64,000 nt of DNA from Victivallales bacterium. GTDB taxonomy: Bacteria > Verrucomicrobiota > Lentisphaeria > Oligosphaerales > Oligosphaeraceae. The notes under the pieces are model-generated. The model saw only the letters and a list, made by a program, of their open reading frames with translations, ran no database searches and was not told the origin of the DNA. Both the position numbers and the translations under genes were made by a program. The stretch is taken from positions 1 to 64,000 of the forward strand of contig JAFXUD010000002.1 in the NCBI GenBank assembly GCA_017535315.1, given 5' to 3'. This document shows positions 1-64,000 of this stretch, piece after piece. How positions within the stretch are numbered: the stretch's first letter is position 1; every line of letters begins with the position of its first letter.

Positions 1-184
1 GCTTCGCTCCACCCACGGCTATGCTCTTGTCGCCGCTAACGCGGCTCTTCTCTGTTGGTGAAGTCTATTCGGCAACTGACCGTGGGTTTCGCTTCGCCGC
101 TATCGCGGCTTCGCTCCACCCACGGCTATGCTCTTGCCGCCGCTAACGCGGCTCTTCTCTGTTGGTGAAGTCTATTCGGCAACT
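1..184. repeat. 77-bp direct repeat, two copies
   Basis: Positions 1-77 and 108-184 are the same 77 bases with one difference (T at 30, C at 137), a period of 107. Each copy contains small GC-rich inverted repeats such as GCCGCTAACGCGGC, and the 30-base spacer starts with CCGTGGGT, which can pair with ACCCACGG inside the next copy. The first copy begins at the window edge, so the array may extend further upstream. No open reading frame is credible here. It resembles structured intergenic repeat DNA rather than a gene; its function is unknown. Confidence 0.85.
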
Positions 185-472
185 AAAGTATCTAATTCCC
201 AATAAAAAAAAGGGTGATTTCAAGGGGAATCTGCCCTTTGTGGAAAAAAATTGCAATTATCGATTTGCAATCTATTTGTAACCGTTTAAATTGTATCTTC
301 GCATTTTGGGAAAAGGTTTGTAAAGGGCTCGTTTGACGTGTGTCAAGTGCGAGTTTTTCACCCTTTTCAAATGGAGACTTTGACCGAAGCGCAATGGGGT
401 TTCGTACCCCCTTTCCACAAAAAAGTCCGGGAAGAACAAAAAAGGACTTAACGCCTTACGGAGAGAAATTAA
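185..472 (+). promoter_or_regulatory. AT-rich leader/promoter region of the RRM gene
   Basis: No gene is visible in these 288 bases. The first part is A/T-rich and holds promoter-like hexamers (TTGCAA at 265-270, TTGTAA at 276-281), but I cannot fix one promoter. Further down, CTCG-TTGAC-GTGT-GTCAA-CGAG around 328-355 can form a hairpin, and a purine-rich GGAGAG at about 461-466 lies just before the start codon. A long structured leader would fit a cold-shock-type RNA-binding protein gene, but that is inference. Confidence 0.35.
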
Positions 473-772
473 ATGGGCAAGAATCTGTATGTTGGAAACC
501 TGAGCTACTCGGTCAAAGATGATGAGCTTAATGCGCTTTTTGCCGCATTCGGCAAAGTAACCAGTGCACGCGTCATCATGGACCGTGAAACCCAGCGTAG
601 CAAGGGCTTCGGTTTTGTTGAAATGGAAAATGATGCCGAGGCGCAGGCCGCCATCGACGCCTTGAATGGCAAGGAAAACAATGGTCGTCAGCTCACCGTC
701 AATGAAGCCAGACCCCGCGAGCCCCGCAGCGGTTTTGGTGGCCGTTCACATGATGGTGGCTCCAGGCATTAA
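473..772 (+). CDS. RRM-domain RNA-binding protein
   Basis: A 99-residue protein that is essentially one RNA recognition motif followed by a short Gly/Arg/Ser-rich tail. The RNP2 motif LYVGNL is at residues 5-10 and the RNP1 motif KGFGFVEM at about 44-51, with the aromatic residues that stack on RNA in place. It should bind single-stranded RNA in the cytoplasm. Small RRM proteins of this type are common in cyanobacteria and the PVC group and are often cold-induced. The tail, containing SGFGGRSHDGG, resembles the Gly-rich tails of that family. The GGAGAG upstream supports the ATG at 473. The gene stands alone, ended by the hairpin at 878-907. Confidence 0.92.
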   Translation: MGKNLYVGNLSYSVKDDELNALFAAFGKVTSARVIMDRETQRSKGFGFVEMENDAEAQAAIDALNGKENNGRQLTVNEARPREPRSGFGGRSHDGGSRH

Positions 773-877
773 TCTGCTCTGTCCCACTCGCACGACAAAG
801 AATCGATAATGATTCTCATGCACAGATTGCATAAATCTGGTGCATAAACTTTTTAGCGCCGAGTTATGGCGTGAAAT

Positions 878-920
878 CAAGGGTTTGGCGTGTTTCCCAA
901 ACCCTTGTTGTTTTTATTTA
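878..920 (+). terminator. Rho-independent terminator
   Basis: CAAGGGTTTGG at 878-888 and CCAAACCCTTG at 897-907 form a perfect 11-bp stem with an 8-base loop, followed by a T-rich tail (TTGTTTTTATTT). It should end the RRM transcript. It also argues against starting the next gene at the upstream ATG at 871. Confidence 0.85.
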
Positions 921-984
921 TTTTGGTAAAATTGCATATGATGCAAATGGAGGTTTCTACCGAGTAGAAACAGGAGTCGATAAT

Positions 985-1749
985 ATGCGCATAAAAGTCT
1001 TGGGAAGTTGTAGCGGCACGGAGCCGATGCCTGGACGTCATCATGTCTCGTGGATTTTGGACACGGGGAATGGAATCTACTGGTTCGATGCAGGGGAGGG
1101 GTGTTCCTACAACGCCCATCTCTGGGGAATTGATATTCTGGATATCCGCTCCATCTTCATCTCGCATCCGCACATGGACCATGTGGGCGGACTGCCAGAA
1201 CTGCTGTGGACTGTCCGCAAGCTGGAATGGGTTAAGAAGCAGAAGAAGAACTATGGCTACCTCGAGTTGTTTACCCCAAGCCTGACCAGTTTTGAGGGGA
1301 CGCTGGGAATGCTGAAGAACTCCGAGGGGAACTTTGTCGTTGACTTTGATTTTCGCGTCAAGAAGGTGGAGACGGGGCTTATCCTAGATGACGGCATCGT
1401 GCAGGTTGAAGCGATTGACAACATGCACATGGGCATTCTGGGGCTTTCCAAGTCCTATCGCATCCGCCATGCGGGCAAGACCATCGTCTATTCGGGCGAT
1501 GTCAAGGATATTTCCGAGATGGAGGAGTGGCTGAATGAGGGTTGCGACCTGATGTTCATGGAGACGGGGCACCACAGCGTGAAAACCGTCTGCGACTATA
1601 TTGCGGCCCATCCGAAGGTAAAGCGGCTGTGGTTAATCCACCACGGGCGTGAGATTCTTTACCATACGCAGGAAAGCCGTGAACTGGCCTCTTCCATCTT
1701 GGGGGAGATGGTTCATATCTCCGATGACGGAGACGAACTGGAGCTTTAA
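985..1749 (+). CDS. Metallo-beta-lactamase-fold hydrolase (RNase Z-like)
   Basis: A 254-residue protein with the metallo-beta-lactamase fold. The HxHxDH zinc signature is at residues 61-66 (SHPHMDHVGG), and later conserved stretches are YSGDV and an LIHHG near the C-terminus. The shape, with an N-terminal LGSCSGTEP strand and the C-terminal His, is closest to the RNase Z/arylsulfatase-like subgroup. Whether it processes tRNA or cleaves another phosphodiester or ester cannot be told. The frame is open further upstream to 871, but that would run through the terminator; ATG 985 has AGGAG seven bases before it and a small GTTTCTA/TAGAAAC hairpin before that. The next gene, nagA, follows 17 bases later, so the two are probably cotranscribed. 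Confidence 0.85.
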   Translation: MRIKVLGSCSGTEPMPGRHHVSWILDTGNGIYWFDAGEGCSYNAHLWGIDILDIRSIFISHPHMDHVGGLPELLWTVRKLEWVKKQKKNYGYLELFTPSLTSFEGTLGMLKNSEGNFVVDFDFRVKKVETGLILDDGIVQVEAIDNMHMGILGLSKSYRIRHAGKTIVYSGDVKDISEMEEWLNEGCDLMFMETGHHSVKTVCDYIAAHPKVKRLWLIHHGREILYHTQESRELASSILGEMVHISDDGDELEL

Positions 1750-1766
1750 CGACGGACACCATCACC

Positions 1767-2912
1767 ATGAAAACCCTCTTTGTCAATGCGCATGTTATTT
1801 CGCCCGACCTTGATGTGGCGAATGCCGCCGTCCTGGTGGAAAACGGTGTTGTGGCAGATTTGCTTCTTCCAGGCGAGGAGTTGCCAGGCGACTGCCCGCA
1901 AGTCGATATCCAGGGGGACTACCTCTTGCCAGGTTTCTTCGACATCCACACGCACGGCTGCGTCAACTACGACTTCTGCGACGCCTCTCCAGAGGGGCTG
2001 CGGAAAATTGCGGAGCACAGGCTCACGCAGGGTGTCACCTCTTTCCTGGGCACGACGCTAACCCTCCCTGAAGAGACGCTGGCTCGTTCGATTCAACTTG
2101 CCGCCGACTACATGAAGGCCCCGACAGGTGCGAAAATACCCGCCATCCACCTCGAAGGTCCCTTCTTCGTGCCTGAAGGGGCGGGCGCACAGAATCCCGA
2201 CTATCTCCAGAAGCCCGACATTGGCCTTGTCGATAGGATGAACGCGATTTACCCTGTGGCAAAGGTCTCCTATTCGCTGGAGATGGACACCAAGCAAGCC
2301 TTCCTGCGGCAATTGGTGGCGCGGGGCATCATGCCCTCCGCCGCGCATTCTTTTGCCAAGTACGAGGACTTCAAGGCGGCGTGCGCGCTGGGCATGAAGC
2401 ACCTCTCGCACTTCTGCAATGTGATGTCGCCGCTTCACCATCTGCAATTCGGACTGGTAGGCGGCGGGATGCTCCACAAGGATGTCTTCATTGAGATGAT
2501 TTGCGACGGCATCCACCTCTGCCCAGAGATGATTCAACTGCTTTTCGAGGTGAAGGGACCAGACCACATCATGCTCATTACCGATTCCATGCGTGCGGCT
2601 GGAATGCCCGACGGCGTCTATGAGCTGGGCGGACTTCCCGCGACTGTGAAGGATGGTTGCGCCCGCCTTGCAAATGGTCGCGTGGCGGGCAGCACGCTGC
2701 TCTTCTACAATGCCTTGCGCCGCGTGCGTGCGCTCACGGAACTTCCACTGGCGCAGCTTGTCAAAACAACTGCGTGGAACCAGGCGCGCTCCCTGGGCAT
2801 TCGCGGCCTAGGCAAGATCGAACGCGGTTTCTGCGCCGATTTCGTGCGTCTGAACAGCGACCTGATTCCTGTCGCCACTTGGGTGGACGGAACGATGAAG
2901 TGGAGACAATAA
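1767..2912 (+). CDS. nagA: N-acetylglucosamine-6-phosphate deacetylase
   Basis: NagA removes the acetyl group from GlcNAc-6-phosphate, giving glucosamine-6-phosphate and acetate, the committed step of amino-sugar catabolism in the cytoplasm. The 381-residue length is normal. The amidohydrolase metal motif HTHG is at residues 61-64, the metal-binding glutamate at about 130 (HLEGPF), histidines in SAAHSF and HLSHFCN, and the catalytic aspartate at about 273 (ITDSMRAAG). A secreted GH20 hexosaminidase lies downstream in the same direction, which fits release of GlcNAc outside the cytoplasm and use inside. No nagB or transporter is in this window. The ribosome-binding site is weak. Confidence 0.95.
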   Translation: MKTLFVNAHVISPDLDVANAAVLVENGVVADLLLPGEELPGDCPQVDIQGDYLLPGFFDIHTHGCVNYDFCDASPEGLRKIAEHRLTQGVTSFLGTTLTLPEETLARSIQLAADYMKAPTGAKIPAIHLEGPFFVPEGAGAQNPDYLQKPDIGLVDRMNAIYPVAKVSYSLEMDTKQAFLRQLVARGIMPSAAHSFAKYEDFKAACALGMKHLSHFCNVMSPLHHLQFGLVGGGMLHKDVFIEMICDGIHLCPEMIQLLFEVKGPDHIMLITDSMRAAGMPDGVYELGGLPATVKDGCARLANGRVAGSTLLFYNALRRVRALTELPLAQLVKTTAWNQARSLGIRGLGKIERGFCADFVRLNSDLIPVATWVDGTMKWRQ

Positions 2913-2932
2913 CAAACTAACGGAGACAAACC

Positions 2933-3394
2933 ATGAAAAGAGTATTGACAATCCTGATGATTTGTGTTGCAGTGGCATGTTTTGCTGAAGAGAAAAAGGC
3001 GGCTGACGAGAAGGCTGCTTGGAGCGAGGATTTTGCGGCCTGTTTGGAGAAGGCCGCGAAGACGCACAAGCCCATCTTCGCGTTGTTTACAGGTTCCGAT
3101 TGGTGCATCTGGTGCAAGCGGCTGGAAGGCGAGGTGCTCAGCCAGGATGAGTTCCTGAAGTATGCTGGCCGAAAACTGATTCTTTTCAAAGCGGATTTCC
3201 CCAATAAAATCCCGCAATTGGACGAGCTGAAGCGCCAGAACCAAAACCTTGCCAAGAAGTATGGCATCCACGGGTATCCGACCGTCCTGCTGCTCGACAA
3301 GAAGGGCGAGGTCATCGGCAAGACGGGCTACAAGGATGGTGGTCCAGAAAAATACGTGAAGCATGTTAAGGCGTTGATTAAGGATGGCAAATAG
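2933..3394 (+). CDS. Secreted thioredoxin-fold protein
   Basis: A 153-residue protein with an N-terminal signal peptide (charged MKR, hydrophobic stretch to about residue 17, then CFAEE) and a thioredoxin-like domain with the redox motif WCIWC, cysteines 58 and 61. The cis-proline motif GYPTVLLLD lies about 45 residues later, as in the thioredoxin_7/DUF255-like group. It probably acts as a periplasmic thiol-disulfide reductase or isomerase. A Cys near the signal-peptide end (C16 in ACFAEE) might allow lipidation, but the lipobox is poor. It sits in the amino-sugar cluster, 20 bases after nagA and 8 before the next gene, so it is likely part of that operon. Confidence 0.85.
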   Translation: MKRVLTILMICVAVACFAEEKKAADEKAAWSEDFAACLEKAAKTHKPIFALFTGSDWCIWCKRLEGEVLSQDEFLKYAGRKLILFKADFPNKIPQLDELKRQNQNLAKKYGIHGYPTVLLLDKKGEVIGKTGYKDGGPEKYVKHVKALIKDGK

Positions 3395-3402
3395 GGAGTG
3401 GT

Positions 3403-4479
3403 ATGGCTACACTCAAGAACGGCGATGCGTTTTCCTTGAAGGAGCTGCCTAGCGAACTGACGGCGCAGGTCCCCAAGGGTGGTAAAATCCGCTTCCTGCT
3501 GGAGGAACAGCCAGGAGCGACCTGGAGTGCGGAGTACAACGACAAGGAGTGTGCATTCCAGTTGGAGCACCGTCCAGGAGAGGGGGCCATTCCCGCGCGT
3601 GCCGCCATCGAGGTGGCCAGTTTCGTGCAGACCCCTGCGCGAATCGTGCTGACGTGCGGCTCTGGCCAGAAGGTCACGCTGCTTGTCTATACGGTAAACG
3701 CGGAGCTCGCCGACCCGAAGTATCCTCGAACGCCTATGTTCAACGTGCTGATGGCTACCTGCAAGAAGCGCGGTCTTTTGTTGACCGACTGGCACATCCA
3801 TATCCGCGGCGGCATGACGCCCGTGCTTGCTGCCGAGCGCGAGCTGGATTGCGGCATCCGCTCCACGGCGATGGAGAACCACGGGCGCGAGTGGGAAATC
3901 TACGACAACGCCAGGCTGCGGGCCTTCGCCGACGAGGCGAAGAAGGTGGTTGTCGGCGACCATCGGCTGCCTGTCGGTATCCAGGTCAACGACCGCGACT
4001 GGTTCACGCAGATTGACGCGAAGACCCGCGAACGCTTCGACTACATTCTAGCGGACACGATGATTATGGGGAAGCTGCCGTCGGGGCGGGACAATCGTCT
4101 CTGGCTGGAGCAGTCCATCCCGAATCCTGCCGAATGGATGGAGCGCTATGTCGCCCACACCCTGCGGATATTGGACGAGCCTATCACCATCTTGGCGAAT
4201 CCCACCTACCTACCCAAAGAGGTGGCTGCGCTCTACGACGAGCTTTGGACGGAGGCGCGCATGAAGGCCGTCATACAGAAGGCTATCGACCACGGTATTG
4301 CGCTTGAAGTGCAGGCTGGCTCTCCCTTCCCAAGGCCGCGTTTCCTGAAGCTGGCGAAGTCGATGGGAGCTCGTTTTTCCTTCGGCACAAACAACTTCGA
4401 CCCGACCCCGAAGGATCTTTCCCGCTGGCTGGAAGCCATCGAGTGGCTTGATTTGAAGCCAGAAGATGTTCTTAACTAG
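3403..4479 (+). CDS. PHP/amidohydrolase-like protein of unknown substrate
   Basis: A 358-residue protein in two parts. Residues 1-115 form a beta-rich region without a family I recognise. From about residue 125 there is a TIM-barrel-like metal-hydrolase region that opens with LTDWHIHIRGG (His131, His133), the first motif of PHP phosphoesterases and related amidohydrolases. Later elements are MENHGREWEIY, an ADTMIMGKLPSG stretch, and near the end FSFGTNNFDP, which sits where PHP proteins carry a metal-binding motif. It has no signal peptide, so it should be cytoplasmic. AGGGAG lies before the ATG, eight bases after the thioredoxin-like gene. The substrate is unknown; context suggests sugar or phosphosugar metabolism. 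Confidence 0.65.
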   Translation: MATLKNGDAFSLKELPSELTAQVPKGGKIRFLLEEQPGATWSAEYNDKECAFQLEHRPGEGAIPARAAIEVASFVQTPARIVLTCGSGQKVTLLVYTVNAELADPKYPRTPMFNVLMATCKKRGLLLTDWHIHIRGGMTPVLAAERELDCGIRSTAMENHGREWEIYDNARLRAFADEAKKVVVGDHRLPVGIQVNDRDWFTQIDAKTRERFDYILADTMIMGKLPSGRDNRLWLEQSIPNPAEWMERYVAHTLRILDEPITILANPTYLPKEVAALYDELWTEARMKAVIQKAIDHGIALEVQAGSPFPRPRFLKLAKSMGARFSFGTNNFDPTPKDLSRWLEAIEWLDLKPEDVLN

Positions 4480-4539
4480 ATTGCCTAGAAGATTGTGTTT
4501 GGGGATAGAGTTTTAATATATTTATAAGGAATTAGAACC

Positions 4540-7245
4540 ATGATGAAACAAATGATGGCAGGGCTGGTGGCCTCTGCATTGGCTGTGAGTGCGACTGCGT
4601 TGGAAATCAACAACTACCTAGATAGAGACGGCTTCCCGATTCTGATACCCTCCGTCCAGAAAATCGAGCGTAGCAACGGGACCTTCACGTTGCCGAATCC
4701 CGTGACCATTGCGGCCCCTGCCGAGGTTGCCCGCGAGGCGAACCTGCTTTCTGGCATTATCACCGCGCGATTCGGCAGCTGGAAGGGCAAGGTGGTCGGC
4801 GCAGGTGAAAAGGCGGTCTGCAAGCTGGAGCTGACCGACAAGGGAGTCCCTGAATCCACGCAGGGTTACCGTGTCGATGTCACGCTGGAGGGCCTCTTTG
4901 TTAAGGCGCGCACGCCGCAGGGTCTATACTATGGTGTTCAGACGCTGGGCAACATCATTTCCAACAATATCACCATTCACATTCCCTACTGCCATATCGA
5001 GGACTGGCCCGACCTGGAATTCCGCGGCATCTTCCTGGACCTGGATAAGATGACGAACGCGGACATGCCGCAGTTCTGCAAGCTGTTCAGCGCTTTGGGT
5101 GCCTTGAAACTCAACACCATCGAGCTGGACTTCGGCGCCAATCTCCCCTTTCCAAACACCCCATTCACAGCCAGAAAGGAGACCTTGACTGCTGAATCCG
5201 TGGCGATGCTCATCAAGGCGGCGAAAGAGAACTATGTGGAAATCGTCCCACACCTGCAGGCCATCTCGCATGAGCGGTGGCTTCGTGCCCATCCGCAATA
5301 TCTCTCGGACATTACCTCCGTCAAATCGTATCCTGGCAAGCACAACTCCACCTGGAACAACTGCATCTGCCTCGCGCAGCCACTCGGGCGTGAGCTGACA
5401 GACCTTGCCATTCGCGAGACCATCAACATCTTCAAGCCAAAGTACTTCCATCTTTGCATGGACGAGCTGGAACTTTGCAGTTGGAAGAAATGCGAGCACT
5501 GCCCCGATGGTCACACGGAACAGCAGATTATCGACGAGGTAATCCATAACCTTGAATATGTCCACTCGCTGGGCGTCACGCCAGTCATGTATCACGACCC
5601 GCTTCTGCCCGCCCGCAGCCGCAACTCCGTGATTGCGAAGCCGCTGATGGAGAAGGTTCCGCGCTATACGGTAATGAGCATCTGGGACTACAAGGTTGAT
5701 CCACGCGAGGAAGAATTTGACCAATTCAGGAAGAACGGCTTTGAGAACAGGGTCGGCGTCAGCTTCTGCAATCACCTGCTGAATACCAGAAGCCTGCCAC
5801 TAATGGCGAAGAAGCTGGGCGGCCAGGGCTCCATCCTCACCTACTGGGGCTGGATTGGGCGCAACTTCCTGAATACTGAGATGAACCCGCACGCCGCCGC
5901 TGGCACCGTCATCAACGCGGAGTATGCCTGGCACACCACGACGCCTGAAACCATCGCGCAATTGACCTGGGATCCTTCCTTCCAACTTCGCAGGAGGCTT
6001 TCGTTCGGTTGCCCGACGCGCCGCCCCACCTCCCCGTTCGCCAACATTCCCATCGCCGCGCAGTGCAATGCGCGCCTTGGCAAGGACTACAATTTCCCGA
6101 GGTGGAACAAAGCGGATGTGGAGAAGATAATTGCCACGGCGGCTGGCTCGATTGAGAGCTTCAAACTAACGCCTACCAAAGACGGGGGGCTGGCGGCCAT
6201 CGTCTTTTCGGGCGGCAACGACAACTATGCCACGACAAGCGTGACCATCCCTGTCAATGCCGCCATGCAGGGCTTCTCGCTGCTGATGACGGCTGGCAGC
6301 CCTGACATCCCAAAGAATTTCGACTACTACCACTCCTGGGCGCGCCCGCAGCTTTTGACCGTGAAGGTCAACTACGCCGACGGCACCAGCGTCACGGCAC
6401 CCATCAAGTACCGTCTGCACGTCAACTCCTGGAACTGCCAGGCCAGTGGTTGTGAAAACCGCTTTGTCGTGCGCGGAAATGACGCACAGGGTGCGCTGTA
6501 CAGCCTGATGGCGTTTGACTGGAACAACCCGCGCGGGAAGGACGTTATTGCCTCTATCGAGCTGGTTCCCGAGTGCAAGCACGGTGTTGCCCCCGCCATT
6601 CTCTCGGCGGTTGCCTGGCAGCCGAAAGGCAAGCTTCCTGCGGAGACAGCTTTGAAAGAGGAGCTTATCTCAAACCCTTCTCTCGAGGAAAAGGCAGAAG
6701 GTGGATACCGCCCCTTCATTGACTTTGAAAACGGCATGGGCACTTGTACCGTGAAGTTCGACGGCGTGTTCGGCGACAAGGAGCCGAACGTGAAAATCGT
6801 CTTTGACGAGGAGCGCAAGAGCAACGTGCTGGTCATCACCATGCCACCGCCCGTTGACGGCGGCAACGTGCGCCCACGCGCCATGGTCGATGTCGCTATT
6901 CCGAAGGGTCTCAAGCTTGGGACGCTCCGCGCTGACTACCAACTCAACCAGCCCAAGGCGGATGTCCACAGCGGCTTCTACAAGGGCAAGAACAAGTTTG
7001 CCTCCTATGATGTTCTCTACGACTGCATCCTCCCCGCCGATACCCGCTGGACCACTGCCTTCGCCCCATCCATGATGATGGTGAACGAGGATGGCGAGAT
7101 CAAGGAAGGCGAACACGACATCATCCGCTTCTCCATCTGGTTTGCAAACTACACCTCGCCCATCGTCCTCAAGGTCGATAACATCGGCTACTTCGAGGAA
7201 GATGCCAAGTGGTTCACGAGGTTTGTTGAAGACAAGGTGGAGTAA
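4540..7245 (+). CDS. Secreted beta-N-acetylhexosaminidase, GH20
   Basis: A 901-residue exported glycoside hydrolase that should release terminal GlcNAc or GalNAc from chitin-like oligosaccharides or glycoproteins. After a signal peptide (residues 1-21, ending SATALE) comes a GH20b-type domain (about 25-150, with the YRVDV and GLYYGVQTL motifs) and the catalytic barrel. The Asp-Glu pair of substrate-assisted catalysis is D308-E309 in HLCMDELELCSW. Tyr/Trp-rich motifs such as YHDPLLPARS and SIWDYKVD follow. The C-terminal third (from about 520) is beta-rich and may bind carbohydrate. The barrel is more diverged than the N-terminal domain, so substrate preference is open. Together with nagA it makes a GlcNAc-use cluster. 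Confidence 0.9.
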   Translation: MMKQMMAGLVASALAVSATALEINNYLDRDGFPILIPSVQKIERSNGTFTLPNPVTIAAPAEVAREANLLSGIITARFGSWKGKVVGAGEKAVCKLELTDKGVPESTQGYRVDVTLEGLFVKARTPQGLYYGVQTLGNIISNNITIHIPYCHIEDWPDLEFRGIFLDLDKMTNADMPQFCKLFSALGALKLNTIELDFGANLPFPNTPFTARKETLTAESVAMLIKAAKENYVEIVPHLQAISHERWLRAHPQYLSDITSVKSYPGKHNSTWNNCICLAQPLGRELTDLAIRETINIFKPKYFHLCMDELELCSWKKCEHCPDGHTEQQIIDEVIHNLEYVHSLGVTPVMYHDPLLPARSRNSVIAKPLMEKVPRYTVMSIWDYKVDPREEEFDQFRKNGFENRVGVSFCNHLLNTRSLPLMAKKLGGQGSILTYWGWIGRNFLNTEMNPHAAAGTVINAEYAWHTTTPETIAQLTWDPSFQLRRRLSFGCPTRRPTSPFANIPIAAQCNARLGKDYNFPRWNKADVEKIIATAAGSIESFKLTPTKDGGLAAIVFSGGNDNYATTSVTIPVNAAMQGFSLLMTAGSPDIPKNFDYYHSWARPQLLTVKVNYADGTSVTAPIKYRLHVNSWNCQASGCENRFVVRGNDAQGALYSLMAFDWNNPRGKDVIASIELVPECKHGVAPAILSAVAWQPKGKLPAETALKEELISNPSLEEKAEGGYRPFIDFENGMGTCTVKFDGVFGDKEPNVKIVFDEERKSNVLVITMPPPVDGGNVRPRAMVDVAIPKGLKLGTLRADYQLNQPKADVHSGFYKGKNKFASYDVLYDCILPADTRWTTAFAPSMMMVNEDGEIKEGEHDIIRFSIWFANYTSPIVLKVDNIGYFEEDAKWFTRFVEDKVE

Positions 7246-7251
7246 TGTGGA

Positions 7252-7302
7252 ATTAGCAATTAGAAATTAGCAATTAGGGGCTAGGGGCTAGGGGCTAGGG
7301 GG
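7252..7302 (+). repeat. Heptad array with a G-quadruplex motif
   Basis: Starting a few bases after the GH20 stop, degenerate (A/G)ATTAGC units pass into a perfect run of GGGGCTA units. Four G-runs at 7277-7280, 7284-7287, 7291-7294 and 7298-7302 are separated by the same three-base loop CTA, a textbook intramolecular G-quadruplex sequence on the coding strand. It belongs to the family also seen at 43046, 49152 and 53249. Confidence 0.9.
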
Positions 7303-7394
7303 AAAGTGCCGTGGGCACGATGCGTAGTGGAGCAGCACGGTGCAAAACCGCCTTCTACCTTCTGAGTTTACGCATTGCTGCGGACACAGATAAA

Positions 7395-8297
7395 ATGACA
7401 ATAAACTATTACGGCAAAACATACAACGCTTACAAGGCGGCGCTTCACACGCATTCGACGACCTCGCCCGACGCCCTGTTTCCGCCGCAGGAGCTGATAC
7501 GGCTCTACAAGGAGCAGGACTACCAGGTGCTTGCCTTCACAGACCACCGCGCGACGAACGATGTCTCGCGCCTGGATGCGATGGGGATGACCCTCATCTC
7601 GGGCATGGAGGTCCATCCCATAGGACCGCGTGGCAAAATCTGGCATATCGTCGCCCTGAACGTGCCAGCGGATTTTCCTCACCCAGACCCATCGCGCCCC
7701 GTCCAGGAGGCGATTGACAAGGTGATTGCGGCGGGTGGCGTCTGCATCTACCCCCACCCTTACTGGTCAGGCAATACCATAGATGAAATTGCCTCCTTGA
7801 GGCATCTTTCGGGAATTGAGGTGTATAACTCCGCGACGCGGGACATCGGACGCGAATACGGTATGGCGCAGTGGGACGACCTCTCGGAGCGGGGACTCCT
7901 CTATCCCGCCACTGCCGTCGATGACGTGCATCACGTCTGGGACCTTTTTCGCGGCTGGACCAACATCCTGGCGGAAACAGCAGACCTGCCTTCCATTATG
8001 GAGGCACTCCGCGCAGGACGTTTCTACGCCTCGCAGGGACCGTCTTTTAAGCGTCTGAGCTACGAAAACGGGGTATTCGAGGCAGAGTTTTCTCCTTGCG
8101 TATCGGTTGTCTGCGTCTCAAGCCCGCGCGCAGGCGCAGCCGTGACCTTCCCTGACCAGCAGGGACCAGGCACGGGAACAAAAGAGGTCACCTCTTGTAG
8201 GATTCCAATTCACTTCGAAAACTCTCCCACTTGGTTCCGCTTGCAGATTCGTGATGCCGAAGGTCGTTATGCCTGGTCGAACCCAGTGAAAATATAA
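7395..8297 (+). CDS. PHP-domain phosphoesterase
   Basis: A 300-residue PHP-domain protein. Metal-binding motifs are clear: ALHTHSTTSPD (His18, His20), FTDHRATND (about 48-56), a GMEV strand, IYPHPYWSG and DDVHH near residue 178. This resembles the YciV/TrpH-like branch, whose known members are nucleotidases or 5'-3' exonucleases of short RNA, but this copy is diverged and lies next to sugar-degrading enzymes, so a phosphosugar role is equally possible. The frame is open back to 7311, across repeat-derived sequence; ATG 7395 was chosen because the PHP fold starts right after it. The ribosome-binding site is weak. It converges with the large minus-strand gene, 67 bases away. Confidence 0.75.
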   Translation: MTINYYGKTYNAYKAALHTHSTTSPDALFPPQELIRLYKEQDYQVLAFTDHRATNDVSRLDAMGMTLISGMEVHPIGPRGKIWHIVALNVPADFPHPDPSRPVQEAIDKVIAAGGVCIYPHPYWSGNTIDEIASLRHLSGIEVYNSATRDIGREYGMAQWDDLSERGLLYPATAVDDVHHVWDLFRGWTNILAETADLPSIMEALRAGRFYASQGPSFKRLSYENGVFEAEFSPCVSVVCVSSPRAGAAVTFPDQQGPGTGTKEVTSCRIPIHFENSPTWFRLQIRDAEGRYAWSNPVKI

Positions 8298-8364
8298 GTG
8301 AAATTGTAATCGTGTGTGCTTGGGTGTGCGCGACTACGAGCCGCGCAGATACATGAGTCGCACT

Positions 8365-11300
8365 TTACTTGAGCTCGACGATGGCGAAGGAGTGGAAGTC
8401 CAGGTGGAACTTCAACTGCAAAGTTGAGCTGTCATAGGATATGATGCGGCTGCCGAAGTCGCCTAACTTGAGCGGGGCGCGCGTGTAGTGGATTTTGAGG
8501 CGGTTGCGCGTCGGCAGGAGCTCGTCGTATTTGGGGTCGGGCGCGGGCAGGGTGTCGAGAGCCGTGACAGGGTTTGATGTGAGCCCGAGAACAGCGGGGT
8601 TGAAGGTGACGGTGAAATCCTGGTTGAGGTGCTCTTTGCCGATGTGGCTGATGACGGCCAGCAGCCGTTTGCCGTCAATCGATGTGTAGCAGCTGACATA
8701 GATGTCCCTTGCGCCATCGACGGTGGCAGGGTTCCGCCAGTAGCCCGTGAAGCGGGCTTGGGGCACGTCGAAGCGCTCATAGACGCGGAAGAGCTTGTCG
8801 AAGATGCCATAGTGGCAGCGCAGCGGGCTCAGCATAGAGTTGTGGGGCAGGGCACCTGCCAGGAACGCCTTGGTGATGCGAAACTTATAGAGGTCGTGCT
8901 CCTCTTTGCCGCCCCCGAATTCGGGAAGGAGATAGTCGTTTGCCTGGTAGATGGCGCTGGTGAGTCCGAAAGGGAGGGTGGAGAGCTCGGCGGCGAACAT
9001 CTCCAGTCCATAGGTGTCCTGGATGTCCTTTCCATTGTGCATGATGGTGCTGGAGTGCTGACGAATGTGCTCTCCATTCAGCAGATGCGTTGCAAAGCTG
9101 ACCACAGGCGGCATGACGAAGTCGGTGTTATGGAGGACGATGATGGGCTCTGTGATGCCGTTTTCCACCTCGGCGAGGGCGATGCGGCGGTAGAATTCGC
9201 GCATGGCCAGCAGTGGCCAGAACTCCTGGTGCCCGTGCAACTGGTTGTTGCAGATGCCGTTTAGGCCAAAGTCGAAGTAGAGTCCGTCGAACTTGTAGCG
9301 CTTGAGCACGCTGGCTGCCTTCTCCACGAAATAGGCATTGGCCTCGGTGGCGGGGCAACTGGAGAAGACTTGGTACTTGCGTCCATCTACTGTGTAGTCC
9401 AGGTTGACGGTCGGGACTTGCTGCCACTCGGGACGGAAGGCGGCGACATCGGGGTAACGGTCGTTGAGCATCATGGCATCCATGTAGATGATGGCGCGGT
9501 TATGGACCTTCTCGCGCACGGCGAGGCACTTTTTGTAGTAGCCATCCATGGAGGGGGCCTTCAGCGAGGGGAGGTCGGCGAAGAAGGCCTCGTATTCGTG
9601 GGGCCAGTTGCCGTTGATGGTGATGGAGTTCACGGGGTAGCGCGCGTCGGGGCGGTTCATCAGCGGGGTGTGGTAGTAATCGACAGTGTTCAGCGGGTAG
9701 TCCTTGGGCAGGGGGCGGATAGGCGTCGCCTGAAGGCCGAACTCGAACTCGAAGGCTTCGCCTGCCTTCAGCTCCTTGCGCAGGTTGATGCGGATGCGTG
9801 CCTGGCCGTCGCTTTTTTCGATAACCATGACGCTTTTATTGTCGCCCGTCCAGTCATGGTGGTGCTGGGTGAAGAAGCAGAGCCCCCTCTCCTGCATTCC
9901 AACCCAGAGGACAGGGAAGAAGGCGAGAGTGGTGGTGCCGTCGGGGATGGTGAGGGTTTGCTTGCGGCCCCAGCCGCCGCCGATGGCGGCGTGAAGGAAG
10001 CGCATCTGGTCAGGGGGGATGGGTAGTTCCAGCTGGAGGTCGCTCAAGGCTGAACGTGCCGTGAGGCGGACGCGGTGGTAGGTGAGGCCGTCGTAGTGGA
10101 CTTCGGCGTGGTTGGTCATCTCACACCGCGCGTCAGCAGAGCTGGTTGTGAAGCGGGCAGTGGTTGGGGTTGCGTTGAATTCGGCGGTGGTTGCCTTTTC
10201 ACCCAATGGCTTGCCGTTGGCGACCAGCTGCACGGGCGCAGAGAGCATATTCGTACCTTGCGAGAGGATTTGGCACGGGAAGTGGGAGACACCGCCATAG
10301 CGGTAGGTGCGTCCCCAGAGAGAGTAGGCGCCCTCCTTCTCGTTGCTCTGCAAGGGGGTGAAGGGCGGCAGCACCACGTCCAGCTTGTAGGTTGCCTCGT
10401 GCCAGCTGCCAAGACCCGGGTAGTCCAGCGTCAGGGAGGCGAGCTCCTTGTCTGCGGAGACGACCTTGATTGCATAGTTCCCGTTGGGAAGCGCGGAATC
10501 GAAGGGGAGGACGAGGGCGTCGCCGTTGACGGGCGTCCGTGCCAGTTCCTTGCCCTGCGGGGAGACTAGACAGAGCACAGCGTTGTCCTTCGCCGTGATG
10601 CCCAAAAGGGCCAGGTGTAGCTTGACGTTGATTCTGCCGCTGAGGTAAAGGGGGTTGGCCTCCATAGGGACGGGCTTGTAGCGATAGGACGCGTAGGTGC
10701 GCATCTGGGGCACGCCGTCCATGAGCAGGGTGTAGCGCACGAGGTCATACAAAGGGGAGGGCAGGGAAGCATCCACTGTCAGAGCTGCACTTCCTTCGCT
10801 GCCGATGGTAATTGCTTTGTTGAAGAGTGTCATTGGCGCGGCGGAGCCGTCCTGCCGCATCACGGAGATGTCATACTCGACTTTTGCGTTCTGGGGAGCG
10901 TGGATGCGGCCCTTCTGGTGAAGGGTGCCTGTCGTGGGATTTGGCCGCTCATCCTGCAGGAATACTGCTGTTTGCGTTGCGATGCGTGCGGTCAGGAAAC
11001 GGCTTGGGTCGCGGTAGAGTCCTGTGCCGTACAGTGCGGTTGGGGCGCTGTAGTCGCCGATGAACCAGCTGCGGCACCAGTTGAGCTGGAAGGACTCTGT
11101 GGGAGCGCCCTTGAGGTTCAACGTGCTCCAGGGGATGGCGATTTCGCCGCGCCAGATCTGTGAGTTGTCGATGAGCATGGCGAGGTTGCTGACATAGTGC
11201 CATTCGGGGTTCCACTTGTTTTCCATGTCAACGCCTTCGGTGTATCCACCTGCCGCGTTTCCTGCGAAGCGGTACAGATGACCGTTGAGTTTCAGATAGA

Positions 11301-12267
11301 ACTCCCATGATTCGCTCCCCCAGACCTCGGGCTCCAGCGCTGGCGTGCGGAGCTGTCCCACTTCAACGGTGTTGCCAGCGGGGAAGGCGTACTCGAACGC
11401 GATGTGGAGATGGGTGTTGGTGGCGGTGAAGGCGAGGCGATGGTTTGGGGATTCGTAGCCTTGGAAGCGCGACTTGATGGTCTCCAGCTCGGGGAGGGTA
11501 GCGGCGCGAGACCAAACGGCGTCGTCCAGGTTGGCATCGAGGGTGGGTGCCTCGACGCGCAGGGGAATCGTAAGGCAGCCGTCCAGGGCGGAGGAGGGCG
11601 ACACGAGGGCAACGCCCGAGGCCTTTGCGACTTCGGTCGGCGGAAGCGCTTCGCTGTAGGTGATGAGCTCCTTTAGCTGGAAGTCGTCCTGAGAGACGGG
11701 CACGGACTTGTACCAGCGGTCCGTGTCATGCGCGATAACCAGCCTGTCCAGCTTCTCCATTGGCACGGCCTGCGCGTAGTCGCCATAGAGAAGGCCGTTT
11801 AGGAAGAAGCGGACCTGCGCACCGTCCCAGGTGATGGCGCAGGTGTGGGGCTGCCCGTAGGTGAAGGAGGGCTTTGGCTTGAGGTAGGTCTGCGGGACGG
11901 TGGTGTTGTCGCCGAACTGGTAGGTGAGGCAGTTGCCCTGGTTCGGGATGCTGCAGACGCCCGCCACCAGCCTGGAGAGGCACCGCAGGTTGAAGATGGT
12001 GCGCGGGAGCATGACGTCTGCCGTCGGCTTCTCCATGCGGAAGCGCGCGATGATGGTGCCGCCCTTGCCGACGAGGGGCGCGGCGGGCAGGGCAAGGCCC
12101 CGCTTCCCGAAGGCGCACCACCCCTCTATGTCTCCTGCGGGGATTTCAACGTTCTTGTCGCCGATTTCAAGTGTTTGTGGAGTTTGCGGAAAATTCAGGT
12201 GCAGTGTGGGTTCGACGGCCAGGCAGATGAATGCGGAAAAGAGGGAAAGGAGTGCGTGGAGCTTCAT
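8365..12267 (-). CDS. Giant secreted LamG/CBM9/DUF6067-like protein
   Basis: A 1300-residue exported protein. A signal peptide (MKLHALLSLFSAFICLA) is followed by a LamG/concanavalin-like sandwich (about 20-220, with AITWDGAQVRFFLNG), then a CBM9-like domain (about 240-430, opening with LDANLDDAVWSRA). The C-terminal half matches, by recollection, the DUF6067 glycoside-hydrolase-like domain frequent in Lentisphaerota and Bacteroidota: FFTQHHHDWTGD and long barrel-like stretches such as FDGLYFDFGLNGICNNQLHG. It is likely a surface or periplasmic polysaccharide-active enzyme; the catalytic residues are unknown to me. The frame stays open to 12417, but ATG 12267, with AAAAGG just before it, directly precedes the signal peptide. 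It is transcribed divergently from rpsA. Confidence 0.8.
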   Translation of the reverse strand: MKLHALLSLFSAFICLAVEPTLHLNFPQTPQTLEIGDKNVEIPAGDIEGWCAFGKRGLALPAAPLVGKGGTIIARFRMEKPTADVMLPRTIFNLRCLSRLVAGVCSIPNQGNCLTYQFGDNTTVPQTYLKPKPSFTYGQPHTCAITWDGAQVRFFLNGLLYGDYAQAVPMEKLDRLVIAHDTDRWYKSVPVSQDDFQLKELITYSEALPPTEVAKASGVALVSPSSALDGCLTIPLRVEAPTLDANLDDAVWSRAATLPELETIKSRFQGYESPNHRLAFTATNTHLHIAFEYAFPAGNTVEVGQLRTPALEPEVWGSESWEFYLKLNGHLYRFAGNAAGGYTEGVDMENKWNPEWHYVSNLAMLIDNSQIWRGEIAIPWSTLNLKGAPTESFQLNWCRSWFIGDYSAPTALYGTGLYRDPSRFLTARIATQTAVFLQDERPNPTTGTLHQKGRIHAPQNAKVEYDISVMRQDGSAAPMTLFNKAITIGSEGSAALTVDASLPSPLYDLVRYTLLMDGVPQMRTYASYRYKPVPMEANPLYLSGRINVKLHLALLGITAKDNAVLCLVSPQGKELARTPVNGDALVLPFDSALPNGNYAIKVVSADKELASLTLDYPGLGSWHEATYKLDVVLPPFTPLQSNEKEGAYSLWGRTYRYGGVSHFPCQILSQGTNMLSAPVQLVANGKPLGEKATTAEFNATPTTARFTTSSADARCEMTNHAEVHYDGLTYHRVRLTARSALSDLQLELPIPPDQMRFLHAAIGGGWGRKQTLTIPDGTTTLAFFPVLWVGMQERGLCFFTQHHHDWTGDNKSVMVIEKSDGQARIRINLRKELKAGEAFEFEFGLQATPIRPLPKDYPLNTVDYYHTPLMNRPDARYPVNSITINGNWPHEYEAFFADLPSLKAPSMDGYYKKCLAVREKVHNRAIIYMDAMMLNDRYPDVAAFRPEWQQVPTVNLDYTVDGRKYQVFSSCPATEANAYFVEKAASVLKRYKFDGLYFDFGLNGICNNQLHGHQEFWPLLAMREFYRRIALAEVENGITEPIIVLHNTDFVMPPVVSFATHLLNGEHIRQHSSTIMHNGKDIQDTYGLEMFAAELSTLPFGLTSAIYQANDYLLPEFGGGKEEHDLYKFRITKAFLAGALPHNSMLSPLRCHYGIFDKLFRVYERFDVPQARFTGYWRNPATVDGARDIYVSCYTSIDGKRLLAVISHIGKEHLNQDFTVTFNPAVLGLTSNPVTALDTLPAPDPKYDELLPTRNRLKIHYTRAPLKLGDFGSRIISYDSSTLQLKFHLDFHSFAIVELK

Positions 12268-12423
12268 ATTACCTTTTATGCTTTGTTCCCCAAAAGGAAA
12301 ATCTAAAAACACTGTATAAGATGATGCTATCACCGTACACCAGATTGATTCAGTTTTCAAGTGGAGAAGTTGTTGTTTTGACATTTTACCTTTTCTTTCT
12401 CGACGTTTTTTTGACAATAGCGT

Positions 12424-12451
12424 TTGTAAATGGAGGGTTTATCACTATATT
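12424..12451 (+). promoter_or_regulatory. Probable sigma-70-type promoter of rpsA
   Basis: TTGTAA at 12424-12429 and TATATT at 12446-12451 are 16 bases apart, the same spacing and -10 hexamer as the tuf and rpsL promoters in this window. A better -35 match, TTGACA at 12411, lies too far away (29 bases) to pair with this -10. The sequence continues into the rpsA leader. Confidence 0.5.
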
Positions 12452-12544
12452 ATGAATTTCCAAATGAAAAATTTTGCCTGGATGGCGACCAGGCCGTCGA
12501 GAATAACAACAATCCCTAACCAAAAACAACCAACAAACCAAACC

Positions 12545-14242
12545 ATGAGTACAAAACAGTTTTGCGACATTGACAACATGCCTTCGATGGAAGCTCTGAT
12601 GAGCGGGCAGGATGAAAGCGCACAGAGATTTACCGACGGACAGATCATCAAGGCACGCGTCGCAAAAAAGACAGACAAGGGCCTTTATCTTGACATCAAG
12701 TATAAGGCGGAACCATTTGTGGCACTGGCGGATGTTCCGAACTGGGACAGCATCATCGAAGGACAGGATATCGATGTCTATATCGAACAGTCCGAAGATG
12801 ATGACAGCGGCCTTCACGTCAGCATTGCCAAGGCGGAAATCCAGAAAGTCTGGGACAACATCGTCAACAACAACCAGGAAGGCGGTCTTATTCACGGTGT
12901 CATCAAGCAGCGTGTCAAAGGCGGTCTTATTGTTGATGTCGGTGTGGAGGCATTCCTGCCAGGCTCTCAGGTTGACCTGGGGCCCGTCCGCAATCTGGAC
13001 GACTATATCGGCAAGGAAGAGGATTTCAAGATCCTCAAGATCAACGCCGAGCGCAGAAACATCGTTCTCAGCCGCCGCGAGATTCTCGAAGGCAAGCGGG
13101 ACGAGCAGCGCGACACCCTGCTGGGCGAACTGGAGAAGGGCCAGATCCGCCGCGGTATCGTGAAGAACATCACGGACTTCGGCGCATTTGTCGATCTCAA
13201 TGGCATGGATGGTCTGTTGCACATCACCGATATGAGCTGGGGACGCATCACCCATCCCAGCGAAGTGGTCAAGCAGGGCGAAGAGATCGAGGTCATGGTC
13301 CTGGATGTGGACCGCGAGCGCAAGCGCGTCTCCCTCGGCCTGAAGCAGAAGGACGGCAATCCGTGGGATACCGTTGACGTCAAGTACCCGAAGGGCGCCA
13401 GAGTCAAGGGCAAAGTCGTCAATGTCATGCCCTACGGCGCATTCGTCGAACTTGAGCAGGGCATTGAAGGCCTCATCCACGTTTCCGAAATGTCCTGGAC
13501 CAAGAAGGTCAATCGCGCCAGCGACATCGTCCAGGAGGGCGATGAGGTCGAGGCCATCGTTCTGGATGTGAACAAGGAAGACAAGAAGATCAGCCTTGGT
13601 CTCCGCCAGACGCAACCGAATCCGTGGGAGGTTATCAAGGAGAAGTACCCGAAGGGCACGCGCATCAAGGGCAAAGTTCGCAACATGACTGGCTACGGCG
13701 CCTTCGTGCAGATCCAGGACGATATCGACGGCATGATCCATGTCTCCGATATGAGCTGGATTCGCAAGATCAACCATCCCAGCGAACTGCTTCAGAAGGG
13801 CCAGGAAGTCGAGGCCGTCATCGTTGACGTCGATGCGCAGAACCAGCGCATCAGCCTCAGCATGAAGCTGTTGAACGACGATCCGTGGCAGAGCATCCAG
13901 GAACGCTACAAGGTCGGCGACATCGTGGAAGGCAAGGTCACGAAGACCGCTTCCTTTGGTGCTTTCGTGGAACTTGAGGGCGGCATCGACGGCCTCATCC
14001 ACATCTCCGAGCTGAGCAACGAACACGTCAACAAGGCGAAGGATGTTGTCACGGTCGGCAGCACTGTCAAGTGCCGCGTGAAGAACATCAACACCGAAGA
14101 GAAGCGCATTGGCCTGAGCCTGCGCGATGCAGACAGCCCCGCACCTGCCTCTTCCGAAGCAGCACCTGCTGGTTTCAGCGATGCCCTCGACGACGCCTTC
14201 AAGGCTGCCGAGAAGGAAGATAAGAACGGCCAGGAACAGTAA
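12545..14242 (+). CDS. rpsA: 30S ribosomal protein S1
   Basis: A 565-residue S1 protein with six S1/OB RNA-binding repeats starting at about residues 29, 112, 198, 285, 370 and 457; the last four carry the canonical YGAFV/FGAFV...GLIHISEMSW pattern. It binds mRNA on the 30S subunit and helps initiation on leaders without strong Shine-Dalgarno sequences. The frame is open back to 12452, but ATG 12545 begins the usual protein. There is no Shine-Dalgarno sequence here: the 45 bases before the ATG are C/A-rich and almost free of G, preceded by a CCTGG/CCAGG hairpin at about 12477-12494. Such a leader suits S1-dependent or autoregulated initiation. The gene ends with the terminator at 14268. Confidence 0.97.
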   Translation: MSTKQFCDIDNMPSMEALMSGQDESAQRFTDGQIIKARVAKKTDKGLYLDIKYKAEPFVALADVPNWDSIIEGQDIDVYIEQSEDDDSGLHVSIAKAEIQKVWDNIVNNNQEGGLIHGVIKQRVKGGLIVDVGVEAFLPGSQVDLGPVRNLDDYIGKEEDFKILKINAERRNIVLSRREILEGKRDEQRDTLLGELEKGQIRRGIVKNITDFGAFVDLNGMDGLLHITDMSWGRITHPSEVVKQGEEIEVMVLDVDRERKRVSLGLKQKDGNPWDTVDVKYPKGARVKGKVVNVMPYGAFVELEQGIEGLIHVSEMSWTKKVNRASDIVQEGDEVEAIVLDVNKEDKKISLGLRQTQPNPWEVIKEKYPKGTRIKGKVRNMTGYGAFVQIQDDIDGMIHVSDMSWIRKINHPSELLQKGQEVEAVIVDVDAQNQRISLSMKLLNDDPWQSIQERYKVGDIVEGKVTKTASFGAFVELEGGIDGLIHISELSNEHVNKAKDVVTVGSTVKCRVKNINTEEKRIGLSLRDADSPAPASSEAAPAGFSDALDDAFKAAEKEDKNGQEQ

Positions 14243-14267
14243 ACTGGTACGGAACAGTAGTTTTTAA

Positions 14268-14308
14268 AGCAATGGCAAAACCCAGACGGGTTTTGCCATT
14301 GCTGTTTT
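14268..14308 (+). terminator. Rho-independent terminator of rpsA
   Basis: A perfect 16-bp stem, 14268-14283 with 14288-14303 (AGCAATGGCAAAACCC and its complement), has the tetraloop AGAC and is followed by GTTTTCT. It lies 26 bases after the rpsA stop. Confidence 0.95.
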
Positions 14309-14315
14309 CTGGTTC

Positions 14316-14530
14316 CTGACAATAAGATTTTTCAAGGGACGTGAGGGACAGGAGGGACAGGAACGACGCAAGTGGCATGTCCCAGACAACAAGAATTTTT
14401 CAAGGGACGTGAGGGACTGGAGGGACAGGAGCGACGCAAGTGGCACGATAACTTGAGGCCCTGTGGGGCGATTGTTGCCCCTTGCGTCCCTCCAGTCCCT
14501 CCAGTCCCTCCAGTCCCTCACGTCCCTTGT
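14316..14530. repeat. Decamer-based repeats forming a 26-bp-stem palindrome
   Basis: Two direct copies of about 61 bases (about 14316-14377 and 14383-14444) contain the units GGGACGTGAGGGAC and GGAGGGACAGG. An inverted array of CCCTCCAGTC decamers follows at 14486-14520. Positions 14401-14426 and 14504-14529 are perfectly complementary over 26 bases, so the region can fold into a very large hairpin. It lies between the rpsA terminator and the tuf promoter. No coding potential is evident. Confidence 0.9.
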
Positions 14531-14568
14531 AAGTTTTTTGGGAAAAGTGAAAAAAACGACAAAAGACT

Positions 14569-14596
14569 TTGACAAAAGTGGAATCAATGCTATATT
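14569..14596 (+). promoter_or_regulatory. Sigma-70-type promoter of tRNA-Thr-tuf
   Basis: TTGACA at 14569-14574, a 16-base spacer, then TATATT at 14591-14596, about 46 bases before the mature tRNA-Thr. It is nearly identical in layout to the rpsL promoter at 29749. It should drive tRNA-Thr and tuf together. Confidence 0.85.
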
Positions 14597-14642
14597 ATTA
14601 GCCATTCTATTTTTTCAGGCATTCAAATATACATGACATGAT

Positions 14643-14718
<76 letters not shown>

Positions 14719-14893
14719 TCTTGTCTATTGAATTTGCCCGAAAATAGATATTCTGTGCAGAGCCAACTAGAAGGTGTGTGCAGAGCTTGCAGTGAAATAT
14801 TTGTAATATTCATATATTCACAACAGAAGCCGAGTCTGGAAAACAGACTTGTCCAGGCAAGGCGAAATCCAAAAACGGAGAAGGAGCCCAACA

Positions 14894-16114
14894 ATGGCTA
14901 AAGAAGTAGGCAAGAAAGAAGTCTTCAAGCGTGACAAACCCCACGTGAACATCGGTACGATCGGCCACGTTGACCACGGCAAAACCACTTTGACCGCGGC
15001 CATCACCAACCGCCAGTCCCTGCTGTTCGGCGGCGATATCAAGAGCTATGCTGAAATCGACAGCGCACCCGAAGAAAAGGCCCGTGGTATCACCATCAAC
15101 ACCGCACACGTCGAATACCAGACCGCCAAGCGCCACTACGCTCACGTCGATTGCCCTGGGCACGCTGACTATATCAAGAACATGATCACTGGTGCTGCTC
15201 AGATGGACGGTGCAATCCTGCTGGTTGCCGCCACTGACGGTGTTATGGCCCAGACCTCCGAGCACGTCCTCCTGGCCCGCCAGGTCGGCGTTCCCGCCAT
15301 TGTTGTCTTCATGAACAAGATCGATCAGGTTGACGACCCCGAACTGCTCGACCTCGTTGACATGGAAGTCCGCGAACTCCTCAACAAGTACGAGTTCCCT
15401 GGCGACGACACCCCCATCATCCGCGGTTCTGCCCTGAAGGCTGGCGAGGCCCTCGCCGCTGGCAAAGGCCCCGACTGCGAAGAGTGCAAGTGCATCGCTG
15501 AACTGATGGACGCCGTTGACAGCTTCATCCCCGAACCCGTCCGTCCTCTGGACCAGCCCTTCCTGATGCCGATTGAAGACGTCTTCTCCATCGAAGGTCG
15601 TGGTACCGTTGTGACTGGCCGTGTCGAGCGCGGTATTGTCAAGGTTGGCGATGAAATGGAAATCGTCGGTATCAAAGAGACCACGAAGACCACCGTCACA
15701 GGCGTTGAAATGTTCCACAAGCTGCTGGACCAGGGCCAGGCTGGTGACAACATCGGTACCCTGCTCCGCGGTATCAAGAAGGAAGATGTCGAGCGCGGTC
15801 AGGTTCTTGCCAAGCCAGGAACCATCACCCCGCACCACAAGTTCACCTGCGAAATCTACGTTCTGACCAAGGATGAAGGTGGCCGCCACACCCCGTTCAT
15901 GAACGGCTATCGTCCGCAGTTCTACTTCCGTACCACCGACGTGACAGGTAGCTGCCAGCTTCCTGAAGGCACCGAGATGGTTATGCCTGGCGACCACGTC
16001 AGCATGACAGTCGAGCTGATTTGCCCCGTTGCCATGGAGAAGGGTCTCCGCTTCGCCATCCGCGAAGGCGGCCACACTGTTGCATCTGGCCGTGTTGCCG
16101 ACATCATTGAGTAA
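14894..16114 (+). CDS. tuf: Elongation factor Tu
   Basis: A 406-residue EF-Tu, the GTPase that delivers aminoacyl-tRNA to the ribosome. G1 GHVDHGKTT (about residues 19-27), switch [14 protein letters not shown] and the domain II/III blocks are intact. The start at 14894 has AAGGAG before it. One odd feature is an insertion near the end of the G domain containing Cys195, Cys198 and Cys200 ([12 protein letters not shown]), where most EF-Tu proteins have no cysteine. The gene lies upstream of secE-nusG rather than after the EF-G gene, an arrangement shared by many bacteria with a tufB-like copy; no second tuf is in this window. Confidence 0.98.
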
Positions 16115-16128
16115 GAGAAGTCGCTGTA

Positions 16129-16162
16129 GAGCCACCACAGCCAGTTGCTGGCTGTGGTGCTC
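16129..16162 (+). terminator. Hairpin between tuf and rpmG
   Basis: GAGCCACCACAGCCAG and CTGGCTGTGGTG-CTC pair over about 15 bp with one bulged base and a TTG loop. There is no clear T-run afterwards, so it may be a processing or attenuation hairpin rather than a full terminator; rpmG begins 20 bases later. Confidence 0.55.
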
Positions 16163-16182
16163 GCAGTTTACGAGGTAAAACC

Positions 16183-16335
16183 ATGCCGCGCGAAATCGTT
16201 ATATTGGCCTGCACGGAGTGCAAGCGCCGCAATTATACAACAGACAAGAACAAGCGGAATACCCCTGGGCGTCTTGAGAAGAAGAAGTATTGCCCCTTCG
16301 ACAAGAAGATGACGATCCACAGGGAAACCCGTTAG
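16183..16335 (+). CDS. rpmG: 50S ribosomal protein L33
   Basis: A 50-residue protein starting [14 protein letters not shown] and ending TIHRETR, the full length of bL33. It sits in the classic order tuf-rpmG-tRNA-Trp-secE-nusG. GAGG lies ahead of the ATG. Zinc-binding (C+) forms of L33 have two CxxC pairs. Here the first is present (Cys10, Cys13) but the second reads CPFD (Cys37, Asp40), so the ribbon is either half-degenerate or uses Asp as fourth ligand. It appears intermediate between C+ and C- forms. Confidence 0.95.
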
Positions 16336-16390
16336 TTTCTTCTGTTTTAGGTTAAGGTCCCTTTGAAAAGGGCCAAGCTGATTTTTCAGC

Positions 16391-16466
16391 AGGTGAGTAG
16401 CTCAGTTGGTAGAGCGGTGGTCTCCAAAACCGCAGGTCGTAGGTTCGAAGCCTGCCTCACCTGCCA
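16391..16466 (+). tRNA. tRNA-Trp (CCA)
   Basis: Acceptor arms AGGTGAG and CTCACCT pair, the D-arm has AGCTCAGTTGGTAGAGC, the anticodon loop CTCCAAA gives anticodon CCA, and the T-arm contains GGTTCGAAGCC. The 3' CCA is encoded at 16464-16466. A tRNA-Trp just upstream of secE is conserved in many bacteria. Confidence 0.97.
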
Positions 16467-16521
16467 TTTTTATGTCTGAATAGGAATCGGCCATTGATGG
16501 CATGATTAAGTGAGTCGTGTG

Positions 16522-16722
16522 ATGAGCAATCCCATAACAGCTATACAAAAATACTACGAAGAGACTGTAGAGCAGTTGAAGAAATGCACCTGGCCGAGTG
16601 TCGGCGAGCTGTATGAATCGACAGTGGTTGTGGTTTCCTTCATGATTCTGCTGACGGTCTTTGTCCTGGTGGTAGATTGGGTTTGCGCCACCGCAGTTCG
16701 CTTCATCACATCGGGTTTCTAA
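16522..16722 (+). CDS. secE: Preprotein translocase subunit SecE
   Basis: A 66-residue single-membrane-span SecE. The amphipathic helix and cytoplasmic turn KKCTWPSVGELYEST, with the conserved WP, precedes one long hydrophobic segment (about residues 27-54). It clamps SecY in the SecYEG channel of the inner membrane. A GTG at 16510 in the same frame would add four residues (MSRV); I favour ATG 16522, but the ribosome-binding site is not decisive. It is followed by nusG after a 139-base gap. Confidence 0.93.
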   Translation: MSNPITAIQKYYEETVEQLKKCTWPSVGELYESTVVVVSFMILLTVFVLVVDWVCATAVRFITSGF

Positions 16723-16861
16723 TGGAGATACTCAGCCTCCCATTGTTAAGATGGGATAGGTTTTTACGCAGAGTGGTATTGGATTCATTTATCCTCCCCA
16801 AAGGCAGAAGAAGAGCCAGTGGGATTTCGATTAAACAAGATTTTTAAGGAATCCTTCCATC

Positions 16862-17506
16862 ATGGAAGAAAAAACAGACATAAAGACCAACTGGTATGTT
16901 GTGCAGGTGATGTCAGGCCAGGAGAACAAAGTGTTCAACTATCTGGATTTCATCTGCTCGGGCGATCCCGCGAACGTGGTATTGCCGCCAGATGGGATCA
17001 AGAAGAAGTTTCACTCCATATTCTGTGGTCTTGTGCACGGGATATATGAGATAAACATTCCGTTTGAGTACGTCAACGAATACAAGGGCAGTGGTACCAA
17101 GAGCAAGAAAGCGAAAGAGCGCAAGCTTTATCCTGGATATGTGCTTATTAGGATGCAACTGCAGGATGAGAACGGGAAACTGATTCAACAAAACCTGAGT
17201 TTTGTCAAGGAGACCAAGGGTGTCATCGGTTTGATAGGCGACAAGATGCCAGTTCCGCTTTCGCCTGAAGAGGCCGAAGGCATGATGAAGGTCAGGAATG
17301 AAGCCGACGAGGAGCTGGTCAAGCCGAAGGTTGTCTATAGCATTGGCGAGACGGTCACGATTATCAAGGGCGCCTTTGAGAATTCTGAAGGCGTCGTTGA
17401 GGGAATCGACGAAGAGCGCGGAAAGCTGAAGCTTTCCGTGAGGATGTTCGGGAGACTGACGCCCGTCGAGGTGGATTTTGGGCAGGTGGAGCGTTCCCAG
17501 GAATAG
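16862..17506 (+). CDS. nusG: Transcription antitermination/termination factor NusG
   Basis: A 214-residue NusG: the NGN domain (NWYVVQVMSGQENKV at the start; KLYPGYVLIRM at about 90-100) binds RNA polymerase, and the C-terminal KOW domain (IGETVTIIKGAFENSEGVVEGI, about 160-181) contacts Rho or S10. It is longer than E. coli NusG (181 residues) because of an insertion at about 35-80 (DPANVVLPPDGIKKKFHS...), between two NGN strands. An insertion at this place also occurs in some other bacterial NusG proteins, but I cannot say whether it is homologous. It leads into rplK. Confidence 0.95.
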   Translation: MEEKTDIKTNWYVVQVMSGQENKVFNYLDFICSGDPANVVLPPDGIKKKFHSIFCGLVHGIYEINIPFEYVNEYKGSGTKSKKAKERKLYPGYVLIRMQLQDENGKLIQQNLSFVKETKGVIGLIGDKMPVPLSPEEAEGMMKVRNEADEELVKPKVVYSIGETVTIIKGAFENSEGVVEGIDEERGKLKLSVRMFGRLTPVEVDFGQVERSQE

Positions 17507-17599
17507 GGGATGTTCCAGTTTTTATCGTAATTATTGAACACGGAATACGGGAGAGCACCTGCCAGCTCGCACCGACTCCGTGAAGTGAAAGAGGTCACA

Positions 17600-18034
17600 A
17601 TGGCAAAGAAAAAGGTAGCTGAAGTACGTTTGCAGATACCTGCTGGGAACGCCAATCCTGCGCCGCCGGTCGGACCGGCACTGGGCCAGGCTGGTGTGAA
17701 CATCATGGAATTCTGCAAGCAGTTCAATGCGGCGACCAAGGCTAACCAGGGGCTCATTACACCCGTGGTTATCACCGTTTACCAGGACAAATCCTTCACG
17801 TTCATCACCAAATCTGCGCCTGCAGCCGTTCTGATCAAGAAGGCCGCCAACCTGGCTTCCGCAGCCAAAACGCCTGGTCGCGAAGTCGTTGGCAAAGTCA
17901 CACGCAAGGATTTGGAGCAAATCGCCGAAATCAAAAAGGCGGACATGAACTCAAGGACCCTGGAGGCGGCGGTTAGGGTTTTGGCCGGAACCGCGCGCAG
18001 CATGGGAATCGAGGTGGTCGATGAAGAGAAGTAA
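17600..18034 (+). CDS. rplK: 50S ribosomal protein L11
   Basis: A 144-residue L11 with the N-terminal proline-rich motif [12 protein letters not shown] and the C-terminal rRNA-binding domain. It forms the GTPase-associated centre with 23S rRNA and contacts the L10-L12 stalk. AGAGG lies before ATG 17600, and the frame open back to 17534 is not coding. Its last 14 bases overlap rplA, so the two are translationally coupled. Confidence 0.97.
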
Positions 18035-18719
18035 ACTTTATCGTTCCCGGCTGGAAAAGGTTGACAGGACGAAGTTCTACAGCCTCGAAGAGGCAGTGGA
18101 GGTTCTGAAGTCGATGCCTTCATCCACCAAGTTTGACGAGACAGTGGAGGTCAGCTTCCGTCTCGGTATCGACCCGAAGCAAAGTGATCAGATGGTGCGT
18201 GGCGCCATGGTGCTTCCTCAGGGCACTGGCAAAGAGCAGCGCGTCGTCGTGGTTGCCGAGGGTGAATTCGCGCTCAGGGCCAAAGAGGCTGGAGCGGACG
18301 AAGTCGGTTATGAGGAACTGATTCAACGCATGAAAGGCGGCTGGTTGGACTTTGATGTTCTGATTGCAACACCTGCTGCTATGAAAGAAGTTAGGACTCT
18401 TGGTCGTGTCCTTGGCCCCCGTGGATTGATGCCCAATCCGAAGACGGGTACTGTCACGGAGGACGTGGCGGCTGCTGTCAAGGAGGCGAAGGCAGGGCGT
18501 GTGGAATACCGTTGCGACCGTGGCGGTTGTATCCATGTTCCCGCTGGCAAGTTGTCCTTCTCCAGTGACAGGATTCTTGAGAACCTGAAGGCTGTTTTGG
18601 CGACGATCCTGCGTGCTCGTCCCGCGGCGGCGAAAGGTGTCTATCTGAAGTCCTGGACCTTGAGCTCAACAATGAGTCCTGGCATTCGCCTGGATGCAAA
18701 AGTGGGGGCAAAGGCGTAA
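18021..18719 (+). CDS. rplA: 50S ribosomal protein L1
   Basis: A 232-residue L1, stalk protein near the E site and, in many bacteria, repressor of its own L11-L1 mRNA. The conserved block [15 protein letters not shown] is at about residues 129-143. The ATG lies inside rplK. Two bases separate its stop from rplJ. Confidence 0.97.
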
Positions 18720-18721
18720 TC

Positions 18722-19264
18722 ATGAGAGCAGAAAAGAAACAAATGGTTGAGGAGCTGGCGGGCCTGATGAAGGACCGTGCGGTTGTCCTCATGAGTTACC
18801 AGGGCCTGAAGGCGAACGCGTTCAATGCGTTCCGTGCGAAGGTTGCGGGCGAGCAGGTGAACGGCAAGTGCCAGGTTGTCCAGAATACGCTGGTCAAGAA
18901 GGCAGCCGTCGAGCTGGGCTACAACGACTTGGCTGGAGCGGATTTGAATGGCGACACCGCGATGGTTTCTGGGCCCGACGCTGTTTCCCTGGTCAAGGCC
19001 GTGAAGGAGTTTGCGGCGGACAAGGAAAACTCGAAAGAGCACGTAAAGATTAAGCTGGCATTTGTCGAAGGTCAATTGCTGAATGCTGCTGATGCACTCG
19101 CCCTCGCGAACCTTCCTCCGAAGGAAGTCGTGCTGGCACAGTTGCTTGGCCTTATCCAGGCTCCTGCGTCAGGCATCGCACGTGCACTCAATGCCAAGGT
19201 GGCAAGCGTCCTGTATTTGTTGGATGCATACAGAAGTAAGTTAGAGAAAGAGCAGACTGCTTAA
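18722..19264 (+). CDS. rplJ: 50S ribosomal protein L10
   Basis: A 180-residue L10, which anchors L7/L12 dimers to the GTPase-associated centre. The N-terminal globular part starts MRAEKKQMVEELAGLM, and the C-terminal helix (about 155-180) is the L12-binding spine. It starts two bases after rplA, without the long leader that precedes rplJ in E. coli, so the usual L10 autoregulatory leader is absent here. Confidence 0.96.
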   Translation: MRAEKKQMVEELAGLMKDRAVVLMSYQGLKANAFNAFRAKVAGEQVNGKCQVVQNTLVKKAAVELGYNDLAGADLNGDTAMVSGPDAVSLVKAVKEFAADKENSKEHVKIKLAFVEGQLLNAADALALANLPPKEVVLAQLLGLIQAPASGIARALNAKVASVLYLLDAYRSKLEKEQTA

Positions 19265-19284
19265 ATAATTCGGAGAATTGAACA

Positions 19285-19692
19285 ATGTCAGACGAAATCA
19301 CTGTTGATGCGAAGATGGAGGAGTTTGTCTCCTACATTGAGAATTTGACCCTTTTGCAGGCCAGCAAGCTGGTGAAAGTCCTGGAAGAGCGCCTTGGCGT
19401 TAGCGCTGCCGCTCCTGTTGCTGTTGCCGCCGCCGCTCCTGGCGCCGCTGCTGCAGCCGCCCCTGCCGAGGAAGAGAAGACCGAGTTCGATGTCATCCTG
19501 GCTGGTTTTGACGCCGCCAAGAAGATTGGCATCATCAAGGTTGTCCGCGAGGTCACTGGTCTTGGTCTTGCTGAATCGAAGGCCCTGGTTGATGGAGCCC
19601 CGAAGCCTCTGAAGACTGGTATTGCCAAGGACGAGGCCAATGAGCTCAAGAAGAAACTTGAAGAGGCTGGCGCCAAGGTTGAAGTCAAATAA
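19285..19692 (+). CDS. rplL: 50S ribosomal protein L7/L12
   Basis: A 135-residue L7/L12. It has an N-terminal dimerisation helix pair, an Ala/Pro-rich hinge (about 40-65) and the C-terminal domain with EFDVIL and [25 protein letters not shown]. It recruits translational GTPases. CGGAG before the ATG is a good ribosome-binding site. A gene-free stretch of about 600 bases follows before rpoB. Confidence 0.97.
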
Positions 19693-20298
19693 TTTTGGCA
19701 TAGCGTCGTAAAGTGAGAAGGGTCGGGTTTTGTTCCCGTCCTGCATGGCAACTGGTCTGGTGGCATGAAGAGCCGATGGGTTTTGAATGTGCGCCAGATC
19801 AGGTGTCTTTTGTTTTGAAGAGATTATTGATGCCTGACTGGGCATCTGGCAGCCATGCGGAATTGTTTTTTATCTGCAAGTTGAGAAGGCTGCCGTAGGA
19901 AAACCAGTTGACGAGAAGTGTTCTAGCGCGTTCGAGGTGCAGGGAATGGCATGTACCTTGAGTAGTCGAGGAGCGAGCGCGGAATGACTTGAGACAGCAG
20001 CTGGTTTTGTGGTTTAGAGATTTGGAGTGGCCATTGAATGTCATTGTTCTTCCGAAATTAATTTCGAAGAGATTGTTTCCCTCCAAATTGTGTTCATGAA
20101 TTAGTTATTTTTCCCTAATAGTCATTATGCGTTTGGAAGCATTCTGCATATTGGGGTGTATCCTGTGCATGGCATAGATGTGCCGCGTGTGGGTGTTTTT
20201 CCTTTGGTCCAGGATGGGCAGTTGTGAGACTGCCCAATGATAATAAACGTATAGGGACAGTTGTAAAGCTTTCCCTCAAGAATTGGAACGGACAGATA
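19693..20298 (+). other. 606-base gene-free region between rplL and rpoB
   Basis: No convincing gene was found on either strand. The region has an imperfect palindrome at 20048-20070 (CGAAATTAATTTCG core) about 230 bases before rpoB, and several short inverted repeats, but no clear terminator or promoter. In other bacteria the rplL-rpoB spacer holds a partial terminator and an RNase III site that set the ratio of L12 to polymerase; a similar role here is inference only. Confidence 0.5.
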
Positions 20299-23200
20299 AT
20301 GAGTGAGCGTACAAATTTCGGCCGTCTGCCAGACGTCCTCCCGATTCCGGATCTAATAGAGATCCAGACGAAATCCTTTGAGGATTTCCTGCAGAAAGAC
20401 GTACCGCCAATGCAGCGCGAGTACAAGGGTTTCCAGGAAGTGCTGAAGGACACCTTTTCCGCTGATTGGAGCGAGAACAACACAGGTCTTGAGTTTGTCA
20501 GCTATGACCTGGAGGAACCCAAGGTTTCCTTGGTTGACTGCCTGAAGGATGGGGGAACCTACCAGGCTTCCCTCTTTGCGACATTCCGCCTGACTCTCCC
20601 AGGGCAGAAGGAGAGCAGGGAAGAGCGAATCCATATTGGTGAAATACCGATCATGAGTGAGCGTGGCTCCTTTGTCATCAATGGTGCCGAGCGTGTCATC
20701 GTAAGCCAGTTACACAGGTCTCCAGGCGTCTGCTTTGAGCGGACAAAGCATGCCAGTGGAAAGGATCTCTATTCTTATAAGATTGTCGCGGATCACGGCT
20801 CCTGGCTTGAAGTCCAGTATGACAACAACGGCCTGATGTGGATTTTCCTGGACAGGAAGCACCGCCGCCGCAAGTTCCTCATCAGCACCTTCCTGCGAGC
20901 CTTTGGCCTAAACACCGACCGTGAGCTTCTGGATGCGGTTTACCGCTGTTTTTATCACAGCCGTACAAGCCAGCGTATCACCAAGGACAAATATGGCCGC
21001 ACGCGTCTCATGCCGATGTTTGCGGAGCCAGGCGTCAATCCCACGGATGCTGAAAACGCCGTGTTAAAGGACTACAAGGAGCCGCTTCCCCGCTGGCTGG
21101 GTGTTGCGGACATGCCTATTGAAGAGCTGCTGGAGATGGACAACAACGAGCTGGCTCATGTTTATACGGCTGAACCTGTGCTTGATCCCAATGATGCCAA
21201 GACGAAAATCATCGAGGAGCTGACTCCCCTGACGGAGAGGGCGCTTCTGGATGCGCAGGATGCGGGCGTCGAGACTATCGCTGCCGTTGACACGCATGGT
21301 TTGGGCGACACCTTCATCAACTGCATCATCAAGGAGCATCGTGAGCCGATGGACATCTTCACGGCAGACGATGCACGCAAGGACATCTATCGGAAACTTC
21401 GTCCCCAGGACACCCCGAGCGAAGCCTCTGCGAAGACCCTTTTCTTCCGTCAGTTCGAGGATATCAAGCACTATGATCTGGGGCGCGTGGGGCGCTATCG
21501 CATATTCAAGAGGCTGGGTCAGTCGCCAGTCGCTGACATTGAGTTCCTCATGAGCGACGAAGAGAAGCTGACCCGCGAGAAGAACGGCAAAGTCACCTTT
21601 GACGGTGTGAAGAATGCCATTCGCATCTTCTCCAAGCTGATTGAAGAGTTTAACGAGGATGTTGAGAAACTGGATGAGGACCAGCACATTCTTCGTACGA
21701 TGTTTGCCTCCCCTGAAGAGGGCATGGCCGATTTGATCCGTCCTTTGGAGGATGGCAAGCTGGAGAATCCTGAACTGGTTCGCAGTGTGCTTTCCATCTT
21801 TGCGAGGAACAACTATGCCAAGTTCCTGACCGAAGCCGACATGGACGAAATCATCGATGAGCCTGGCGGCGTGCTGAGCGTCTTCCTGACCAAATACATG
21901 GATGCGGCCAAGGAGAGCATCAAAAAGGCCTGTGCGAAGATTGGCATTGGCACTGAGCCATCCGATTCAAAGAAGTCAGACAAGGCGTACAAGGGCGAGG
22001 AGGCTATTCTGAAGGCTATTGGCGACGCACTGGAGAACTTTACATCCAGTACGGTTGAAGAACATGCTGTGTTCCTGCGCAATCCATTGAAGCCTGTGAG
22101 CAGCAGGAAACAGAATGCCAAGATAATGGACGGCATCAATCTGGTGACCCGCGAGTTGGTCAAAGAGATCATCAAACAGGTCATTTTCCAGGTTCAGGAT
22201 TTCATCAAAGGGCGCCGTTATCTGACCAAGCAGGACATTGCCTCAGCCACGGCCTATATGATGCGCCTGAAGAACGACTGCTGCATTGTGGATGACATCG
22301 ACCATCTGGGTCGCCGCCGCGTGAGGACAATTGGCGAGTTGCTTCAGAACCAGTGCCGCGTTGGACTGGCGAGAATGATGAGTGCCTTCCGCGAAAAGCT
22401 GAATGGCCCAGAAGGCGGAAACATGAATCCCGACAATGTGACGATAGCCAAGTTCATCAACCCGAAGCCGCTGGCGGGGGTCATCCGCGATTTCTTTGGC
22501 CGCAACCAGCTGAGCCAGTTCATGGACCAGACGAATGCTTTGGCAGAACTGACCAACAAGCGCCGTCTGAGCGCGTTGGGGCCTGGTGGATTGACGCGTG
22601 AACGCGCGGGATTTGAAGTCCGCGACGTTCATTCAAGCCATTATGGCCGTGTCTGTCCTATCGAGACGCCTGAAGGTCCGAACATCGGTCTTATCTCTTC
22701 TTTGGCATTGTATGCCAAGCTGGATGAGTTCGGTTTCATTAACACGCCATATCGCCGTGTTGAAAACAGCACGGTTTCGAATGTGATTGACTATTTGACA
22801 GCGGACCGTGAAGAGGACTTCGTCATTGCCCAGGCTAACGCGGCGCAGGACAGCAAAGGTAAGTTTACCGAGCAGTATGTTCTGGTCCGTGAAAAGGGTG
22901 AATCCGCCGAGGTGCCGAAGGAGAGGGTTAATTACATCGACGTTTCTCCCAAGCAGCTTATCAGCGCGGCGGCTGGTCTGATTCCCTTCCTTGAGCACGA
23001 CGACGCAAACCGCGCGCTTATGGGTTCCAACATGCAGAGGCAGGCGGTTCCGTTGCTGGAGGCTGAGCGTCCCTATGTGGGCACTGGTCTTGAGGAGCCT
23101 GTTGCCCGCTACTCTCGAGCATCGCTTTCTGCCGTGGAGGATGGCATTGTTGCCTCCGCCGATGCGCAGCGCATCGTCATCACCAAGGACGGCAAGGAGC

Positions 23201-25014
23201 CTGGCAAGACGGATTATCCTGAAAGTGTCCATGTCTATGACTTGTACAAGTTCCTGCGTTCCAATGCATCGACTTTGGTGAACCAGCATCCGATTGTGAA
23301 GCGCGGGCAGGCGGTGAAAAAGGATCAGCCCATTGCGGACGGCGCCTCGACCGACCAGGGCGAGCTTTCGTTGGGCCGTAACGTGATGGTTGCATTCATG
23401 TCATGGCATGGATATAACTTTGAGGATGCCATCATCATCAGTGAACGGCTGGTTGCCAATGATGTTTATACCAGCATTCATGTCAGTCTGCAGGATGTCA
23501 CAGCCCGTGACACCAAGATCGGTCCTGAGGAGATTACGCGCGACATTCCGAATGTCAGCGAGGATTCACTTCGCAACCTCGATTCCGAGGGAATTGTTCG
23601 TGTTGGCGCCGAGGTGAAGGCTGGCGATGTTCTGGTGGGTAAGATCACGCCGAAGAACGAGACGGATCTGGCACCCGAGGAGCGTCTTTTGAAGGCCATC
23701 TTCGGTGAGAAGGCGGCGGATGTCAAGGACAGTTCTCTGCTGGTGCCAGGCGGTCTTTCAGGTATCGTCATGGATGTTCGCGTTGATCGCAAGGCAGACA
23801 CGCAGAAGGGCAATTCCAGTGGCAGCGACAACATGAAGACGTTGCTGAAGGAGACTAATGCCAGCTATGACGCGAAGGCGGAAAGCATCATCTCGAACAT
23901 GCTTCAGCAGTTGTGCCCGCATTTCCTGGGCAAGAAGATTCCTTGCAACATCAAGCGCATCATCGCTGGTGAAGAAGAGGTCATCATTGAGGCCGACCGC
24001 AAGATTACCAAGACCATGCTGACCAAGCTGGCCAAGAACTACGATTCGTTCACGATGCGGGATTGCGAGGAAAAGACCAAAATCGAAGAGATTGTCAAGC
24101 CATTGCGCCTCCAGCTGCGGGACAACGAGCAGTGCCGCAAGGAGGAGATTGCCCTGATCGAACAGGGGCATGGCGGAGAGATCGGCAAAGTTCGCGGCGT
24201 CAAGGTCTATATTGCCAGCAAGCGCAAGATTTCCGTTGGCGACAAGATGGCTGGACGCCATGGAAACAAGGGTATCGTCGCCAAGATAGTGCCTGTCGAG
24301 GATATGCCGTTCATGGCGGATGGCACGCCCGTTGACATCATTCTGAATCCACTGGGTGTTCCTTCTCGAATGAACATTGGGCAGGTCTTTGAGACACATG
24401 TCGGCTGGGCGGCCAAGATTCTCGGGCTGACCGTGGCGACGCCTGTGTTTGACGGTATCCAGGAAAGCAAGATTCTGGAGATGCTCGAAGAGGCCAGGAA
24501 GGTCAAGGTCGAAGAGCAGGGCTGGAAGATTGACAAGGAGGGCCATGTCCGTGATGAAGAAGGACGCAATCGCGATGATTGCTTTGTCGGCAAGGACGGC
24601 AAGGTTCGGCTCTTTGATGGCCGCACGGGTGATCCCTTCGCGCAGAAGATCATGGTTGGCCAGATTTACATGCTGAAGCTGGACCACTTGGTTGCAAACA
24701 AGATCCACGCGCGTGCCGTTGGTTCTTATTCGCTGGTTACCCAGCAGCCTCTGGGAGGCAAGGCCCAACACGGTGGACAGCGTTTCGGCGAAATGGAAGT
24801 CTGGGCGCTGGAGGCATACGGTGCAGCCTATACGCTACAGGAAATGCTGACCGTCAAGTCCGACGATACCAAGGGTCGCACTGAGATGTACGAGTCCATC
24901 ATGAAGGGCAACAATACATTGAAGGCGGGACGCCCAGAATCGTTCAACGTTCTCATGAACGAAATGAAGAGTCTGTGTCTGGACATCAAGCTCCACCAGA
25001 ACAAGAACGACTGA
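20299..25014 (+). CDS. rpoB: RNA polymerase beta subunit
   Basis: A 1571-residue beta subunit, longer than E. coli's 1342, with extra sequence in the N-terminal half. Hallmarks: SPGVCFERT, the rifampicin-region block QLSQFMDQTNALAELTN and RRLSALGPGGL, CPIETPEGPNIGLI, GDKMAGRHGNKG and PLGGKAQHGGQRFGEMEVWALEAYGAA. The residue equal to E. coli His526 is Asn (residue 753) and Pro520 is Ala, see findings. The frame is open back to 20224, but ATG 20299 (MSERTNFGRLPDVLPIPDLIEIQ) matches the usual beginning. The ribosome-binding site is weak (GGA at about 20287). rpoC follows after 295 bases holding a mobile element, unlike the close rpoB-rpoC spacing in most bacteria. Confidence 0.97.
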   Translation: MSERTNFGRLPDVLPIPDLIEIQTKSFEDFLQKDVPPMQREYKGFQEVLKDTFSADWSENNTGLEFVSYDLEEPKVSLVDCLKDGGTYQASLFATFRLTLPGQKESREERIHIGEIPIMSERGSFVINGAERVIVSQLHRSPGVCFERTKHASGKDLYSYKIVADHGSWLEVQYDNNGLMWIFLDRKHRRRKFLISTFLRAFGLNTDRELLDAVYRCFYHSRTSQRITKDKYGRTRLMPMFAEPGVNPTDAENAVLKDYKEPLPRWLGVADMPIEELLEMDNNELAHVYTAEPVLDPNDAKTKIIEELTPLTERALLDAQDAGVETIAAVDTHGLGDTFINCIIKEHREPMDIFTADDARKDIYRKLRPQDTPSEASAKTLFFRQFEDIKHYDLGRVGRYRIFKRLGQSPVADIEFLMSDEEKLTREKNGKVTFDGVKNAIRIFSKLIEEFNEDVEKLDEDQHILRTMFASPEEGMADLIRPLEDGKLENPELVRSVLSIFARNNYAKFLTEADMDEIIDEPGGVLSVFLTKYMDAAKESIKKACAKIGIGTEPSDSKKSDKAYKGEEAILKAIGDALENFTSSTVEEHAVFLRNPLKPVSSRKQNAKIMDGINLVTRELVKEIIKQVIFQVQDFIKGRRYLTKQDIASATAYMMRLKNDCCIVDDIDHLGRRRVRTIGELLQNQCRVGLARMMSAFREKLNGPEGGNMNPDNVTIAKFINPKPLAGVIRDFFGRNQLSQFMDQTNALAELTNKRRLSALGPGGLTRERAGFEVRDVHSSHYGRVCPIETPEGPNIGLISSLALYAKLDEFGFINTPYRRVENSTVSNVIDYLTADREEDFVIAQANAAQDSKGKFTEQYVLVREKGESAEVPKERVNYIDVSPKQLISAAAGLIPFLEHDDANRALMGSNMQRQAVPLLEAERPYVGTGLEEPVARYSRASLSAVEDGIVASADAQRIVITKDGKEPGKTDYPESVHVYDLYKFLRSNASTLVNQHPIVKRGQAVKKDQPIADGASTDQGELSLGRNVMVAFMSWHGYNFEDAIIISERLVANDVYTSIHVSLQDVTARDTKIGPEEITRDIPNVSEDSLRNLDSEGIVRVGAEVKAGDVLVGKITPKNETDLAPEERLLKAIFGEKAADVKDSSLLVPGGLSGIVMDVRVDRKADTQKGNSSGSDNMKTLLKETNASYDAKAESIISNMLQQLCPHFLGKKIPCNIKRIIAGEEEVIIEADRKITKTMLTKLAKNYDSFTMRDCEEKTKIEEIVKPLRLQLRDNEQCRKEEIALIEQGHGGEIGKVRGVKVYIASKRKISVGDKMAGRHGNKGIVAKIVPVEDMPFMADGTPVDIILNPLGVPSRMNIGQVFETHVGWAAKILGLTVATPVFDGIQESKILEMLEEARKVKVEEQGWKIDKEGHVRDEEGRNRDDCFVGKDGKVRLFDGRTGDPFAQKIMVGQIYMLKLDHLVANKIHARAVGSYSLVTQQPLGGKAQHGGQRFGEMEVWALEAYGAAYTLQEMLTVKSDDTKGRTEMYESIMKGNNTLKAGRPESFNVLMNEMKSLCLDIKLHQNKND

Positions 25015-25031
25015 GTCTGCGGGTTAGGAGG

Positions 25032-25050
25032 TGGCGGAGTATCTCCGCCA
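25032..25050 (+). other. Hairpin after rpoB
   Basis: TGGCGGAG and CTCCGCCA form an 8-bp stem with a three-base loop 18 bases after the rpoB stop, without a T-run. A second pair, CCCGCCA at about 25070 and TGGCGGG at about 25111, is nearby. These may be processing or stabilising structures. Confidence 0.5.
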
Positions 25051-25131
25051 AGCCGTGAGGAAAGAATTGCCCGCCAGTGGGAAATGGATATGAACACATC
25101 CAAAACCTGGTGGCGGGTGGAATAAAAAATA

Positions 25132-25285
25132 GAGGTAATTTCAAAACTATCATCGAAATGCACGTTGACATGAACACATTGGCGTTGGCAACGCCTCTCG
25201 CCGCACGAAAGTGCGGCTTCGAGCCGTTGCCTTAGCCACTGCGCCCATCTCTTAGCGCATTTTGTGCTATTTTTGAAATTACCTC
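25132..25285. mobile_element. MITE copy A (full length, rpoB-rpoC spacer)
   Basis: A 154-base element with imperfect terminal inverted repeats of about 31 bases (GAGGTAATTTCAAAA...), internal hairpins GGCGTTGGCAACGCC and GCCGCACGAAAGTGCGGC, and no coding capacity. It is flanked by the 4-bp duplication AATA (25128-25131 and 25286-25289). It is the same length as copy B and closely similar. Confidence 0.9.
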
Positions 25286-25309
25286 AATAAAAAAATGGAG
25301 GGCTGTACT

Positions 25310-28300
25310 TTGGACAGCACTAGCATCAAAAGTTTAGTTGGCAATGATCCGTTGAGCAATGACCAGATCAGTGAGGCCAACTGCGTGACCATCGGCATCG
25401 CATCCCCCGAGACCATCCGTTCTTGGAGCAAAGGGGAAGTCAAGACACCCGAGACCATCAACTACCGTACATACAAGCCTGAAAAGGGTGGTCTCTTCTG
25501 CGAGAAGATTTTCGGGCCAGTCCATGACTGGGAATGTGCCTGCGGAAAATACAAGCGTGTCAAGCATAAGGGCGTGACCTGTGACCGTTGCGGCGTCGAG
25601 GTCACTCTCTCCCGTGTCCGCCGTGAACGTATGGGGCACCTGGACCTGGCGGTTCCCGTCTCCCATGTCTGGTTCTACAAGGTTCTGCCTGGCCAGATGG
25701 CTCTTCTTCTGGACATCAGCCAGAACATTTTGGACAAGGTCATCTACTACGAAGGCTGGATTGTCATCGACAAGGGGGAAACCTCCTTGGAGAACAACCA
25801 GCTTCTCACCGATGACGAATACACCTTCTATCGCAGCCAGTTCGGCGAATCATTTAAGGCGGGAATGGGTGCGGAGGCCATTGAGGAGCTTCTGAAGCGT
25901 CTCGACCTGCCGAAGCTGAAGGAGGAGCTTTCCGAGGAGCTCAAGCAGGACAACGCCAAGAGCAAGGCCAAGCGCAAAAAGCTGGTCAAGCGCGTGCGTC
26001 TTGTTGAAGGGTTGCTTGAAAACAAGATGAAGCCCGAATGGATGATTCTGCATGTCCTGCCAGTCATTCCACCTGATCTGCGTCCTCTGGTTCCGTTGGA
26101 GGGTGGTCGCTTTGCAACATCCGACCTGAACGACCTCTATAGGCGTGTTATCAACCGCAACAATCGTCTGAAGAACTTGCTGAGTCAGCAAACTCCAGAG
26201 GTCATCATCCGCAATGAGAAGCGCATGTTGCAGGAGGCTGTCGATGCCCTGCTGGACAATGGGCGCCACGGTCGTGCTGTCACAGGCACTGGCAACCGCG
26301 AGCTGAAGTCCCTGACGGCCATGCTGAAAGGTAAGCAGGGGCGTTTCCGCCAGAACCTGCTCGGCAAGCGTGTTGACTACTCTGGCCGTTCCGTCATCGT
26401 TGTGGGCCCCGAGCTTCGCATCAATCAGTGCGGTCTTCCCAAGACCATGGCTTTGGTTTTGTTCGAGCCGTTTATCATGCAGAAGCTGAAGGAGCGGGGG
26501 TTTGTCAAGACTGTTCGCAATGCCAAGAAATGGATTGAGGAAGGCCGCAAAGAGGTTTGGGACATCCTGGACCAGGTCATCAAGGGGCATCCCATCCTGC
26601 TGAACCGCGCTCCCACGCTTCACCGCCTCAGTATCCAGGCGTTTGACCCCATCCTCATCGAGGGTCAGGCCATCCGACTGCATCCGCTGGTCTGCACGGC
26701 GTTCAACGCCGACTTCGATGGTGACCAGATGGCTGTGCACGTGCCTCTTTCCAATGAGGCGCAGCTGGAGGCAAAGCTGCTGATGCTTTCCCCGAACAAC
26801 ATTTTCTCGCCTGCCAGCGGCAAGCCTATCACGACGCCGTCGCAGGATATCACTCTGGGCGTCTATTATCTCTGCTATGAGGACAAGCGGAAGCGTGCCG
26901 CGTTTGAGGCGACTCCCCACCATGAGCAGAAATACTACAATGACATTGCCGAGGTTCTGCTGGCCAAGGAGGTTGGCAGCATTCAGATGCATGACTTCTT
27001 CAACCTTCGCAACCCCTTCTATGGACAGGATACCATCTGGGGCAAGGAGACCAAGGACGACGAGTTCATCGTGACCACCTGCGGTCGCTGCATCTTCAGT
27101 GAAATCTGGCCGCCGCGCATGGGTTTCTTCAACGCTCCTGCTGGCAAGAAGGAGCTGGGCGCCATGATCAAGAGCTGCTACGAGAACATCGGTCGAACCG
27201 AACTCATCCAGGTTCTTGACAAGCTGAAGGACTTGGGATATGAATATGCCACATGGGCAGGCTTCTCCATCGGTATCCAAGACATGATTGTCCCGCCCGA
27301 CAAGAAGGACATCATCGCCGCTGCGCAGAAGGAGATTGAGAGCATCCGCGACAGACGTAACAAGGGTCTGCTTTCCGAGGCGGAACGCTACAACATGAGC
27401 ATTGACGTGTGGTCCAAGGCGAACAGCCAGCTTGCAGACGAGCTGGAAGGATCCAAGGAGAAGCCCAGCGTGCTGCTGGAGAACCTTGGACGCGAGGAGA
27501 TCAACCCTGTCTATGCCATGTTGAACTCTGGCGCACGAGGCAGTAAGGACCAGATCCGCCAGCTGGCGGGAATGCGCGGACTGATGGCGAAGCCGTCAGG
27601 ACAGATCATCGAAAACCCGATTATCGCAAACTTCCGCGAGGGGCTCACCGTTCTAGAATACTTCATCTCCAGCCACGGTGCACGAAAAGGTTTGGCGGAC
27701 ACTGCTCTGAAGACAGCTGACTCAGGTTATATGACGCGGCGTCTGGTTGACGTGGCGCATGATGTGATTTGCGTGGAAGAGGACTGCGGTACCGTCAACG
27801 GCACCTGGCTTGAAAGTAGCAGTTCAAAGGACGAGGACAGAAAAGTCCTGGCTGACCGTATCAGCGGACGTTTCAGCGTGGATGAAATCGTTGACCCGAA
27901 GACTGGCGAGACGCTGGTCGATGTGGGAGGCGAAATCACAGCCAAGATAGCAAAGCGCATCGTGGATGCGGGCATTACCCGTGTTCATATCCGCTCGGTT
28001 CTGACCTGCGAAAGCGACCACGGCATCTGCGCCAAGTGCTACGGGCGCAACCTGGCGACTGGTGGAATGCCTGATGTCGGTGACCCGCTGGGCATCATCG
28101 CGGCGCAGTCCATCGGTGAACCAGGTACGCAGCTTACCATGAGAACCTTCCACGTCGGCGGTACCGCATCCGCCAGTGAAGACAAGACCTTCTATGAAGC
28201 GCAGCATAACGGTATCATCCGCATCACCGATGTGGTGCCTGTCAAGACGCGCGAAGGCAAGTATGTCGTCACATCCAAGAGCGGCAAGATTGTCATTGAG

Positions 28301-29656
28301 GATGAAAATGAGAATCTGCTTGAGGAATATGAACTGTTGGCGGGCGCCGTCATCGAAAAGGCAGATGGCGAGAAGGTGAAGAAGGGCGAACGCTTCGTCA
28401 CCTGGGATGCCTACAGCATTCCCATCATCACCAACCTGACAGGTCGAATCGAGTTCCATGATTTGTTGGAAAATGTTACGGTTCACAGCGAAATCAGCGG
28501 CGTGAGCAGCAACATGGAACTGATTGTCATGGATCACAGCCAGGATATTCATCCGAGGATTGAAGTGGTTGCCGCTTCGAGCCCCGAGGAGAAGGTGGTT
28601 GCCCGTAAGAAGGCGGCCCCCAAGAAGACTGCCAAGGGGAAAGGCAAGGGACGCGGCAAGAAGGCTGCGGCGGTTGCCGAACCCGTCGAGGCCGAGAACG
28701 ATGCAGATGTGGAGCGCAAGCCCTACGCGCTGGCCTCGGGTGCGCACATTGTTGTTCAGGATGGCGACTTTGTGTATGCAGGTGACATTATCGCCAAGAT
28801 TCCCAGGCAGGGCAAGATCACGAAGGATATCACGGGTGGTCTTCCCCGTGTTGCCGAGCTGTTCGAGGCGCGTCGTCCGAAGAAGGCGGCTGAGATCTCC
28901 AAGCTGGAGGGTGTCGTCTCGATGGAGAAGGAATCCAGCAAGGGCTGGTCAATCATCACGGTGACCGACATGGAGACAGGCAAGGCCGAGGAGCACAAGA
29001 TACCTGCTGGCAAGCAGATTATCGTGAATGCGGGCGAGTGGGTCGAGAAGGGGCAGCCCCTGACCGACGGCGACCCCGTCCTCCAGGATATGCTGGAGGT
29101 ATGTGGTCCTCAGGTTACCCAGCAGGCGCTGGTCAATGCCGTTCAGGGCGTTTACAGAGGGCAGGGCGTTGACATCAATGACAAGCACATTGAGATCATC
29201 GTCAGGCAGATGATGAACCGCGTGCGCATCGTCGAACCTGGCTCCACCCGATTCCTTGACGGCGAACTTATCGAGAAGCGTGAGTTCCAGAAGGAGAATG
29301 AGCGTGTCAGCGCAGAGGGCGGCAAAGAGGCGAAATCGACACCGTCATTGCAAGGTATCACCAAGGCCTCCATCTCTTCGGAGAGTTTCATCTCGGCGGC
29401 CTCCTTCCAGAACACCACGCATGTTCTGACCGAAGCGGCCATTCTTGGAAAGAAGGATGAACTGCGGGGCTTCAAGGAGAATGTCATCATGGGACAGCTC
29501 ATCCCTGCTGGCACTGGCTACCATACCGTCCAGAGCGTCAAGCTGGAGTATGTCACCGAAGATGGCAACCTGGACGGTGTCATCTCCGAAGAGACCATCC
29601 AGTCGAAGAAGGACAACGACAACCGAAAGAGCATGAGCGATTTCGTCAAGATGTGA
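25310..29656 (+). CDS. rpoC: RNA polymerase beta-prime subunit
   Basis: A beta-prime subunit of about 1448 residues with the N-terminal zinc-binding cysteines ([23 protein letters not shown]), the catalytic [12 protein letters not shown], and the trigger-loop sequence [16 protein letters not shown]. At about residues 1098-1135, in the region of SI3, a Lys/Ala/Gly-rich linker ([19 protein letters not shown]) replaces the usual sequence. For the start, ATG 25295 has no ribosome-binding site, whereas TTG 25310 has GGAGGG at 25297-25302 with a seven-base spacer, so I chose TTG. The stop is followed by a spacer with the str-operon promoter. Confidence 0.95.
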
Positions 29657-29748
29657 TTGTGATTGCGGAAAGCCAGGGGCGTGTTCGTTGAACGTTCGCG
29701 CACTTGGCTGGTTGAAAGCACGTTCCTGTCGTTTTTCGACTAATGGAT

Positions 29749-29776
29749 TTGACATGCCGTGATTGTGTAATATATT
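29749..29776 (+). promoter_or_regulatory. Sigma-70-type promoter of the str operon
   Basis: TTGACA at 29749-29754, a 16-base spacer, then TATATT at 29771-29776, about 50 bases before rpsL. It has the same design as the tRNA-Thr-tuf promoter, pointing to a shared strong growth-related promoter type. Confidence 0.85.
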
Positions 29777-29826
29777 AATAATTCATATTTGTAATTTTGT
29801 TTTGGAGTAATAGGAAACAAACTAAC

Positions 29827-30231
29827 ATGCCGACAATCAATCAATTGGTAAGAATGGGTCGCTCCGTGAAGCCGCGCAAGAGCCGCGTCCGTGCATTGGC
29901 GATGTGCCCGCAGAGGCGTGGTGTCTGCCTTCAGGTGAAGACGACGACCCCGAAGAAGCCGAATTCAGCTTTGCGTAAAATCGCCAGGGTACGCCTGACG
30001 AATGGCCAGGAAGTCACCGCCTACATTGGTGGCGAGGGTCATAACCTTCAGGAGCACAGCGTAGTGCTGGTGCGTGGTGGTCGTGTCCGTGACCTCCCGA
30101 GTGTTCGCTACCACATCGTCCGTGGCACATTGGACTCCACTGGGGTTGAGAAGCGCCGTCAGGGGCGTTCCAAGTATGGTGCCAAGCGTCCGAAACCAGG
30201 TGCGGATGCAGCGAAGGGCAAGAAGAAATAA
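29827..30231 (+). CDS. rpsL: 30S ribosomal protein S12
   Basis: A 134-residue S12 of the decoding centre. [13 protein letters not shown] carries Lys43, and [19 protein letters not shown] is intact. The second streptomycin-sensitive loop reads RVRDLPS: residue 88 is Arg instead of Lys, and Ser replaces the usual Gly after LP. Asp89, the methylthiolation site in some bacteria, is kept. The leader has no clear Shine-Dalgarno sequence close to ATG 29827; the frame is open back to 29797. Confidence 0.97.
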
Positions 30232-30308
30232 TCAACAAGAATAATTCTCCCAAGTATTTGCGGACCGCTTAAGGACCGTGCATACGGGAGAGGGATAGGA
30301 CAAAAAGC

Positions 30309-30779
30309 ATGAGAAGACGCCAAGCCGAAAAGCGCCAGGTTATACCTGATATTCGTTATAATAGCGAAATCGTGGCCCGTCTTATTAACGTGGTCATGGA
30401 ACGTGGCAAGAAATCTACCGCTCAGTCCATCGTTTACGGTGCCTTTGACATTATCAAGGAATCCAAGAGCGATATGGAGCCGTTGGAAGTATTCACCACC
30501 GCACTGGAAAACGTCAAGCCGAGACTTGAGGTGAAGAGCCGCCGCGTTGGTGGTGCCACCTATCAGGTTCCGTTGGAAGTTCCTGCCGAGAGGCAGACAG
30601 CCGTTGCACTGCGCTGGATAGTCAGCTATGCCCGCGCACGCAAGGGCGTTCCGATGGCAAAATCGCTTGCCGCAGAATTGACCGATGCCTTCAATGGCAC
30701 TGGCAATGCGGTGAAGAAGAGAGACGATGTGCACAAGATGGCCAAAGCCAACCAGGCATTTGCCCACTATCGTTTCTGA
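30309..30779 (+). CDS. rpsG: 30S ribosomal protein S7
   Basis: A 156-residue S7, which starts assembly of the 30S head and lines the E site. It begins [14 protein letters not shown], and the [14 protein letters not shown] block and the [21 protein letters not shown] segment ([18 protein letters not shown]) are typical. It follows rpsL by 77 bases. Unusually, a terminator follows it, separating it from the EF-G gene. Confidence 0.97.
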
Positions 30780-30799
30780 TTTGCCAACATTAAAAATCT

Positions 30800-30834
30800 G
30801 CCGCAGACTTCGACGAGAGGCTTCTGCGGCTTTT
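30800..30834 (+). terminator. Rho-independent terminator after rpsG
   Basis: GCCGCAGA at 30800-30807 and TCTGCGGC at 30823-30830 form an 8-bp stem, followed by TTTT. A second, perfect 8-bp hairpin, GGCAAAGG-GTAA-CCTTTGCC, lies at 30844-30863. Together they may separate rpsL-rpsG from the EF-G gene. Confidence 0.75.
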
Positions 30835-30915
30835 GCATGAATAGGGCAAAGGGTAACCTTTGCCTCGCGAGGCAATGGCAAACCTGTTTTGCGGTTGTCT
30901 CATCCGAATGGTGTC

Positions 30916-30974
30916 GGGAGGATTTAGACGTGGAGGTAATTTCAAATCTATCATCGAAATGCGCGTCGATATGA
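30916..30974 (+). promoter_or_regulatory. Displaced ribosome-binding site and 14-codon leader ORF
   Basis: GGGAGG at 30916-30921 is the best Shine-Dalgarno sequence near the EF-G gene. Eight bases later is GTG (30930-30932), the left copy of a target-site duplication. Reading on from this GTG enters the mobile element and stops at TGA 30972-30974 after 14 codons. Removing the element and one duplicate restores GGGAGG, eight bases and the GTG of EF-G. The present leader ORF is therefore a by-product of the insertion. Confidence 0.75.
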
Positions 30975-31086
30975 ACCCATTGGCGTTGGCAACGCCTCTC
31001 GCCGCACGAAAGTGCGGCTTCGAGCCCTTGCCTTAGCCACTGCGCCCATCTCTTGGCGCATTTCGCGCTAGTTTTTGAATTACCTC
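30933..31086. mobile_element. MITE copy B (full length, before the EF-G gene)
   Basis: A 154-base element, the same length as copy A. The ends GAGGTAATT and AATTACCTC are flanked by the duplication CGTG (30929-30932 and 31087-31090). The right CGTG contains the GTG start codon of the EF-G gene, so the element split the start region from its Shine-Dalgarno sequence. The imperfect terminal repeats (about 30 bases) would fold in RNA into a long stem. Confidence 0.93.
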
Positions 31087-31087
31087 C

Positions 31088-33148
31088 GTGGAAAAGAGTG
31101 ACAACACGACAGAATCCTTTCCAGAAAAGATGCAGAAGACACCAGCCAGCATCCGAAACGTGGGAATTGTCGCCCATGTGGATGCGGGGAAAACGACCCT
31201 GACCGAACGCATACTCTATGCGACCAAGGTCATTCGCTACATGGGAGATGTCCAGGACGGAACAACCGTGACGGACTGGATGCCCCAGGAGCGGGAACGC
31301 GGCATCAGCATCAATGCCGCAGCCGTCAATTGCCGATGGAGGGATTGGTTCATCAACCTGGTGGACACTCCTGGGCACATTGATTTCACGGCGGAAGTCG
31401 AGCGCACATTGTGCGTGATGGACGGAATTGTGGAGGTGTTCTGCGCGGTCAAAGGCGTGCAGGCGCAGTCCGAGACCGTCTGGAGTTCTGCCGAACGGTA
31501 CAAGCTTCCTGCTCTGGCCTACGTCAACAAGATGGACCGTGAAGGTGCGGACGCCGACAAGGTTGTCAAGCAGATCGCGGAACGTTTGAGGACGACAGCC
31601 GTCCCTGTGCAGTTTCCAGTTGGCAGCGGAGATGGTTACAAGGGGACCGTTGACTTGTTCACGGGTCGCCGTGATGGCGACATGAAAGAGGTTGACGAAG
31701 AGACACTGGAAGTCGAAGTCCAACTTGCGCGCGATCACTTGATCGAGTGCCTGGCGGAGGTTGACGACAAGGTCTTGGTTGACTACCTTGCAAATCACGA
31801 GCCTGATGCCGACACGCTGCGGAGCGCCATGAGGCGCGCCGTGGTGAATCGGCGGATAGTTCCAGTTTTGTTTGGTAGTTCTCTGCATAACCAGGGCGTG
31901 AAGGATTTGCTGGATGCTGTGGGGTATTACCTGCCGAATCCTCTGGAGCGTCCCAGAAGTGCGGAGGTGCAGAATACCACGGGATTGCTGGTTTTCCGAT
32001 TGGTTGACCACAACGAATATGGCAAACTGGCATACGCTCGGCTCTTTGGTGGCAAGATAGCCGCTGGACAGGTTGTTGTGAACGCAAGAAACCACGTCCG
32101 CAAGCGGGTTGAAGGCGTGCTGAAGATACAGGCTGCGGAGGTTGAAGAGAGCTCCTCGGTTGTGTTGGGCGACATCGTTGCGCTTCGGGGCAACTGGTCC
32201 AGGACGGCAATTGGCGATTTCCTGGTGGAGCCATCGCTTCTTAGTTCCGTCAAGGAGGTGGCTGCCTTCTTTGGAGTGCCGAAGCCACGGTTTCCTCATC
32301 CTGTCTTCTCCATCAACATGGAGGCAAAGGAGCGGGAGAGGGATGCGGAGTTTGCGAAGGCGGTCAAAAGGCTGGCCAGCGAGATTCCGACCCTATCGGT
32401 CAAACCTATTGCGGGGACCGTGGGATGGCATTTCTCTGGTATGGGCGAACTCCAACTGGAGGTCATTCGCGACAGGTTCAAGACCGACTACGGTATTGAG
32501 ACACTCGTTGGCGAGCCCAGTGTGGAGTATCGGGACACCATACGGGGGGATGCAAAAGGGGATTTCCTCTTTGAAAAACGCTTCCCGAACGGCGTTGAAA
32601 TCAGCGCCCGCGTGGAAGTACAGGTCCAGAAGTTGAAAAACGGTGAGGGCCTGGAATTGGATTTTGCCCAGCTGGACGGTGCCTTGCAGGCAGAGCTTGC
32701 AGGTGCGGTCAGGCAGGGCGTGATGAACGTTGTCAACGCGGAAGGCTCAGGCTTTCCGATGACAGATATGAAAGTGACGGTTCTAAGTGCATCTTCAAAC
32801 GCTGGAGATGCAGGGGAGCCAGCACTGGTTTCAGCCGCTGTCGGTGCGATGTCAAATGCGCTGGAGAAGGCTGGGCGGTGCACCCTTGAACCCGTGATGA
32901 AGCTGGAAATCAACACTCCAGGCGATACATTAGGCAGCGTGATCGCTGATTTGAATGCGCGCCATGGTAGTGTGACCCAGATTGATTCGCTGGCCTTGGG
33001 GGTTCTGAGAATCGTTGCATTGGCGCCTCTAGCCGAGCTTTTCGGCTATGCCTCCTCGCTTCGGTCCATGAGCGCTGGACGGGGAGATGTGGTGGCAGAG
33101 CTTGCGATGTACAAAGAAACCACGTCGCAGGTCCATGCTGGACACTAA
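31088..33148 (+). CDS. fusA: Elongation factor G-family GTPase
   Basis: A 686-residue translational GTPase in the normal fusA position between rpsG and rpsJ. The G-motifs AHVDAGKTT, DTPGHIDF and NKMDR are intact, and domain V ends LAELFGYASSLRSMSAGR. It catalyses translocation if it is the main EF-G. It is, however, diverged: domain IV lacks the QSGGxGQYGH loop of standard EF-G and reads FEKRFPNGVEISARVEV, closer to EF-G paralogues and TetM-like proteins. Assignment as the principal factor is therefore uncertain. GTG 31088 is supported by the reconstructed pre-insertion sequence; ATG 31130 is an alternative. Neither has a near ribosome-binding site today. Confidence 0.85.
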   Translation: MEKSDNTTESFPEKMQKTPASIRNVGIVAHVDAGKTTLTERILYATKVIRYMGDVQDGTTVTDWMPQERERGISINAAAVNCRWRDWFINLVDTPGHIDFTAEVERTLCVMDGIVEVFCAVKGVQAQSETVWSSAERYKLPALAYVNKMDREGADADKVVKQIAERLRTTAVPVQFPVGSGDGYKGTVDLFTGRRDGDMKEVDEETLEVEVQLARDHLIECLAEVDDKVLVDYLANHEPDADTLRSAMRRAVVNRRIVPVLFGSSLHNQGVKDLLDAVGYYLPNPLERPRSAEVQNTTGLLVFRLVDHNEYGKLAYARLFGGKIAAGQVVVNARNHVRKRVEGVLKIQAAEVEESSSVVLGDIVALRGNWSRTAIGDFLVEPSLLSSVKEVAAFFGVPKPRFPHPVFSINMEAKERERDAEFAKAVKRLASEIPTLSVKPIAGTVGWHFSGMGELQLEVIRDRFKTDYGIETLVGEPSVEYRDTIRGDAKGDFLFEKRFPNGVEISARVEVQVQKLKNGEGLELDFAQLDGALQAELAGAVRQGVMNVVNAEGSGFPMTDMKVTVLSASSNAGDAGEPALVSAAVGAMSNALEKAGRCTLEPVMKLEINTPGDTLGSVIADLNARHGSVTQIDSLALGVLRIVALAPLAELFGYASSLRSMSAGRGDVVAELAMYKETTSQVHAGH

Positions 33149-33181
33149 ACTTGAAGCTCATAAAACGTAAGGTTCCAGAAG

Positions 33182-33493
33182 ATGGCTGAAAGTCAAAAAA
33201 TCAGAATTCGTCTGCAGGCCTTTGAACACACCATTCTTGACCAGAGCATGAATGACATCGTGAACACGGTCATAAAGACTGGTGCGCAGGTCGCAGGTCC
33301 CATTCCGCTCCCGACCAAAATCGAGCGCTTCACCGTCAATCGTTCGCCGCACGTGGACAAAAAGTCCATGGAGCAGTTTGAGATTCGCACTCACAAGCGG
33401 GTGATTGACATCATCAATCCCACATCCAAGACAGTGGATGAGCTGCGCAAGCTCAATCTTCCTGCTGGCGTTGACATCATTGTTAAAATCTGA
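33182..33493 (+). CDS. rpsJ: 30S ribosomal protein S10
   Basis: A 103-residue S10 with the usual start ([17 protein letters not shown]) and the [22 protein letters not shown] core. It belongs to the 30S head and is also NusE, the NusG/NusB partner in antitermination. It begins 33 bases after the EF-G gene and leads the S10 cluster; no terminator lies between them. Confidence 0.97.
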
Positions 33494-33509
33494 CAGGGGG
33501 GATTGAAAA

Positions 33510-34145
33510 ATGAGAAAAGGAATGATAGGCAAGAAGCTTGGGATGACCCAGGTTTATACGGAAACGGGCGTTCTGGTTCCCGTCACGGCCATTGAGCTGG
33601 GACCCTGCCCCGTGTTGGAAGTCCGCACCAAGGAGAAGAATGGCTACAGCGCATTGCAGCTGGGCTTTGGCTCCAGGAAGGCCAAGAACGTCTCCAAGGC
33701 GGTTATCGGCAATCTGAAGAAGGCAAATCTGCAGGACAATCCGCCAGCCGTGATTCAGGAGATCCGCCTGGACGAGGATCCCTCGCAGGAGATCGGCAGC
33801 GCGCTGACCGCAGACATTTTCGCCGTTGACGAGTTCGTGGATGTTCGTGGCCGCACGAAGGGCCGTGGCTTCCAGGGTGTGGTGAAACGTTGGCGTTTCG
33901 GCGGTGGCCGTGCCAGCCATGGTGGCGCATGGGTGCGCCGCTCTGGTTCAATCGGTATGTGCGCGGCTCCTGGAAAGGTTTACAAAGGCAGGAAGATGCC
34001 TGGGCACATGGGCAATGTTTTCCGTACTGTCGAGAACTTGCGCGTTGTTGCGGTACGCCCTGAAATGAACCTGATGCTGGTCAAAGGTGCCATCCCTGGT
34101 TCCATTGGCGGCTATGTAACGGTCATGAACGCTGTTAAGAAGTAA
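33510..34145 (+). CDS. rplC: 50S ribosomal protein L3
   Basis: A 211-residue L3 with MIGKKLGMTQVYTETG at the start and the long loop GRGFQGVVKRWRFGGGRASHGG that reaches toward the peptidyl-transferase centre. A strong purine run (GGGGGGA) precedes the ATG. It lies 16 bases after rpsJ. Confidence 0.97.
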   Translation: MRKGMIGKKLGMTQVYTETGVLVPVTAIELGPCPVLEVRTKEKNGYSALQLGFGSRKAKNVSKAVIGNLKKANLQDNPPAVIQEIRLDEDPSQEIGSALTADIFAVDEFVDVRGRTKGRGFQGVVKRWRFGGGRASHGGAWVRRSGSIGMCAAPGKVYKGRKMPGHMGNVFRTVENLRVVAVRPEMNLMLVKGAIPGSIGGYVTVMNAVKK

Positions 34146-34161
34146 ACGGGGGGACACTACA

Positions 34162-34806
34162 ATGGCAAATACATTAGAGATATTGAAAGCGTCTGGCGAC
34201 GCAAGCGGCGAGAGCGTCGAATTGAAAGAGCTCTGGCTGGAGCGTGCCAAAGGCGAACAGGCTGTTAAGGATTCGGTGGTGGCCTTCTGGGCTGGTCTCA
34301 GGGCGGGCACTGCCAGCACGAAGACTCGTGGTCTTGTAAGCGGCGGCGGCAGCAAGCCGTGGCGCCAGAAAGGCACGGGCCGCGCACGTAGCGGAAGCTC
34401 CCGTTCCCCAGTGTGGCGTGGCGGTGGCATCGTGTTTGGTCCGCAGCCGAGGAGCTACGACAAGAAGGTCAACCACAAGGTTGAGAAACTGGCTCTTCGC
34501 CGTGCCTTCACCGACAGGGTTGATGAACAGGCCGTCATCGTGGTGGATTCCATTGCGGATGTCTGCGATGCCGACAAGAATCCCAAGACCAAGAAGATGA
34601 TTGAGTTCCTGAAGGCCATTGGCGCAGGCGACCATGCGTTGGTTTTGGATGCCGAGATTGACAGCGCCGTTGAAACTGCGTCTCGCAACCTTCCGACCGT
34701 TCTTGTCATGAAGGCGTCATCTGTGAACACCTACTGGATGCTCCGCTTTGACAAGGTTGTGATAACCAAAGCTGGGCTGGAAGCGCTTGGTGAGCGTCTT
34801 GGATAA
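34162..34806 (+). CDS. rplD: 50S ribosomal protein L4
   Basis: A 214-residue L4. The exit-tunnel loop GGGSKPWRQKGTGRARSGSSRSP (about residues 57-79) is fully conserved; it lines the tunnel constriction where macrolides bind. L4 autoregulates S10 operons in enterobacteria, but no such leader is visible before rpsJ. GGGGGGA precedes the ATG. Confidence 0.97.
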   Translation: MANTLEILKASGDASGESVELKELWLERAKGEQAVKDSVVAFWAGLRAGTASTKTRGLVSGGGSKPWRQKGTGRARSGSSRSPVWRGGGIVFGPQPRSYDKKVNHKVEKLALRRAFTDRVDEQAVIVVDSIADVCDADKNPKTKKMIEFLKAIGAGDHALVLDAEIDSAVETASRNLPTVLVMKASSVNTYWMLRFDKVVITKAGLEALGERLG

Positions 34807-34817
34807 GGAGGCAAAAG

Positions 34818-35102
34818 ATGTTTAATCCCTACGATATCGTCTATTCCGTGATGATTACGGAGAAAGCTACCGCTGCCAGCGAGACGCTTCACAAATACAC
34901 GTTCAAGGTCAACCCGAAAGCCAACAAGATTGAGATTGCGAAGGCTGTCGCGGCTCTCTTTGATGATGTCAAAGTCGCTTCAGTCAATGTGATGAACTAT
35001 GCTGGAAAGATGAAGCGCATGCGCAGTGCAAAGCTGGGCAAGCGCCCCGACTGGAAGAAAGCCATTGTCACCCTTTCCGAAGGGAAGATCGAGACACTGT
35101 GA
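34818..35102 (+). CDS. rplW: 50S ribosomal protein L23
   Basis: A 94-residue L23, docking site for SRP and trigger factor at the tunnel exit. The start ITEKAT and the block YTFKVNPKANKIEIAKAVAALF are typical. AGGAGG lies before the ATG, 11 bases after rplD. Confidence 0.97.
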   Translation: MFNPYDIVYSVMITEKATAASETLHKYTFKVNPKANKIEIAKAVAALFDDVKVASVNVMNYAGKMKRMRSAKLGKRPDWKKAIVTLSEGKIETL

Positions 35103-35154
35103 TTTCTGGTTCATTCAAACACATTAGACTGAAAAACAATTAAGAGGCACTTCA

Positions 35155-35982
35155 ATGGGTATAAAGAAATACAAGCCGACTTCTCCAGGTCGCAGGCAGA
35201 TGTCGGTCAGCGATTTTAGCGAAATCACGCGTACCACTCCCGAAAAGTCCTTGACTGAAGGCAAGAGATCGACGGGTGGACGCAACAATCTCGGCCGTGT
35301 GACAGTTCGTTTCCGCGGTGGCGGCGTCAAGAGACGCTACAGAATCATCGACTTCAAGCGCAACAAGGATGACGTTTCAGCCGTTGTCGAGCACATTGAA
35401 TACGATCCCAACCGTTCGGCGCGCATCGCACTTCTGAAATATGAAGATGGCGAGAAGCGCTACATCCTGGCTCCTCTGGGGCTGAAGCAGGGCGATGTTG
35501 TCCGCAGCGGCGAAAAGGCCGAGTTCAAGACAGGTCATGCCTTGTTCCTGAAGGACATCCCTGACGGTCTGACGGTGCACTGCATTGAGCTGTATCCTGG
35601 CCAGGGTGCATCCATTGCGCGCGCGGCAGGCCAGATGGCCATCGTTCGCGGTAAGGAAGGCAACTATGTTCAGGTGAAGCTCCCCAGCGGTGAAGTTCGT
35701 CTCATCCATGGGAACTGCCGCGCGACCATCGGTCAGGTTGGCAATCTGGAGCACAGCGGCATTAGCCTGGGCAAGGCTGGCAAGAAGCGCTATTTGGGCA
35801 AGCGTCCGCATGTCCGCGGCGTTGTCCAGAACCCTGTTGACCACCCGATGGGTGGTGGTGAAGGCCGTACCAGCGGCGGTGGGCAGCCCGTTTCACCGTG
35901 GGGTCAGCTTGCCAGGGGCTTCAAGACTAGAAGAAACAAGAAAGCGTCTGATCGCTTCATCATTCAACGGAGGAAGAAGTAA
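35155..35982 (+). CDS. rplB: 50S ribosomal protein L2
   Basis: A 275-residue L2, required for subunit joining and the peptidyl-transferase centre. [22 protein letters not shown] lies in the N-terminal part and [17 protein letters not shown], with the essential His, in the C-terminal part. Its TAA stop shares one base with the ATG of rpsS. Confidence 0.98.
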
Positions 35983-36260
35983 TGTCTAGGTCAATCAAAA
36001 AAGGTCCGTTTACGGACGAGCACCTGATGAAGAAGGTTGACGCCATGAACGCAAAAGGCGAGAAGAAGGTTGTGAAGACCTGGTCTCGCAGGTCGATGAT
36101 TCCCCCTGAATTCGTTGGCCACACCTTTGCCGTTCACAATGGCAAGGCTTTCACGAATGTCTTTGTGACAGAAAACATGGTCGGCCACAGGCTGGGCGAG
36201 TTCTCTCCCACCCGTATCTTCAGAGGCCATGGTGCAATAAGCGGAAAGGCCGCCAACTAA
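35982..36260 (+). CDS. rpsS: 30S ribosomal protein S19
   Basis: A 92-residue S19 ([46 protein letters not shown]). It sits in the 30S head. In most bacteria rplV, rpsC, rplP and more follow without a break; here a strong terminator and arginine genes follow instead. Confidence 0.98.
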
Positions 36261-36283
36261 TGGTTTGTGCCGCATAGCGCGTT

Positions 36284-36326
36284 GCAAAGAGGGCGTTCCG
36301 TCTGTCGGAACGCCTTCTTTGCTTTT
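36284..36326 (+). terminator. Rho-independent terminator after rpsS
   Basis: A 17-bp stem, 36284-36300 (GCAAAGAGGGCGTTCCG) with 36306-36322 (one G-T pair), has a TCTGT loop and is followed by TTTT. It closes the S10 gene cluster. Confidence 0.93.
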
Positions 36327-36402
36327 AATCGCCGCGCTAAAGCGCTGCGCACAGGATAGGTGGGGTGCTTGCTTTTAATCGCCGCGCTAAAGCGTTGCGC
36401 AC
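36321..36402. repeat. 32-bp tandem direct repeat before argB
   Basis: The 32 bases beginning GCTTTTAATCGCCGCGCTAA occur at 36321-36352 and again at 36371-36402 with one difference (period 50). Two small hairpins follow before argB: CAGGTA-AGG-TACCTG and GGGCT-TG-AGCCC. The first repeat overlaps the T-tail of the rpsS terminator. Confidence 0.85.
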
Positions 36403-36469
36403 CGTGCAGGTAAGGTACCTGTTCTGTGTGCGGGGCTTGAGCCCTGCGAAGTTTAAACAGAGGTTAAAA

Positions 36470-37348
36470 ATGATGGAGAATCTTATAGCGAAGGCAGAAG
36501 TGCTGTTGGAGGCATTGCCCTATATTCAGCAGTTTCATGAGGCGATGGTGCTAGTCAAGTTCGGTGGCAGTGCCATGGAGGATCCAGAGGTGACGAAGCG
36601 TGTGCTGAAGGACATTGCCTTCATGCAGTCTGCGGGGATGAGGCCAATCATTGTCCACGGTGGCGGCAAGGCGATTTCCGCCGAGTTGAAGCGTCGGGAA
36701 ATTCCAACCCGTTTTGTGAACGGGCTTCGTTATACCTGCGAGCGGACCATCAAGGTCGTCGATAGGGTGCTGCACGATGATGTCAACGCGGCTCTGGTCG
36801 AGCAGCTGTGGAGCTGGGGGACCAAGGCTGCCGCTGTCAGCGGCAAGGATGTGCTTCGCTGCCATCGCATCACCACAAAGGACAAGGAGACGGGAGAAGA
36901 GCTGGACCTTGGCTTTGTCGGCGAAGTGGTCAATGTCGATGTGGAGCAGGTCAAGTGGGTGATGTCCCGCGGTGAGATTCCCGTCATCACGCCTTTGGCG
37001 TGCGACATGAACGGGAGGGTCTTCAACATAAATGCGGACATGGCGGCCTGTGTCATTGCTTCGCAGATGAAGGTTCGCAAACTGGTTTTCCTGAGCGATG
37101 TCCCTGGCGTTCTGCGGAATCCCGAGGACCAGAGTTCCCTTATTTCCACTATTGCCACCAGCGAGATAGACAGTCTGGCTGCGGAAGGCATCATCTCTGG
37201 CGGGATGTTGCCGAAGTTGAAGAGCGCGGCGGATGCATTGAAGGCGGGCGTTTCCAAAGTCCACCTCATTGACGGGAGGCTGCCTCACTCGCTTCTGCTG
37301 GAATTCTTTACCGACAAGGGTATTGGAACGCAAATTATACCTGCTTGA
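36470..37348 (+). CDS. argB: Acetylglutamate kinase
   Basis: A 292-residue ArgB, which phosphorylates N-acetylglutamate in the arginine pathway. VLVKFGGSAM near residue 28, VHGGGKAIS, the substrate strands VFNINADMAACVIA, and ISGGMLPKLKSA, the GGM-K motif, are all present. The frame is open to 36365 but that part runs through repeats; ATG 36470 has AGAGG seven bases upstream. argF follows after 43 bases, so an argB-argF-pyrB transcript is likely. Confidence 0.95.
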   Translation: MMENLIAKAEVLLEALPYIQQFHEAMVLVKFGGSAMEDPEVTKRVLKDIAFMQSAGMRPIIVHGGGKAISAELKRREIPTRFVNGLRYTCERTIKVVDRVLHDDVNAALVEQLWSWGTKAAAVSGKDVLRCHRITTKDKETGEELDLGFVGEVVNVDVEQVKWVMSRGEIPVITPLACDMNGRVFNINADMAACVIASQMKVRKLVFLSDVPGVLRNPEDQSSLISTIATSEIDSLAAEGIISGGMLPKLKSAADALKAGVSKVHLIDGRLPHSLLLEFFTDKGIGTQIIPA

Positions 37349-37391
37349 TTTATTTCAGGGGCGTGAAGCCCCTATGAAAAAGGAAAAAACA

Positions 37392-38393
37392 ATGAAAGAG
37401 ATTATTGATTTGGGAATGCATGGCAAGTCGCTTTTGCGGCTTTGTGACATAGAGGACTGGCAGATGCTTGGGCTCATCAACGCTGCCATTGCGCTGAAGG
37501 CGCGCAAAAAGGCGGGGCTTCATTTGCAGAATCCTCTTATCAAGGGGAAGAACATTGCGCTGGTTTTCCAGAAATCCTCCACACGCACCCGTTGTGCCAC
37601 GGCGAATGCGGTCAGCGACGAGGGAGGGCATCCTGAATATCTGGGCAAGACCGACAGCCATTTCGGCAAGAAGGAATCCGTGAAGGACAGCGCGCGTGTC
37701 CTGGGACGCCTTTTTGATGGCATTCTTTTCCGTGGCTATGCGCAGCAGACGGTGGAGGATTTGGCAACCTATTCAGGCATCCCAGTCTGGAATGGTCTGA
37801 CGGACCAGTGGCATCCCACGCAGGCTCTGGCCGACTTACAGACGGTGCAGGAGCATTTCGGCACCCTGAAGGGTTTGACGCTCGCTTTTGTGGGTGATGG
37901 CCGCAACAATGTCTGCAACTCCCTGATGATGTCCTGCGCGAAGGCTGGCATCAATATGATTGACATCTGCCCGCCAGAGCTTTCTCCAGAGCCGCAGCTG
38001 GTGGAGGCCTGCCAGAAGATAGCCAAGGCAAATGGCTCTGAAGTGAGGGTCAGCCATGACCCAGAGGGCGGTGTCAAGGACGTCAATATTCTCTATACGG
38101 ATGTGTGGGTGTCCATGGGCGAGGAGGATTTGTTCGAGCAGCGCATCAAGCTGCTGAGCCCCTTCCAGATCGACATGGCGATGTGCGAGCGCACGGGTAA
38201 CCTGAAGAACGGCAGGTTGATGTTCCTGCATTGCCTTCCCTCTTTCCATGACAACAACACCGAGGTCAGCCGCGAAATCGGCGCGATGGAAGTGACCGAC
38301 GAGGTATTTGAAGCGCCCTTCTCCAAGGTCTTTGATGAGGCGGAGAACCGTCTGCATACCATCAAGGCCATGATACTGGCATCCCTGCTGTGA
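37392..38393 (+). CDS. argF: Ornithine carbamoyltransferase
   Basis: A 333-residue OTCase making citrulline from ornithine and carbamoyl phosphate. SSTRTR is the carbamoyl-phosphate-binding motif, then HPTQAL, a MSMGEE-like segment (VSMGEED) and FLHCLP, whose Cys is typical of OTCases. The frame is open upstream to 37269 and overlaps argB, but ATG 37392 has AAGGA before it and begins at the family start. It ends eight bases before the next carbamoyltransferase. Confidence 0.95.
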   Translation: MKEIIDLGMHGKSLLRLCDIEDWQMLGLINAAIALKARKKAGLHLQNPLIKGKNIALVFQKSSTRTRCATANAVSDEGGHPEYLGKTDSHFGKKESVKDSARVLGRLFDGILFRGYAQQTVEDLATYSGIPVWNGLTDQWHPTQALADLQTVQEHFGTLKGLTLAFVGDGRNNVCNSLMMSCAKAGINMIDICPPELSPEPQLVEACQKIAKANGSEVRVSHDPEGGVKDVNILYTDVWVSMGEEDLFEQRIKLLSPFQIDMAMCERTGNLKNGRLMFLHCLPSFHDNNTEVSREIGAMEVTDEVFEAPFSKVFDEAENRLHTIKAMILASLL

Positions 38394-38401
38394 GGTGAAC
38401 T

Positions 38402-39493
38402 ATGCTTAAAAAGAAACGTCTTGATGAAATCAGCTGGGAAGATTACACGAATCTGACCCAGGAGGAGCAGGCTCCTTATCTCGTGCAGGCAAATGGCCGC
38501 CCCTATCACGTGCTCATTGCGCAGCAGTTTGAGCGTGAGAGCCTGGATGCCCTGTGTGATTTGGCGACGCGTATCCGCAAGATTGCGAAGAGCAAGGACG
38601 GCATGAGATTCCTCTCGGATTTGCTTGCCCATAAGCGCGCGATGCTTTATTTCCACCAGCCCAGCAGCCGTACATTCCTTTCGTTCTATGCGGCGTGCCA
38701 GATATTGGGCATTGCCTTGGCGGAGGTTCGCGATCCCTCCATCTCATCGGAGCAGAAGGGGGAATCGCTGGAGGATTCCGTGAGGACCTTCAGCTCCTAT
38801 TTTGACATGATTATCATGCGCACCCCCTTCCAAGGGTTTGTCGATAAGATGGCGTGGATTCTCTCCAACACGGAGCGTCCGCTTCCGATTATCAATGCAG
38901 GGTCGGGCAAAGATCAGCATCCTACCCAGGCTTTGCTGGACATCTATACGCTCCAGCGCAGCTTTGAGAAGAGCGGTGGCCTGGAGAACAAGCACATTGT
39001 CTTTTGCGGGGATTTGAAACGCGGGCGCACTGTCCGCTCCCTCTCGCGGCTGCTGACTTTCTATCCCAACATCAAGCAGACTTTTGCGGCACCTGACAGC
39101 CTGCAGATCGGGGAGGACATCCTGCAGTATCTGCGGAACGCCAATGTGGAGTATAATGTGACCAACGACTTCAAGGGTACCATCCCCGAGGCGGACGCCA
39201 TCTATATGACTCGCATACAGGACGAGTGGGACACGAGTCCTGGTGAGAGCAAGAAGATTGATTTGACCGACTACTCGTTTACAGGTGCGGATCTGGAGCG
39301 TTTGCCTCGCAAGTCCATTATCATGCACCCACTGCCCCGCAGGAATGAAATCGATACTGCCTGTGACAACGACCCGCGTGCGATGTACTGGCGGCAGATG
39401 CGGAATGGCATGTGGATACGCTGCGCCCTCATCGCCACCATATTCGGGCGTGATGTGGCCATCAACAATTATTACACCCTCAATCTGAAGTGA
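38402..39493 (+). CDS. pyrB: Aspartate carbamoyltransferase, catalytic subunit
   Basis: A 363-residue carbamoyltransferase, longer than the usual ~310 because of about 50 extra N-terminal residues. SSRTFLSF (the SxRT motif), QHPTQALLD, YMTRIQDE and HPLPRRNEI identify ATCase of the pyrimidine pathway rather than OTCase. It probably forms catalytic trimers; no pyrI is next to it. It is adjacent to argF, so both carbamoyl-phosphate users are together. GAGGTGA overlaps the argF stop and acts as ribosome-binding site. Confidence 0.9.
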   Translation: MLKKKRLDEISWEDYTNLTQEEQAPYLVQANGRPYHVLIAQQFERESLDALCDLATRIRKIAKSKDGMRFLSDLLAHKRAMLYFHQPSSRTFLSFYAACQILGIALAEVRDPSISSEQKGESLEDSVRTFSSYFDMIIMRTPFQGFVDKMAWILSNTERPLPIINAGSGKDQHPTQALLDIYTLQRSFEKSGGLENKHIVFCGDLKRGRTVRSLSRLLTFYPNIKQTFAAPDSLQIGEDILQYLRNANVEYNVTNDFKGTIPEADAIYMTRIQDEWDTSPGESKKIDLTDYSFTGADLERLPRKSIIMHPLPRRNEIDTACDNDPRAMYWRQMRNGMWIRCALIATIFGRDVAINNYYTLNLK

Positions 39494-39538
39494 GGAAGTC
39501 TCTTTTTTTCTCCAGGTAGCAAAAAGCATTGTAACGGT

Positions 39539-39567
39539 TTGAATTTGCCTATAATTGGTTGTATAAT
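39539..39567 (+). promoter_or_regulatory. Sigma-70-type promoter of the prepilin pair
   Basis: TTGAAT at 39539-39544, a 17-base spacer, and TATAAT at 39562-39567, 63 bases before the first prepilin-like gene. Confidence 0.8.
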
Positions 39568-39630
39568 TGCAAAATGTTGATTTATCTTGTGCTTTAACCC
39601 TCCACAAAACAGTTTAGGAGCATAAAGAAA

Positions 39631-40317
39631 ATGAAGAGACATTTTACGTTGATTGAGTTACTGGTTGTGATTGCCATCATCGCGATTTTGGCGGCGATGC
39701 TGTTGCCCGCTCTTTCCAAGGCCCGCGAAAAGGCACGTGCCATTTCCTGTGTGAACAATATGAAGCAAATCGGCACTGGGCTGATTATGTACTGCAATGA
39801 CTTTGACGACTTCCTGCCGCCTTGCGATATGACAAGTGGCACGCATCCTTATTGGAACGAGACCATGATTGGGCAGCTGAGCACCTCCACCACCCAGAAT
39901 GTCGAAGGCGCCTACCTCAGCTCCAAGATATTGAAATGCCCGAGCGCCACGAACAAAGGCGACTGGCATTGGTTCTGCTATGGGATGAACTGGCAAATCT
40001 CCAACCGTGCCTTCAGCAATAAGCTGACCAACATGAAGTCCCTTAGCCAGAAGATTATCATCATCGACACAAGAAACCATGATTCAAGCGGCAATGTGAA
40101 CGGCAACATGTATCAGCGCTTCAATCCCACGAGTACGAGCATGGGGGACACTGGCTGGGGCTACCCCGCACAGACCCACGGCGACGCCTGCAACTGCCTG
40201 CACTTGGACGGGCATGTCCAGCCCTATAGAGTCCCCAATCAAAAGCTTCCATACGCCAGCTTCCCGTTCAATCCCAATGCGACGGATTGCAAGCCATACA
40301 TGCTTCCAGCCTATTGA
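39631..40317 (+). CDS. Prepilin-like protein, H-X9-DG type (1)
   Basis: A 228-residue type IV pilin/pseudopilin-like protein. The prepilin leader [28 protein letters not shown] has the cleavage site before FTLIE (F5 takes the N-methyl Phe role) and the conserved Glu five residues on. [12 protein letters not shown] fits the H-X9-DG C-terminal signature. Such proteins are numerous in Lentisphaerota and Planctomycetes; their targets are unknown and they are not proven to be pilus components. A mobile element has inserted at its end, changing the ancestral TAA stop to TGA without altering the protein. It is 71% or so alike in the N-terminal half to the next gene by eye. Confidence 0.93.
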
Positions 40318-40378
40318 GGTTATTTCAAAACTATCATCAAAATGCGAACGCGTTTCGCGCTAGTTTTGAAATTAACAC
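40316..40378. mobile_element. MITE copy C (63 bp, internally deleted)
   Basis: The ends match the family (GAGGTTATTTCAAAACTA; right end TAGTTTTGAAATTAACAC) with the interior largely lost. It is flanked by the duplication TATT (40312-40315 and 40379-40382). Excising it gives TAT-TAA, the same ending as the neighbouring paralogue, so the insertion into the last codon and stop is clear. Confidence 0.92.
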
Positions 40379-40402
40379 TATTAACAACATAGGAGTTAAC
40401 TT

Positions 40403-41119
40403 ATGAGAAAGCTGTTTACACTGATAGAACTGCTGGTGGTCATCGCCATCATCGCGATTTTGGCGGCGATGCTGTTGCCCGCGCTGAGCAAGGCGCGTGA
40501 GAAGGCGCGTGCCATTTCCTGCGTAAACAACATGAAGCAGATTGGCACAGGATTGCTGATGTACTGCAACGACTCCGATGATTTCCTGCCGATGGCAGAC
40601 ACTGGTGCGCGCCCCTATTGGCATGAAAGACTGGTTGGTGAGCTGTGTGCCTCCGACAAGCCGAATGTTGATGGCAACTATCTTAGCACCAATATCATGA
40701 AGTGCCCGAGCGCAACTGGGTCGGGCTACTGGTACTGGTTCTCCTATGGCATCAACTGGGCGCTTACGGGGCGTTGGTCAGCTACAGCTACCCCGAATGC
40801 CACGAATGCTAATGGCATTTCAAAGCTCACCTCCTTGAAGTCCCACAGCCAGAAGATTATTGTCTTTGACACAAGGCAGAATGATACAAGCGGCAATCCG
40901 ACTGGTAACATGTACTGGCGTGTCAACGTGAACGCGAAGTCTTACACGGACACAGGCTGGGGCTGGCCGAATGGCGCGCATAGCGGCGCATGCAACTGCC
41001 TGCACTTGGACGGGCACGTCCAACCCTACAAAGTCCCTGTAAAGACCGCCCCGCATGGCACCTTCCCGTTCAACGCTGCTCAGGACGACAGCAAGCCATA
41101 CCTGCTTCCTGGCTATTAA
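40403..41119 (+). CDS. Prepilin-like protein, H-X9-DG type (2)
   Basis: A 238-residue paralogue of the preceding gene. It starts [18 protein letters not shown] and has the same [22 protein letters not shown] segment and [13 protein letters not shown] near the C-terminus, but a different central region (about residues 60-150). This pattern, with conserved ends and a variable middle, fits a recent duplication with diversification. AGGAG lies before the ATG. It ends at TAA followed by two terminator-like hairpins. Confidence 0.93.
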
Positions 41120-41129
41120 TTGATCTTTT

Positions 41130-41196
41130 GGGGCACGCTTTCCTGCGCGCCTTTTTGCGTGATGACTTTGGCGCGCTTTCCTGCGCGCCATTTTTA
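41130..41196 (+). terminator. Duplicated Rho-independent terminator
   Basis: TGGCGCGC at 41169-41176 and GCGCGCCA at 41183-41190 form a perfect 8-bp stem with loop TTTCCT and a T-run (TTTTTATG). A shorter, partial copy of the same sequence (CACGCTTTCCTGCGCGCCTTTTTGCG) precedes it at about 41133-41159, so the terminator seems to have been duplicated. It ends the prepilin pair. Confidence 0.9.
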
Positions 41197-41367
41197 TGCG
41201 TAGTTGCTTTTTGCTACGATTGCCGCAAAGCTTAAGCCTTGAATACAGAACTGGCTTGTTCTGTCCAGAAGAAAAAACAGGCGGCGCGTTGGGAAAAAGG
41301 GAATGTTGGATTACATTAGTGATAATGTCTAGGTAATTCACAACAATTATTACAAGGAGAATCAATC

Positions 41368-41982
41368 GTGAAGCGTTTGGCGTTAGTATTAAGTGTGTTG
41401 ACCTGTGGTTTTCTGTTTGGTCAGGACAAGGTTGCGTATATCAGTATGGACAAGGCATGGAATGAGTTTTACAAGACTTGCAATGCCAATGTGATTTTCG
41501 AGCAGAAGAAGCAGGAATTTGAGGAAAAGATGGCCATTCTTCAGCAGGGGCTTGAGGCAGAAGCAAAAGAGTTGAAAGCCCTGCAGGCCGATGCCACCAA
41601 TGAACTGCTTTCAACGGACGCCAGTGAGGAGGCAAAGCGTAAATTCCGTGTACGCGCAGAGTTGTTTGGGAGCAAGCGGGATGATTTTGAGCGCACACGC
41701 CGCAGCGGTGTCCAGGAGTTGAACCAGCTGAAGGCTGAGACCGAGGAAATGCTGATGAAGGAACTGACGGCATCTGTGGAGAAATTTGCATCGGACAAAG
41801 GGATTACCCACCTCTATGACATCTCTGGCCTTACGATGAATCGCCTGCCTGTGCTGCTGGTCTATCCGAAGGAGCAGGAGGTAACCGATGACTTCATTGC
41901 CGTCATCAATGCAGGCCACGACAGGGAGTTGCAGGACTCCAAGGCAAAGTTGGAGGAAATCAAAAAGAAAGAGTCGAAATAG
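41368..41982 (+). CDS. skp: OmpH/Skp-family periplasmic chaperone
   Basis: A 204-residue protein with a signal peptide (MKRLALVLSVLTCGFLFG), then the OmpH/Skp pattern: VAYISMDKAWNEF, a long Glu/Lys/Gln-rich helical hairpin (about 40-135) and a C-terminal strand LPVLLVYP. Skp trimers hold outer-membrane proteins in the periplasm. GTG start, with AAGGAG eight bases upstream. It is followed 25 bases later by lpxD, the order found in many Gram-negative bacteria (bamA-skp-lpxD), although bamA is not here. Confidence 0.88.
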   Translation: MKRLALVLSVLTCGFLFGQDKVAYISMDKAWNEFYKTCNANVIFEQKKQEFEEKMAILQQGLEAEAKELKALQADATNELLSTDASEEAKRKFRVRAELFGSKRDDFERTRRSGVQELNQLKAETEEMLMKELTASVEKFASDKGITHLYDISGLTMNRLPVLLVYPKEQEVTDDFIAVINAGHDRELQDSKAKLEEIKKKESK

Positions 41983-42007
41983 TCAACGAGCGTAAGGGAA
42001 TCACATT

Positions 42008-43048
42008 ATGCTGATTACAAGGACGGTAAAGGAGATAGCGGAACTGACGGGCGGGACTGTTGTTGGCAGCCATGCAGGCGAGATGACGGGGGTTTCATCG
42101 TTGCAGGAGGCAATGGAGACGGATGTCTCGTTTCTTGGCAATGAGAAGTACATTCCGCAGGTGATGAAGTCGAAGGCGGGGGTTGTTTTGGTCCCGCCGA
42201 GCTATAGGGAGCAGCCGCCTGAAGGGCGTGCGTGGATTGTCTGCGAGAATCCCTCGTCGGAGTTCAGCAAGGTTGTCCAGGTTTTCACGCCAGAGCCTGT
42301 CCGCTATGAGGCAGGGATTCATCCGACGGCAGCTATTGACGATACGGCGGAGATTGATGCGACGGCTTCCATCGGCCCGTGTGTTGTGGTTTCCAAGGGC
42401 GCGAAGATTGGCGCAGGGACGGTTGTGTGTGGCGGAGCTTTCATTGGTGAGAAGGTTGTTATTGGTGCGAACTGTCTCATTTACTCGAATGTGAGCATCC
42501 GCGAGCGCTGCATCCTCGGCAACCGCGTTACGCTACACGCAGGGGTGGTCATTGGCGCGGACGGTTTCGGCTACGAGTCGGGGCCTGATGGACACAAGAA
42601 AGTGCCCCAGGTGGGCATCGTCCAGCTGGATGACGACGTGGAAGTTGGCGCAAACTCCACGATCGACCGTGCGCGCTTCGGGCGCACGTGGATAAAGGAA
42701 GGCACGAAGATAGACAATCTCGTGCAGGTAGGGCACAACGTCCAGATCGGCCATAAATGTCTATTGGTGGCGCAGTGCGGCGTCTCGGGCAGCACCATTC
42801 TCGGGGACGGCGTGATTCTGGCTGGCCAGGCGGGCGTCGTCGGTCACCTCAAGTTAGGGGACGGTACCATCATTATGGCGCAGGCTGGCGTGACAAAGGA
42901 CACGGTGCCTGGCGCGGTGCAGTTCGGCTCGCCTGCGCAGGACCGTCGCGAATGGGCAAAGCAGGCTGTCTATATCAGCCGACTCGAAGGTCTCATGAAT
43001 ACCGTGAAGGAACTCAAGGCCCAGGTTGAGGCGCTTCGGAAACAGTAG
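42008..43048 (+). CDS. lpxD: UDP-3-O-acylglucosamine N-acyltransferase
   Basis: A 346-residue LpxD, third step of lipid A synthesis. The N-terminal uridine-binding domain (about 1-95) precedes a left-handed beta-helix built of hexapeptide repeats (IDDTAEIDATASIGP... onwards). The catalytic His lies in VQVGHNVQIGHKC (about residues 240-252), and a C-terminal helix extends from about 315. It implies an LPS outer membrane. The TAG stop at 43046 is the first unit of a heptad repeat. Confidence 0.95.
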   Translation: MLITRTVKEIAELTGGTVVGSHAGEMTGVSSLQEAMETDVSFLGNEKYIPQVMKSKAGVVLVPPSYREQPPEGRAWIVCENPSSEFSKVVQVFTPEPVRYEAGIHPTAAIDDTAEIDATASIGPCVVVSKGAKIGAGTVVCGGAFIGEKVVIGANCLIYSNVSIRERCILGNRVTLHAGVVIGADGFGYESGPDGHKKVPQVGIVQLDDDVEVGANSTIDRARFGRTWIKEGTKIDNLVQVGHNVQIGHKCLLVAQCGVSGSTILGDGVILAGQAGVVGHLKLGDGTIIMAQAGVTKDTVPGAVQFGSPAQDRREWAKQAVYISRLEGLMNTVKELKAQVEALRKQ

Positions 43049-43117
43049 TGGTTAGTGGTTAGTGGTTAGTGGTTGGTTCGTTCTCTTAACTAACCCCTAA
43101 CCACTAACCACTAAAAA
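43046..43117. repeat. Inverted heptad array between lpxD and larA
   Basis: TTAGTGG-type heptads run from the lpxD stop codon (43046-43078), followed by a short spacer and the complementary ACTAACC array (43088-43113). The two arms pair over about 26 bases with one mismatch, forming a large hairpin. The array ends only a few bases before the larA start. Confidence 0.92.
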
Positions 43118-43119
43118 GA

Positions 43120-44388
43120 ATGAAAATACGCGTTCCATATTACCGTAGCACTTTGGAGGCGGAGGTTGAGGATGGCCTGCTGAACGGCGTCTATGAAAGC
43201 CATCTGCCAGCTCCGCAGGACGAGGCGGCGTGTGTGTCGGCTGCGTTAGACAGTCCCATTGGCTCGCCGTGTCTGGAGGAGCTTGCCAGAGGGAAGCGGA
43301 ATGTGGTGGTCATCACGAGCGACCACACTCGTCCTGTTCCAAGCAAAATCATCATGCCGCAGTTGCTGCAGCGTCTGCGTGCAGGGCAGCTTGACATTGA
43401 TATAACGATTTTGGTAGCCACGGGCTTCCATCGCCCGACGACGCACGAGGAGTTGGTGAGGAAGCTGGGCGAGGAGATTGTCGCCAATGAGCAGATTGTC
43501 CTGCACGATTCCTCCGATGAAGCCAATCTGATGGAGGCTGGCACGTTGCCTTCGGGCGGTCGGCTTATCATCAACCGCCTGGTTATGGAGGCGGAGCTGG
43601 TGGTGGCGGAAGGCTTTATCGAGCCGCATTTCTTCGCGGGCTTCTCTGGTGGACGCAAGAGCATCCTGCCTGGAGTCGTCTCGCGCGAGACAGTTTTCGC
43701 CAACCATTGCGCCGAGTTCATTGCCAGTCCATACGCGCGGACAGGCATCCTCGAAAACAATCCCATCCATCGCGACATGCTCTTTGCGGCGCAGACCGCG
43801 CGTCTCGCCTTCATTGTCAATGTCATCATCAACGGGCAGAAGCGCATCGTACACGCTGTGGCGGGCGACTTTCAGAAAGCGCATGAGCGCGGCTGCGAGT
43901 GGTTGGGAAAGTATTGTCGCATAACTGTTCCCGAATCAGACATTGTCATCACCTCGAATGGCGGGTATCCCTTGGACCAGAACCTCTACCAGGCGGTCAA
44001 GGGGATGACAGCGGGCGAGGCTGCTTGTCGCGAAGGCGGCTGTATCATATTGGCGGCCTCCTGTTGCGATGGCTGCGGGGGTGATTCCTTCTACAAGAAC
44101 CTTTCCGAGTGTGCTTCGCCAGCCGAGCTGACGCAACGCATCTTGGCGGTGCCGCGTAACCGCACCGAAGCGGACCAATGGCAGTTCCAAATTCTGGCGC
44201 GGATTATGGAACACCACACGGTCATTGTTGTCACTACGCATTTCAGCCACGACATAATACGCGCCATGCACCTCACGCCTGCTTCCACGCTGGACGAAGC
44301 AATTGCCATCGCCAGGGGAATTGTGGGTTCCCAGGCGCGGATCGCCGTGATACCCGACGGGGTCTCTGTCGTGGTGGCGCGGGGATAA
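43120..44388 (+). CDS. larA: LarA-family nickel-dependent racemase
   Basis: A 422-residue LarA-type protein. The lactate-racemase family uses a nickel-pincer nucleotide attached to a lysine; GFHRPTTHEEL (His ~108) and HFFAGFSGGRKSILPG (His ~174, Lys ~184) carry the expected catalytic and ligand residues. The family also includes racemases or epimerases for other 2-hydroxy acids, so the substrate is not certain. No larB, larC or larE cofactor genes are in the window. The start has no Shine-Dalgarno sequence, as a heptad hairpin ends immediately before it. Confidence 0.88.
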   Translation: MKIRVPYYRSTLEAEVEDGLLNGVYESHLPAPQDEAACVSAALDSPIGSPCLEELARGKRNVVVITSDHTRPVPSKIIMPQLLQRLRAGQLDIDITILVATGFHRPTTHEELVRKLGEEIVANEQIVLHDSSDEANLMEAGTLPSGGRLIINRLVMEAELVVAEGFIEPHFFAGFSGGRKSILPGVVSRETVFANHCAEFIASPYARTGILENNPIHRDMLFAAQTARLAFIVNVIINGQKRIVHAVAGDFQKAHERGCEWLGKYCRITVPESDIVITSNGGYPLDQNLYQAVKGMTAGEAACREGGCIILAASCCDGCGGDSFYKNLSECASPAELTQRILAVPRNRTEADQWQFQILARIMEHHTVIVVTTHFSHDIIRAMHLTPASTLDEAIAIARGIVGSQARIAVIPDGVSVVVARG

Positions 44389-44465
44389 AAAACGCGAGGC
44401 TGAAGCTTCGCGCACAGAACAGGTGCCTGGTACTTTAGTACCGAGTAGAAACAAGGAGTGTTAAG

Positions 44466-45842
44466 ATGAAGAAGCTTTTGTTGATATTAGCCTTTTTATC
44501 TGGGATTATGCTGATGGCCGAGACGCCAGTGGCACCTTTTGCGAAGGGTGAGCGTGTCGTGTTTTTCGGGGACAGCATCACCCATGGTGGCGGCTATATA
44601 TTTCATATCCAGATGTTTGAGGATTTGCGCTACCCAGGTTCGGGGACAGTGATGCTGAACGCGGGCATCAGCGGCGACACGGCGGCTGGCGGTTGCAGAC
44701 GCTGGGACTATGAGGTGCTGCCGATGAACCCCGACCGCGTCTTTGTCATGTTCGGCATGAATGACGTGGGCAGAAGCAATTACAAATCGACGGAGCCGAC
44801 GGAGGAGGAGCAGAAGAAGCGCCAGAACGTCCTGACAAACTATGCCAACAACCAGAAGAAGCTGGCGGAGATGATTCTGAAGGAGGGCAAGAAGCTGGTT
44901 CTGATGACCCCCACCGCCTACGACCAGTATGGCGATGTCAAGGCTGACAATTACGTGGCGACCAACGAGCCAGGTTTGGCAAACTGCGCGGAGATAGTGC
45001 GCCAGTTGGCGGCTGAAAAGAACTTGGGGATTGTGGAGTTGCATAAGCCCTACACGGAACAACTGAAGGCGCATCCAGAGCTGCATTTGTGCGGGCAGGA
45101 CAGGGTTCACCCGCAGGGCGTGGGGCATCTTCTGATGGCTGCCCTGATACTGGAGGCATCTGGCGAGCAAGGGCTCGTTGCGGAGGTGGAGTTCAATGTG
45201 ACCTTCAGGGAGTCCGTCATTAAGAATGCTGTTAATATCATGGCCAAAAACGCCAGTGTAAGCGATGTCACGGTACCTGCGGCAAAGGGTTTCTCGTTCA
45301 AGTACGCTCCCAAGGCGCTGCCCTTCCCGTGCATTCCCGATTACAAGACGGTCGAGACACTTTACCCGATTACAGAGAAATTGAATCGGGAGATTATCCG
45401 TGTCAAGGGGCTTCCCCAGGGGAGCTATGTATTGAAGGCGGACGGTGCTGAAATCGCCACCGCTACTGCCGAAGAGCTTGCCAAGGGAGTGAACATTGCC
45501 ATCCTCGAAACACCCAGCCAAAAGAAGGCACAGGAGGCTGCGGCAGTCATGCGGAAGCTCCACAATGCTGCGCGTCTGGTGCGGTCGGTGCCCTATATGA
45601 ACACCGTCATCCTCAGCCGAAAGGGAAATCTTGACAACATGGAGGAGTGTTTCCAGGTGCTGGACAAGTGGCTGGAGGAGAAGGTGAACACGTCCAACTA
45701 CACCTATTTCCAGTACCAGGTGAGGAATTATAAGAGTCTGCGTCCTGCGATGGCTGAGAAGCAGGAGGAGATAGAGGAGCTGCGCAAGCAGTTGGCCGCA
45801 TTTGCACCGCAACCATACGTTGTTTCCTTGGAGGCAAAATAG
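44466..45842 (+). CDS. Secreted SGNH/GDSL hydrolase
   Basis: A 458-residue exported esterase-like protein. After the signal peptide (MKKLLLILAFLSGIMLMAE), the SGNH blocks appear in order: FFGDSITHGGG (Ser nucleophile, about residue 38), GISGDTA, FGMNDVGR and DRVHPQGVGH (catalytic Asp-His). Such enzymes de-acetylate or de-esterify polysaccharides. The C-terminal 230 residues have no obvious domain and may be an accessory region. AAGGAG with an eight-base spacer precedes it, and upstream there are two short hairpins. It ends 6-9 bases before the next gene. Confidence 0.88.
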   Translation: MKKLLLILAFLSGIMLMAETPVAPFAKGERVVFFGDSITHGGGYIFHIQMFEDLRYPGSGTVMLNAGISGDTAAGGCRRWDYEVLPMNPDRVFVMFGMNDVGRSNYKSTEPTEEEQKKRQNVLTNYANNQKKLAEMILKEGKKLVLMTPTAYDQYGDVKADNYVATNEPGLANCAEIVRQLAAEKNLGIVELHKPYTEQLKAHPELHLCGQDRVHPQGVGHLLMAALILEASGEQGLVAEVEFNVTFRESVIKNAVNIMAKNASVSDVTVPAAKGFSFKYAPKALPFPCIPDYKTVETLYPITEKLNREIIRVKGLPQGSYVLKADGAEIATATAEELAKGVNIAILETPSQKKAQEAAAVMRKLHNAARLVRSVPYMNTVILSRKGNLDNMEECFQVLDKWLEEKVNTSNYTYFQYQVRNYKSLRPAMAEKQEEIEELRKQLAAFAPQPYVVSLEAK

Positions 45843-45851
45843 GGGGGCATG

Positions 45852-46115
45852 ATGGATTTGAAGCAATGCAGAGAGACGATTGACGTCATCGACAACCAGA
45901 TTGTTGCCCTGTTCAAACAGCGCATGGGCATCGTCGTGGATATTGCGGCGTACAAGCAGGAGCACAATCTGCCTATTCTGAATACGGGGCGTGAACAGGA
46001 GGTGCTGGACCGCATTTCGGCAGCCGCTGGCGAAGAGCTGGCTCCATACGCGCAGGAACTCTTCAAAAAGCTCTTTGAGCTGAGCAAGGAGTACCAGAAG
46101 AAGCAGAGGATGTAA
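45852..46115 (+). CDS. Chorismate mutase, AroQ type
   Basis: An all-helical, 87-residue chorismate mutase that turns chorismate into prephenate for Phe/Tyr synthesis. The helix 1 pattern CRETIDVIDNQIVALFKQRM and the later KQEHNLPILNTGREQEVLDRI match the AroQ fold, including the active-site Arg, Lys and Glu positions. The G-run at 45842-45847 is a ribosome-binding site; it suits ATG 45852 better than the ATG at 45849, which is almost touching it. It directly follows the SGNH gene. Confidence 0.85.
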   Translation: MDLKQCRETIDVIDNQIVALFKQRMGIVVDIAAYKQEHNLPILNTGREQEVLDRISAAAGEELAPYAQELFKKLFELSKEYQKKQRM

Positions 46116-46116
46116 C

Positions 46117-46172
46117 GACGACGGCTCGTCGTCGGAAAGGGTGTGATGACGGCTCGTCGTCGAATCAACAAA
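46117..46172. repeat. Duplicated palindrome GACGGCTCGTCGTCG
   Basis: CGACGACGGCTCGTCGTCG near 46117-46135 and a second GACGGCTCGTCGTCG near 46149-46163 are direct copies, and each can fold on itself (CGACGA/TCGTCG). They fill most of the space between the chorismate mutase and epimerase genes. Confidence 0.8.
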
Positions 46173-46185
46173 ACGGAGATCGAAC

Positions 46186-47157
46186 ATGAAAGTATTAATA
46201 ACAGGCGGTGCTGGTTTTATTGGCTCGCACTTAAGCAGGATACTGTTGACATTGGGACATGAGGTGCTGGTGCTGGACGACCTTTCTACAGGGTGTTACG
46301 CCAACATCGAGGAGATTGACGACGGCAAGCGTTTTCGTTTGCTGGTTGACAGTGTAAACAATGAAGCCATTGTCAACGAGTGCGTCAGTCAGTGCGACAT
46401 GGTGTTTCATCTGGCCTCGGCGGTGGGTGTGCAGCTCATTATCGACAAGCCAATTCATACCATTGAGAGCATTGTTGGTGGCACGGAGACTGTTTTAAAG
46501 GCATGTGCACGCTATCGCCGCTCCTTCCTGTTGACTTCCACTTCCGAGGTTTATGGAAAGGGTATCAAGGTGCCATTCTGCGAGGATGACGATACCGTGA
46601 TGGGAGCGACCTGCCGTCGCCGCTGGAGTTACGCCTGTGCCAAGGCGCTGGACGAGTTCCTTGCGCTGGCGCATTGGATTGAGACGCGTCTCCCCATCGT
46701 CATCTGCCGACTTTTCAATACGGTCGGTCCGCGCCAGACAGGGCAGTACGGCATGGTCATTCCGCGCCTTGTGCGCCAGGCCTTGCAGGGAAAGCCGTTG
46801 ACTGTCTTTGGCGACGGCACGCAGACGCGCTGCTTTACGCACGTCTCTGACGTAGTGGATGCTCTGTGGAAAATCATGAACTGCCGCGAGGCAAAAGGAC
46901 AGGTTGTCAACATTGGAAACAACCAGGAAATCAGCATTATGCAACTTGCTCAGCGGATTGTGGAACTGACGGGGACCACCTCTAAAATTGAGTTGATTCC
47001 CTACAGCCAGGCATACGGTGAAGGCTTCGAGGACATGCAGCGGCGCGTTCCCTGCCTGGACAAGGCCAACCGTCTTATCGGCTACAAGCCCACCCGTTCC
47101 TTGGACGATATCCTCAAGGATGTCATTGCGTGGGAAAAGGCCTTTCCTCCACGCTAA
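46186..47157 (+). CDS. NAD-dependent sugar-nucleotide epimerase/dehydratase
   Basis: A 323-residue extended short-chain dehydrogenase. The NAD-binding TGGAGFIG is at residues 6-13, LDDLSTG follows strand beta-2, and TSTSEVYG and the catalytic SYACAK (Tyr-x3-Lys) are present; CRLFNTVGPRQTG is the sugar-nucleotide-binding segment. It resembles UDP-glucuronate decarboxylase or UDP-GlcNAc/glucose 4-epimerase-like enzymes, making activated sugars for envelope glycans. The sugar is not determined. ACGGAG lies before the ATG. Confidence 0.88.
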   Translation: MKVLITGGAGFIGSHLSRILLTLGHEVLVLDDLSTGCYANIEEIDDGKRFRLLVDSVNNEAIVNECVSQCDMVFHLASAVGVQLIIDKPIHTIESIVGGTETVLKACARYRRSFLLTSTSEVYGKGIKVPFCEDDDTVMGATCRRRWSYACAKALDEFLALAHWIETRLPIVICRLFNTVGPRQTGQYGMVIPRLVRQALQGKPLTVFGDGTQTRCFTHVSDVVDALWKIMNCREAKGQVVNIGNNQEISIMQLAQRIVELTGTTSKIELIPYSQAYGEGFEDMQRRVPCLDKANRLIGYKPTRSLDDILKDVIAWEKAFPPR

Positions 47158-47222
47158 AGCGCACAGGGCACAGAACAGGCGTGCGCGGAGCTTCAGCTCC
47201 ACGATAAAAAAGGAGAAAGACA

Positions 47223-48278
47223 ATGGAAAAAATGATTCGATTTGGAGCGATTGGCGCGGGCAGTGCGGGAACAAACAGAATCAACCAGCTGGCCAAACAC
47301 GAGCTGGGTGTGAAGGTTGTTGCGGCGGTTGATGTGGATCCGACACGGCTGGACAACCTGGCCAAGGTGCTGGGTTATGACGATTTTGCCCGCTATACGG
47401 GCGAGCAGGACTTCAAACGGATGATTGATGAGAACCAACTGGATGCTGTCGGCATCTTCACGCCGCACTCGTTGCATCTGCCCCATGTGCAGTATGCAAT
47501 CAAGAAGAACCTCTCGATTCTGATTGAAAAGCCGATGGTCTGCGGGGCGGCGAACGCGTTGGAGGTGACGGAGCAGGTTGAGGCGAAGAAGCTCATCGGC
47601 ATTGTCCACTACCAGCGGCACTTTGAGCTGAAATACATGAAGGCCAAGGAGCTTATCGAGAAGGGTGTCATTGGCAAGGTCACCAACTTCTTCGTCTATA
47701 TGGCTCAGGACTGGATTGGCAGAACGTGGCGCGGCATCCCGAAGTTCTGCTGCGGAGGCCAGATCAACGATTCAGGCAGCCACTACCAGGATATCATTCT
47801 ATGGATGCTCAACGAGCTGCCCGTCTCCGCGCAGGGCTTCACGGACTCCTTCTACAGGGGCGAGCAGAAGCAAGGCGAGTACAACGGAATGTTCAATGTG
47901 GAGCTGACGAATGGCATCACGGGGCGCTTCGTCATCCTCAGCGACATCCCTGGCGGCTTCGTCGATGACGTGCGTATCTGCGGCACCAAGGGCAACCTCT
48001 TCTTCAATGGCGACAAGCTCATCATGCAGGATGTCGCCACGAAGCAATATACGGAGATACCGCTTTCACGTCCGAAAGGCTACCCGATTTCACCGTGCGA
48101 CAACTTTGTCAAGCTCATTCGCAAGAAAGTGAAAATCAACCGCGTCCCCTTCATCTTCGGCAGCCGTGTCTCCCTGCTGACGGAGGCCATGCTCCGCTCG
48201 GGCCGTGGGAAGGGCAAGAAGATCCTGTGCGAGGACATCCTGAAGGAATGCGGCCATACCCTGGACGACCTGAAGTAG
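47223..48278 (+). CDS. Gfo/Idh/MocA-family oxidoreductase
   Basis: A 351-residue oxidoreductase. The N-terminal Rossmann part begins IRFGAIGAGSAGTNRINQL, followed by the EKP-like motif IEKPMV (about residues 100-105), then the substrate domain with GGQINDSGSHYQDIILWML, where Asp and His are the usual catalytic pair. Members oxidise or reduce sugars and cyclitols with NAD(P). AAGGAG precedes the ATG. The epimerase upstream and the HAD phosphatase downstream suggest a small sugar operon. The substrate is unknown. Confidence 0.88.
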   Translation: MEKMIRFGAIGAGSAGTNRINQLAKHELGVKVVAAVDVDPTRLDNLAKVLGYDDFARYTGEQDFKRMIDENQLDAVGIFTPHSLHLPHVQYAIKKNLSILIEKPMVCGAANALEVTEQVEAKKLIGIVHYQRHFELKYMKAKELIEKGVIGKVTNFFVYMAQDWIGRTWRGIPKFCCGGQINDSGSHYQDIILWMLNELPVSAQGFTDSFYRGEQKQGEYNGMFNVELTNGITGRFVILSDIPGGFVDDVRICGTKGNLFFNGDKLIMQDVATKQYTEIPLSRPKGYPISPCDNFVKLIRKKVKINRVPFIFGSRVSLLTEAMLRSGRGKGKKILCEDILKECGHTLDDLK

Positions 48279-48337
48279 CGAGGACTGGGAAACCGCTGCT
48301 GAACGACCGTCGCGCTTAGCACAATGCACAGAACAAG

Positions 48338-49171
48338 ATGGCTCGCTTATTTCTATGTGATTTAGACGGGACGCTCATTCGTCCTGGGCACCTGCTTTCG
48401 CCGCAGACGCTAGCCATGATGGAACGTCTTGTTGCACAGGGGGACATTGTGGCGATAGCCAGCGGGCGTAGCTTGTATGCGGGGCGGAACATCCTGCGAC
48501 CAGGGATGCCGCTTTCCTACTGGCTCTTTTCCACGGGGGCGGGCATCCTGAAATGGGACACGCAGGAGATTGTGTGTCGAAACGAGCTGACTGCCGAGCA
48601 GGTGCGCTTTGCGGTGGAGTGCCTCCTGGAGTATCAAGAGGACTTTATGATACAGGGGCCTATCCCCGAAAACCACAAGTTTGTCTATTACAAGTTTGAC
48701 AGGCGGGAGAACGACGGCACGGATTTCTGGACCCGTTGCAAGGCCTATACGGGGTTGTGCGAATCCTTTGAACCGCGTGGCTATGAGTACCAGCCGTCAA
48801 GCCAGCTAATCGCGGTGCTACCGCCAGATACGGCGCGCATAGAGTGCATTCGCGCCGCCCTGAAGGGGTATGCCGTCGTCAGGGCTACCTCGCCGATGGA
48901 CAACCGTAGCGTCTGGCTGGAAATCTTCAATCCCGCCGCAGGCAAGGCGAACTCCGCGAAATGGTTGGCAAAACAGTGCGGCATCGCGCATGAAGACACC
49001 TACGCCATCGGCAACGACTACAACGACCTGGACATGCTCAAATGGGCCGCCCACGCCTATATCACTCCAAATGCTCCCGATGATATGAAGGCGATGTTTC
49101 CCGTCACGCAGGCGGACACCGACGGTGCCTTTCCCGAGGCCGTGCTGACCTGGTTAGGGGCTAGGGATTAG
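48338..49171 (+). CDS. HAD-superfamily (Cof-type) phosphatase
   Basis: A 277-residue HAD phosphatase, Cof/IIB-like. Motif I is FLCDLDGTLI (Asp nucleophile at about residue 7), motif II ASGRS, motif III within KANSAKWLA, and motif IV AIGNDYNDLDML. Family members dephosphorylate small sugar phosphates or FMN-like compounds. The final five residues and stop (LGARD-TAG) are encoded by heptad-repeat DNA, so the original C-terminus may have been replaced. There is no clear ribosome-binding site at the ATG. Confidence 0.87.
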   Translation: MARLFLCDLDGTLIRPGHLLSPQTLAMMERLVAQGDIVAIASGRSLYAGRNILRPGMPLSYWLFSTGAGILKWDTQEIVCRNELTAEQVRFAVECLLEYQEDFMIQGPIPENHKFVYYKFDRRENDGTDFWTRCKAYTGLCESFEPRGYEYQPSSQLIAVLPPDTARIECIRAALKGYAVVRATSPMDNRSVWLEIFNPAAGKANSAKWLAKQCGIAHEDTYAIGNDYNDLDMLKWAAHAYITPNAPDDMKAMFPVTQADTDGAFPEAVLTWLGARD

Positions 49172-49321
49172 GGACTAGGGGGCTACGAACGACGGGGGCT
49201 TTCGCCCCCCGAACCCCCCGCCGCTAAAAGCGGGCAGTGGCTAGGGGCTAGGGGTTAGTTATCAAGCTTGAGCGTTTTGGCTTCACAACTAATCACTAAC
49301 CACTAATCACTAACCACTAAG
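49152..49321. repeat. Heptad arrays between convergent genes
   Basis: GGTTAGGGGCTAGGGATTAGGG... begins within the last codons of the HAD gene (49152-49185); a related array follows at 49239-49260. Complementary ACTAACC/ACTAATC units lie at 49287-49321 and include the stop codon of the minus-strand gene. At least four G-runs in the first array could make a G-quadruplex. A separate GC-rich repeat (49187-49220) is nested in the middle. Confidence 0.9.
49187..49220. repeat. GACGGGGGCTTTCGCCCCCCGA-type repeat
   Basis: A short GC-rich inverted repeat, GGGGGCTTTCGCCCCC, followed by GAACCCCCC. The same unit appears twice, side by side, at 60035-60113. A CCGC-TAAAA-GCGG hairpin follows it here. Confidence 0.8.
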
Positions 49322-50852
49322 AAACCGTGGCCAGCCAGTCGGTGAACTCCTGAAGCGTCATAGTCTTGATGTGGGGATCGTCCTGTGCGATGATGGCATC
49401 GTTGGCGGTGCCATATCCCCATGGGGCGTAGATGAGCTTGACAGACTCCAGCTCGGGGTCGCTCTCCACAGAGAAGAGCGTCTTCAGCCTGTCCTCAATG
49501 AAATAGAGTGCCATGGGTTTCAGGCGAAGCTGCTCTGCAAGCAGGACTGGCTTCTTACGCTTGCGTTCCAGTCCGAAAATGTCGTCTTCAGGGAAGTCAA
49601 TGCCCGCATTTTTCAAGATGGCACTGACGAAACGCTCCTGTTTGGTGGTGGCGATGATGAAATGCGTACCACCTTTGCTTAGATTGGCCTTCAGGGCTTC
49701 TGCGACGCCTGGGTAGAGGGTGTGCCAGTCCAGCCAATTCTGCTGGTCTTCAGCAATCCAGTTGTCGCGCGTGGCGCCGAAAAGCTCAATGAGTTGCTGC
49801 TGGGTGAGGCTGTGCTCCGTCATAATGCGCTGGAAATGCTCGTTGAGGTGCAGCTCGAATTCGGAGATGGGCAGCTTCTCTTGGAGCATCTTCGTCATCA
49901 GGATGGCCTGGTAGCCTGTTTCAAGATATGGACGCACGGCACGGAAGGCATCAATGTTCTTCTGGGTGGGAAGGCGGCGATGGAAAAGGCTTGGCCAGAT
50001 CGTGCGCGCAGCCTTCCAGGCGGAGACAGCAGTTTCCGATGCACTGTCGCAGATGACGCCATCGAAGTCGAGAGCCACCACTGTGTTCGTGACGGCGGCC
50101 TTACCAGGGTGGTAGGTGCCGTTGTGCTCCTTTTGGATGATGCGGTATGCTGCCGCTGCCGCCTGTCGTTCAGCCTGCTTCTCGCTGGTGCCCTTGCCGT
50201 GGGCATAGTCGCGTTTGCCTACAATGACGCAGACCTCGAAAACACGCGCGTGGTCAGGCCCCGTGGTCGAAACAAGTTGGAATTCAGGGCGTCCGATTTT
50301 CAGTCCCTGGCAGATTTCCAGCAGGGCACCCTTTGGATTTTCTGTGAGAATCAGCTTCTTTTTTACCTCTTCGATGGGAGGGAGTAGTTTGAGGATAAAT
50401 TCGGTTGCCTCCTGAAGGCCGCTGTCTAGGTATAGGGCGCCGAGGAAGGCCTCGAAGAGGTCGCCGAGGATGGAATCACGTTCACGTCCGCCGCCAAGGC
50501 ATTCACCCTTGCCCAGCAGGAGTGCTTTGTCCAGCTCAAGAGAACGTGAGTAGTTGGCAGTGGCTTCCTCGTTGGCAAGGCAGGAACGCATACGGGTGAG
50601 CAGCCCCTCCTGCGCGTTTTTGTCCGTTTCGAACAAAAATGTCGAGAGGACGAGTTGCAGGACGGCGTCGCCGAAAAACTCCAGACGTTGGTTATCGACG
50701 TGGACATTCTCGTTTTCGGCCTTGTATGAGCTGTGGATCAGCGCCTCATCCAGCAATTGCGTGTTTTTAAAATGATAGCCCGCATTTTCCTGGATTTTTT
50801 TGCGTGCTTCAAGGAGTTCATCACCAGCGAGGTTGACATTCGAGCTTTTCAT
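49317..50852 (-). CDS. rnc: RNase III-dsRBD fused to a HAD phosphatase domain
   Basis: A 511-residue protein in one open frame. Residues 1-165 are the RNase III catalytic domain with NQRLEFFGDAVLQL (Glu58, Asp62) and DLFEAFLGALYLD (Asp131, Glu134). Residues 172-240 are a dsRNA-binding domain (NPKGALLEICQ...HGKGTSEKQAERQAAAAA). After a short linker, residues 257-511 form a HAD hydrolase: VALDFDGVICD (Asp262, Asp264), ATTK (Thr402/403), a Lys around 434, and FIEDR (Glu453, Asp454). The HAD part recalls a cyanobacterial HAD family (RPYLETGY, APWGYGTAN). Separately, rnc is usually 220-250 residues. The stop is within the heptad array. It is divergent from efp, 85 bases away. Confidence 0.92.
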   Translation of the reverse strand: MKSSNVNLAGDELLEARKKIQENAGYHFKNTQLLDEALIHSSYKAENENVHVDNQRLEFFGDAVLQLVLSTFLFETDKNAQEGLLTRMRSCLANEEATANYSRSLELDKALLLGKGECLGGGRERDSILGDLFEAFLGALYLDSGLQEATEFILKLLPPIEEVKKKLILTENPKGALLEICQGLKIGRPEFQLVSTTGPDHARVFEVCVIVGKRDYAHGKGTSEKQAERQAAAAAYRIIQKEHNGTYHPGKAAVTNTVVALDFDGVICDSASETAVSAWKAARTIWPSLFHRRLPTQKNIDAFRAVRPYLETGYQAILMTKMLQEKLPISEFELHLNEHFQRIMTEHSLTQQQLIELFGATRDNWIAEDQQNWLDWHTLYPGVAEALKANLSKGGTHFIIATTKQERFVSAILKNAGIDFPEDDIFGLERKRKKPVLLAEQLRLKPMALYFIEDRLKTLFSVESDPELESVKLIYAPWGYGTANDAIIAQDDPHIKTMTLQEFTDWLATVS

Positions 50853-50937
50853 ATTATGTTACATCTTTCACAAATTGAAATACTAAAACAACCAATTCAA
50901 GCCAGATGGCTTGTGAGATTGATTTGGAGAAACAACT

Positions 50938-51501
50938 ATGTACGAAGCATCAGATTTACGCAAAGGATTGAAGATTGAACTGGACAACGAACCCTACCTT
51001 ATCACCGAGTTTGATTTTTGCAAACCAGGCAAAGGGCAGGCTTTGTACCGCTGCAAATGCAAGAACATGATTTCTGGCGGCACGGTGGACAGGACTTTCC
51101 GCTCTGTTGACAAGATTGAGACTCCCGCCCTTGAAGAGAAGACCCTCACCTACTCCTACGAGGAAGGCGATAGCTTCATCTTCACAGATGAAAACTACGA
51201 GGAGATTCGCATCTCCCAGGAGCTTCTTGGCAACCAGAAGTATTTTCTGGATGACAGCATGGAGTGCACTGTCCTTTTCTTCCGCGACCGTCCCATTGAA
51301 ATCACGCTTCCCTACTTTGTGGAGAAGAAGATTGCCGAGACGGAGCCTGGGGCGAGAGGCGACACCGCCACCAACGTCACCAAGCCCGCAAAATTGGACA
51401 ATGGCTACGAGCTGGCAGTTCCGCTCTTTGTCAACGAAGGCGACACCATCCGCATCGACACCCGCACGGGTGCCTACGCGGAACGCGTCAGCAAGGCATA
51501 A
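50938..51501 (+). CDS. efp: Elongation factor P
   Basis: A 187-residue EF-P, which relieves ribosome stalling at proline runs. Domain I has FDFCKPGKGQALYR, with the tip lysine in PGKG at about residue 33 that is modified in many bacteria. TFRSVDKIE and the domain III end GDTIRIDTRTGAYAERV are typical. GGAGA precedes the ATG. No poxA/epmA-type modification gene is next to it. Confidence 0.96.
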   Translation: MYEASDLRKGLKIELDNEPYLITEFDFCKPGKGQALYRCKCKNMISGGTVDRTFRSVDKIETPALEEKTLTYSYEEGDSFIFTDENYEEIRISQELLGNQKYFLDDSMECTVLFFRDRPIEITLPYFVEKKIAETEPGARGDTATNVTKPAKLDNGYELAVPLFVNEGDTIRIDTRTGAYAERVSKA

Positions 51502-51524
51502 GTGCACTAACCATCCTAACTGTT

Positions 51525-51572
51525 GAGGTAATTTCAAAACTGGCGCATTTGCGCCAGTTTTGAAATTACCTC
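51525..51572. mobile_element. MITE copy D (48 bp, perfect palindrome)
   Basis: Only the family's ends remain: two perfect 22-bp arms (GAGGTAATTTCAAAACTGGCGC and complement) around ATTT. The flanks TGTT and CGTT match in three of four bases, a probable decayed target duplication. It would also act as a hairpin after efp. Confidence 0.85.
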
Positions 51573-51631
51573 CGTTCAGTTTAAAATATAACACCACATA
51601 TACCGTTTGCCACAACATAGGTGCAAATAGC

Positions 51632-53251
51632 ATGTCAGCCATCACAGAAACTCAATCCTGGAAAGAACTAGCAGCCCATTACGAAGAGATAAAGGAGATG
51701 CACCTCCGCGACATGTTCCAGATAGACCCTGGACGTGCCGCGCATTTCAGTCTTCAACTGGAAGATTTGCTGTTGGACTACTCCAAGAACCGCGTTCTCG
51801 ACAAGACGATGGAACTGCTGTTTGCACTGGCTCGGGAGGCGAAACTGGAATACTGGCGAGATGAGATGTTCAGCGGCGCGAAAATTAACCGCACGGAAAA
51901 CCGCGCGGTTCTTCACACTGCCCTTCGCAACCGCTCCAGCCGCAAAGTCCTGGTGGATGGCGTGGATGTGATGCCCGCCGTGAATGCGGTCATCGACAAG
52001 ATGTGCGCCTTCGCGCAGAAGGTGCGCAACGGTGAATGGCTAGGCTTCACGGGCAAGCCAATCCGCAACATCGTCAACATCGGCATCGGTGGCTCGGATT
52101 TGGGACCCAAGATGGCCGTGGAGGCACTGAAACAATACGCGACGCCGAGACTGCGTGTGCAGTTTGTCTCCAACATCGACGGATTCCACCTGGCGGACAC
52201 GATTCATGGATTGAATCCAGAGGAGACGATGTTCGTCATCTCCTCCAAGACCTTCACGACCCAGGAGACGATGACAAACGCCTACAGCGCCCGCAATTGG
52301 ATCATCGAGGCGTTTGCGACAAAAGAAGCGGTGGCAAAGCACTTCGTGGCGGTCTCCACCAATATCCCCGCCGTCTCCGCGTTCGGCATCTCGCCTGACA
52401 ACGCCTTCGAGTTCTGGGATTGGGTTGGTGGACGCTATTCGATGTGCTCTGCCATCGGTCTGCCTATTATGCTGAGCATCGGGCCCGAGAACTTCATCGC
52501 CATGCTGGAGGGGATGCACGCGATGGACGAACACTTCCGCACCGCCCCCCTTGAGCAAAACATGCCCGTCATTATGGCGCTGCTTGGAATTTGGTACAAC
52601 AACTTCTTCGGTGCGCAGACACATGCCATTCTGCCCTACGACCAGGGGATGCACCGCTTCGCCGCACACCTCCAGCAGGTCGATATGGAGAGTAACGGCA
52701 AATCCGTCGATAGGGACGGCAACCGCGTGACCTGGCAGACGGGGCCAATCGTCTGGGGCGAACCAGGCACCAACAGCCAGCACAGTTTCTTCCAGCTTCT
52801 CCACCAGGGCACCAAGCTTATCCCTGCCGATTTTATCGGTTTCTGCAAATCCAATAGCCCCGTCGGCGACCACCACAGCAAACTGATGGCCAACTTCGTT
52901 GCACAGACCGAGGCGCTGGCCTTCGGCAAGACCCTCGACCAGGTGCTGGCGGAAAACCCGAATATCGCCCCTGACCTCGCTGCGCAAAAGGTCTTCGAGG
53001 GAAACCGCCCCACCAATACCCTCCTTGCAGACGCCCTCACTCCCCGCATGCTCGGGATGCTGATGGCCCTCTATGAACAGAAGATCTTCACTCAGGGTAT
53101 TATCTGGAATATCTTCTCCTTCGACCAGTGGGGCGTTCAGCTCGGCAAGGTCCTCGCCGCCAATATCCTCAAGGACTTTGCCTCCAAATCTGCCCCCGCC
53201 CACGATAGCTCCACCAACGCCCTCATTACACGCATCCGCGCCTCGTTGTAG
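51632..53251 (+). CDS. pgi: Glucose-6-phosphate isomerase
   Basis: A 539-residue phosphoglucose isomerase interconverting glucose-6-P and fructose-6-P. Conserved blocks: [45 protein letters not shown], the active-site [12 protein letters not shown] and C-terminal [13 protein letters not shown]. The frame is open to 51560, but the family start fits ATG 51632. A short GGTG is the only ribosome-binding hint. The TAG stop touches a heptad array. Confidence 0.96.
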
Positions 53252-53345
53252 GGATTAGGGATGAGGGGTTAGGGATTAGGGATTAGAAATTAGTTGCAAA
53301 CCCTAGCCCTAGCCCCTAACCCCTGTCCCCTAATTCCTAACCCCT
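53249..53345. repeat. Inverted heptad array between pgi and priA
   Basis: TAGGGAT/TTAGGGG-type heptads start at the pgi stop codon (53249-53293) and are followed by complementary CCCTAGC/CCCTAAC units (53299-53345) that run up to the priA start. The coding strand of the first arm has at least four G-runs of three or more with short loops, a G-quadruplex motif; the arms can also pair. Confidence 0.92.
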
Positions 53346-53352
53346 CTGAAAA

Positions 53353-55554
53353 ATGGAGATAGCGGAAGTATTATTTGACCTATCGCTTGACAGGGGATTT
53401 GACTATTTTGTCCCGCCGTTGCTGTCGGGACAGGTACGTCCTGGGATGCGTGTCCGTGTTTCCTTGAACAAAAGCGAGCGAGTGGGGTATGTGGTGCGCA
53501 TGAAGGGTGAATCCCCGTTCAAGAGCATCAAGCCAATCATCGCCGTTGAGAACGAGCGCGAACAGATACCTGCACCTCTGATTGAGCTGGGCAACTGGAT
53601 TGCTGACTATTACTGTTGCCCGCGTGAACACACCCTGCGCATTCTGCTGCCATCGGTTGTCCGTAGCGGAGAAATGGCACACAAGCAGGTGCTGCATCTT
53701 ACGCTGGGGAAGAAATCGCTGGAAGATCCGCATTGCGTGGGACTAACCCCACGACAAAAAGAGGTCATCCAGTTTTTACGCCAGACGGGAGCCCTCCCAC
53801 AGCGGGAACTCATTGAGCAGACAGGCGTGACGGCCTCCGTCATTGATAAGTTGGTGGAAAAGGAGTGGGTCATCAAGGAAAGCCGTGTCATCGAGCGGGA
53901 CCCATTCCTGGATGACATTATCCTGCCTGACACTCCTAAAAAACTGACAGAACAACAGGCAAACGCCCTGGCGGAAATAGTCGCCTCCATTGAGGCAAAG
54001 GATGCCCAGGTGATTCTGCTTCACGGCGTGACGGCCAGCGGCAAGACAGAGGTTTACCTTCAGGCGATAGCACGTTGCCTTGAACTGGGATTGGAGGCAA
54101 TTGTCCTCGTGCCCGAAATCTCGTTGACACCGCAGACGTGTGACCGTTTCAGGCAGCGTTTTGGCAATCTGGTCAGCGTGCTTCATTCGGGGCTTTCCAA
54201 TGGCGAGCGATTCGATGAATGGACGCGTATCAACGAAGGACGCTCGCGAATCGCCGTCGGTGCCCGTTCTGCCCTTTTTGCCCCCTTCCGCCATCTGGGG
54301 CTGATCGTGGTTGATGAAGAGCATGAAAACACCTACAAGCAGGATGAATCGCCCCGCTACAATGCGCGGGATATCGCCGTGGTGCGTGGCAAAATAGAGA
54401 AGGCGACAGTCCTTCTGGGCTCGGCGACACCCTCCCTTGAATCCTACTACAACTGCGAACGGGGGCGATACAAGCTGGTGGAGATGACGCAGCGTATTGA
54501 CAATAGCCGCCTGCCCACCATTGAACTAGTGGATATGGCGCAGGAATCGACCAAGACGGGTCAGGCGCAGCTCTTCTCTACCCGTCTGACCGAGAAGATA
54601 ATGGACCGTCTCTACAAGGGCGAGCAGGTGATTCTTTTTCTGAATAGGCGTGGCTATGCGACGCAGATGATCTGCCCGCAGTGCGGCTATGTTTCCATGT
54701 GCAGCAACTGCAGTGTGGCGCACACTTACCACCGCAACGCGCAGCTGCTGGTTTGCCATCTCTGCGGCGAGCAAAAGAGCGCGCCGACCGTCTGCCCGCA
54801 ATGTGGCAGCGATGCCATCAAATACACGGGCATCGGCACGGAGAAAATTGAGGCGCTGACGATGAAGGCGTTTCCGATGGCGAAGGTGGCGCGGATGGAT
54901 TCCGATACAATGACCACCAAGGACTCCTACCGCCGCGTGCTGGATTCCTTTCGTGCGGGACGCATCAACATTCTTATTGGCACGCAGATGATTGCCAAAG
55001 GGCTAGATTTCCCGAATGTTACACTGGTGGGTGTGCTTCAAGCGGACAGCGGCCTCCACATACCTGATTTCCGCAGCGGTGAGCGCACCTTCCAGCTCAT
55101 CACACAGGTGGCGGGGCGCGCAGGGCGCGGAGACATAGACGGACTGGTCATCGTGCAGACCTATACACCACAGCACTTTGTGCTGCAGTATGCCATGCGG
55201 CAGGACTACAAGGCTTTCTACAAGGAGGAGATTGCCAGCCGCAAGGAGCTGGATTTCCCGCCTGTCTCCCACATGGTAATGATTCACTTTCGCAGTACGG
55301 ACGAGGCGGCGGCACAGGCGGCCTCCGAGGAGTTTGCGGTGAAAATCACACCGCTGCTGGAAAAGCAGGTGCAGGTCATCGGCCCGATGCCTGCACCGCT
55401 TTCGCGCGTCAAGACCTTCTACCGCTACCAGCTGTTGCTGCGCGGCGGAAACATCCGCATGCTGACACGGCAGGTGCGCTCGCTCATCGTCGGCGTCGCA
55501 CCGCCGAAAAACGTGGAAATCTACGCCGATGTTGACCCTCGGATGTTGTCGTGA
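53353..55554 (+). CDS. priA: Primosomal helicase PriA
   Basis: A 733-residue PriA (replication-restart helicase). The N-terminal DNA-binding domain is followed by Walker A GVTASGKTEV (about residues 225-234), DEEH (321-324) with TYKQDESPRYNARD, the zinc-binding cysteine cluster CPQCGYVSMCSNC...CHLCG...CPQCG in the insert, then helicase motifs to VAGRAGRGD. It reloads the replicative helicase at stalled forks. The start has no Shine-Dalgarno sequence, since it follows a repeat array directly. Confidence 0.96.
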   Translation: MEIAEVLFDLSLDRGFDYFVPPLLSGQVRPGMRVRVSLNKSERVGYVVRMKGESPFKSIKPIIAVENEREQIPAPLIELGNWIADYYCCPREHTLRILLPSVVRSGEMAHKQVLHLTLGKKSLEDPHCVGLTPRQKEVIQFLRQTGALPQRELIEQTGVTASVIDKLVEKEWVIKESRVIERDPFLDDIILPDTPKKLTEQQANALAEIVASIEAKDAQVILLHGVTASGKTEVYLQAIARCLELGLEAIVLVPEISLTPQTCDRFRQRFGNLVSVLHSGLSNGERFDEWTRINEGRSRIAVGARSALFAPFRHLGLIVVDEEHENTYKQDESPRYNARDIAVVRGKIEKATVLLGSATPSLESYYNCERGRYKLVEMTQRIDNSRLPTIELVDMAQESTKTGQAQLFSTRLTEKIMDRLYKGEQVILFLNRRGYATQMICPQCGYVSMCSNCSVAHTYHRNAQLLVCHLCGEQKSAPTVCPQCGSDAIKYTGIGTEKIEALTMKAFPMAKVARMDSDTMTTKDSYRRVLDSFRAGRINILIGTQMIAKGLDFPNVTLVGVLQADSGLHIPDFRSGERTFQLITQVAGRAGRGDIDGLVIVQTYTPQHFVLQYAMRQDYKAFYKEEIASRKELDFPPVSHMVMIHFRSTDEAAAQAASEEFAVKITPLLEKQVQVIGPMPAPLSRVKTFYRYQLLLRGGNIRMLTRQVRSLIVGVAPPKNVEIYADVDPRMLS

Positions 55555-55594
55555 AAAAACATTTTAACCCTAATACTTTTCAAGGAACAGGACA

Positions 55595-57622
55595 ATGCAC
55601 ACATTTACAGGGAAATGGATTACGACTCCAGAGCTGGCGGCACTGCCAGTTTACGATGTTTATCAGCGGGACATCTACCATCGGACTGCGAGCAATCCCG
55701 TCATGCCGAATCCATACGTCTCCGTGAACAACCGCCATGTTCTGTTCCGCAGAAAGTTCACGATGGATGCGGTAGTGCCGACCCGCATATTCATCACGGC
55801 GGACGATTACTACAAGCTATACATCAATGGGCGGTTTGTGGGGCAGGGACCTGCACCGTGCCATCAAATACGCTATTACTTCAACGAGATGGACATCACC
55901 CCTTACTTGGTTGTGGGGGAGAACACCATTGCCGTCCACACCTATTACCAAGGGCTCATCAACCGCGTCTGGTGCTCGGGGAACAACCGCCATGGCCTTC
56001 TCTTCGACGTGGTGGTCGATGGGAAAACAATAGTTGCTTCTGACGAATCGGTGCTTCAGAACCTCCATTCGGGCTTCACTGCGTGCGGGAAGACTGGCTA
56101 TGCCACACAGTTCATGGAACGGTACGATGCCAATGCGCCAGAGGTGGGCTTTGAACAGCCTGAGTTCGACGATTCAAAGTGGCAGCACGCCGTTCTGAAC
56201 CCGAAGGACGACTATACGCTCTGCGCGCAGCCCTCCAAGCAATTGGTTTTCGAGGAGGTCAAGCCCGCAAAGCTGAAACGCACGCGCACGGGCTATCTCA
56301 TCGACTTCGGGGAGATTTTCGTCGGCTACCTCAGTTTTGTGGCGCGCGGTCCGAAATACAGCGACATCACGCTGAAATTTGCACAGGAACTAAACGCGGA
56401 TGGCTCTGTGCGCGAGCAGTTGCGCTGCAACTGCCTCTATGTGGAGCATTTCGTGCTGTCGGGCAAGCTGGACACCTTGAACGAGTTCGACTACAAGTCG
56501 TTCCGCTATGTGGAACTTATTCTGCCGATGGGGGCTGCCATTGACGAATCAAGCGTAAAGTTCATCGTACGCCACTACCCCTTCGAGCTGAAAGCCACCT
56601 GTAAGTACGACGATGCGGCGCATCTGGCTGTGTGGAAACTCTGCGTTGATTCGATACGCTATGGTGCGCAGGAGACGATAATGGACTGTATGGAGCGCGA
56701 AAAGGGCTATTACCTGGGCGACGGCTGCTATACCATCCTCACGCACTGCCTCCTCACGCAGGACTTCACGCTTATGGAGAAGTTCTTCGACGACTTTCTC
56801 GACACCAGCTTCCTCGACCGCGGCCTGCTTGGCGACGGTTGCTGCTCGTTTATGCAGAGAATTGCCGAGTATCCTCTGATGATGATTGAGGCGGTGCTTC
56901 CCTATCTTACCATCACGGGCAACACGCGCTTCATCGCGGAGCGCTATGACAAGTTCAAGGACGTTCTGGACTTTTACCGCGAGAACTATGCGGAGGAAGA
57001 CGGCCTGCTCAACAACCTCGACAGGTGGTGCGTAGTGGAGTGGCCTGCCAACTACCGCGACGGCTACGAAATCGAGCCAGAGGGGAAGAAGCATATCATC
57101 AAGAGCAACGTCATCAACACCTTCTATATCGGGGCTGTGAAGGCGATGAACAAGATAGCGCAGTTGGTTGTTCGCAAACCATACGCAGATGTGGCACCGC
57201 TGGAGGCAGCCTTCGTCCGTACCTTCTACCTGCCCGAGAAGCATCTCTTCCGCGACAATGTTGCCAGCGAGCACATCAGCATGCCTGGCAACGTCTTTGC
57301 GGCCTTCCACGGACTTGCACCTGACGCAGGCTTCCACGGGGAGTTTCTAAAGATGGTGCGTGCGAAGTGCATGAAGGACATCCTGCTCTTCCAGACCTTC
57401 CCTCTGCTGACCTATCTGCTGCGCAAGGGCGAAGATGAGCTCGTCAAGGAGCTATTGGTTGACAAGGAGGCCTGGCTCAAGACCATCGAGGAGGGTGGTA
57501 CGCGCACCTTCGAGGGATGGCGCAAGGACGGCAAGTGGAACACTTCGCTCTTCCATCTCACTATGGTCCAGGGCGCCTGCTTCCTCACCGAATGGCCAAT
57601 CAGAGAGTCCTTCGACTTTTAG
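55595..57622 (+). CDS. GH78-like alpha-L-rhamnosidase family protein
   Basis: A 675-residue protein with the layout of bacterial alpha-L-rhamnosidases: an N-terminal beta-sandwich (about 20-150; YYKLYINGRFVGQGPAP, NTIAVHTYYQG), a second sandwich (about 230-330), then an (alpha/alpha)6 barrel from about 350. The barrel segment DCMEREKGYYLGDG takes the place of the DCPQRDER motif of GH78, with the acidic residues largely kept, but the remaining active-site signatures are diverged. No signal peptide is seen, so it is likely cytoplasmic and acts on imported oligosaccharides. AAGGAA lies before the ATG. Substrate uncertain. Confidence 0.72.
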   Translation: MHTFTGKWITTPELAALPVYDVYQRDIYHRTASNPVMPNPYVSVNNRHVLFRRKFTMDAVVPTRIFITADDYYKLYINGRFVGQGPAPCHQIRYYFNEMDITPYLVVGENTIAVHTYYQGLINRVWCSGNNRHGLLFDVVVDGKTIVASDESVLQNLHSGFTACGKTGYATQFMERYDANAPEVGFEQPEFDDSKWQHAVLNPKDDYTLCAQPSKQLVFEEVKPAKLKRTRTGYLIDFGEIFVGYLSFVARGPKYSDITLKFAQELNADGSVREQLRCNCLYVEHFVLSGKLDTLNEFDYKSFRYVELILPMGAAIDESSVKFIVRHYPFELKATCKYDDAAHLAVWKLCVDSIRYGAQETIMDCMEREKGYYLGDGCYTILTHCLLTQDFTLMEKFFDDFLDTSFLDRGLLGDGCCSFMQRIAEYPLMMIEAVLPYLTITGNTRFIAERYDKFKDVLDFYRENYAEEDGLLNNLDRWCVVEWPANYRDGYEIEPEGKKHIIKSNVINTFYIGAVKAMNKIAQLVVRKPYADVAPLEAAFVRTFYLPEKHLFRDNVASEHISMPGNVFAAFHGLAPDAGFHGEFLKMVRAKCMKDILLFQTFPLLTYLLRKGEDELVKELLVDKEAWLKTIEEGGTRTFEGWRKDGKWNTSLFHLTMVQGACFLTEWPIRESFDF

Positions 57623-57626
57623 ATAA

Positions 57627-57734
57627 AAGGTAATTTCAAAACTATCTTTGAAATGCGCGTCGATATGAACACATTGGCGTTGGCAATGACGCCCATTTCT
57701 TAGCGCGTTTCGCGTTTGTTTTTGATATTACCTC
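57627..57734. mobile_element. MITE copy E (108 bp, internally deleted)
   Basis: Starts (A)AGGTAATTTCAAAACTA, keeps the inner TGAACACATTGGCGTTGGCAA, lacks about 45 bases of the middle, and ends TTTGATATTACCTC. It has no clear target duplication, so it is probably an older copy. It lies between the GH78-like gene and the promoter at 57737. Confidence 0.85.
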
Positions 57735-57736
57735 TA

Positions 57737-57766
57737 TTGGAAAAATTCCGTTATATGATGTATATT
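57737..57766 (+). promoter_or_regulatory. Probable promoter of the ASKHA/dehydratase gene
   Basis: TTGGAA at 57737-57742, an 18-base spacer and TATATT at 57761-57766, beginning two bases after MITE copy E. The -10 hexamer is the same as in the tuf and rpsL promoters. Confidence 0.55.
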
Positions 57767-57852
57767 ATATATTCGCTTAATTGAGGCAATTATAAAAAGT
57801 CATTGCTGTTTTGTATTTGCCTCTTGAGGTATATATTTATATTCAGTTGCCT

Positions 57853-59988
57853 ATGAACAACTCAAATCAATATTTTCTAGGAATAGACATTGGCTCCACG
57901 ACCTTCAAGGCTGTGGTGATGACCGATGCGGGCGAGGTGCTGCATACAGTGTATCAGCGTACGAAGCCTGTCGAGACGGGACGTGTCGCCTGCACGGGAA
58001 AATGCACTGCCTGTGGCAGATGCAATATGGGGGCTGTCAAGAAGACGGTCAATGATTTCTTGAAGGATTGCAACCTCTCGAAGGACGACATTGCCTGCAC
58101 GGTGGTCACGGGAAGCCAGATTGTGGAGGAGACCAAGCGCTTTATTGACTACGATTTTCAGGTCAGTGAGGTCTCCGCGCATGTGGCTGGTGCCAAGCGC
58201 TACTACCCAGATGTGAACGCCATTATCGACTGTGGCGGCCAGGACAGCAAATGCATGATCTTCAATGAGAAGATGGGAATGTGGCTCTCCATGATGTCTG
58301 GTGTCTGCGCCGCTGGCACGGGCAGCTACCTGGACAGCGTTGCCGCAAAGCTGGGTGTTCCCGTGGAGGAGATATCCGACCGCGTGAACTATGCATCTGA
58401 ACAGGAATTCAGCTCTGTTTGTGCGGTTCTTTCAGCCACATCCATCAACAAGTTCAAGAACCGCATCCCGATAGGCGACCTGCTGGCGGGGGCGTGCCGT
58501 GCACAAGCGCGGACGATTCTGAATGGCGTGGGCCAATTGCTTCTGCATCAGCCTGGGAGAAAAATCCTGTTCCAGGGTGGCGTGGCCTCCAACAAGGCGG
58601 TAGCGCATTATCTGCAGGAGATTACAGGCAGCGAAATCATCATACCAGAGTATCATCAGGTGATGGGGGCTCTGGGTGCCGCCTGCCTGGCGCGCGAGTT
58701 CATGCAGTTGAAGGGCAAGCTGGACATGGGCAAGTATCAATATGAGCCGACGCCACAGAAGTCCGTGCAGATGCGCGTAAAGAGCACGAAGCATGAGTTT
58801 CTTTCACGGGACCGCAGCAAACCTACCGTATGGCGCAACCTCTTTTACCCGACTGAGATACTCAATGCCTTTGGAGCCAAGATTCGGACGCTGGAGACTT
58901 GCGCGGCCCTGATAGGGCGCAATGTCAAGAAGGTCAAGCACGCATTGGATGTGGCGGCGCGCAAGGGGTTTGACCAGCAGACCTGCTCGTTCCTGCGCAT
59001 TCTTGAGGGCATCAAGATGGAGAAGCCTTCTTTCGCTGTTTCGACTACGCAACCCTGTCAGCAGGGCGAGAGGATTTTTGCGGATTTGGCGCAGGACTAT
59101 GGCTTCGAGGAGAACTTCTACTCTCTCCAGACCCCCATCAGTGCCAACAGTTCAAACGCCGTGGAGCATATTGCGGCGGGGCTTGAGGAATCCATTGAGA
59201 GAATGGAGGGGGCTTTTGGGTATAAGCTGGACAAGGGCAGGCTGGAGGAGGCCATCGAGCTTTCCAACCAGGCTGCCGACTATTCGCGCAAATGCAACGA
59301 GATGCGCTGGACCTCGCCACCCCTTATCAAGGGGGCCGAGGCCGTCTATAACGCGGTTGTTTTCAACAATGGGTGGGGCACAAAGGAGCTGGTTAGTATC
59401 CAGAAGGCCTACTACGAGGAGTTGCTCATGAAGAAGGAATGGGCAGAAAAGCGGTATTCCATCGATGACACCCATCGTCTGCTCTGGCTTCATCTCCCGC
59501 CATTCTATAGTTCCTACTACCTCAATTTCATTGAGACGACTTGCAATGCGCCGATTGTCTTCGAGGAGACCAATTATGTCGGCTGGGAGCCGATGAATCC
59601 GCTGGAGCCGCTTCGTTCTCTTGCAAAGCGTCTTCTTTCTTCAGGATTCTTGGATCCAAAGCTGCGTGTCGAGTATATCCGCAAGGTTGCAGCCAAGGCA
59701 AAACTCACGGGATGCGTGCTTTATACGCATGGCTTTGGGCGTTGCAGCCTGGCGGATCGTCCATTTACCAAGCAGTTGCGTGAAGCCTTGGAGAAGATAG
59801 GGCTACCTCTGCTAGTGCTGGAGGGTGACTGCATGGACGCCTCCATTGACCCCTGTTCGACTGTGACAAAGATAACCTCCTTTGTGGAAGCCCTCAATTT
59901 GAAGAAGTATGGAAATCTCTTCGGGCGGATCATTGGGAGTTGTAAGGATGCCATCCTTCAGAGCGGACCGCAGACTGCAATCGGGTAG
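57853..59988 (+). CDS. Fused ASKHA ATPase activator and HgdB/DCCP-like protein
   Basis: A 711-residue two-part protein. Residues 1-290 form a BadF/BcrA/HgdC-type ATPase: GIDIGSTTFKAV, DCGGQDSKC, SGVCAAGTGSYLDS (cysteine for the bridging [4Fe-4S] cluster), plus an unusual Cys-rich loop CTGKCTACGRC at about 52-62. From about 330 follows a 2-hydroxyacyl-CoA-dehydratase D-component-like region ending GCVLYTHGFGRCSLADRP and LEGDCMDASIDPC. Normally activator and dehydratase, or double-cubane protein and its reductase, are separate genes; a fusion suits ATP-driven low-potential electron transfer. The true reaction is unknown. ATG 57853 chosen over 57811; no clear ribosome-binding site. Confidence 0.83.
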   Translation: MNNSNQYFLGIDIGSTTFKAVVMTDAGEVLHTVYQRTKPVETGRVACTGKCTACGRCNMGAVKKTVNDFLKDCNLSKDDIACTVVTGSQIVEETKRFIDYDFQVSEVSAHVAGAKRYYPDVNAIIDCGGQDSKCMIFNEKMGMWLSMMSGVCAAGTGSYLDSVAAKLGVPVEEISDRVNYASEQEFSSVCAVLSATSINKFKNRIPIGDLLAGACRAQARTILNGVGQLLLHQPGRKILFQGGVASNKAVAHYLQEITGSEIIIPEYHQVMGALGAACLAREFMQLKGKLDMGKYQYEPTPQKSVQMRVKSTKHEFLSRDRSKPTVWRNLFYPTEILNAFGAKIRTLETCAALIGRNVKKVKHALDVAARKGFDQQTCSFLRILEGIKMEKPSFAVSTTQPCQQGERIFADLAQDYGFEENFYSLQTPISANSSNAVEHIAAGLEESIERMEGAFGYKLDKGRLEEAIELSNQAADYSRKCNEMRWTSPPLIKGAEAVYNAVVFNNGWGTKELVSIQKAYYEELLMKKEWAEKRYSIDDTHRLLWLHLPPFYSSYYLNFIETTCNAPIVFEETNYVGWEPMNPLEPLRSLAKRLLSSGFLDPKLRVEYIRKVAAKAKLTGCVLYTHGFGRCSLADRPFTKQLREALEKIGLPLLVLEGDCMDASIDPCSTVTKITSFVEALNLKKYGNLFGRIIGSCKDAILQSGPQTAIG

Positions 59989-60034
59989 GCCAATGTAGTT
60001 CCTTGCGAGATTCCCTGCAACTACGGGAATTGAG

Positions 60035-60113
60035 GATATGACCGACGGGAGGCTTACGCCCCCCGAACCCCCTGATATGACCGACGGGGGCTGTGTACCC
60101 CGAACTCCCCGAT
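60035..60113. repeat. Two tandem GC-rich repeats (39-bp period)
   Basis: GATATGACCGACGGG...CCCCGAAC... occurs at 60035-60072 and 60074-60113. Each copy has a small G/C stem and resembles the repeat at 49187. It lies after the ASKHA/dehydratase gene, with no open frame of note. Confidence 0.85.
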
Positions 60114-60254
60114 GTAATAGAGGAGGCTGGTGCTTCCGATGATTGTTGTTTTTTGCTGGTTTCGACTGGAAAAACGCCAATTTGACAGTATATTATACAA
60201 TTACTTTACGTTTTTTTCATAACAACCATATATATCCATTCTCAAGGAGTTACA

Positions 60255-60350
60255 ATGAGTCAGCAACACATGAAGGCGCGCAAGCGTGCCCGTCGCAAAC
60301 AGTACATTCAACGTTTGAAAGCCCGTATCAATGAAGCTAAAAAGAAATAA
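60255..60350 (+). CDS. 31-residue highly basic protein
   Basis: A short frame, ATG 60255 to TAA 60348-60350, giving 31 residues of which about half are Lys/Arg: MSQQHMKARKRARRKQYIQR then LKARINEAKKK. AAGGAG at 60244-60249 with a five-base spacer is one of the best ribosome-binding sites in the window, and a TATATTATAC promoter-like box lies at 60187-60196. It could be a small ribosome-associated protein. It is not the known Chlamydia/Verrucomicrobia small basic protein by sequence memory. No function assigned. Confidence 0.7.
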   Translation: MSQQHMKARKRARRKQYIQRLKARINEAKKK

Positions 60351-60375
60351 TAGCTTATTCTAAGGGTTTATGATT

Positions 60376-60423
60376 GCGCTCCCGTGTCTTGAAACGCAAG
60401 ATTCGGGGGCGTGTGTATTTTTG
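60376..60423 (+). terminator. Probable terminator of the small basic gene
   Basis: GCGCTCCCGTGTCTTG and CAAGATTCGGGGGCG form an imperfect stem (G-T pairs, two mismatches) around AAACG, followed by TGTGTATTTTTG. It separates the small gene from ppdK. Confidence 0.6.
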
Positions 60424-60538
60424 TTACAGTAGTTTTAGAGGTGTTTTTGGGTGTAATGGTTCGGTCTCGGCGAATATCTTCGCACGATGTTAATCGAGAC
60501 CGTGGCATTGCACCAGCACCGCTTGTCAACGATAAACC

Positions 60539-63301
60539 ATGAGCAAAGCAAAGAAAAATCAGAAAATGGAAACAATCAAGTACGTTTACACATTTGGTGA
60601 CGGTGCCGCAGAAGGCGATGCGACGATGAGGAATGAACTGGGTGGAAAAGGCGCGAACCTGGCGGAAATGTGCCGTCTGGGGCTTCCCGTTCCCCCTGGA
60701 TTTACGATTACGACCGAGTGCTGCAATGCCTATTTCGCGGAAGGCGGTGCCTTTCCTGCCAGCCTGAAAGGCGAGGTCGAGGCGGCCCTGAAGACCGTCG
60801 AGGCGAAGACTGGTCTCATTTATGGCGATGCAGAGAAGCCGCTGCTGGTCAGCTGCCGTTCTGGTGCCCGCCAGTCCATGCCTGGCATGATGGACACTGT
60901 CCTGAACATCGGGCTTTCCAGCGCTACCATTCCTGGACTGATTGCCCGCACGAACAACGAGCGTTTTGTGTGGGATTCCTACCGTCGTCTGATCATGATG
61001 TATGCAGACGTTGTGATGGAGAAGGCCGAGGGCATCGAGCCCTTCGAGGGCAAGGGCATTCGCCGCATCCTTGAGGAGATGATGGAGCAGTACAAGTACA
61101 TCAAGGACTGCAAGCAGGACACCGACCTGAACGCCGATGACCTCCGCATCCTCTCCAACGCATTCAAGCGCAGAATTGTCGAAGTGCTGGGCGTCGAGTT
61201 CCCAGATGATCCGATGCAGCAGTTGTGGGGTGGCATCGGCGCCGTTTTCAAGAGCTGGGTTGGCAAGAAGGCAGTTGCCTATCGCCGCATTGAGGGCATC
61301 CCTGAAAACTGGGGCACGGCGGTCAATGTGCAGACGATGGTTTTTGGCAACATGGGCGACACCTCCGCAACGGGCGTGGCGTTTACGCGCAATCCTGCCA
61401 CTGGCGAGAACAAGTTCTTCGGCGAGTGGCTGCTGAATGCCCAGGGCGAGGACGTGGTTGCGGGTATCCGCACGCCGAACCCCTTGAACAATGCCACCAA
61501 GAGCGACAAGAACCGCGACATCCCCTCCATGGAGGAAATGATGCCAGAGGTCTATAAGCAACTGGACGATATCCGCCTGCGCCTGGAGAAGCATTACCAG
61601 GACATGCAGGATCTGGAGTTCACCATTGAGGAAGGCAAGTTGTTTATGCTCCAGTGCCGTACGGGCAAGCGTGGCGGCAAGGCCTCCGTCAAGATGGCTC
61701 TGGACATGGTTGACGAGGGGCTTATTGACGAGCGCACCGCCGTCATGCGCGTTAATCCCAACCAGGTGATGGAGTTCCTGCTGCCGATTATCGAGCCGAA
61801 GATGGAGGCGAAGACCGACCTGCTGCTCAAGGGACTTCCCGCTGGCCCTGGCGCAGCCTGTGGCGAAATCTACTTCACCACGCAAGATGCCATCGCGGCC
61901 ACCCGCAACGGCAAGAAGGTTTTGCTGGTGCGTGAGGAGACCAACCCCGAGGACGTGGAGGGCATGCGCGTTGCAGTCGGCATCCTGACCGCACGCGGCG
62001 GTATGACCAGCCATGCGGCCCTGGTGGCTCGTGGCTGGGGCAAGTCCTGCATTGTCGGAGCCGCTGACATGCAGGTCGATGCGCCCAACAAGGTTATGAA
62101 GATCGGGGACAAGATTCTCCGCGAGGGCGCAGTTCTGACGATGAACGGTTCGGCGGGTACCGTCTATGAGGGCAGCATGCCGCTGGTTGAGCCGACCGCG
62201 AATGAGGACTACTCGTTGTTCCTGCGCTTTATGGCGCTGGTTGACAAGTACCGCACGATGGGTGTTCGCGCCAATGCGGATACCGCCAAGGACGCCAGCA
62301 AGGCGCGCACCTTTGGCGCTGAGGGTATCGGTCTGTTCCGCATGGAGCATATGTTCTACGGCGAAGGCTCCGCGATGCCGCTGTTCCTGCTCCGCAAGAT
62401 GATTCTCTGCCTCTCCACGGCGGACCGTATTTCCGTGCTTAAGGAGCTTTTCCCATACATGAAGAAAGATATCATCGGCACGATGGAGGCGATGGAGGAA
62501 TTCCCCGTGACCATTCGTCTGCTCGATCCTCCGTTGCATGAGTTCCTGCCGCACTCCCAGTTGGGACGTTTGGAGCTCTCCAAGGCTCTGAGCATCCCCG
62601 AAGACGAGGTGCGCAAGCGTGTTGATGCCCTTCAAGAGAACAACCCGATGATGGGTCACCGTGGTGTCCGCCTTAGCATCACCTATCCTGAAATGACCGA
62701 ATATCAGGCGCGTGCCATCTTCGAATCCGCTGCTGATCTGATTCAGAAGGGCAAGAACGTGGTACCTGAAATCATGGTGCCCATCACTTGCGATGTCCGC
62801 GAACTGCGCCACACCAAGCTCATCATTGAAGACGTCCACGCTGAGATTCTGCGCCGTTACGACATGAAGGAGCTACCCTACAAGCTGGGCACGATGATTG
62901 AGATTCCGCGTGCAGCCCTGTTGGCGGATCAGATGGCGGAAGACGCAGAGTTCTTCTCCTTTGGCACCAACGACTTGACGCAGCTCACCTTCGGTTTCAG
63001 CCGCGATGACATCGGCAGCTTCATGTCCTCCTACCTCGACCAGCGCATCTTGAAGGCGGATCCGTTCCAGACCATCGACCAGGAAGGTGTTGGAAAACTT
63101 ATCCAAATGGCCACTAAGCTTGGGCGCGAAGTGCGCCCCGACTTGAAGGTCGGTATTTGTGGTGAGCAGGGCGGTGAGGCCAACTCCGTCAAGTTCTGCT
63201 ATGAGGCAGGCCTTACCTACGTCAGTTGTTCGCCATTCCGCGTGCCCGTCGCCCGCGTTGCTGCGTCTCAGGCGGCCATCGCGCATGATATGGCGAAATA
63301 A
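60539..63301 (+). CDS. ppdK: Pyruvate, phosphate dikinase
   Basis: A 920-residue PPDK, interconverting pyruvate, ATP and phosphate with PEP, AMP and PPi; in anaerobes it often works as a glycolytic enzyme. The N-terminal ATP-grasp part (KGANLAEM, SCRSGARQSMPGMMDT), the swivelling phospho-His domain (GGMTSHAALVARG, His about 492) and the PEP/pyruvate barrel (EGIGLFRMEHMF, GTNDLTQL, SCSPFRVPVAR) are complete. ATG 60539 gives ten more residues than ATG 60566, which would match the usual family start; neither has a clear Shine-Dalgarno sequence. Confidence 0.96.
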   Translation: MSKAKKNQKMETIKYVYTFGDGAAEGDATMRNELGGKGANLAEMCRLGLPVPPGFTITTECCNAYFAEGGAFPASLKGEVEAALKTVEAKTGLIYGDAEKPLLVSCRSGARQSMPGMMDTVLNIGLSSATIPGLIARTNNERFVWDSYRRLIMMYADVVMEKAEGIEPFEGKGIRRILEEMMEQYKYIKDCKQDTDLNADDLRILSNAFKRRIVEVLGVEFPDDPMQQLWGGIGAVFKSWVGKKAVAYRRIEGIPENWGTAVNVQTMVFGNMGDTSATGVAFTRNPATGENKFFGEWLLNAQGEDVVAGIRTPNPLNNATKSDKNRDIPSMEEMMPEVYKQLDDIRLRLEKHYQDMQDLEFTIEEGKLFMLQCRTGKRGGKASVKMALDMVDEGLIDERTAVMRVNPNQVMEFLLPIIEPKMEAKTDLLLKGLPAGPGAACGEIYFTTQDAIAATRNGKKVLLVREETNPEDVEGMRVAVGILTARGGMTSHAALVARGWGKSCIVGAADMQVDAPNKVMKIGDKILREGAVLTMNGSAGTVYEGSMPLVEPTANEDYSLFLRFMALVDKYRTMGVRANADTAKDASKARTFGAEGIGLFRMEHMFYGEGSAMPLFLLRKMILCLSTADRISVLKELFPYMKKDIIGTMEAMEEFPVTIRLLDPPLHEFLPHSQLGRLELSKALSIPEDEVRKRVDALQENNPMMGHRGVRLSITYPEMTEYQARAIFESAADLIQKGKNVVPEIMVPITCDVRELRHTKLIIEDVHAEILRRYDMKELPYKLGTMIEIPRAALLADQMAEDAEFFSFGTNDLTQLTFGFSRDDIGSFMSSYLDQRILKADPFQTIDQEGVGKLIQMATKLGREVRPDLKVGICGEQGGEANSVKFCYEAGLTYVSCSPFRVPVARVAASQAAIAHDMAK

Positions 63302-63368
63302 GGGCCGTGGGCGCGTTTAGCGCGCCCACATCCACCCCCAGTGAAATAGCCAATTGCGTGGTATCGCC

Positions 63369-63396
63369 TTGAAGAATGAATTAGTTGTGTTATAGT
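63369..63396 (+). promoter_or_regulatory. Sigma-70-type promoter of acpP
   Basis: TTGAAG at 63369-63374, a 16-base spacer and TATAGT at 63391-63396, about 145 bases before acpP. The leader in between is gene-free. Confidence 0.6.
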
Positions 63397-63541
63397 ATAT
63401 TGATTTTATTCTATGAAAAGTGCTACCTATGCTCAAAGTGTGGGGTGTTGCTTTTCTGCGGAACGACAAGATAGACATTGAATTGCGCAGGGAACATTGC
63501 GAATACAATGTTCCCTGCTATAAACGACTTGGAGAAAAAAG

Positions 63542-63817
63542 ATGGCAGAAACAGATTACGAAGCTCGGGTAAAGAAGATAATCGCTTCCACCTTGAATAT
63601 CAGCGAAGAAAAAATAAAGCTGGAAGACAAGATCATTGAAGATTTGAGTGCGGATTCCCTTGATGTCATTGAACTAATCATGAATTTGGAAGAAGAGTTC
63701 GGGATTAAGATTCAGGATGAGGAATCGGAACTCATCACGACGGTTGGACAGGCGGTTGAATACGTTCAGAACAAGCTTGGCGGCGCCGAAAAAGGCGATG
63801 CGGCCCCTGAAAAGTAA
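63542..63817 (+). CDS. acpP: Acyl carrier protein
   Basis: A 91-residue ACP of fatty-acid synthesis. The four-helix pattern has the phosphopantetheine serine in ADSLDVIELIM (Ser39), and the DIIEDLSADS-like segment (KIIEDLSADS) is typical. The C-terminal tail GGAEKGDAAPEK is longer than in E. coli (77 residues). GGAG lies before the ATG. fabF often follows, but a terminator is present instead. Confidence 0.97.
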   Translation: MAETDYEARVKKIIASTLNISEEKIKLEDKIIEDLSADSLDVIELIMNLEEEFGIKIQDEESELITTVGQAVEYVQNKLGGAEKGDAAPEK

Positions 63818-63898
63818 TTACCAGAGTTTTTTGTAATTATTCCTGCACAAAAGGCCTTTCTGGACAGAAGGCGAAGCATCAGAATTACAAGCTCATAG

Positions 63899-63975
63899 AA
63901 AAACGCAGAGACGTGAATCTTCCTTGCAGATTGGTTTTGCAATGGGATTTTCAAAAGCCATCTCTGCGTTTTTGT
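63899..63975 (+). terminator. Terminator after acpP
   Basis: A perfect 13-bp stem, AAAAACGCAGAGA (63899-63911) with TCTCTGCGTTTTT (63961-63973), encloses a 49-base loop with its own small TTGCA/TGCAA hairpin, and ends in a T-run. The long loop is unusual, but the stem is clear. Confidence 0.75.
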
Positions 63976-64000
63976 GCTTGAAGAAGCAGTGGATTTTCTA

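Follow-up and report, generated by a model that had tools for sequence, protein, structure and literature searches.

The DNA analysed here, hereafter the window, is a stretch of 64,000 nucleotides from a Victivallales bacterium, and it raises the question of why a ribonuclease III (RNase III) should be joined in one polypeptide to a phosphatase: is the joint real and, if so, does the phosphatase act on what the nuclease produces?

Domain architecture of the fused protein

The fused gene is a minus-strand frame of 511 codons that begins with ATG and ends with TAA, and it lies between two plus-strand genes:

48338..49171, plus strand: Cof-type (HAD-IIB) hydrolase, a separate gene convergent to the fused gene (Pfam; in unfused relatives, homologues immediately follow the free HAD)
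49317..50852, minus strand: whole fused gene, RNase III-dsRBD-linker-HAD hydrolase (ATG at 50852, stop ending at 49317; Pfam, NCBIfam, orthologous fusions)
50337..50852, minus strand: RNase III catalytic domain, residues 1-172, with Glu58, Asp62, Asp131 and Glu134 (Pfam/NCBIfam, residue check, invariance)
50133..50336, minus strand: dsRNA-binding domain (dsRBD), residues 173-240 (Pfam dsrm, structure model)
50085..50132, minus strand: linker, residues 241-256, with 245-254 predicted disordered (pLDDT <50, variable length, dN/dS 0.32)
49320..50084, minus strand: HAD hydrolase domain, residues 257-511, C1-capped and phosphoglycolate phosphatase (PGP)-like (Pfam, motifs, model, Foldseek)
50938..51501, plus strand: elongation factor P (efp), divergent from the fused gene (gene context)

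The preliminary description of this DNA had assigned an RNase III with its dsRBD, plus a HAD hydrolase, to one frame at 49317-50852; these coordinates are exact, with the strand, which it left unstated, being minus. The three domains are borne out by Pfam, which recovers Ribonucleas_3_3 at residues 31-157 (1.3e-33), dsrm at 173-237 (5.3e-15) and Hydrolase/HAD at 258-456 (9e-11) of the fused protein, and by NCBIfam, where the RNase III equivalog TIGR02191 scores 218.1 bits against a cut-off of 166.25. Each of the five fused proteins that were scanned has this equivalog complete, at 205-219 bits (cut-off 166). Every catalytic residue assigned earlier (E58, D62, D131, E134, D262, D264, T402, T403, K434, E453 and D454) was correct, and those of both the RNase III and the HAD are invariant in an alignment of eight fused proteins. 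Residues 1-240 thus match the bacterial ribonuclease III (Rnc, TIGR02191) in having the full RIII domain, the dsRBD and the four catalytic acids, whereas the fused protein adds a C-terminal HAD hydrolase. The dsRBD, with a net charge of +3 and a pI of 9.2, is the sole basic part of the fused protein.

The genome of the window encodes one RNase III, which is the fused gene, and a single HAD of the fused type; hence, both enzymatic jobs rest on the fused protein. An internal start yielding a free HAD product was considered and rejected: the only candidates there are GTG codons 258/259, which lack a properly spaced ribosome-binding site. Short repeats of the types GGGGCTAGGGATTAGGG and CACTAATCACTAACCACTAA occur between the fused gene and its convergent Cof-type neighbour, at window positions 49160-49320.

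Recurrence of the fusion and selection on its parts

The architecture was searched for in 388 genomes of the phylum and 48 genomes of the order, the sampled relatives being largely metagenome-assembled genomes (MAGs). The in-frame fusion is present in 10 of the 29 genomes sampled from the window's family, spanning five genera (G000, G404, G165, G230, G225, G206, G405, G406, G407 and G264), which supplies the check that had been proposed with the preliminary description, i.e. the same architecture in relatives. Public records that carry it include MAGs obtained from the goat rumen (L067), the goat jejunum (L068) and the omasum of a water buffalo (L070), together with L071, L072, L074 and L087; the carriers constitute a single group of bacteria from guts and sludge. 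On inspection, long frames in G377, G393, G112, G106, G303 and G129 were found to contain no RNase III-HAD fusion.

The window and L067 share 91% protein identity, and comparing them gives a dN/dS of 0.062 for the RNase III, 0.071 for the dsRBD and 0.055 for the HAD, against 0.32 for the linker; between G225 and G206 the corresponding values are 0.05, 0.13, 0.15 and 0.34. These ratios indicate that strong purifying selection acts on both enzyme parts while the linker is free. Given the low values in the RNase III and the HAD, both enzymes have been kept functional. Counted on alignments, the linker ranges from 11 to 39 residues across the orthologues and is unconserved.

These observations bear directly on whether a frameshift, a missed stop or a chimeric assembly has merged two genes. 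In sister genera the two genes are adjacent yet separate, so a missed stop would mimic a fusion. However, the identical joint occurs in 10 genomes, several unrelated MAG projects are represented among the records, and dN/dS is low on either side of the joint within one frame; an artefact is therefore extremely improbable. The recurrence in 10 of 29 genomes, combined with a dN/dS of about 0.06 in both parts between sister species, excludes chance as well as a frameshift, which had been named earlier among the outcomes that would undo the proposal. The RNase III-HAD joint is real and has been preserved by selection.

Affinities, distribution and genomic context of the HAD domain

The HAD motifs, namely the DxD, T403, K434 and E453/D454, are invariant across 50 fused and free relatives. 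Compared with the Gph/PGP type of HAD subfamily IA, the domain shares the C1-capped fold and all motifs and gives weak matches to the PGP models. An identity as phosphoglycolate phosphatase was nevertheless rejected, as the best equivalog reaches only 35.2 bits against a cut-off of 225, and another 20.0 bits against 327. The HAD is a family distinct from PGP, and is unnamed by any NCBIfam or dedicated Pfam model.

Within the phylum, this HAD is found in the window's order and in one more family of the class, and it was not found elsewhere in the phylum among 195 sampled genomes. The order's remaining families have it as a free protein, separate from the RNase III gene (rnc). The preliminary description had likened the HAD to a family of unknown function from cyanobacteria and plastids. 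Among the best 80 matches to the HAD search, the closest outside relatives are free proteins of Methylococcales, Methylophaga, Thiotrichaceae and one Aquificaceae MAG, the nearest of them belonging to methanotrophs and methylotrophs of the Gammaproteobacteria, and none of the 80 is cyanobacterial. The HAD was detected in 4 genomes out of a sample of 185 from the class to which Methylotuvimicrobium belongs, and in the four methanotroph, methylotroph or Aquificaceae genomes where both genes were found, rnc lies far from it. A viral, phage or plasmid origin was considered and set aside, since viral contigs and plasmids yielded no relative of the HAD; among the phage matches listed, the best are confined to the RNase III part.

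The genomic contexts of the free HAD are heterogeneous, and no substrate follows from them: they include pyrR-pyrB-pyrC-like genes, a polyphosphate kinase-peptide deformylase-GHL13 group, CoA ligase/HpcH aldolase genes, lpxA-like genes, Mla-like genes, and a MiaB-like gene plus a Cof-type HAD. The pyrR-pyrB-pyrC-like genes precede the free HAD at eight gammaproteobacterial loci (L086, L089, L095, L103, L135, L140, L141 and L143), with touching frames in L086. This context hints at a role in pyrimidine or nucleotide metabolism, although the other contexts differ. At five loci (L041, L042, L073, L092 and L090) the free HAD has a MiaB-like radical SAM/TRAM gene on one side and a Cof-type HAD on the other.

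The phosphatase step acting on the riboflavin precursor often proceeds without a dedicated enzyme. As a candidate for the HAD it was rejected: no rib genes are found among the annotated neighbours, and the Aquifex enzyme that dephosphorylates the precursor is a histidine-family phosphatase (PMC12051542).

Predicted structure and the question of functional coupling

The HAD is modelled with a pLDDT of 97.3 and displays a Rossmann-like core. Between motifs I and II, with strands at 3-7 and 142-147 on either side, lies an insertion of seven helices (17-120) constituting a C1 cap; the HAD is thus unlike the capless (C0) HADs, whose active site is not covered by a bulky cap. The best Foldseek matches, 2hi0, 2ah5, 2yy6 and 3mc1, are PGP-like HAD-IA phosphatases, with TM-scores of about 0.5-0.6. 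In the full-length model, two confident domains are separated by a linker whose residues 245-254 have a pLDDT <50, and the pTM is 0.54; with a disordered linker and this pTM, no fixed domain arrangement is supported.

RNase III enzymes cleave double-stranded RNA and leave 5'-phosphate and 3'-OH ends. The N-terminal 240 residues are the organism's ordinary and sole RNase III, which as a dimer would cut double-stranded rRNA and mRNA precursors, leaving such ends on its products. One reading of the fusion is that it couples the HAD to RNA turnover: the HAD would strip the 5'-phosphates from these products, or dephosphorylate nucleotides or short oligonucleotides arising from RNA decay, with the tether channeling or modifying the products. 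The conservation of the fusion in 10 genomes, the intactness of both active sites and the pyrimidine-gene neighbourhood of the free HAD at the eight gammaproteobacterial loci speak for it. The modelled structure of the HAD points in a different direction. Capless C0 HADs act on macromolecules, whereas most C1 and C2 HADs act on small molecules (PMC11164532); this is a tendency, as the word "most" implies, and not a law. Given the C1 cap, the substrate of the HAD is likely to be small. The cap as modelled would weigh against the trimming of RNA ends, and not against action on nucleotides. Further, the HAD is acidic and gained no positive charge on fusion (mean net charge -6.5 in fused and -6.8 in free forms), it is free and unlinked to rnc in most relatives, and the linker is unconserved. 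Accordingly, we regard coupling to RNA turnover as unlikely. A still more specific version, in which the HAD acts on the RNase III output (5'-phosphates or RNA-decay nucleotides), so that the protein both cuts double-stranded RNA and alters the fate of the products, and in which linkage across seven genera reflects selection for coupling, appears quite unlikely. Of the interpretation first put forward for this locus, the genuine, conserved fusion with both active sites intact therefore stands, and its alternative, in which the HAD would clear small nucleotide-like molecules, may apply, while a link between the phosphatase and the RNase III products is not supported: the trimming of product ends is disfavoured by the C1 cap, by the usual separation of the free HAD from rnc, by the unchanged charge and by the disordered, unconserved linker.

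Alternatively, the HAD might be a sensory or structural add-on, wherein the binding or turnover of a metabolite tunes the activity, stability or localisation of the RNase III. In a dimeric enzyme, a C-terminal domain attached to the dsRBD could indeed alter access to RNA. However, the model predicts no fixed arrangement of the domains, the linker varies between 11 and 39 residues, and the full retention of the catalytic motifs marks the HAD as something other than a degenerate binding module; we consider such a role very unlikely.

Two further HAD-bearing proteins of RNA metabolism offer comparisons. In plant chloroplasts, the rRNA-processing endoribonuclease YbeY is reported to be joined to a HAD-like domain, but YbeY is a metalloendonuclease and not an RNase III, and its HAD is of another type. 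T4 polynucleotide kinase/phosphatase has a HAD phosphatase acting on nucleic acid ends within a multifunctional RNA repair enzyme; its HAD is open, with a small cap, in contrast to the C1-capped HAD of the window.

In the mycobacterial RNase HI-CobC fusion (MSMEG_4305/Rv2228c), whose CobC part is a small-molecule phosphatase, both domains are intact and under purifying selection and the linker is variable; the domains are functionally dissociated in vivo, the authors favouring drift (PMC7466739). This fusion has in common with the present protein an N-terminal RNase and a C-terminal phosphatase, the variable linker and the purifying selection. Pfam gives RNase III and HAD for the latter: it has RNase III instead of RNase HI, a HAD instead of a CobC-type phosphatase, a kind of histidine phosphatase, and belongs to Lentisphaeria instead of actinobacteria, making the two analogous and not homologous. 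In light of the C1 cap and of this analogue, which is without a functional link between its domains, independent action is considered the most likely. Thus, the protein probably joins two enzymes that work independently of each other, an RNase III and a small-molecule HAD phosphatase. The C-terminal 255 residues would function as a C1-capped HAD-IA phosphatase on a small phosphorylated metabolite, with Asp262 as the predicted nucleophile, Asp264 as the acid/base and the cap shutting over the site, and the two domains would act largely independently across the flexible linker.

In agreement with the preliminary description, no RNase III with a phosphatase domain, and no account of an RNase III-HAD architecture, was found in the open-access full-text literature, and the RNase III-dsRBD-HAD architecture seems to be undescribed. 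Few RNA enzymes are as conserved as RNase III, and we found no bacterial form described with a second intact enzyme. If RNA products or nucleotides did prove to be substrates of the HAD, the protein would present a new mode of RNA-end control; if not, the family would counsel caution against reading function from fusion, as does RNase HI-CobC.

Evolution of the fusion

The relatives of the window provide a natural series (unlinked, near, tandem and fused) for asking whether fusions reflect coupling or neutrality. The HAD gene lies directly behind rnc as a separate gene in G080 and G262, and in G189 and G282 efp stands between it and rnc; efp itself is the divergent neighbour of rnc in almost all of the family's genomes that were examined, with or without the fusion. 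In the unfused relatives L042, L041 and L073 the HAD is flanked by the MiaB-like gene and the Cof-type HAD, and in the window, too, a Cof-type HAD is found next to the fused gene (48338-49171). The passage from an unlinked HAD to one nearby, then in tandem behind rnc and finally fused might represent the steps to fusion. A free housekeeping HAD gene would have landed behind rnc, with the stop codon between them probably lost thereafter.

Trees were constructed for each domain and for both joined, and AU tests were applied to a single fused and a single linked clade. Neither was rejected (p-AU 0.097 and 0.231, respectively). In the joint tree, the fused G264 clusters with G189/G282, where the genes are separate, with support of 94/93; owing to this grouping, a fusion has either been undone or arisen more than once. 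Linkage of rnc and the HAD, whether fused, in tandem or near, extends over seven genera, and the fusion over five, and this retention could point to a benefit beyond chance. The fusion may have been kept through a constant need for both activities along with their shared expression, or through drift.

In genus g5, the RNase III has a low-complexity tail of 80-150 residues behind the dsRBD (L038:7998-8978, L039:7382-8347, L167:512-1678), at the place that the HAD occupies in other genera; this tail could be the leftover linker of a lost fusion. In other families of the class, a gene resembling iron-alcohol dehydrogenases is located directly behind rnc (L164, L165 and L166), overlapping it in L166, and is unfused.
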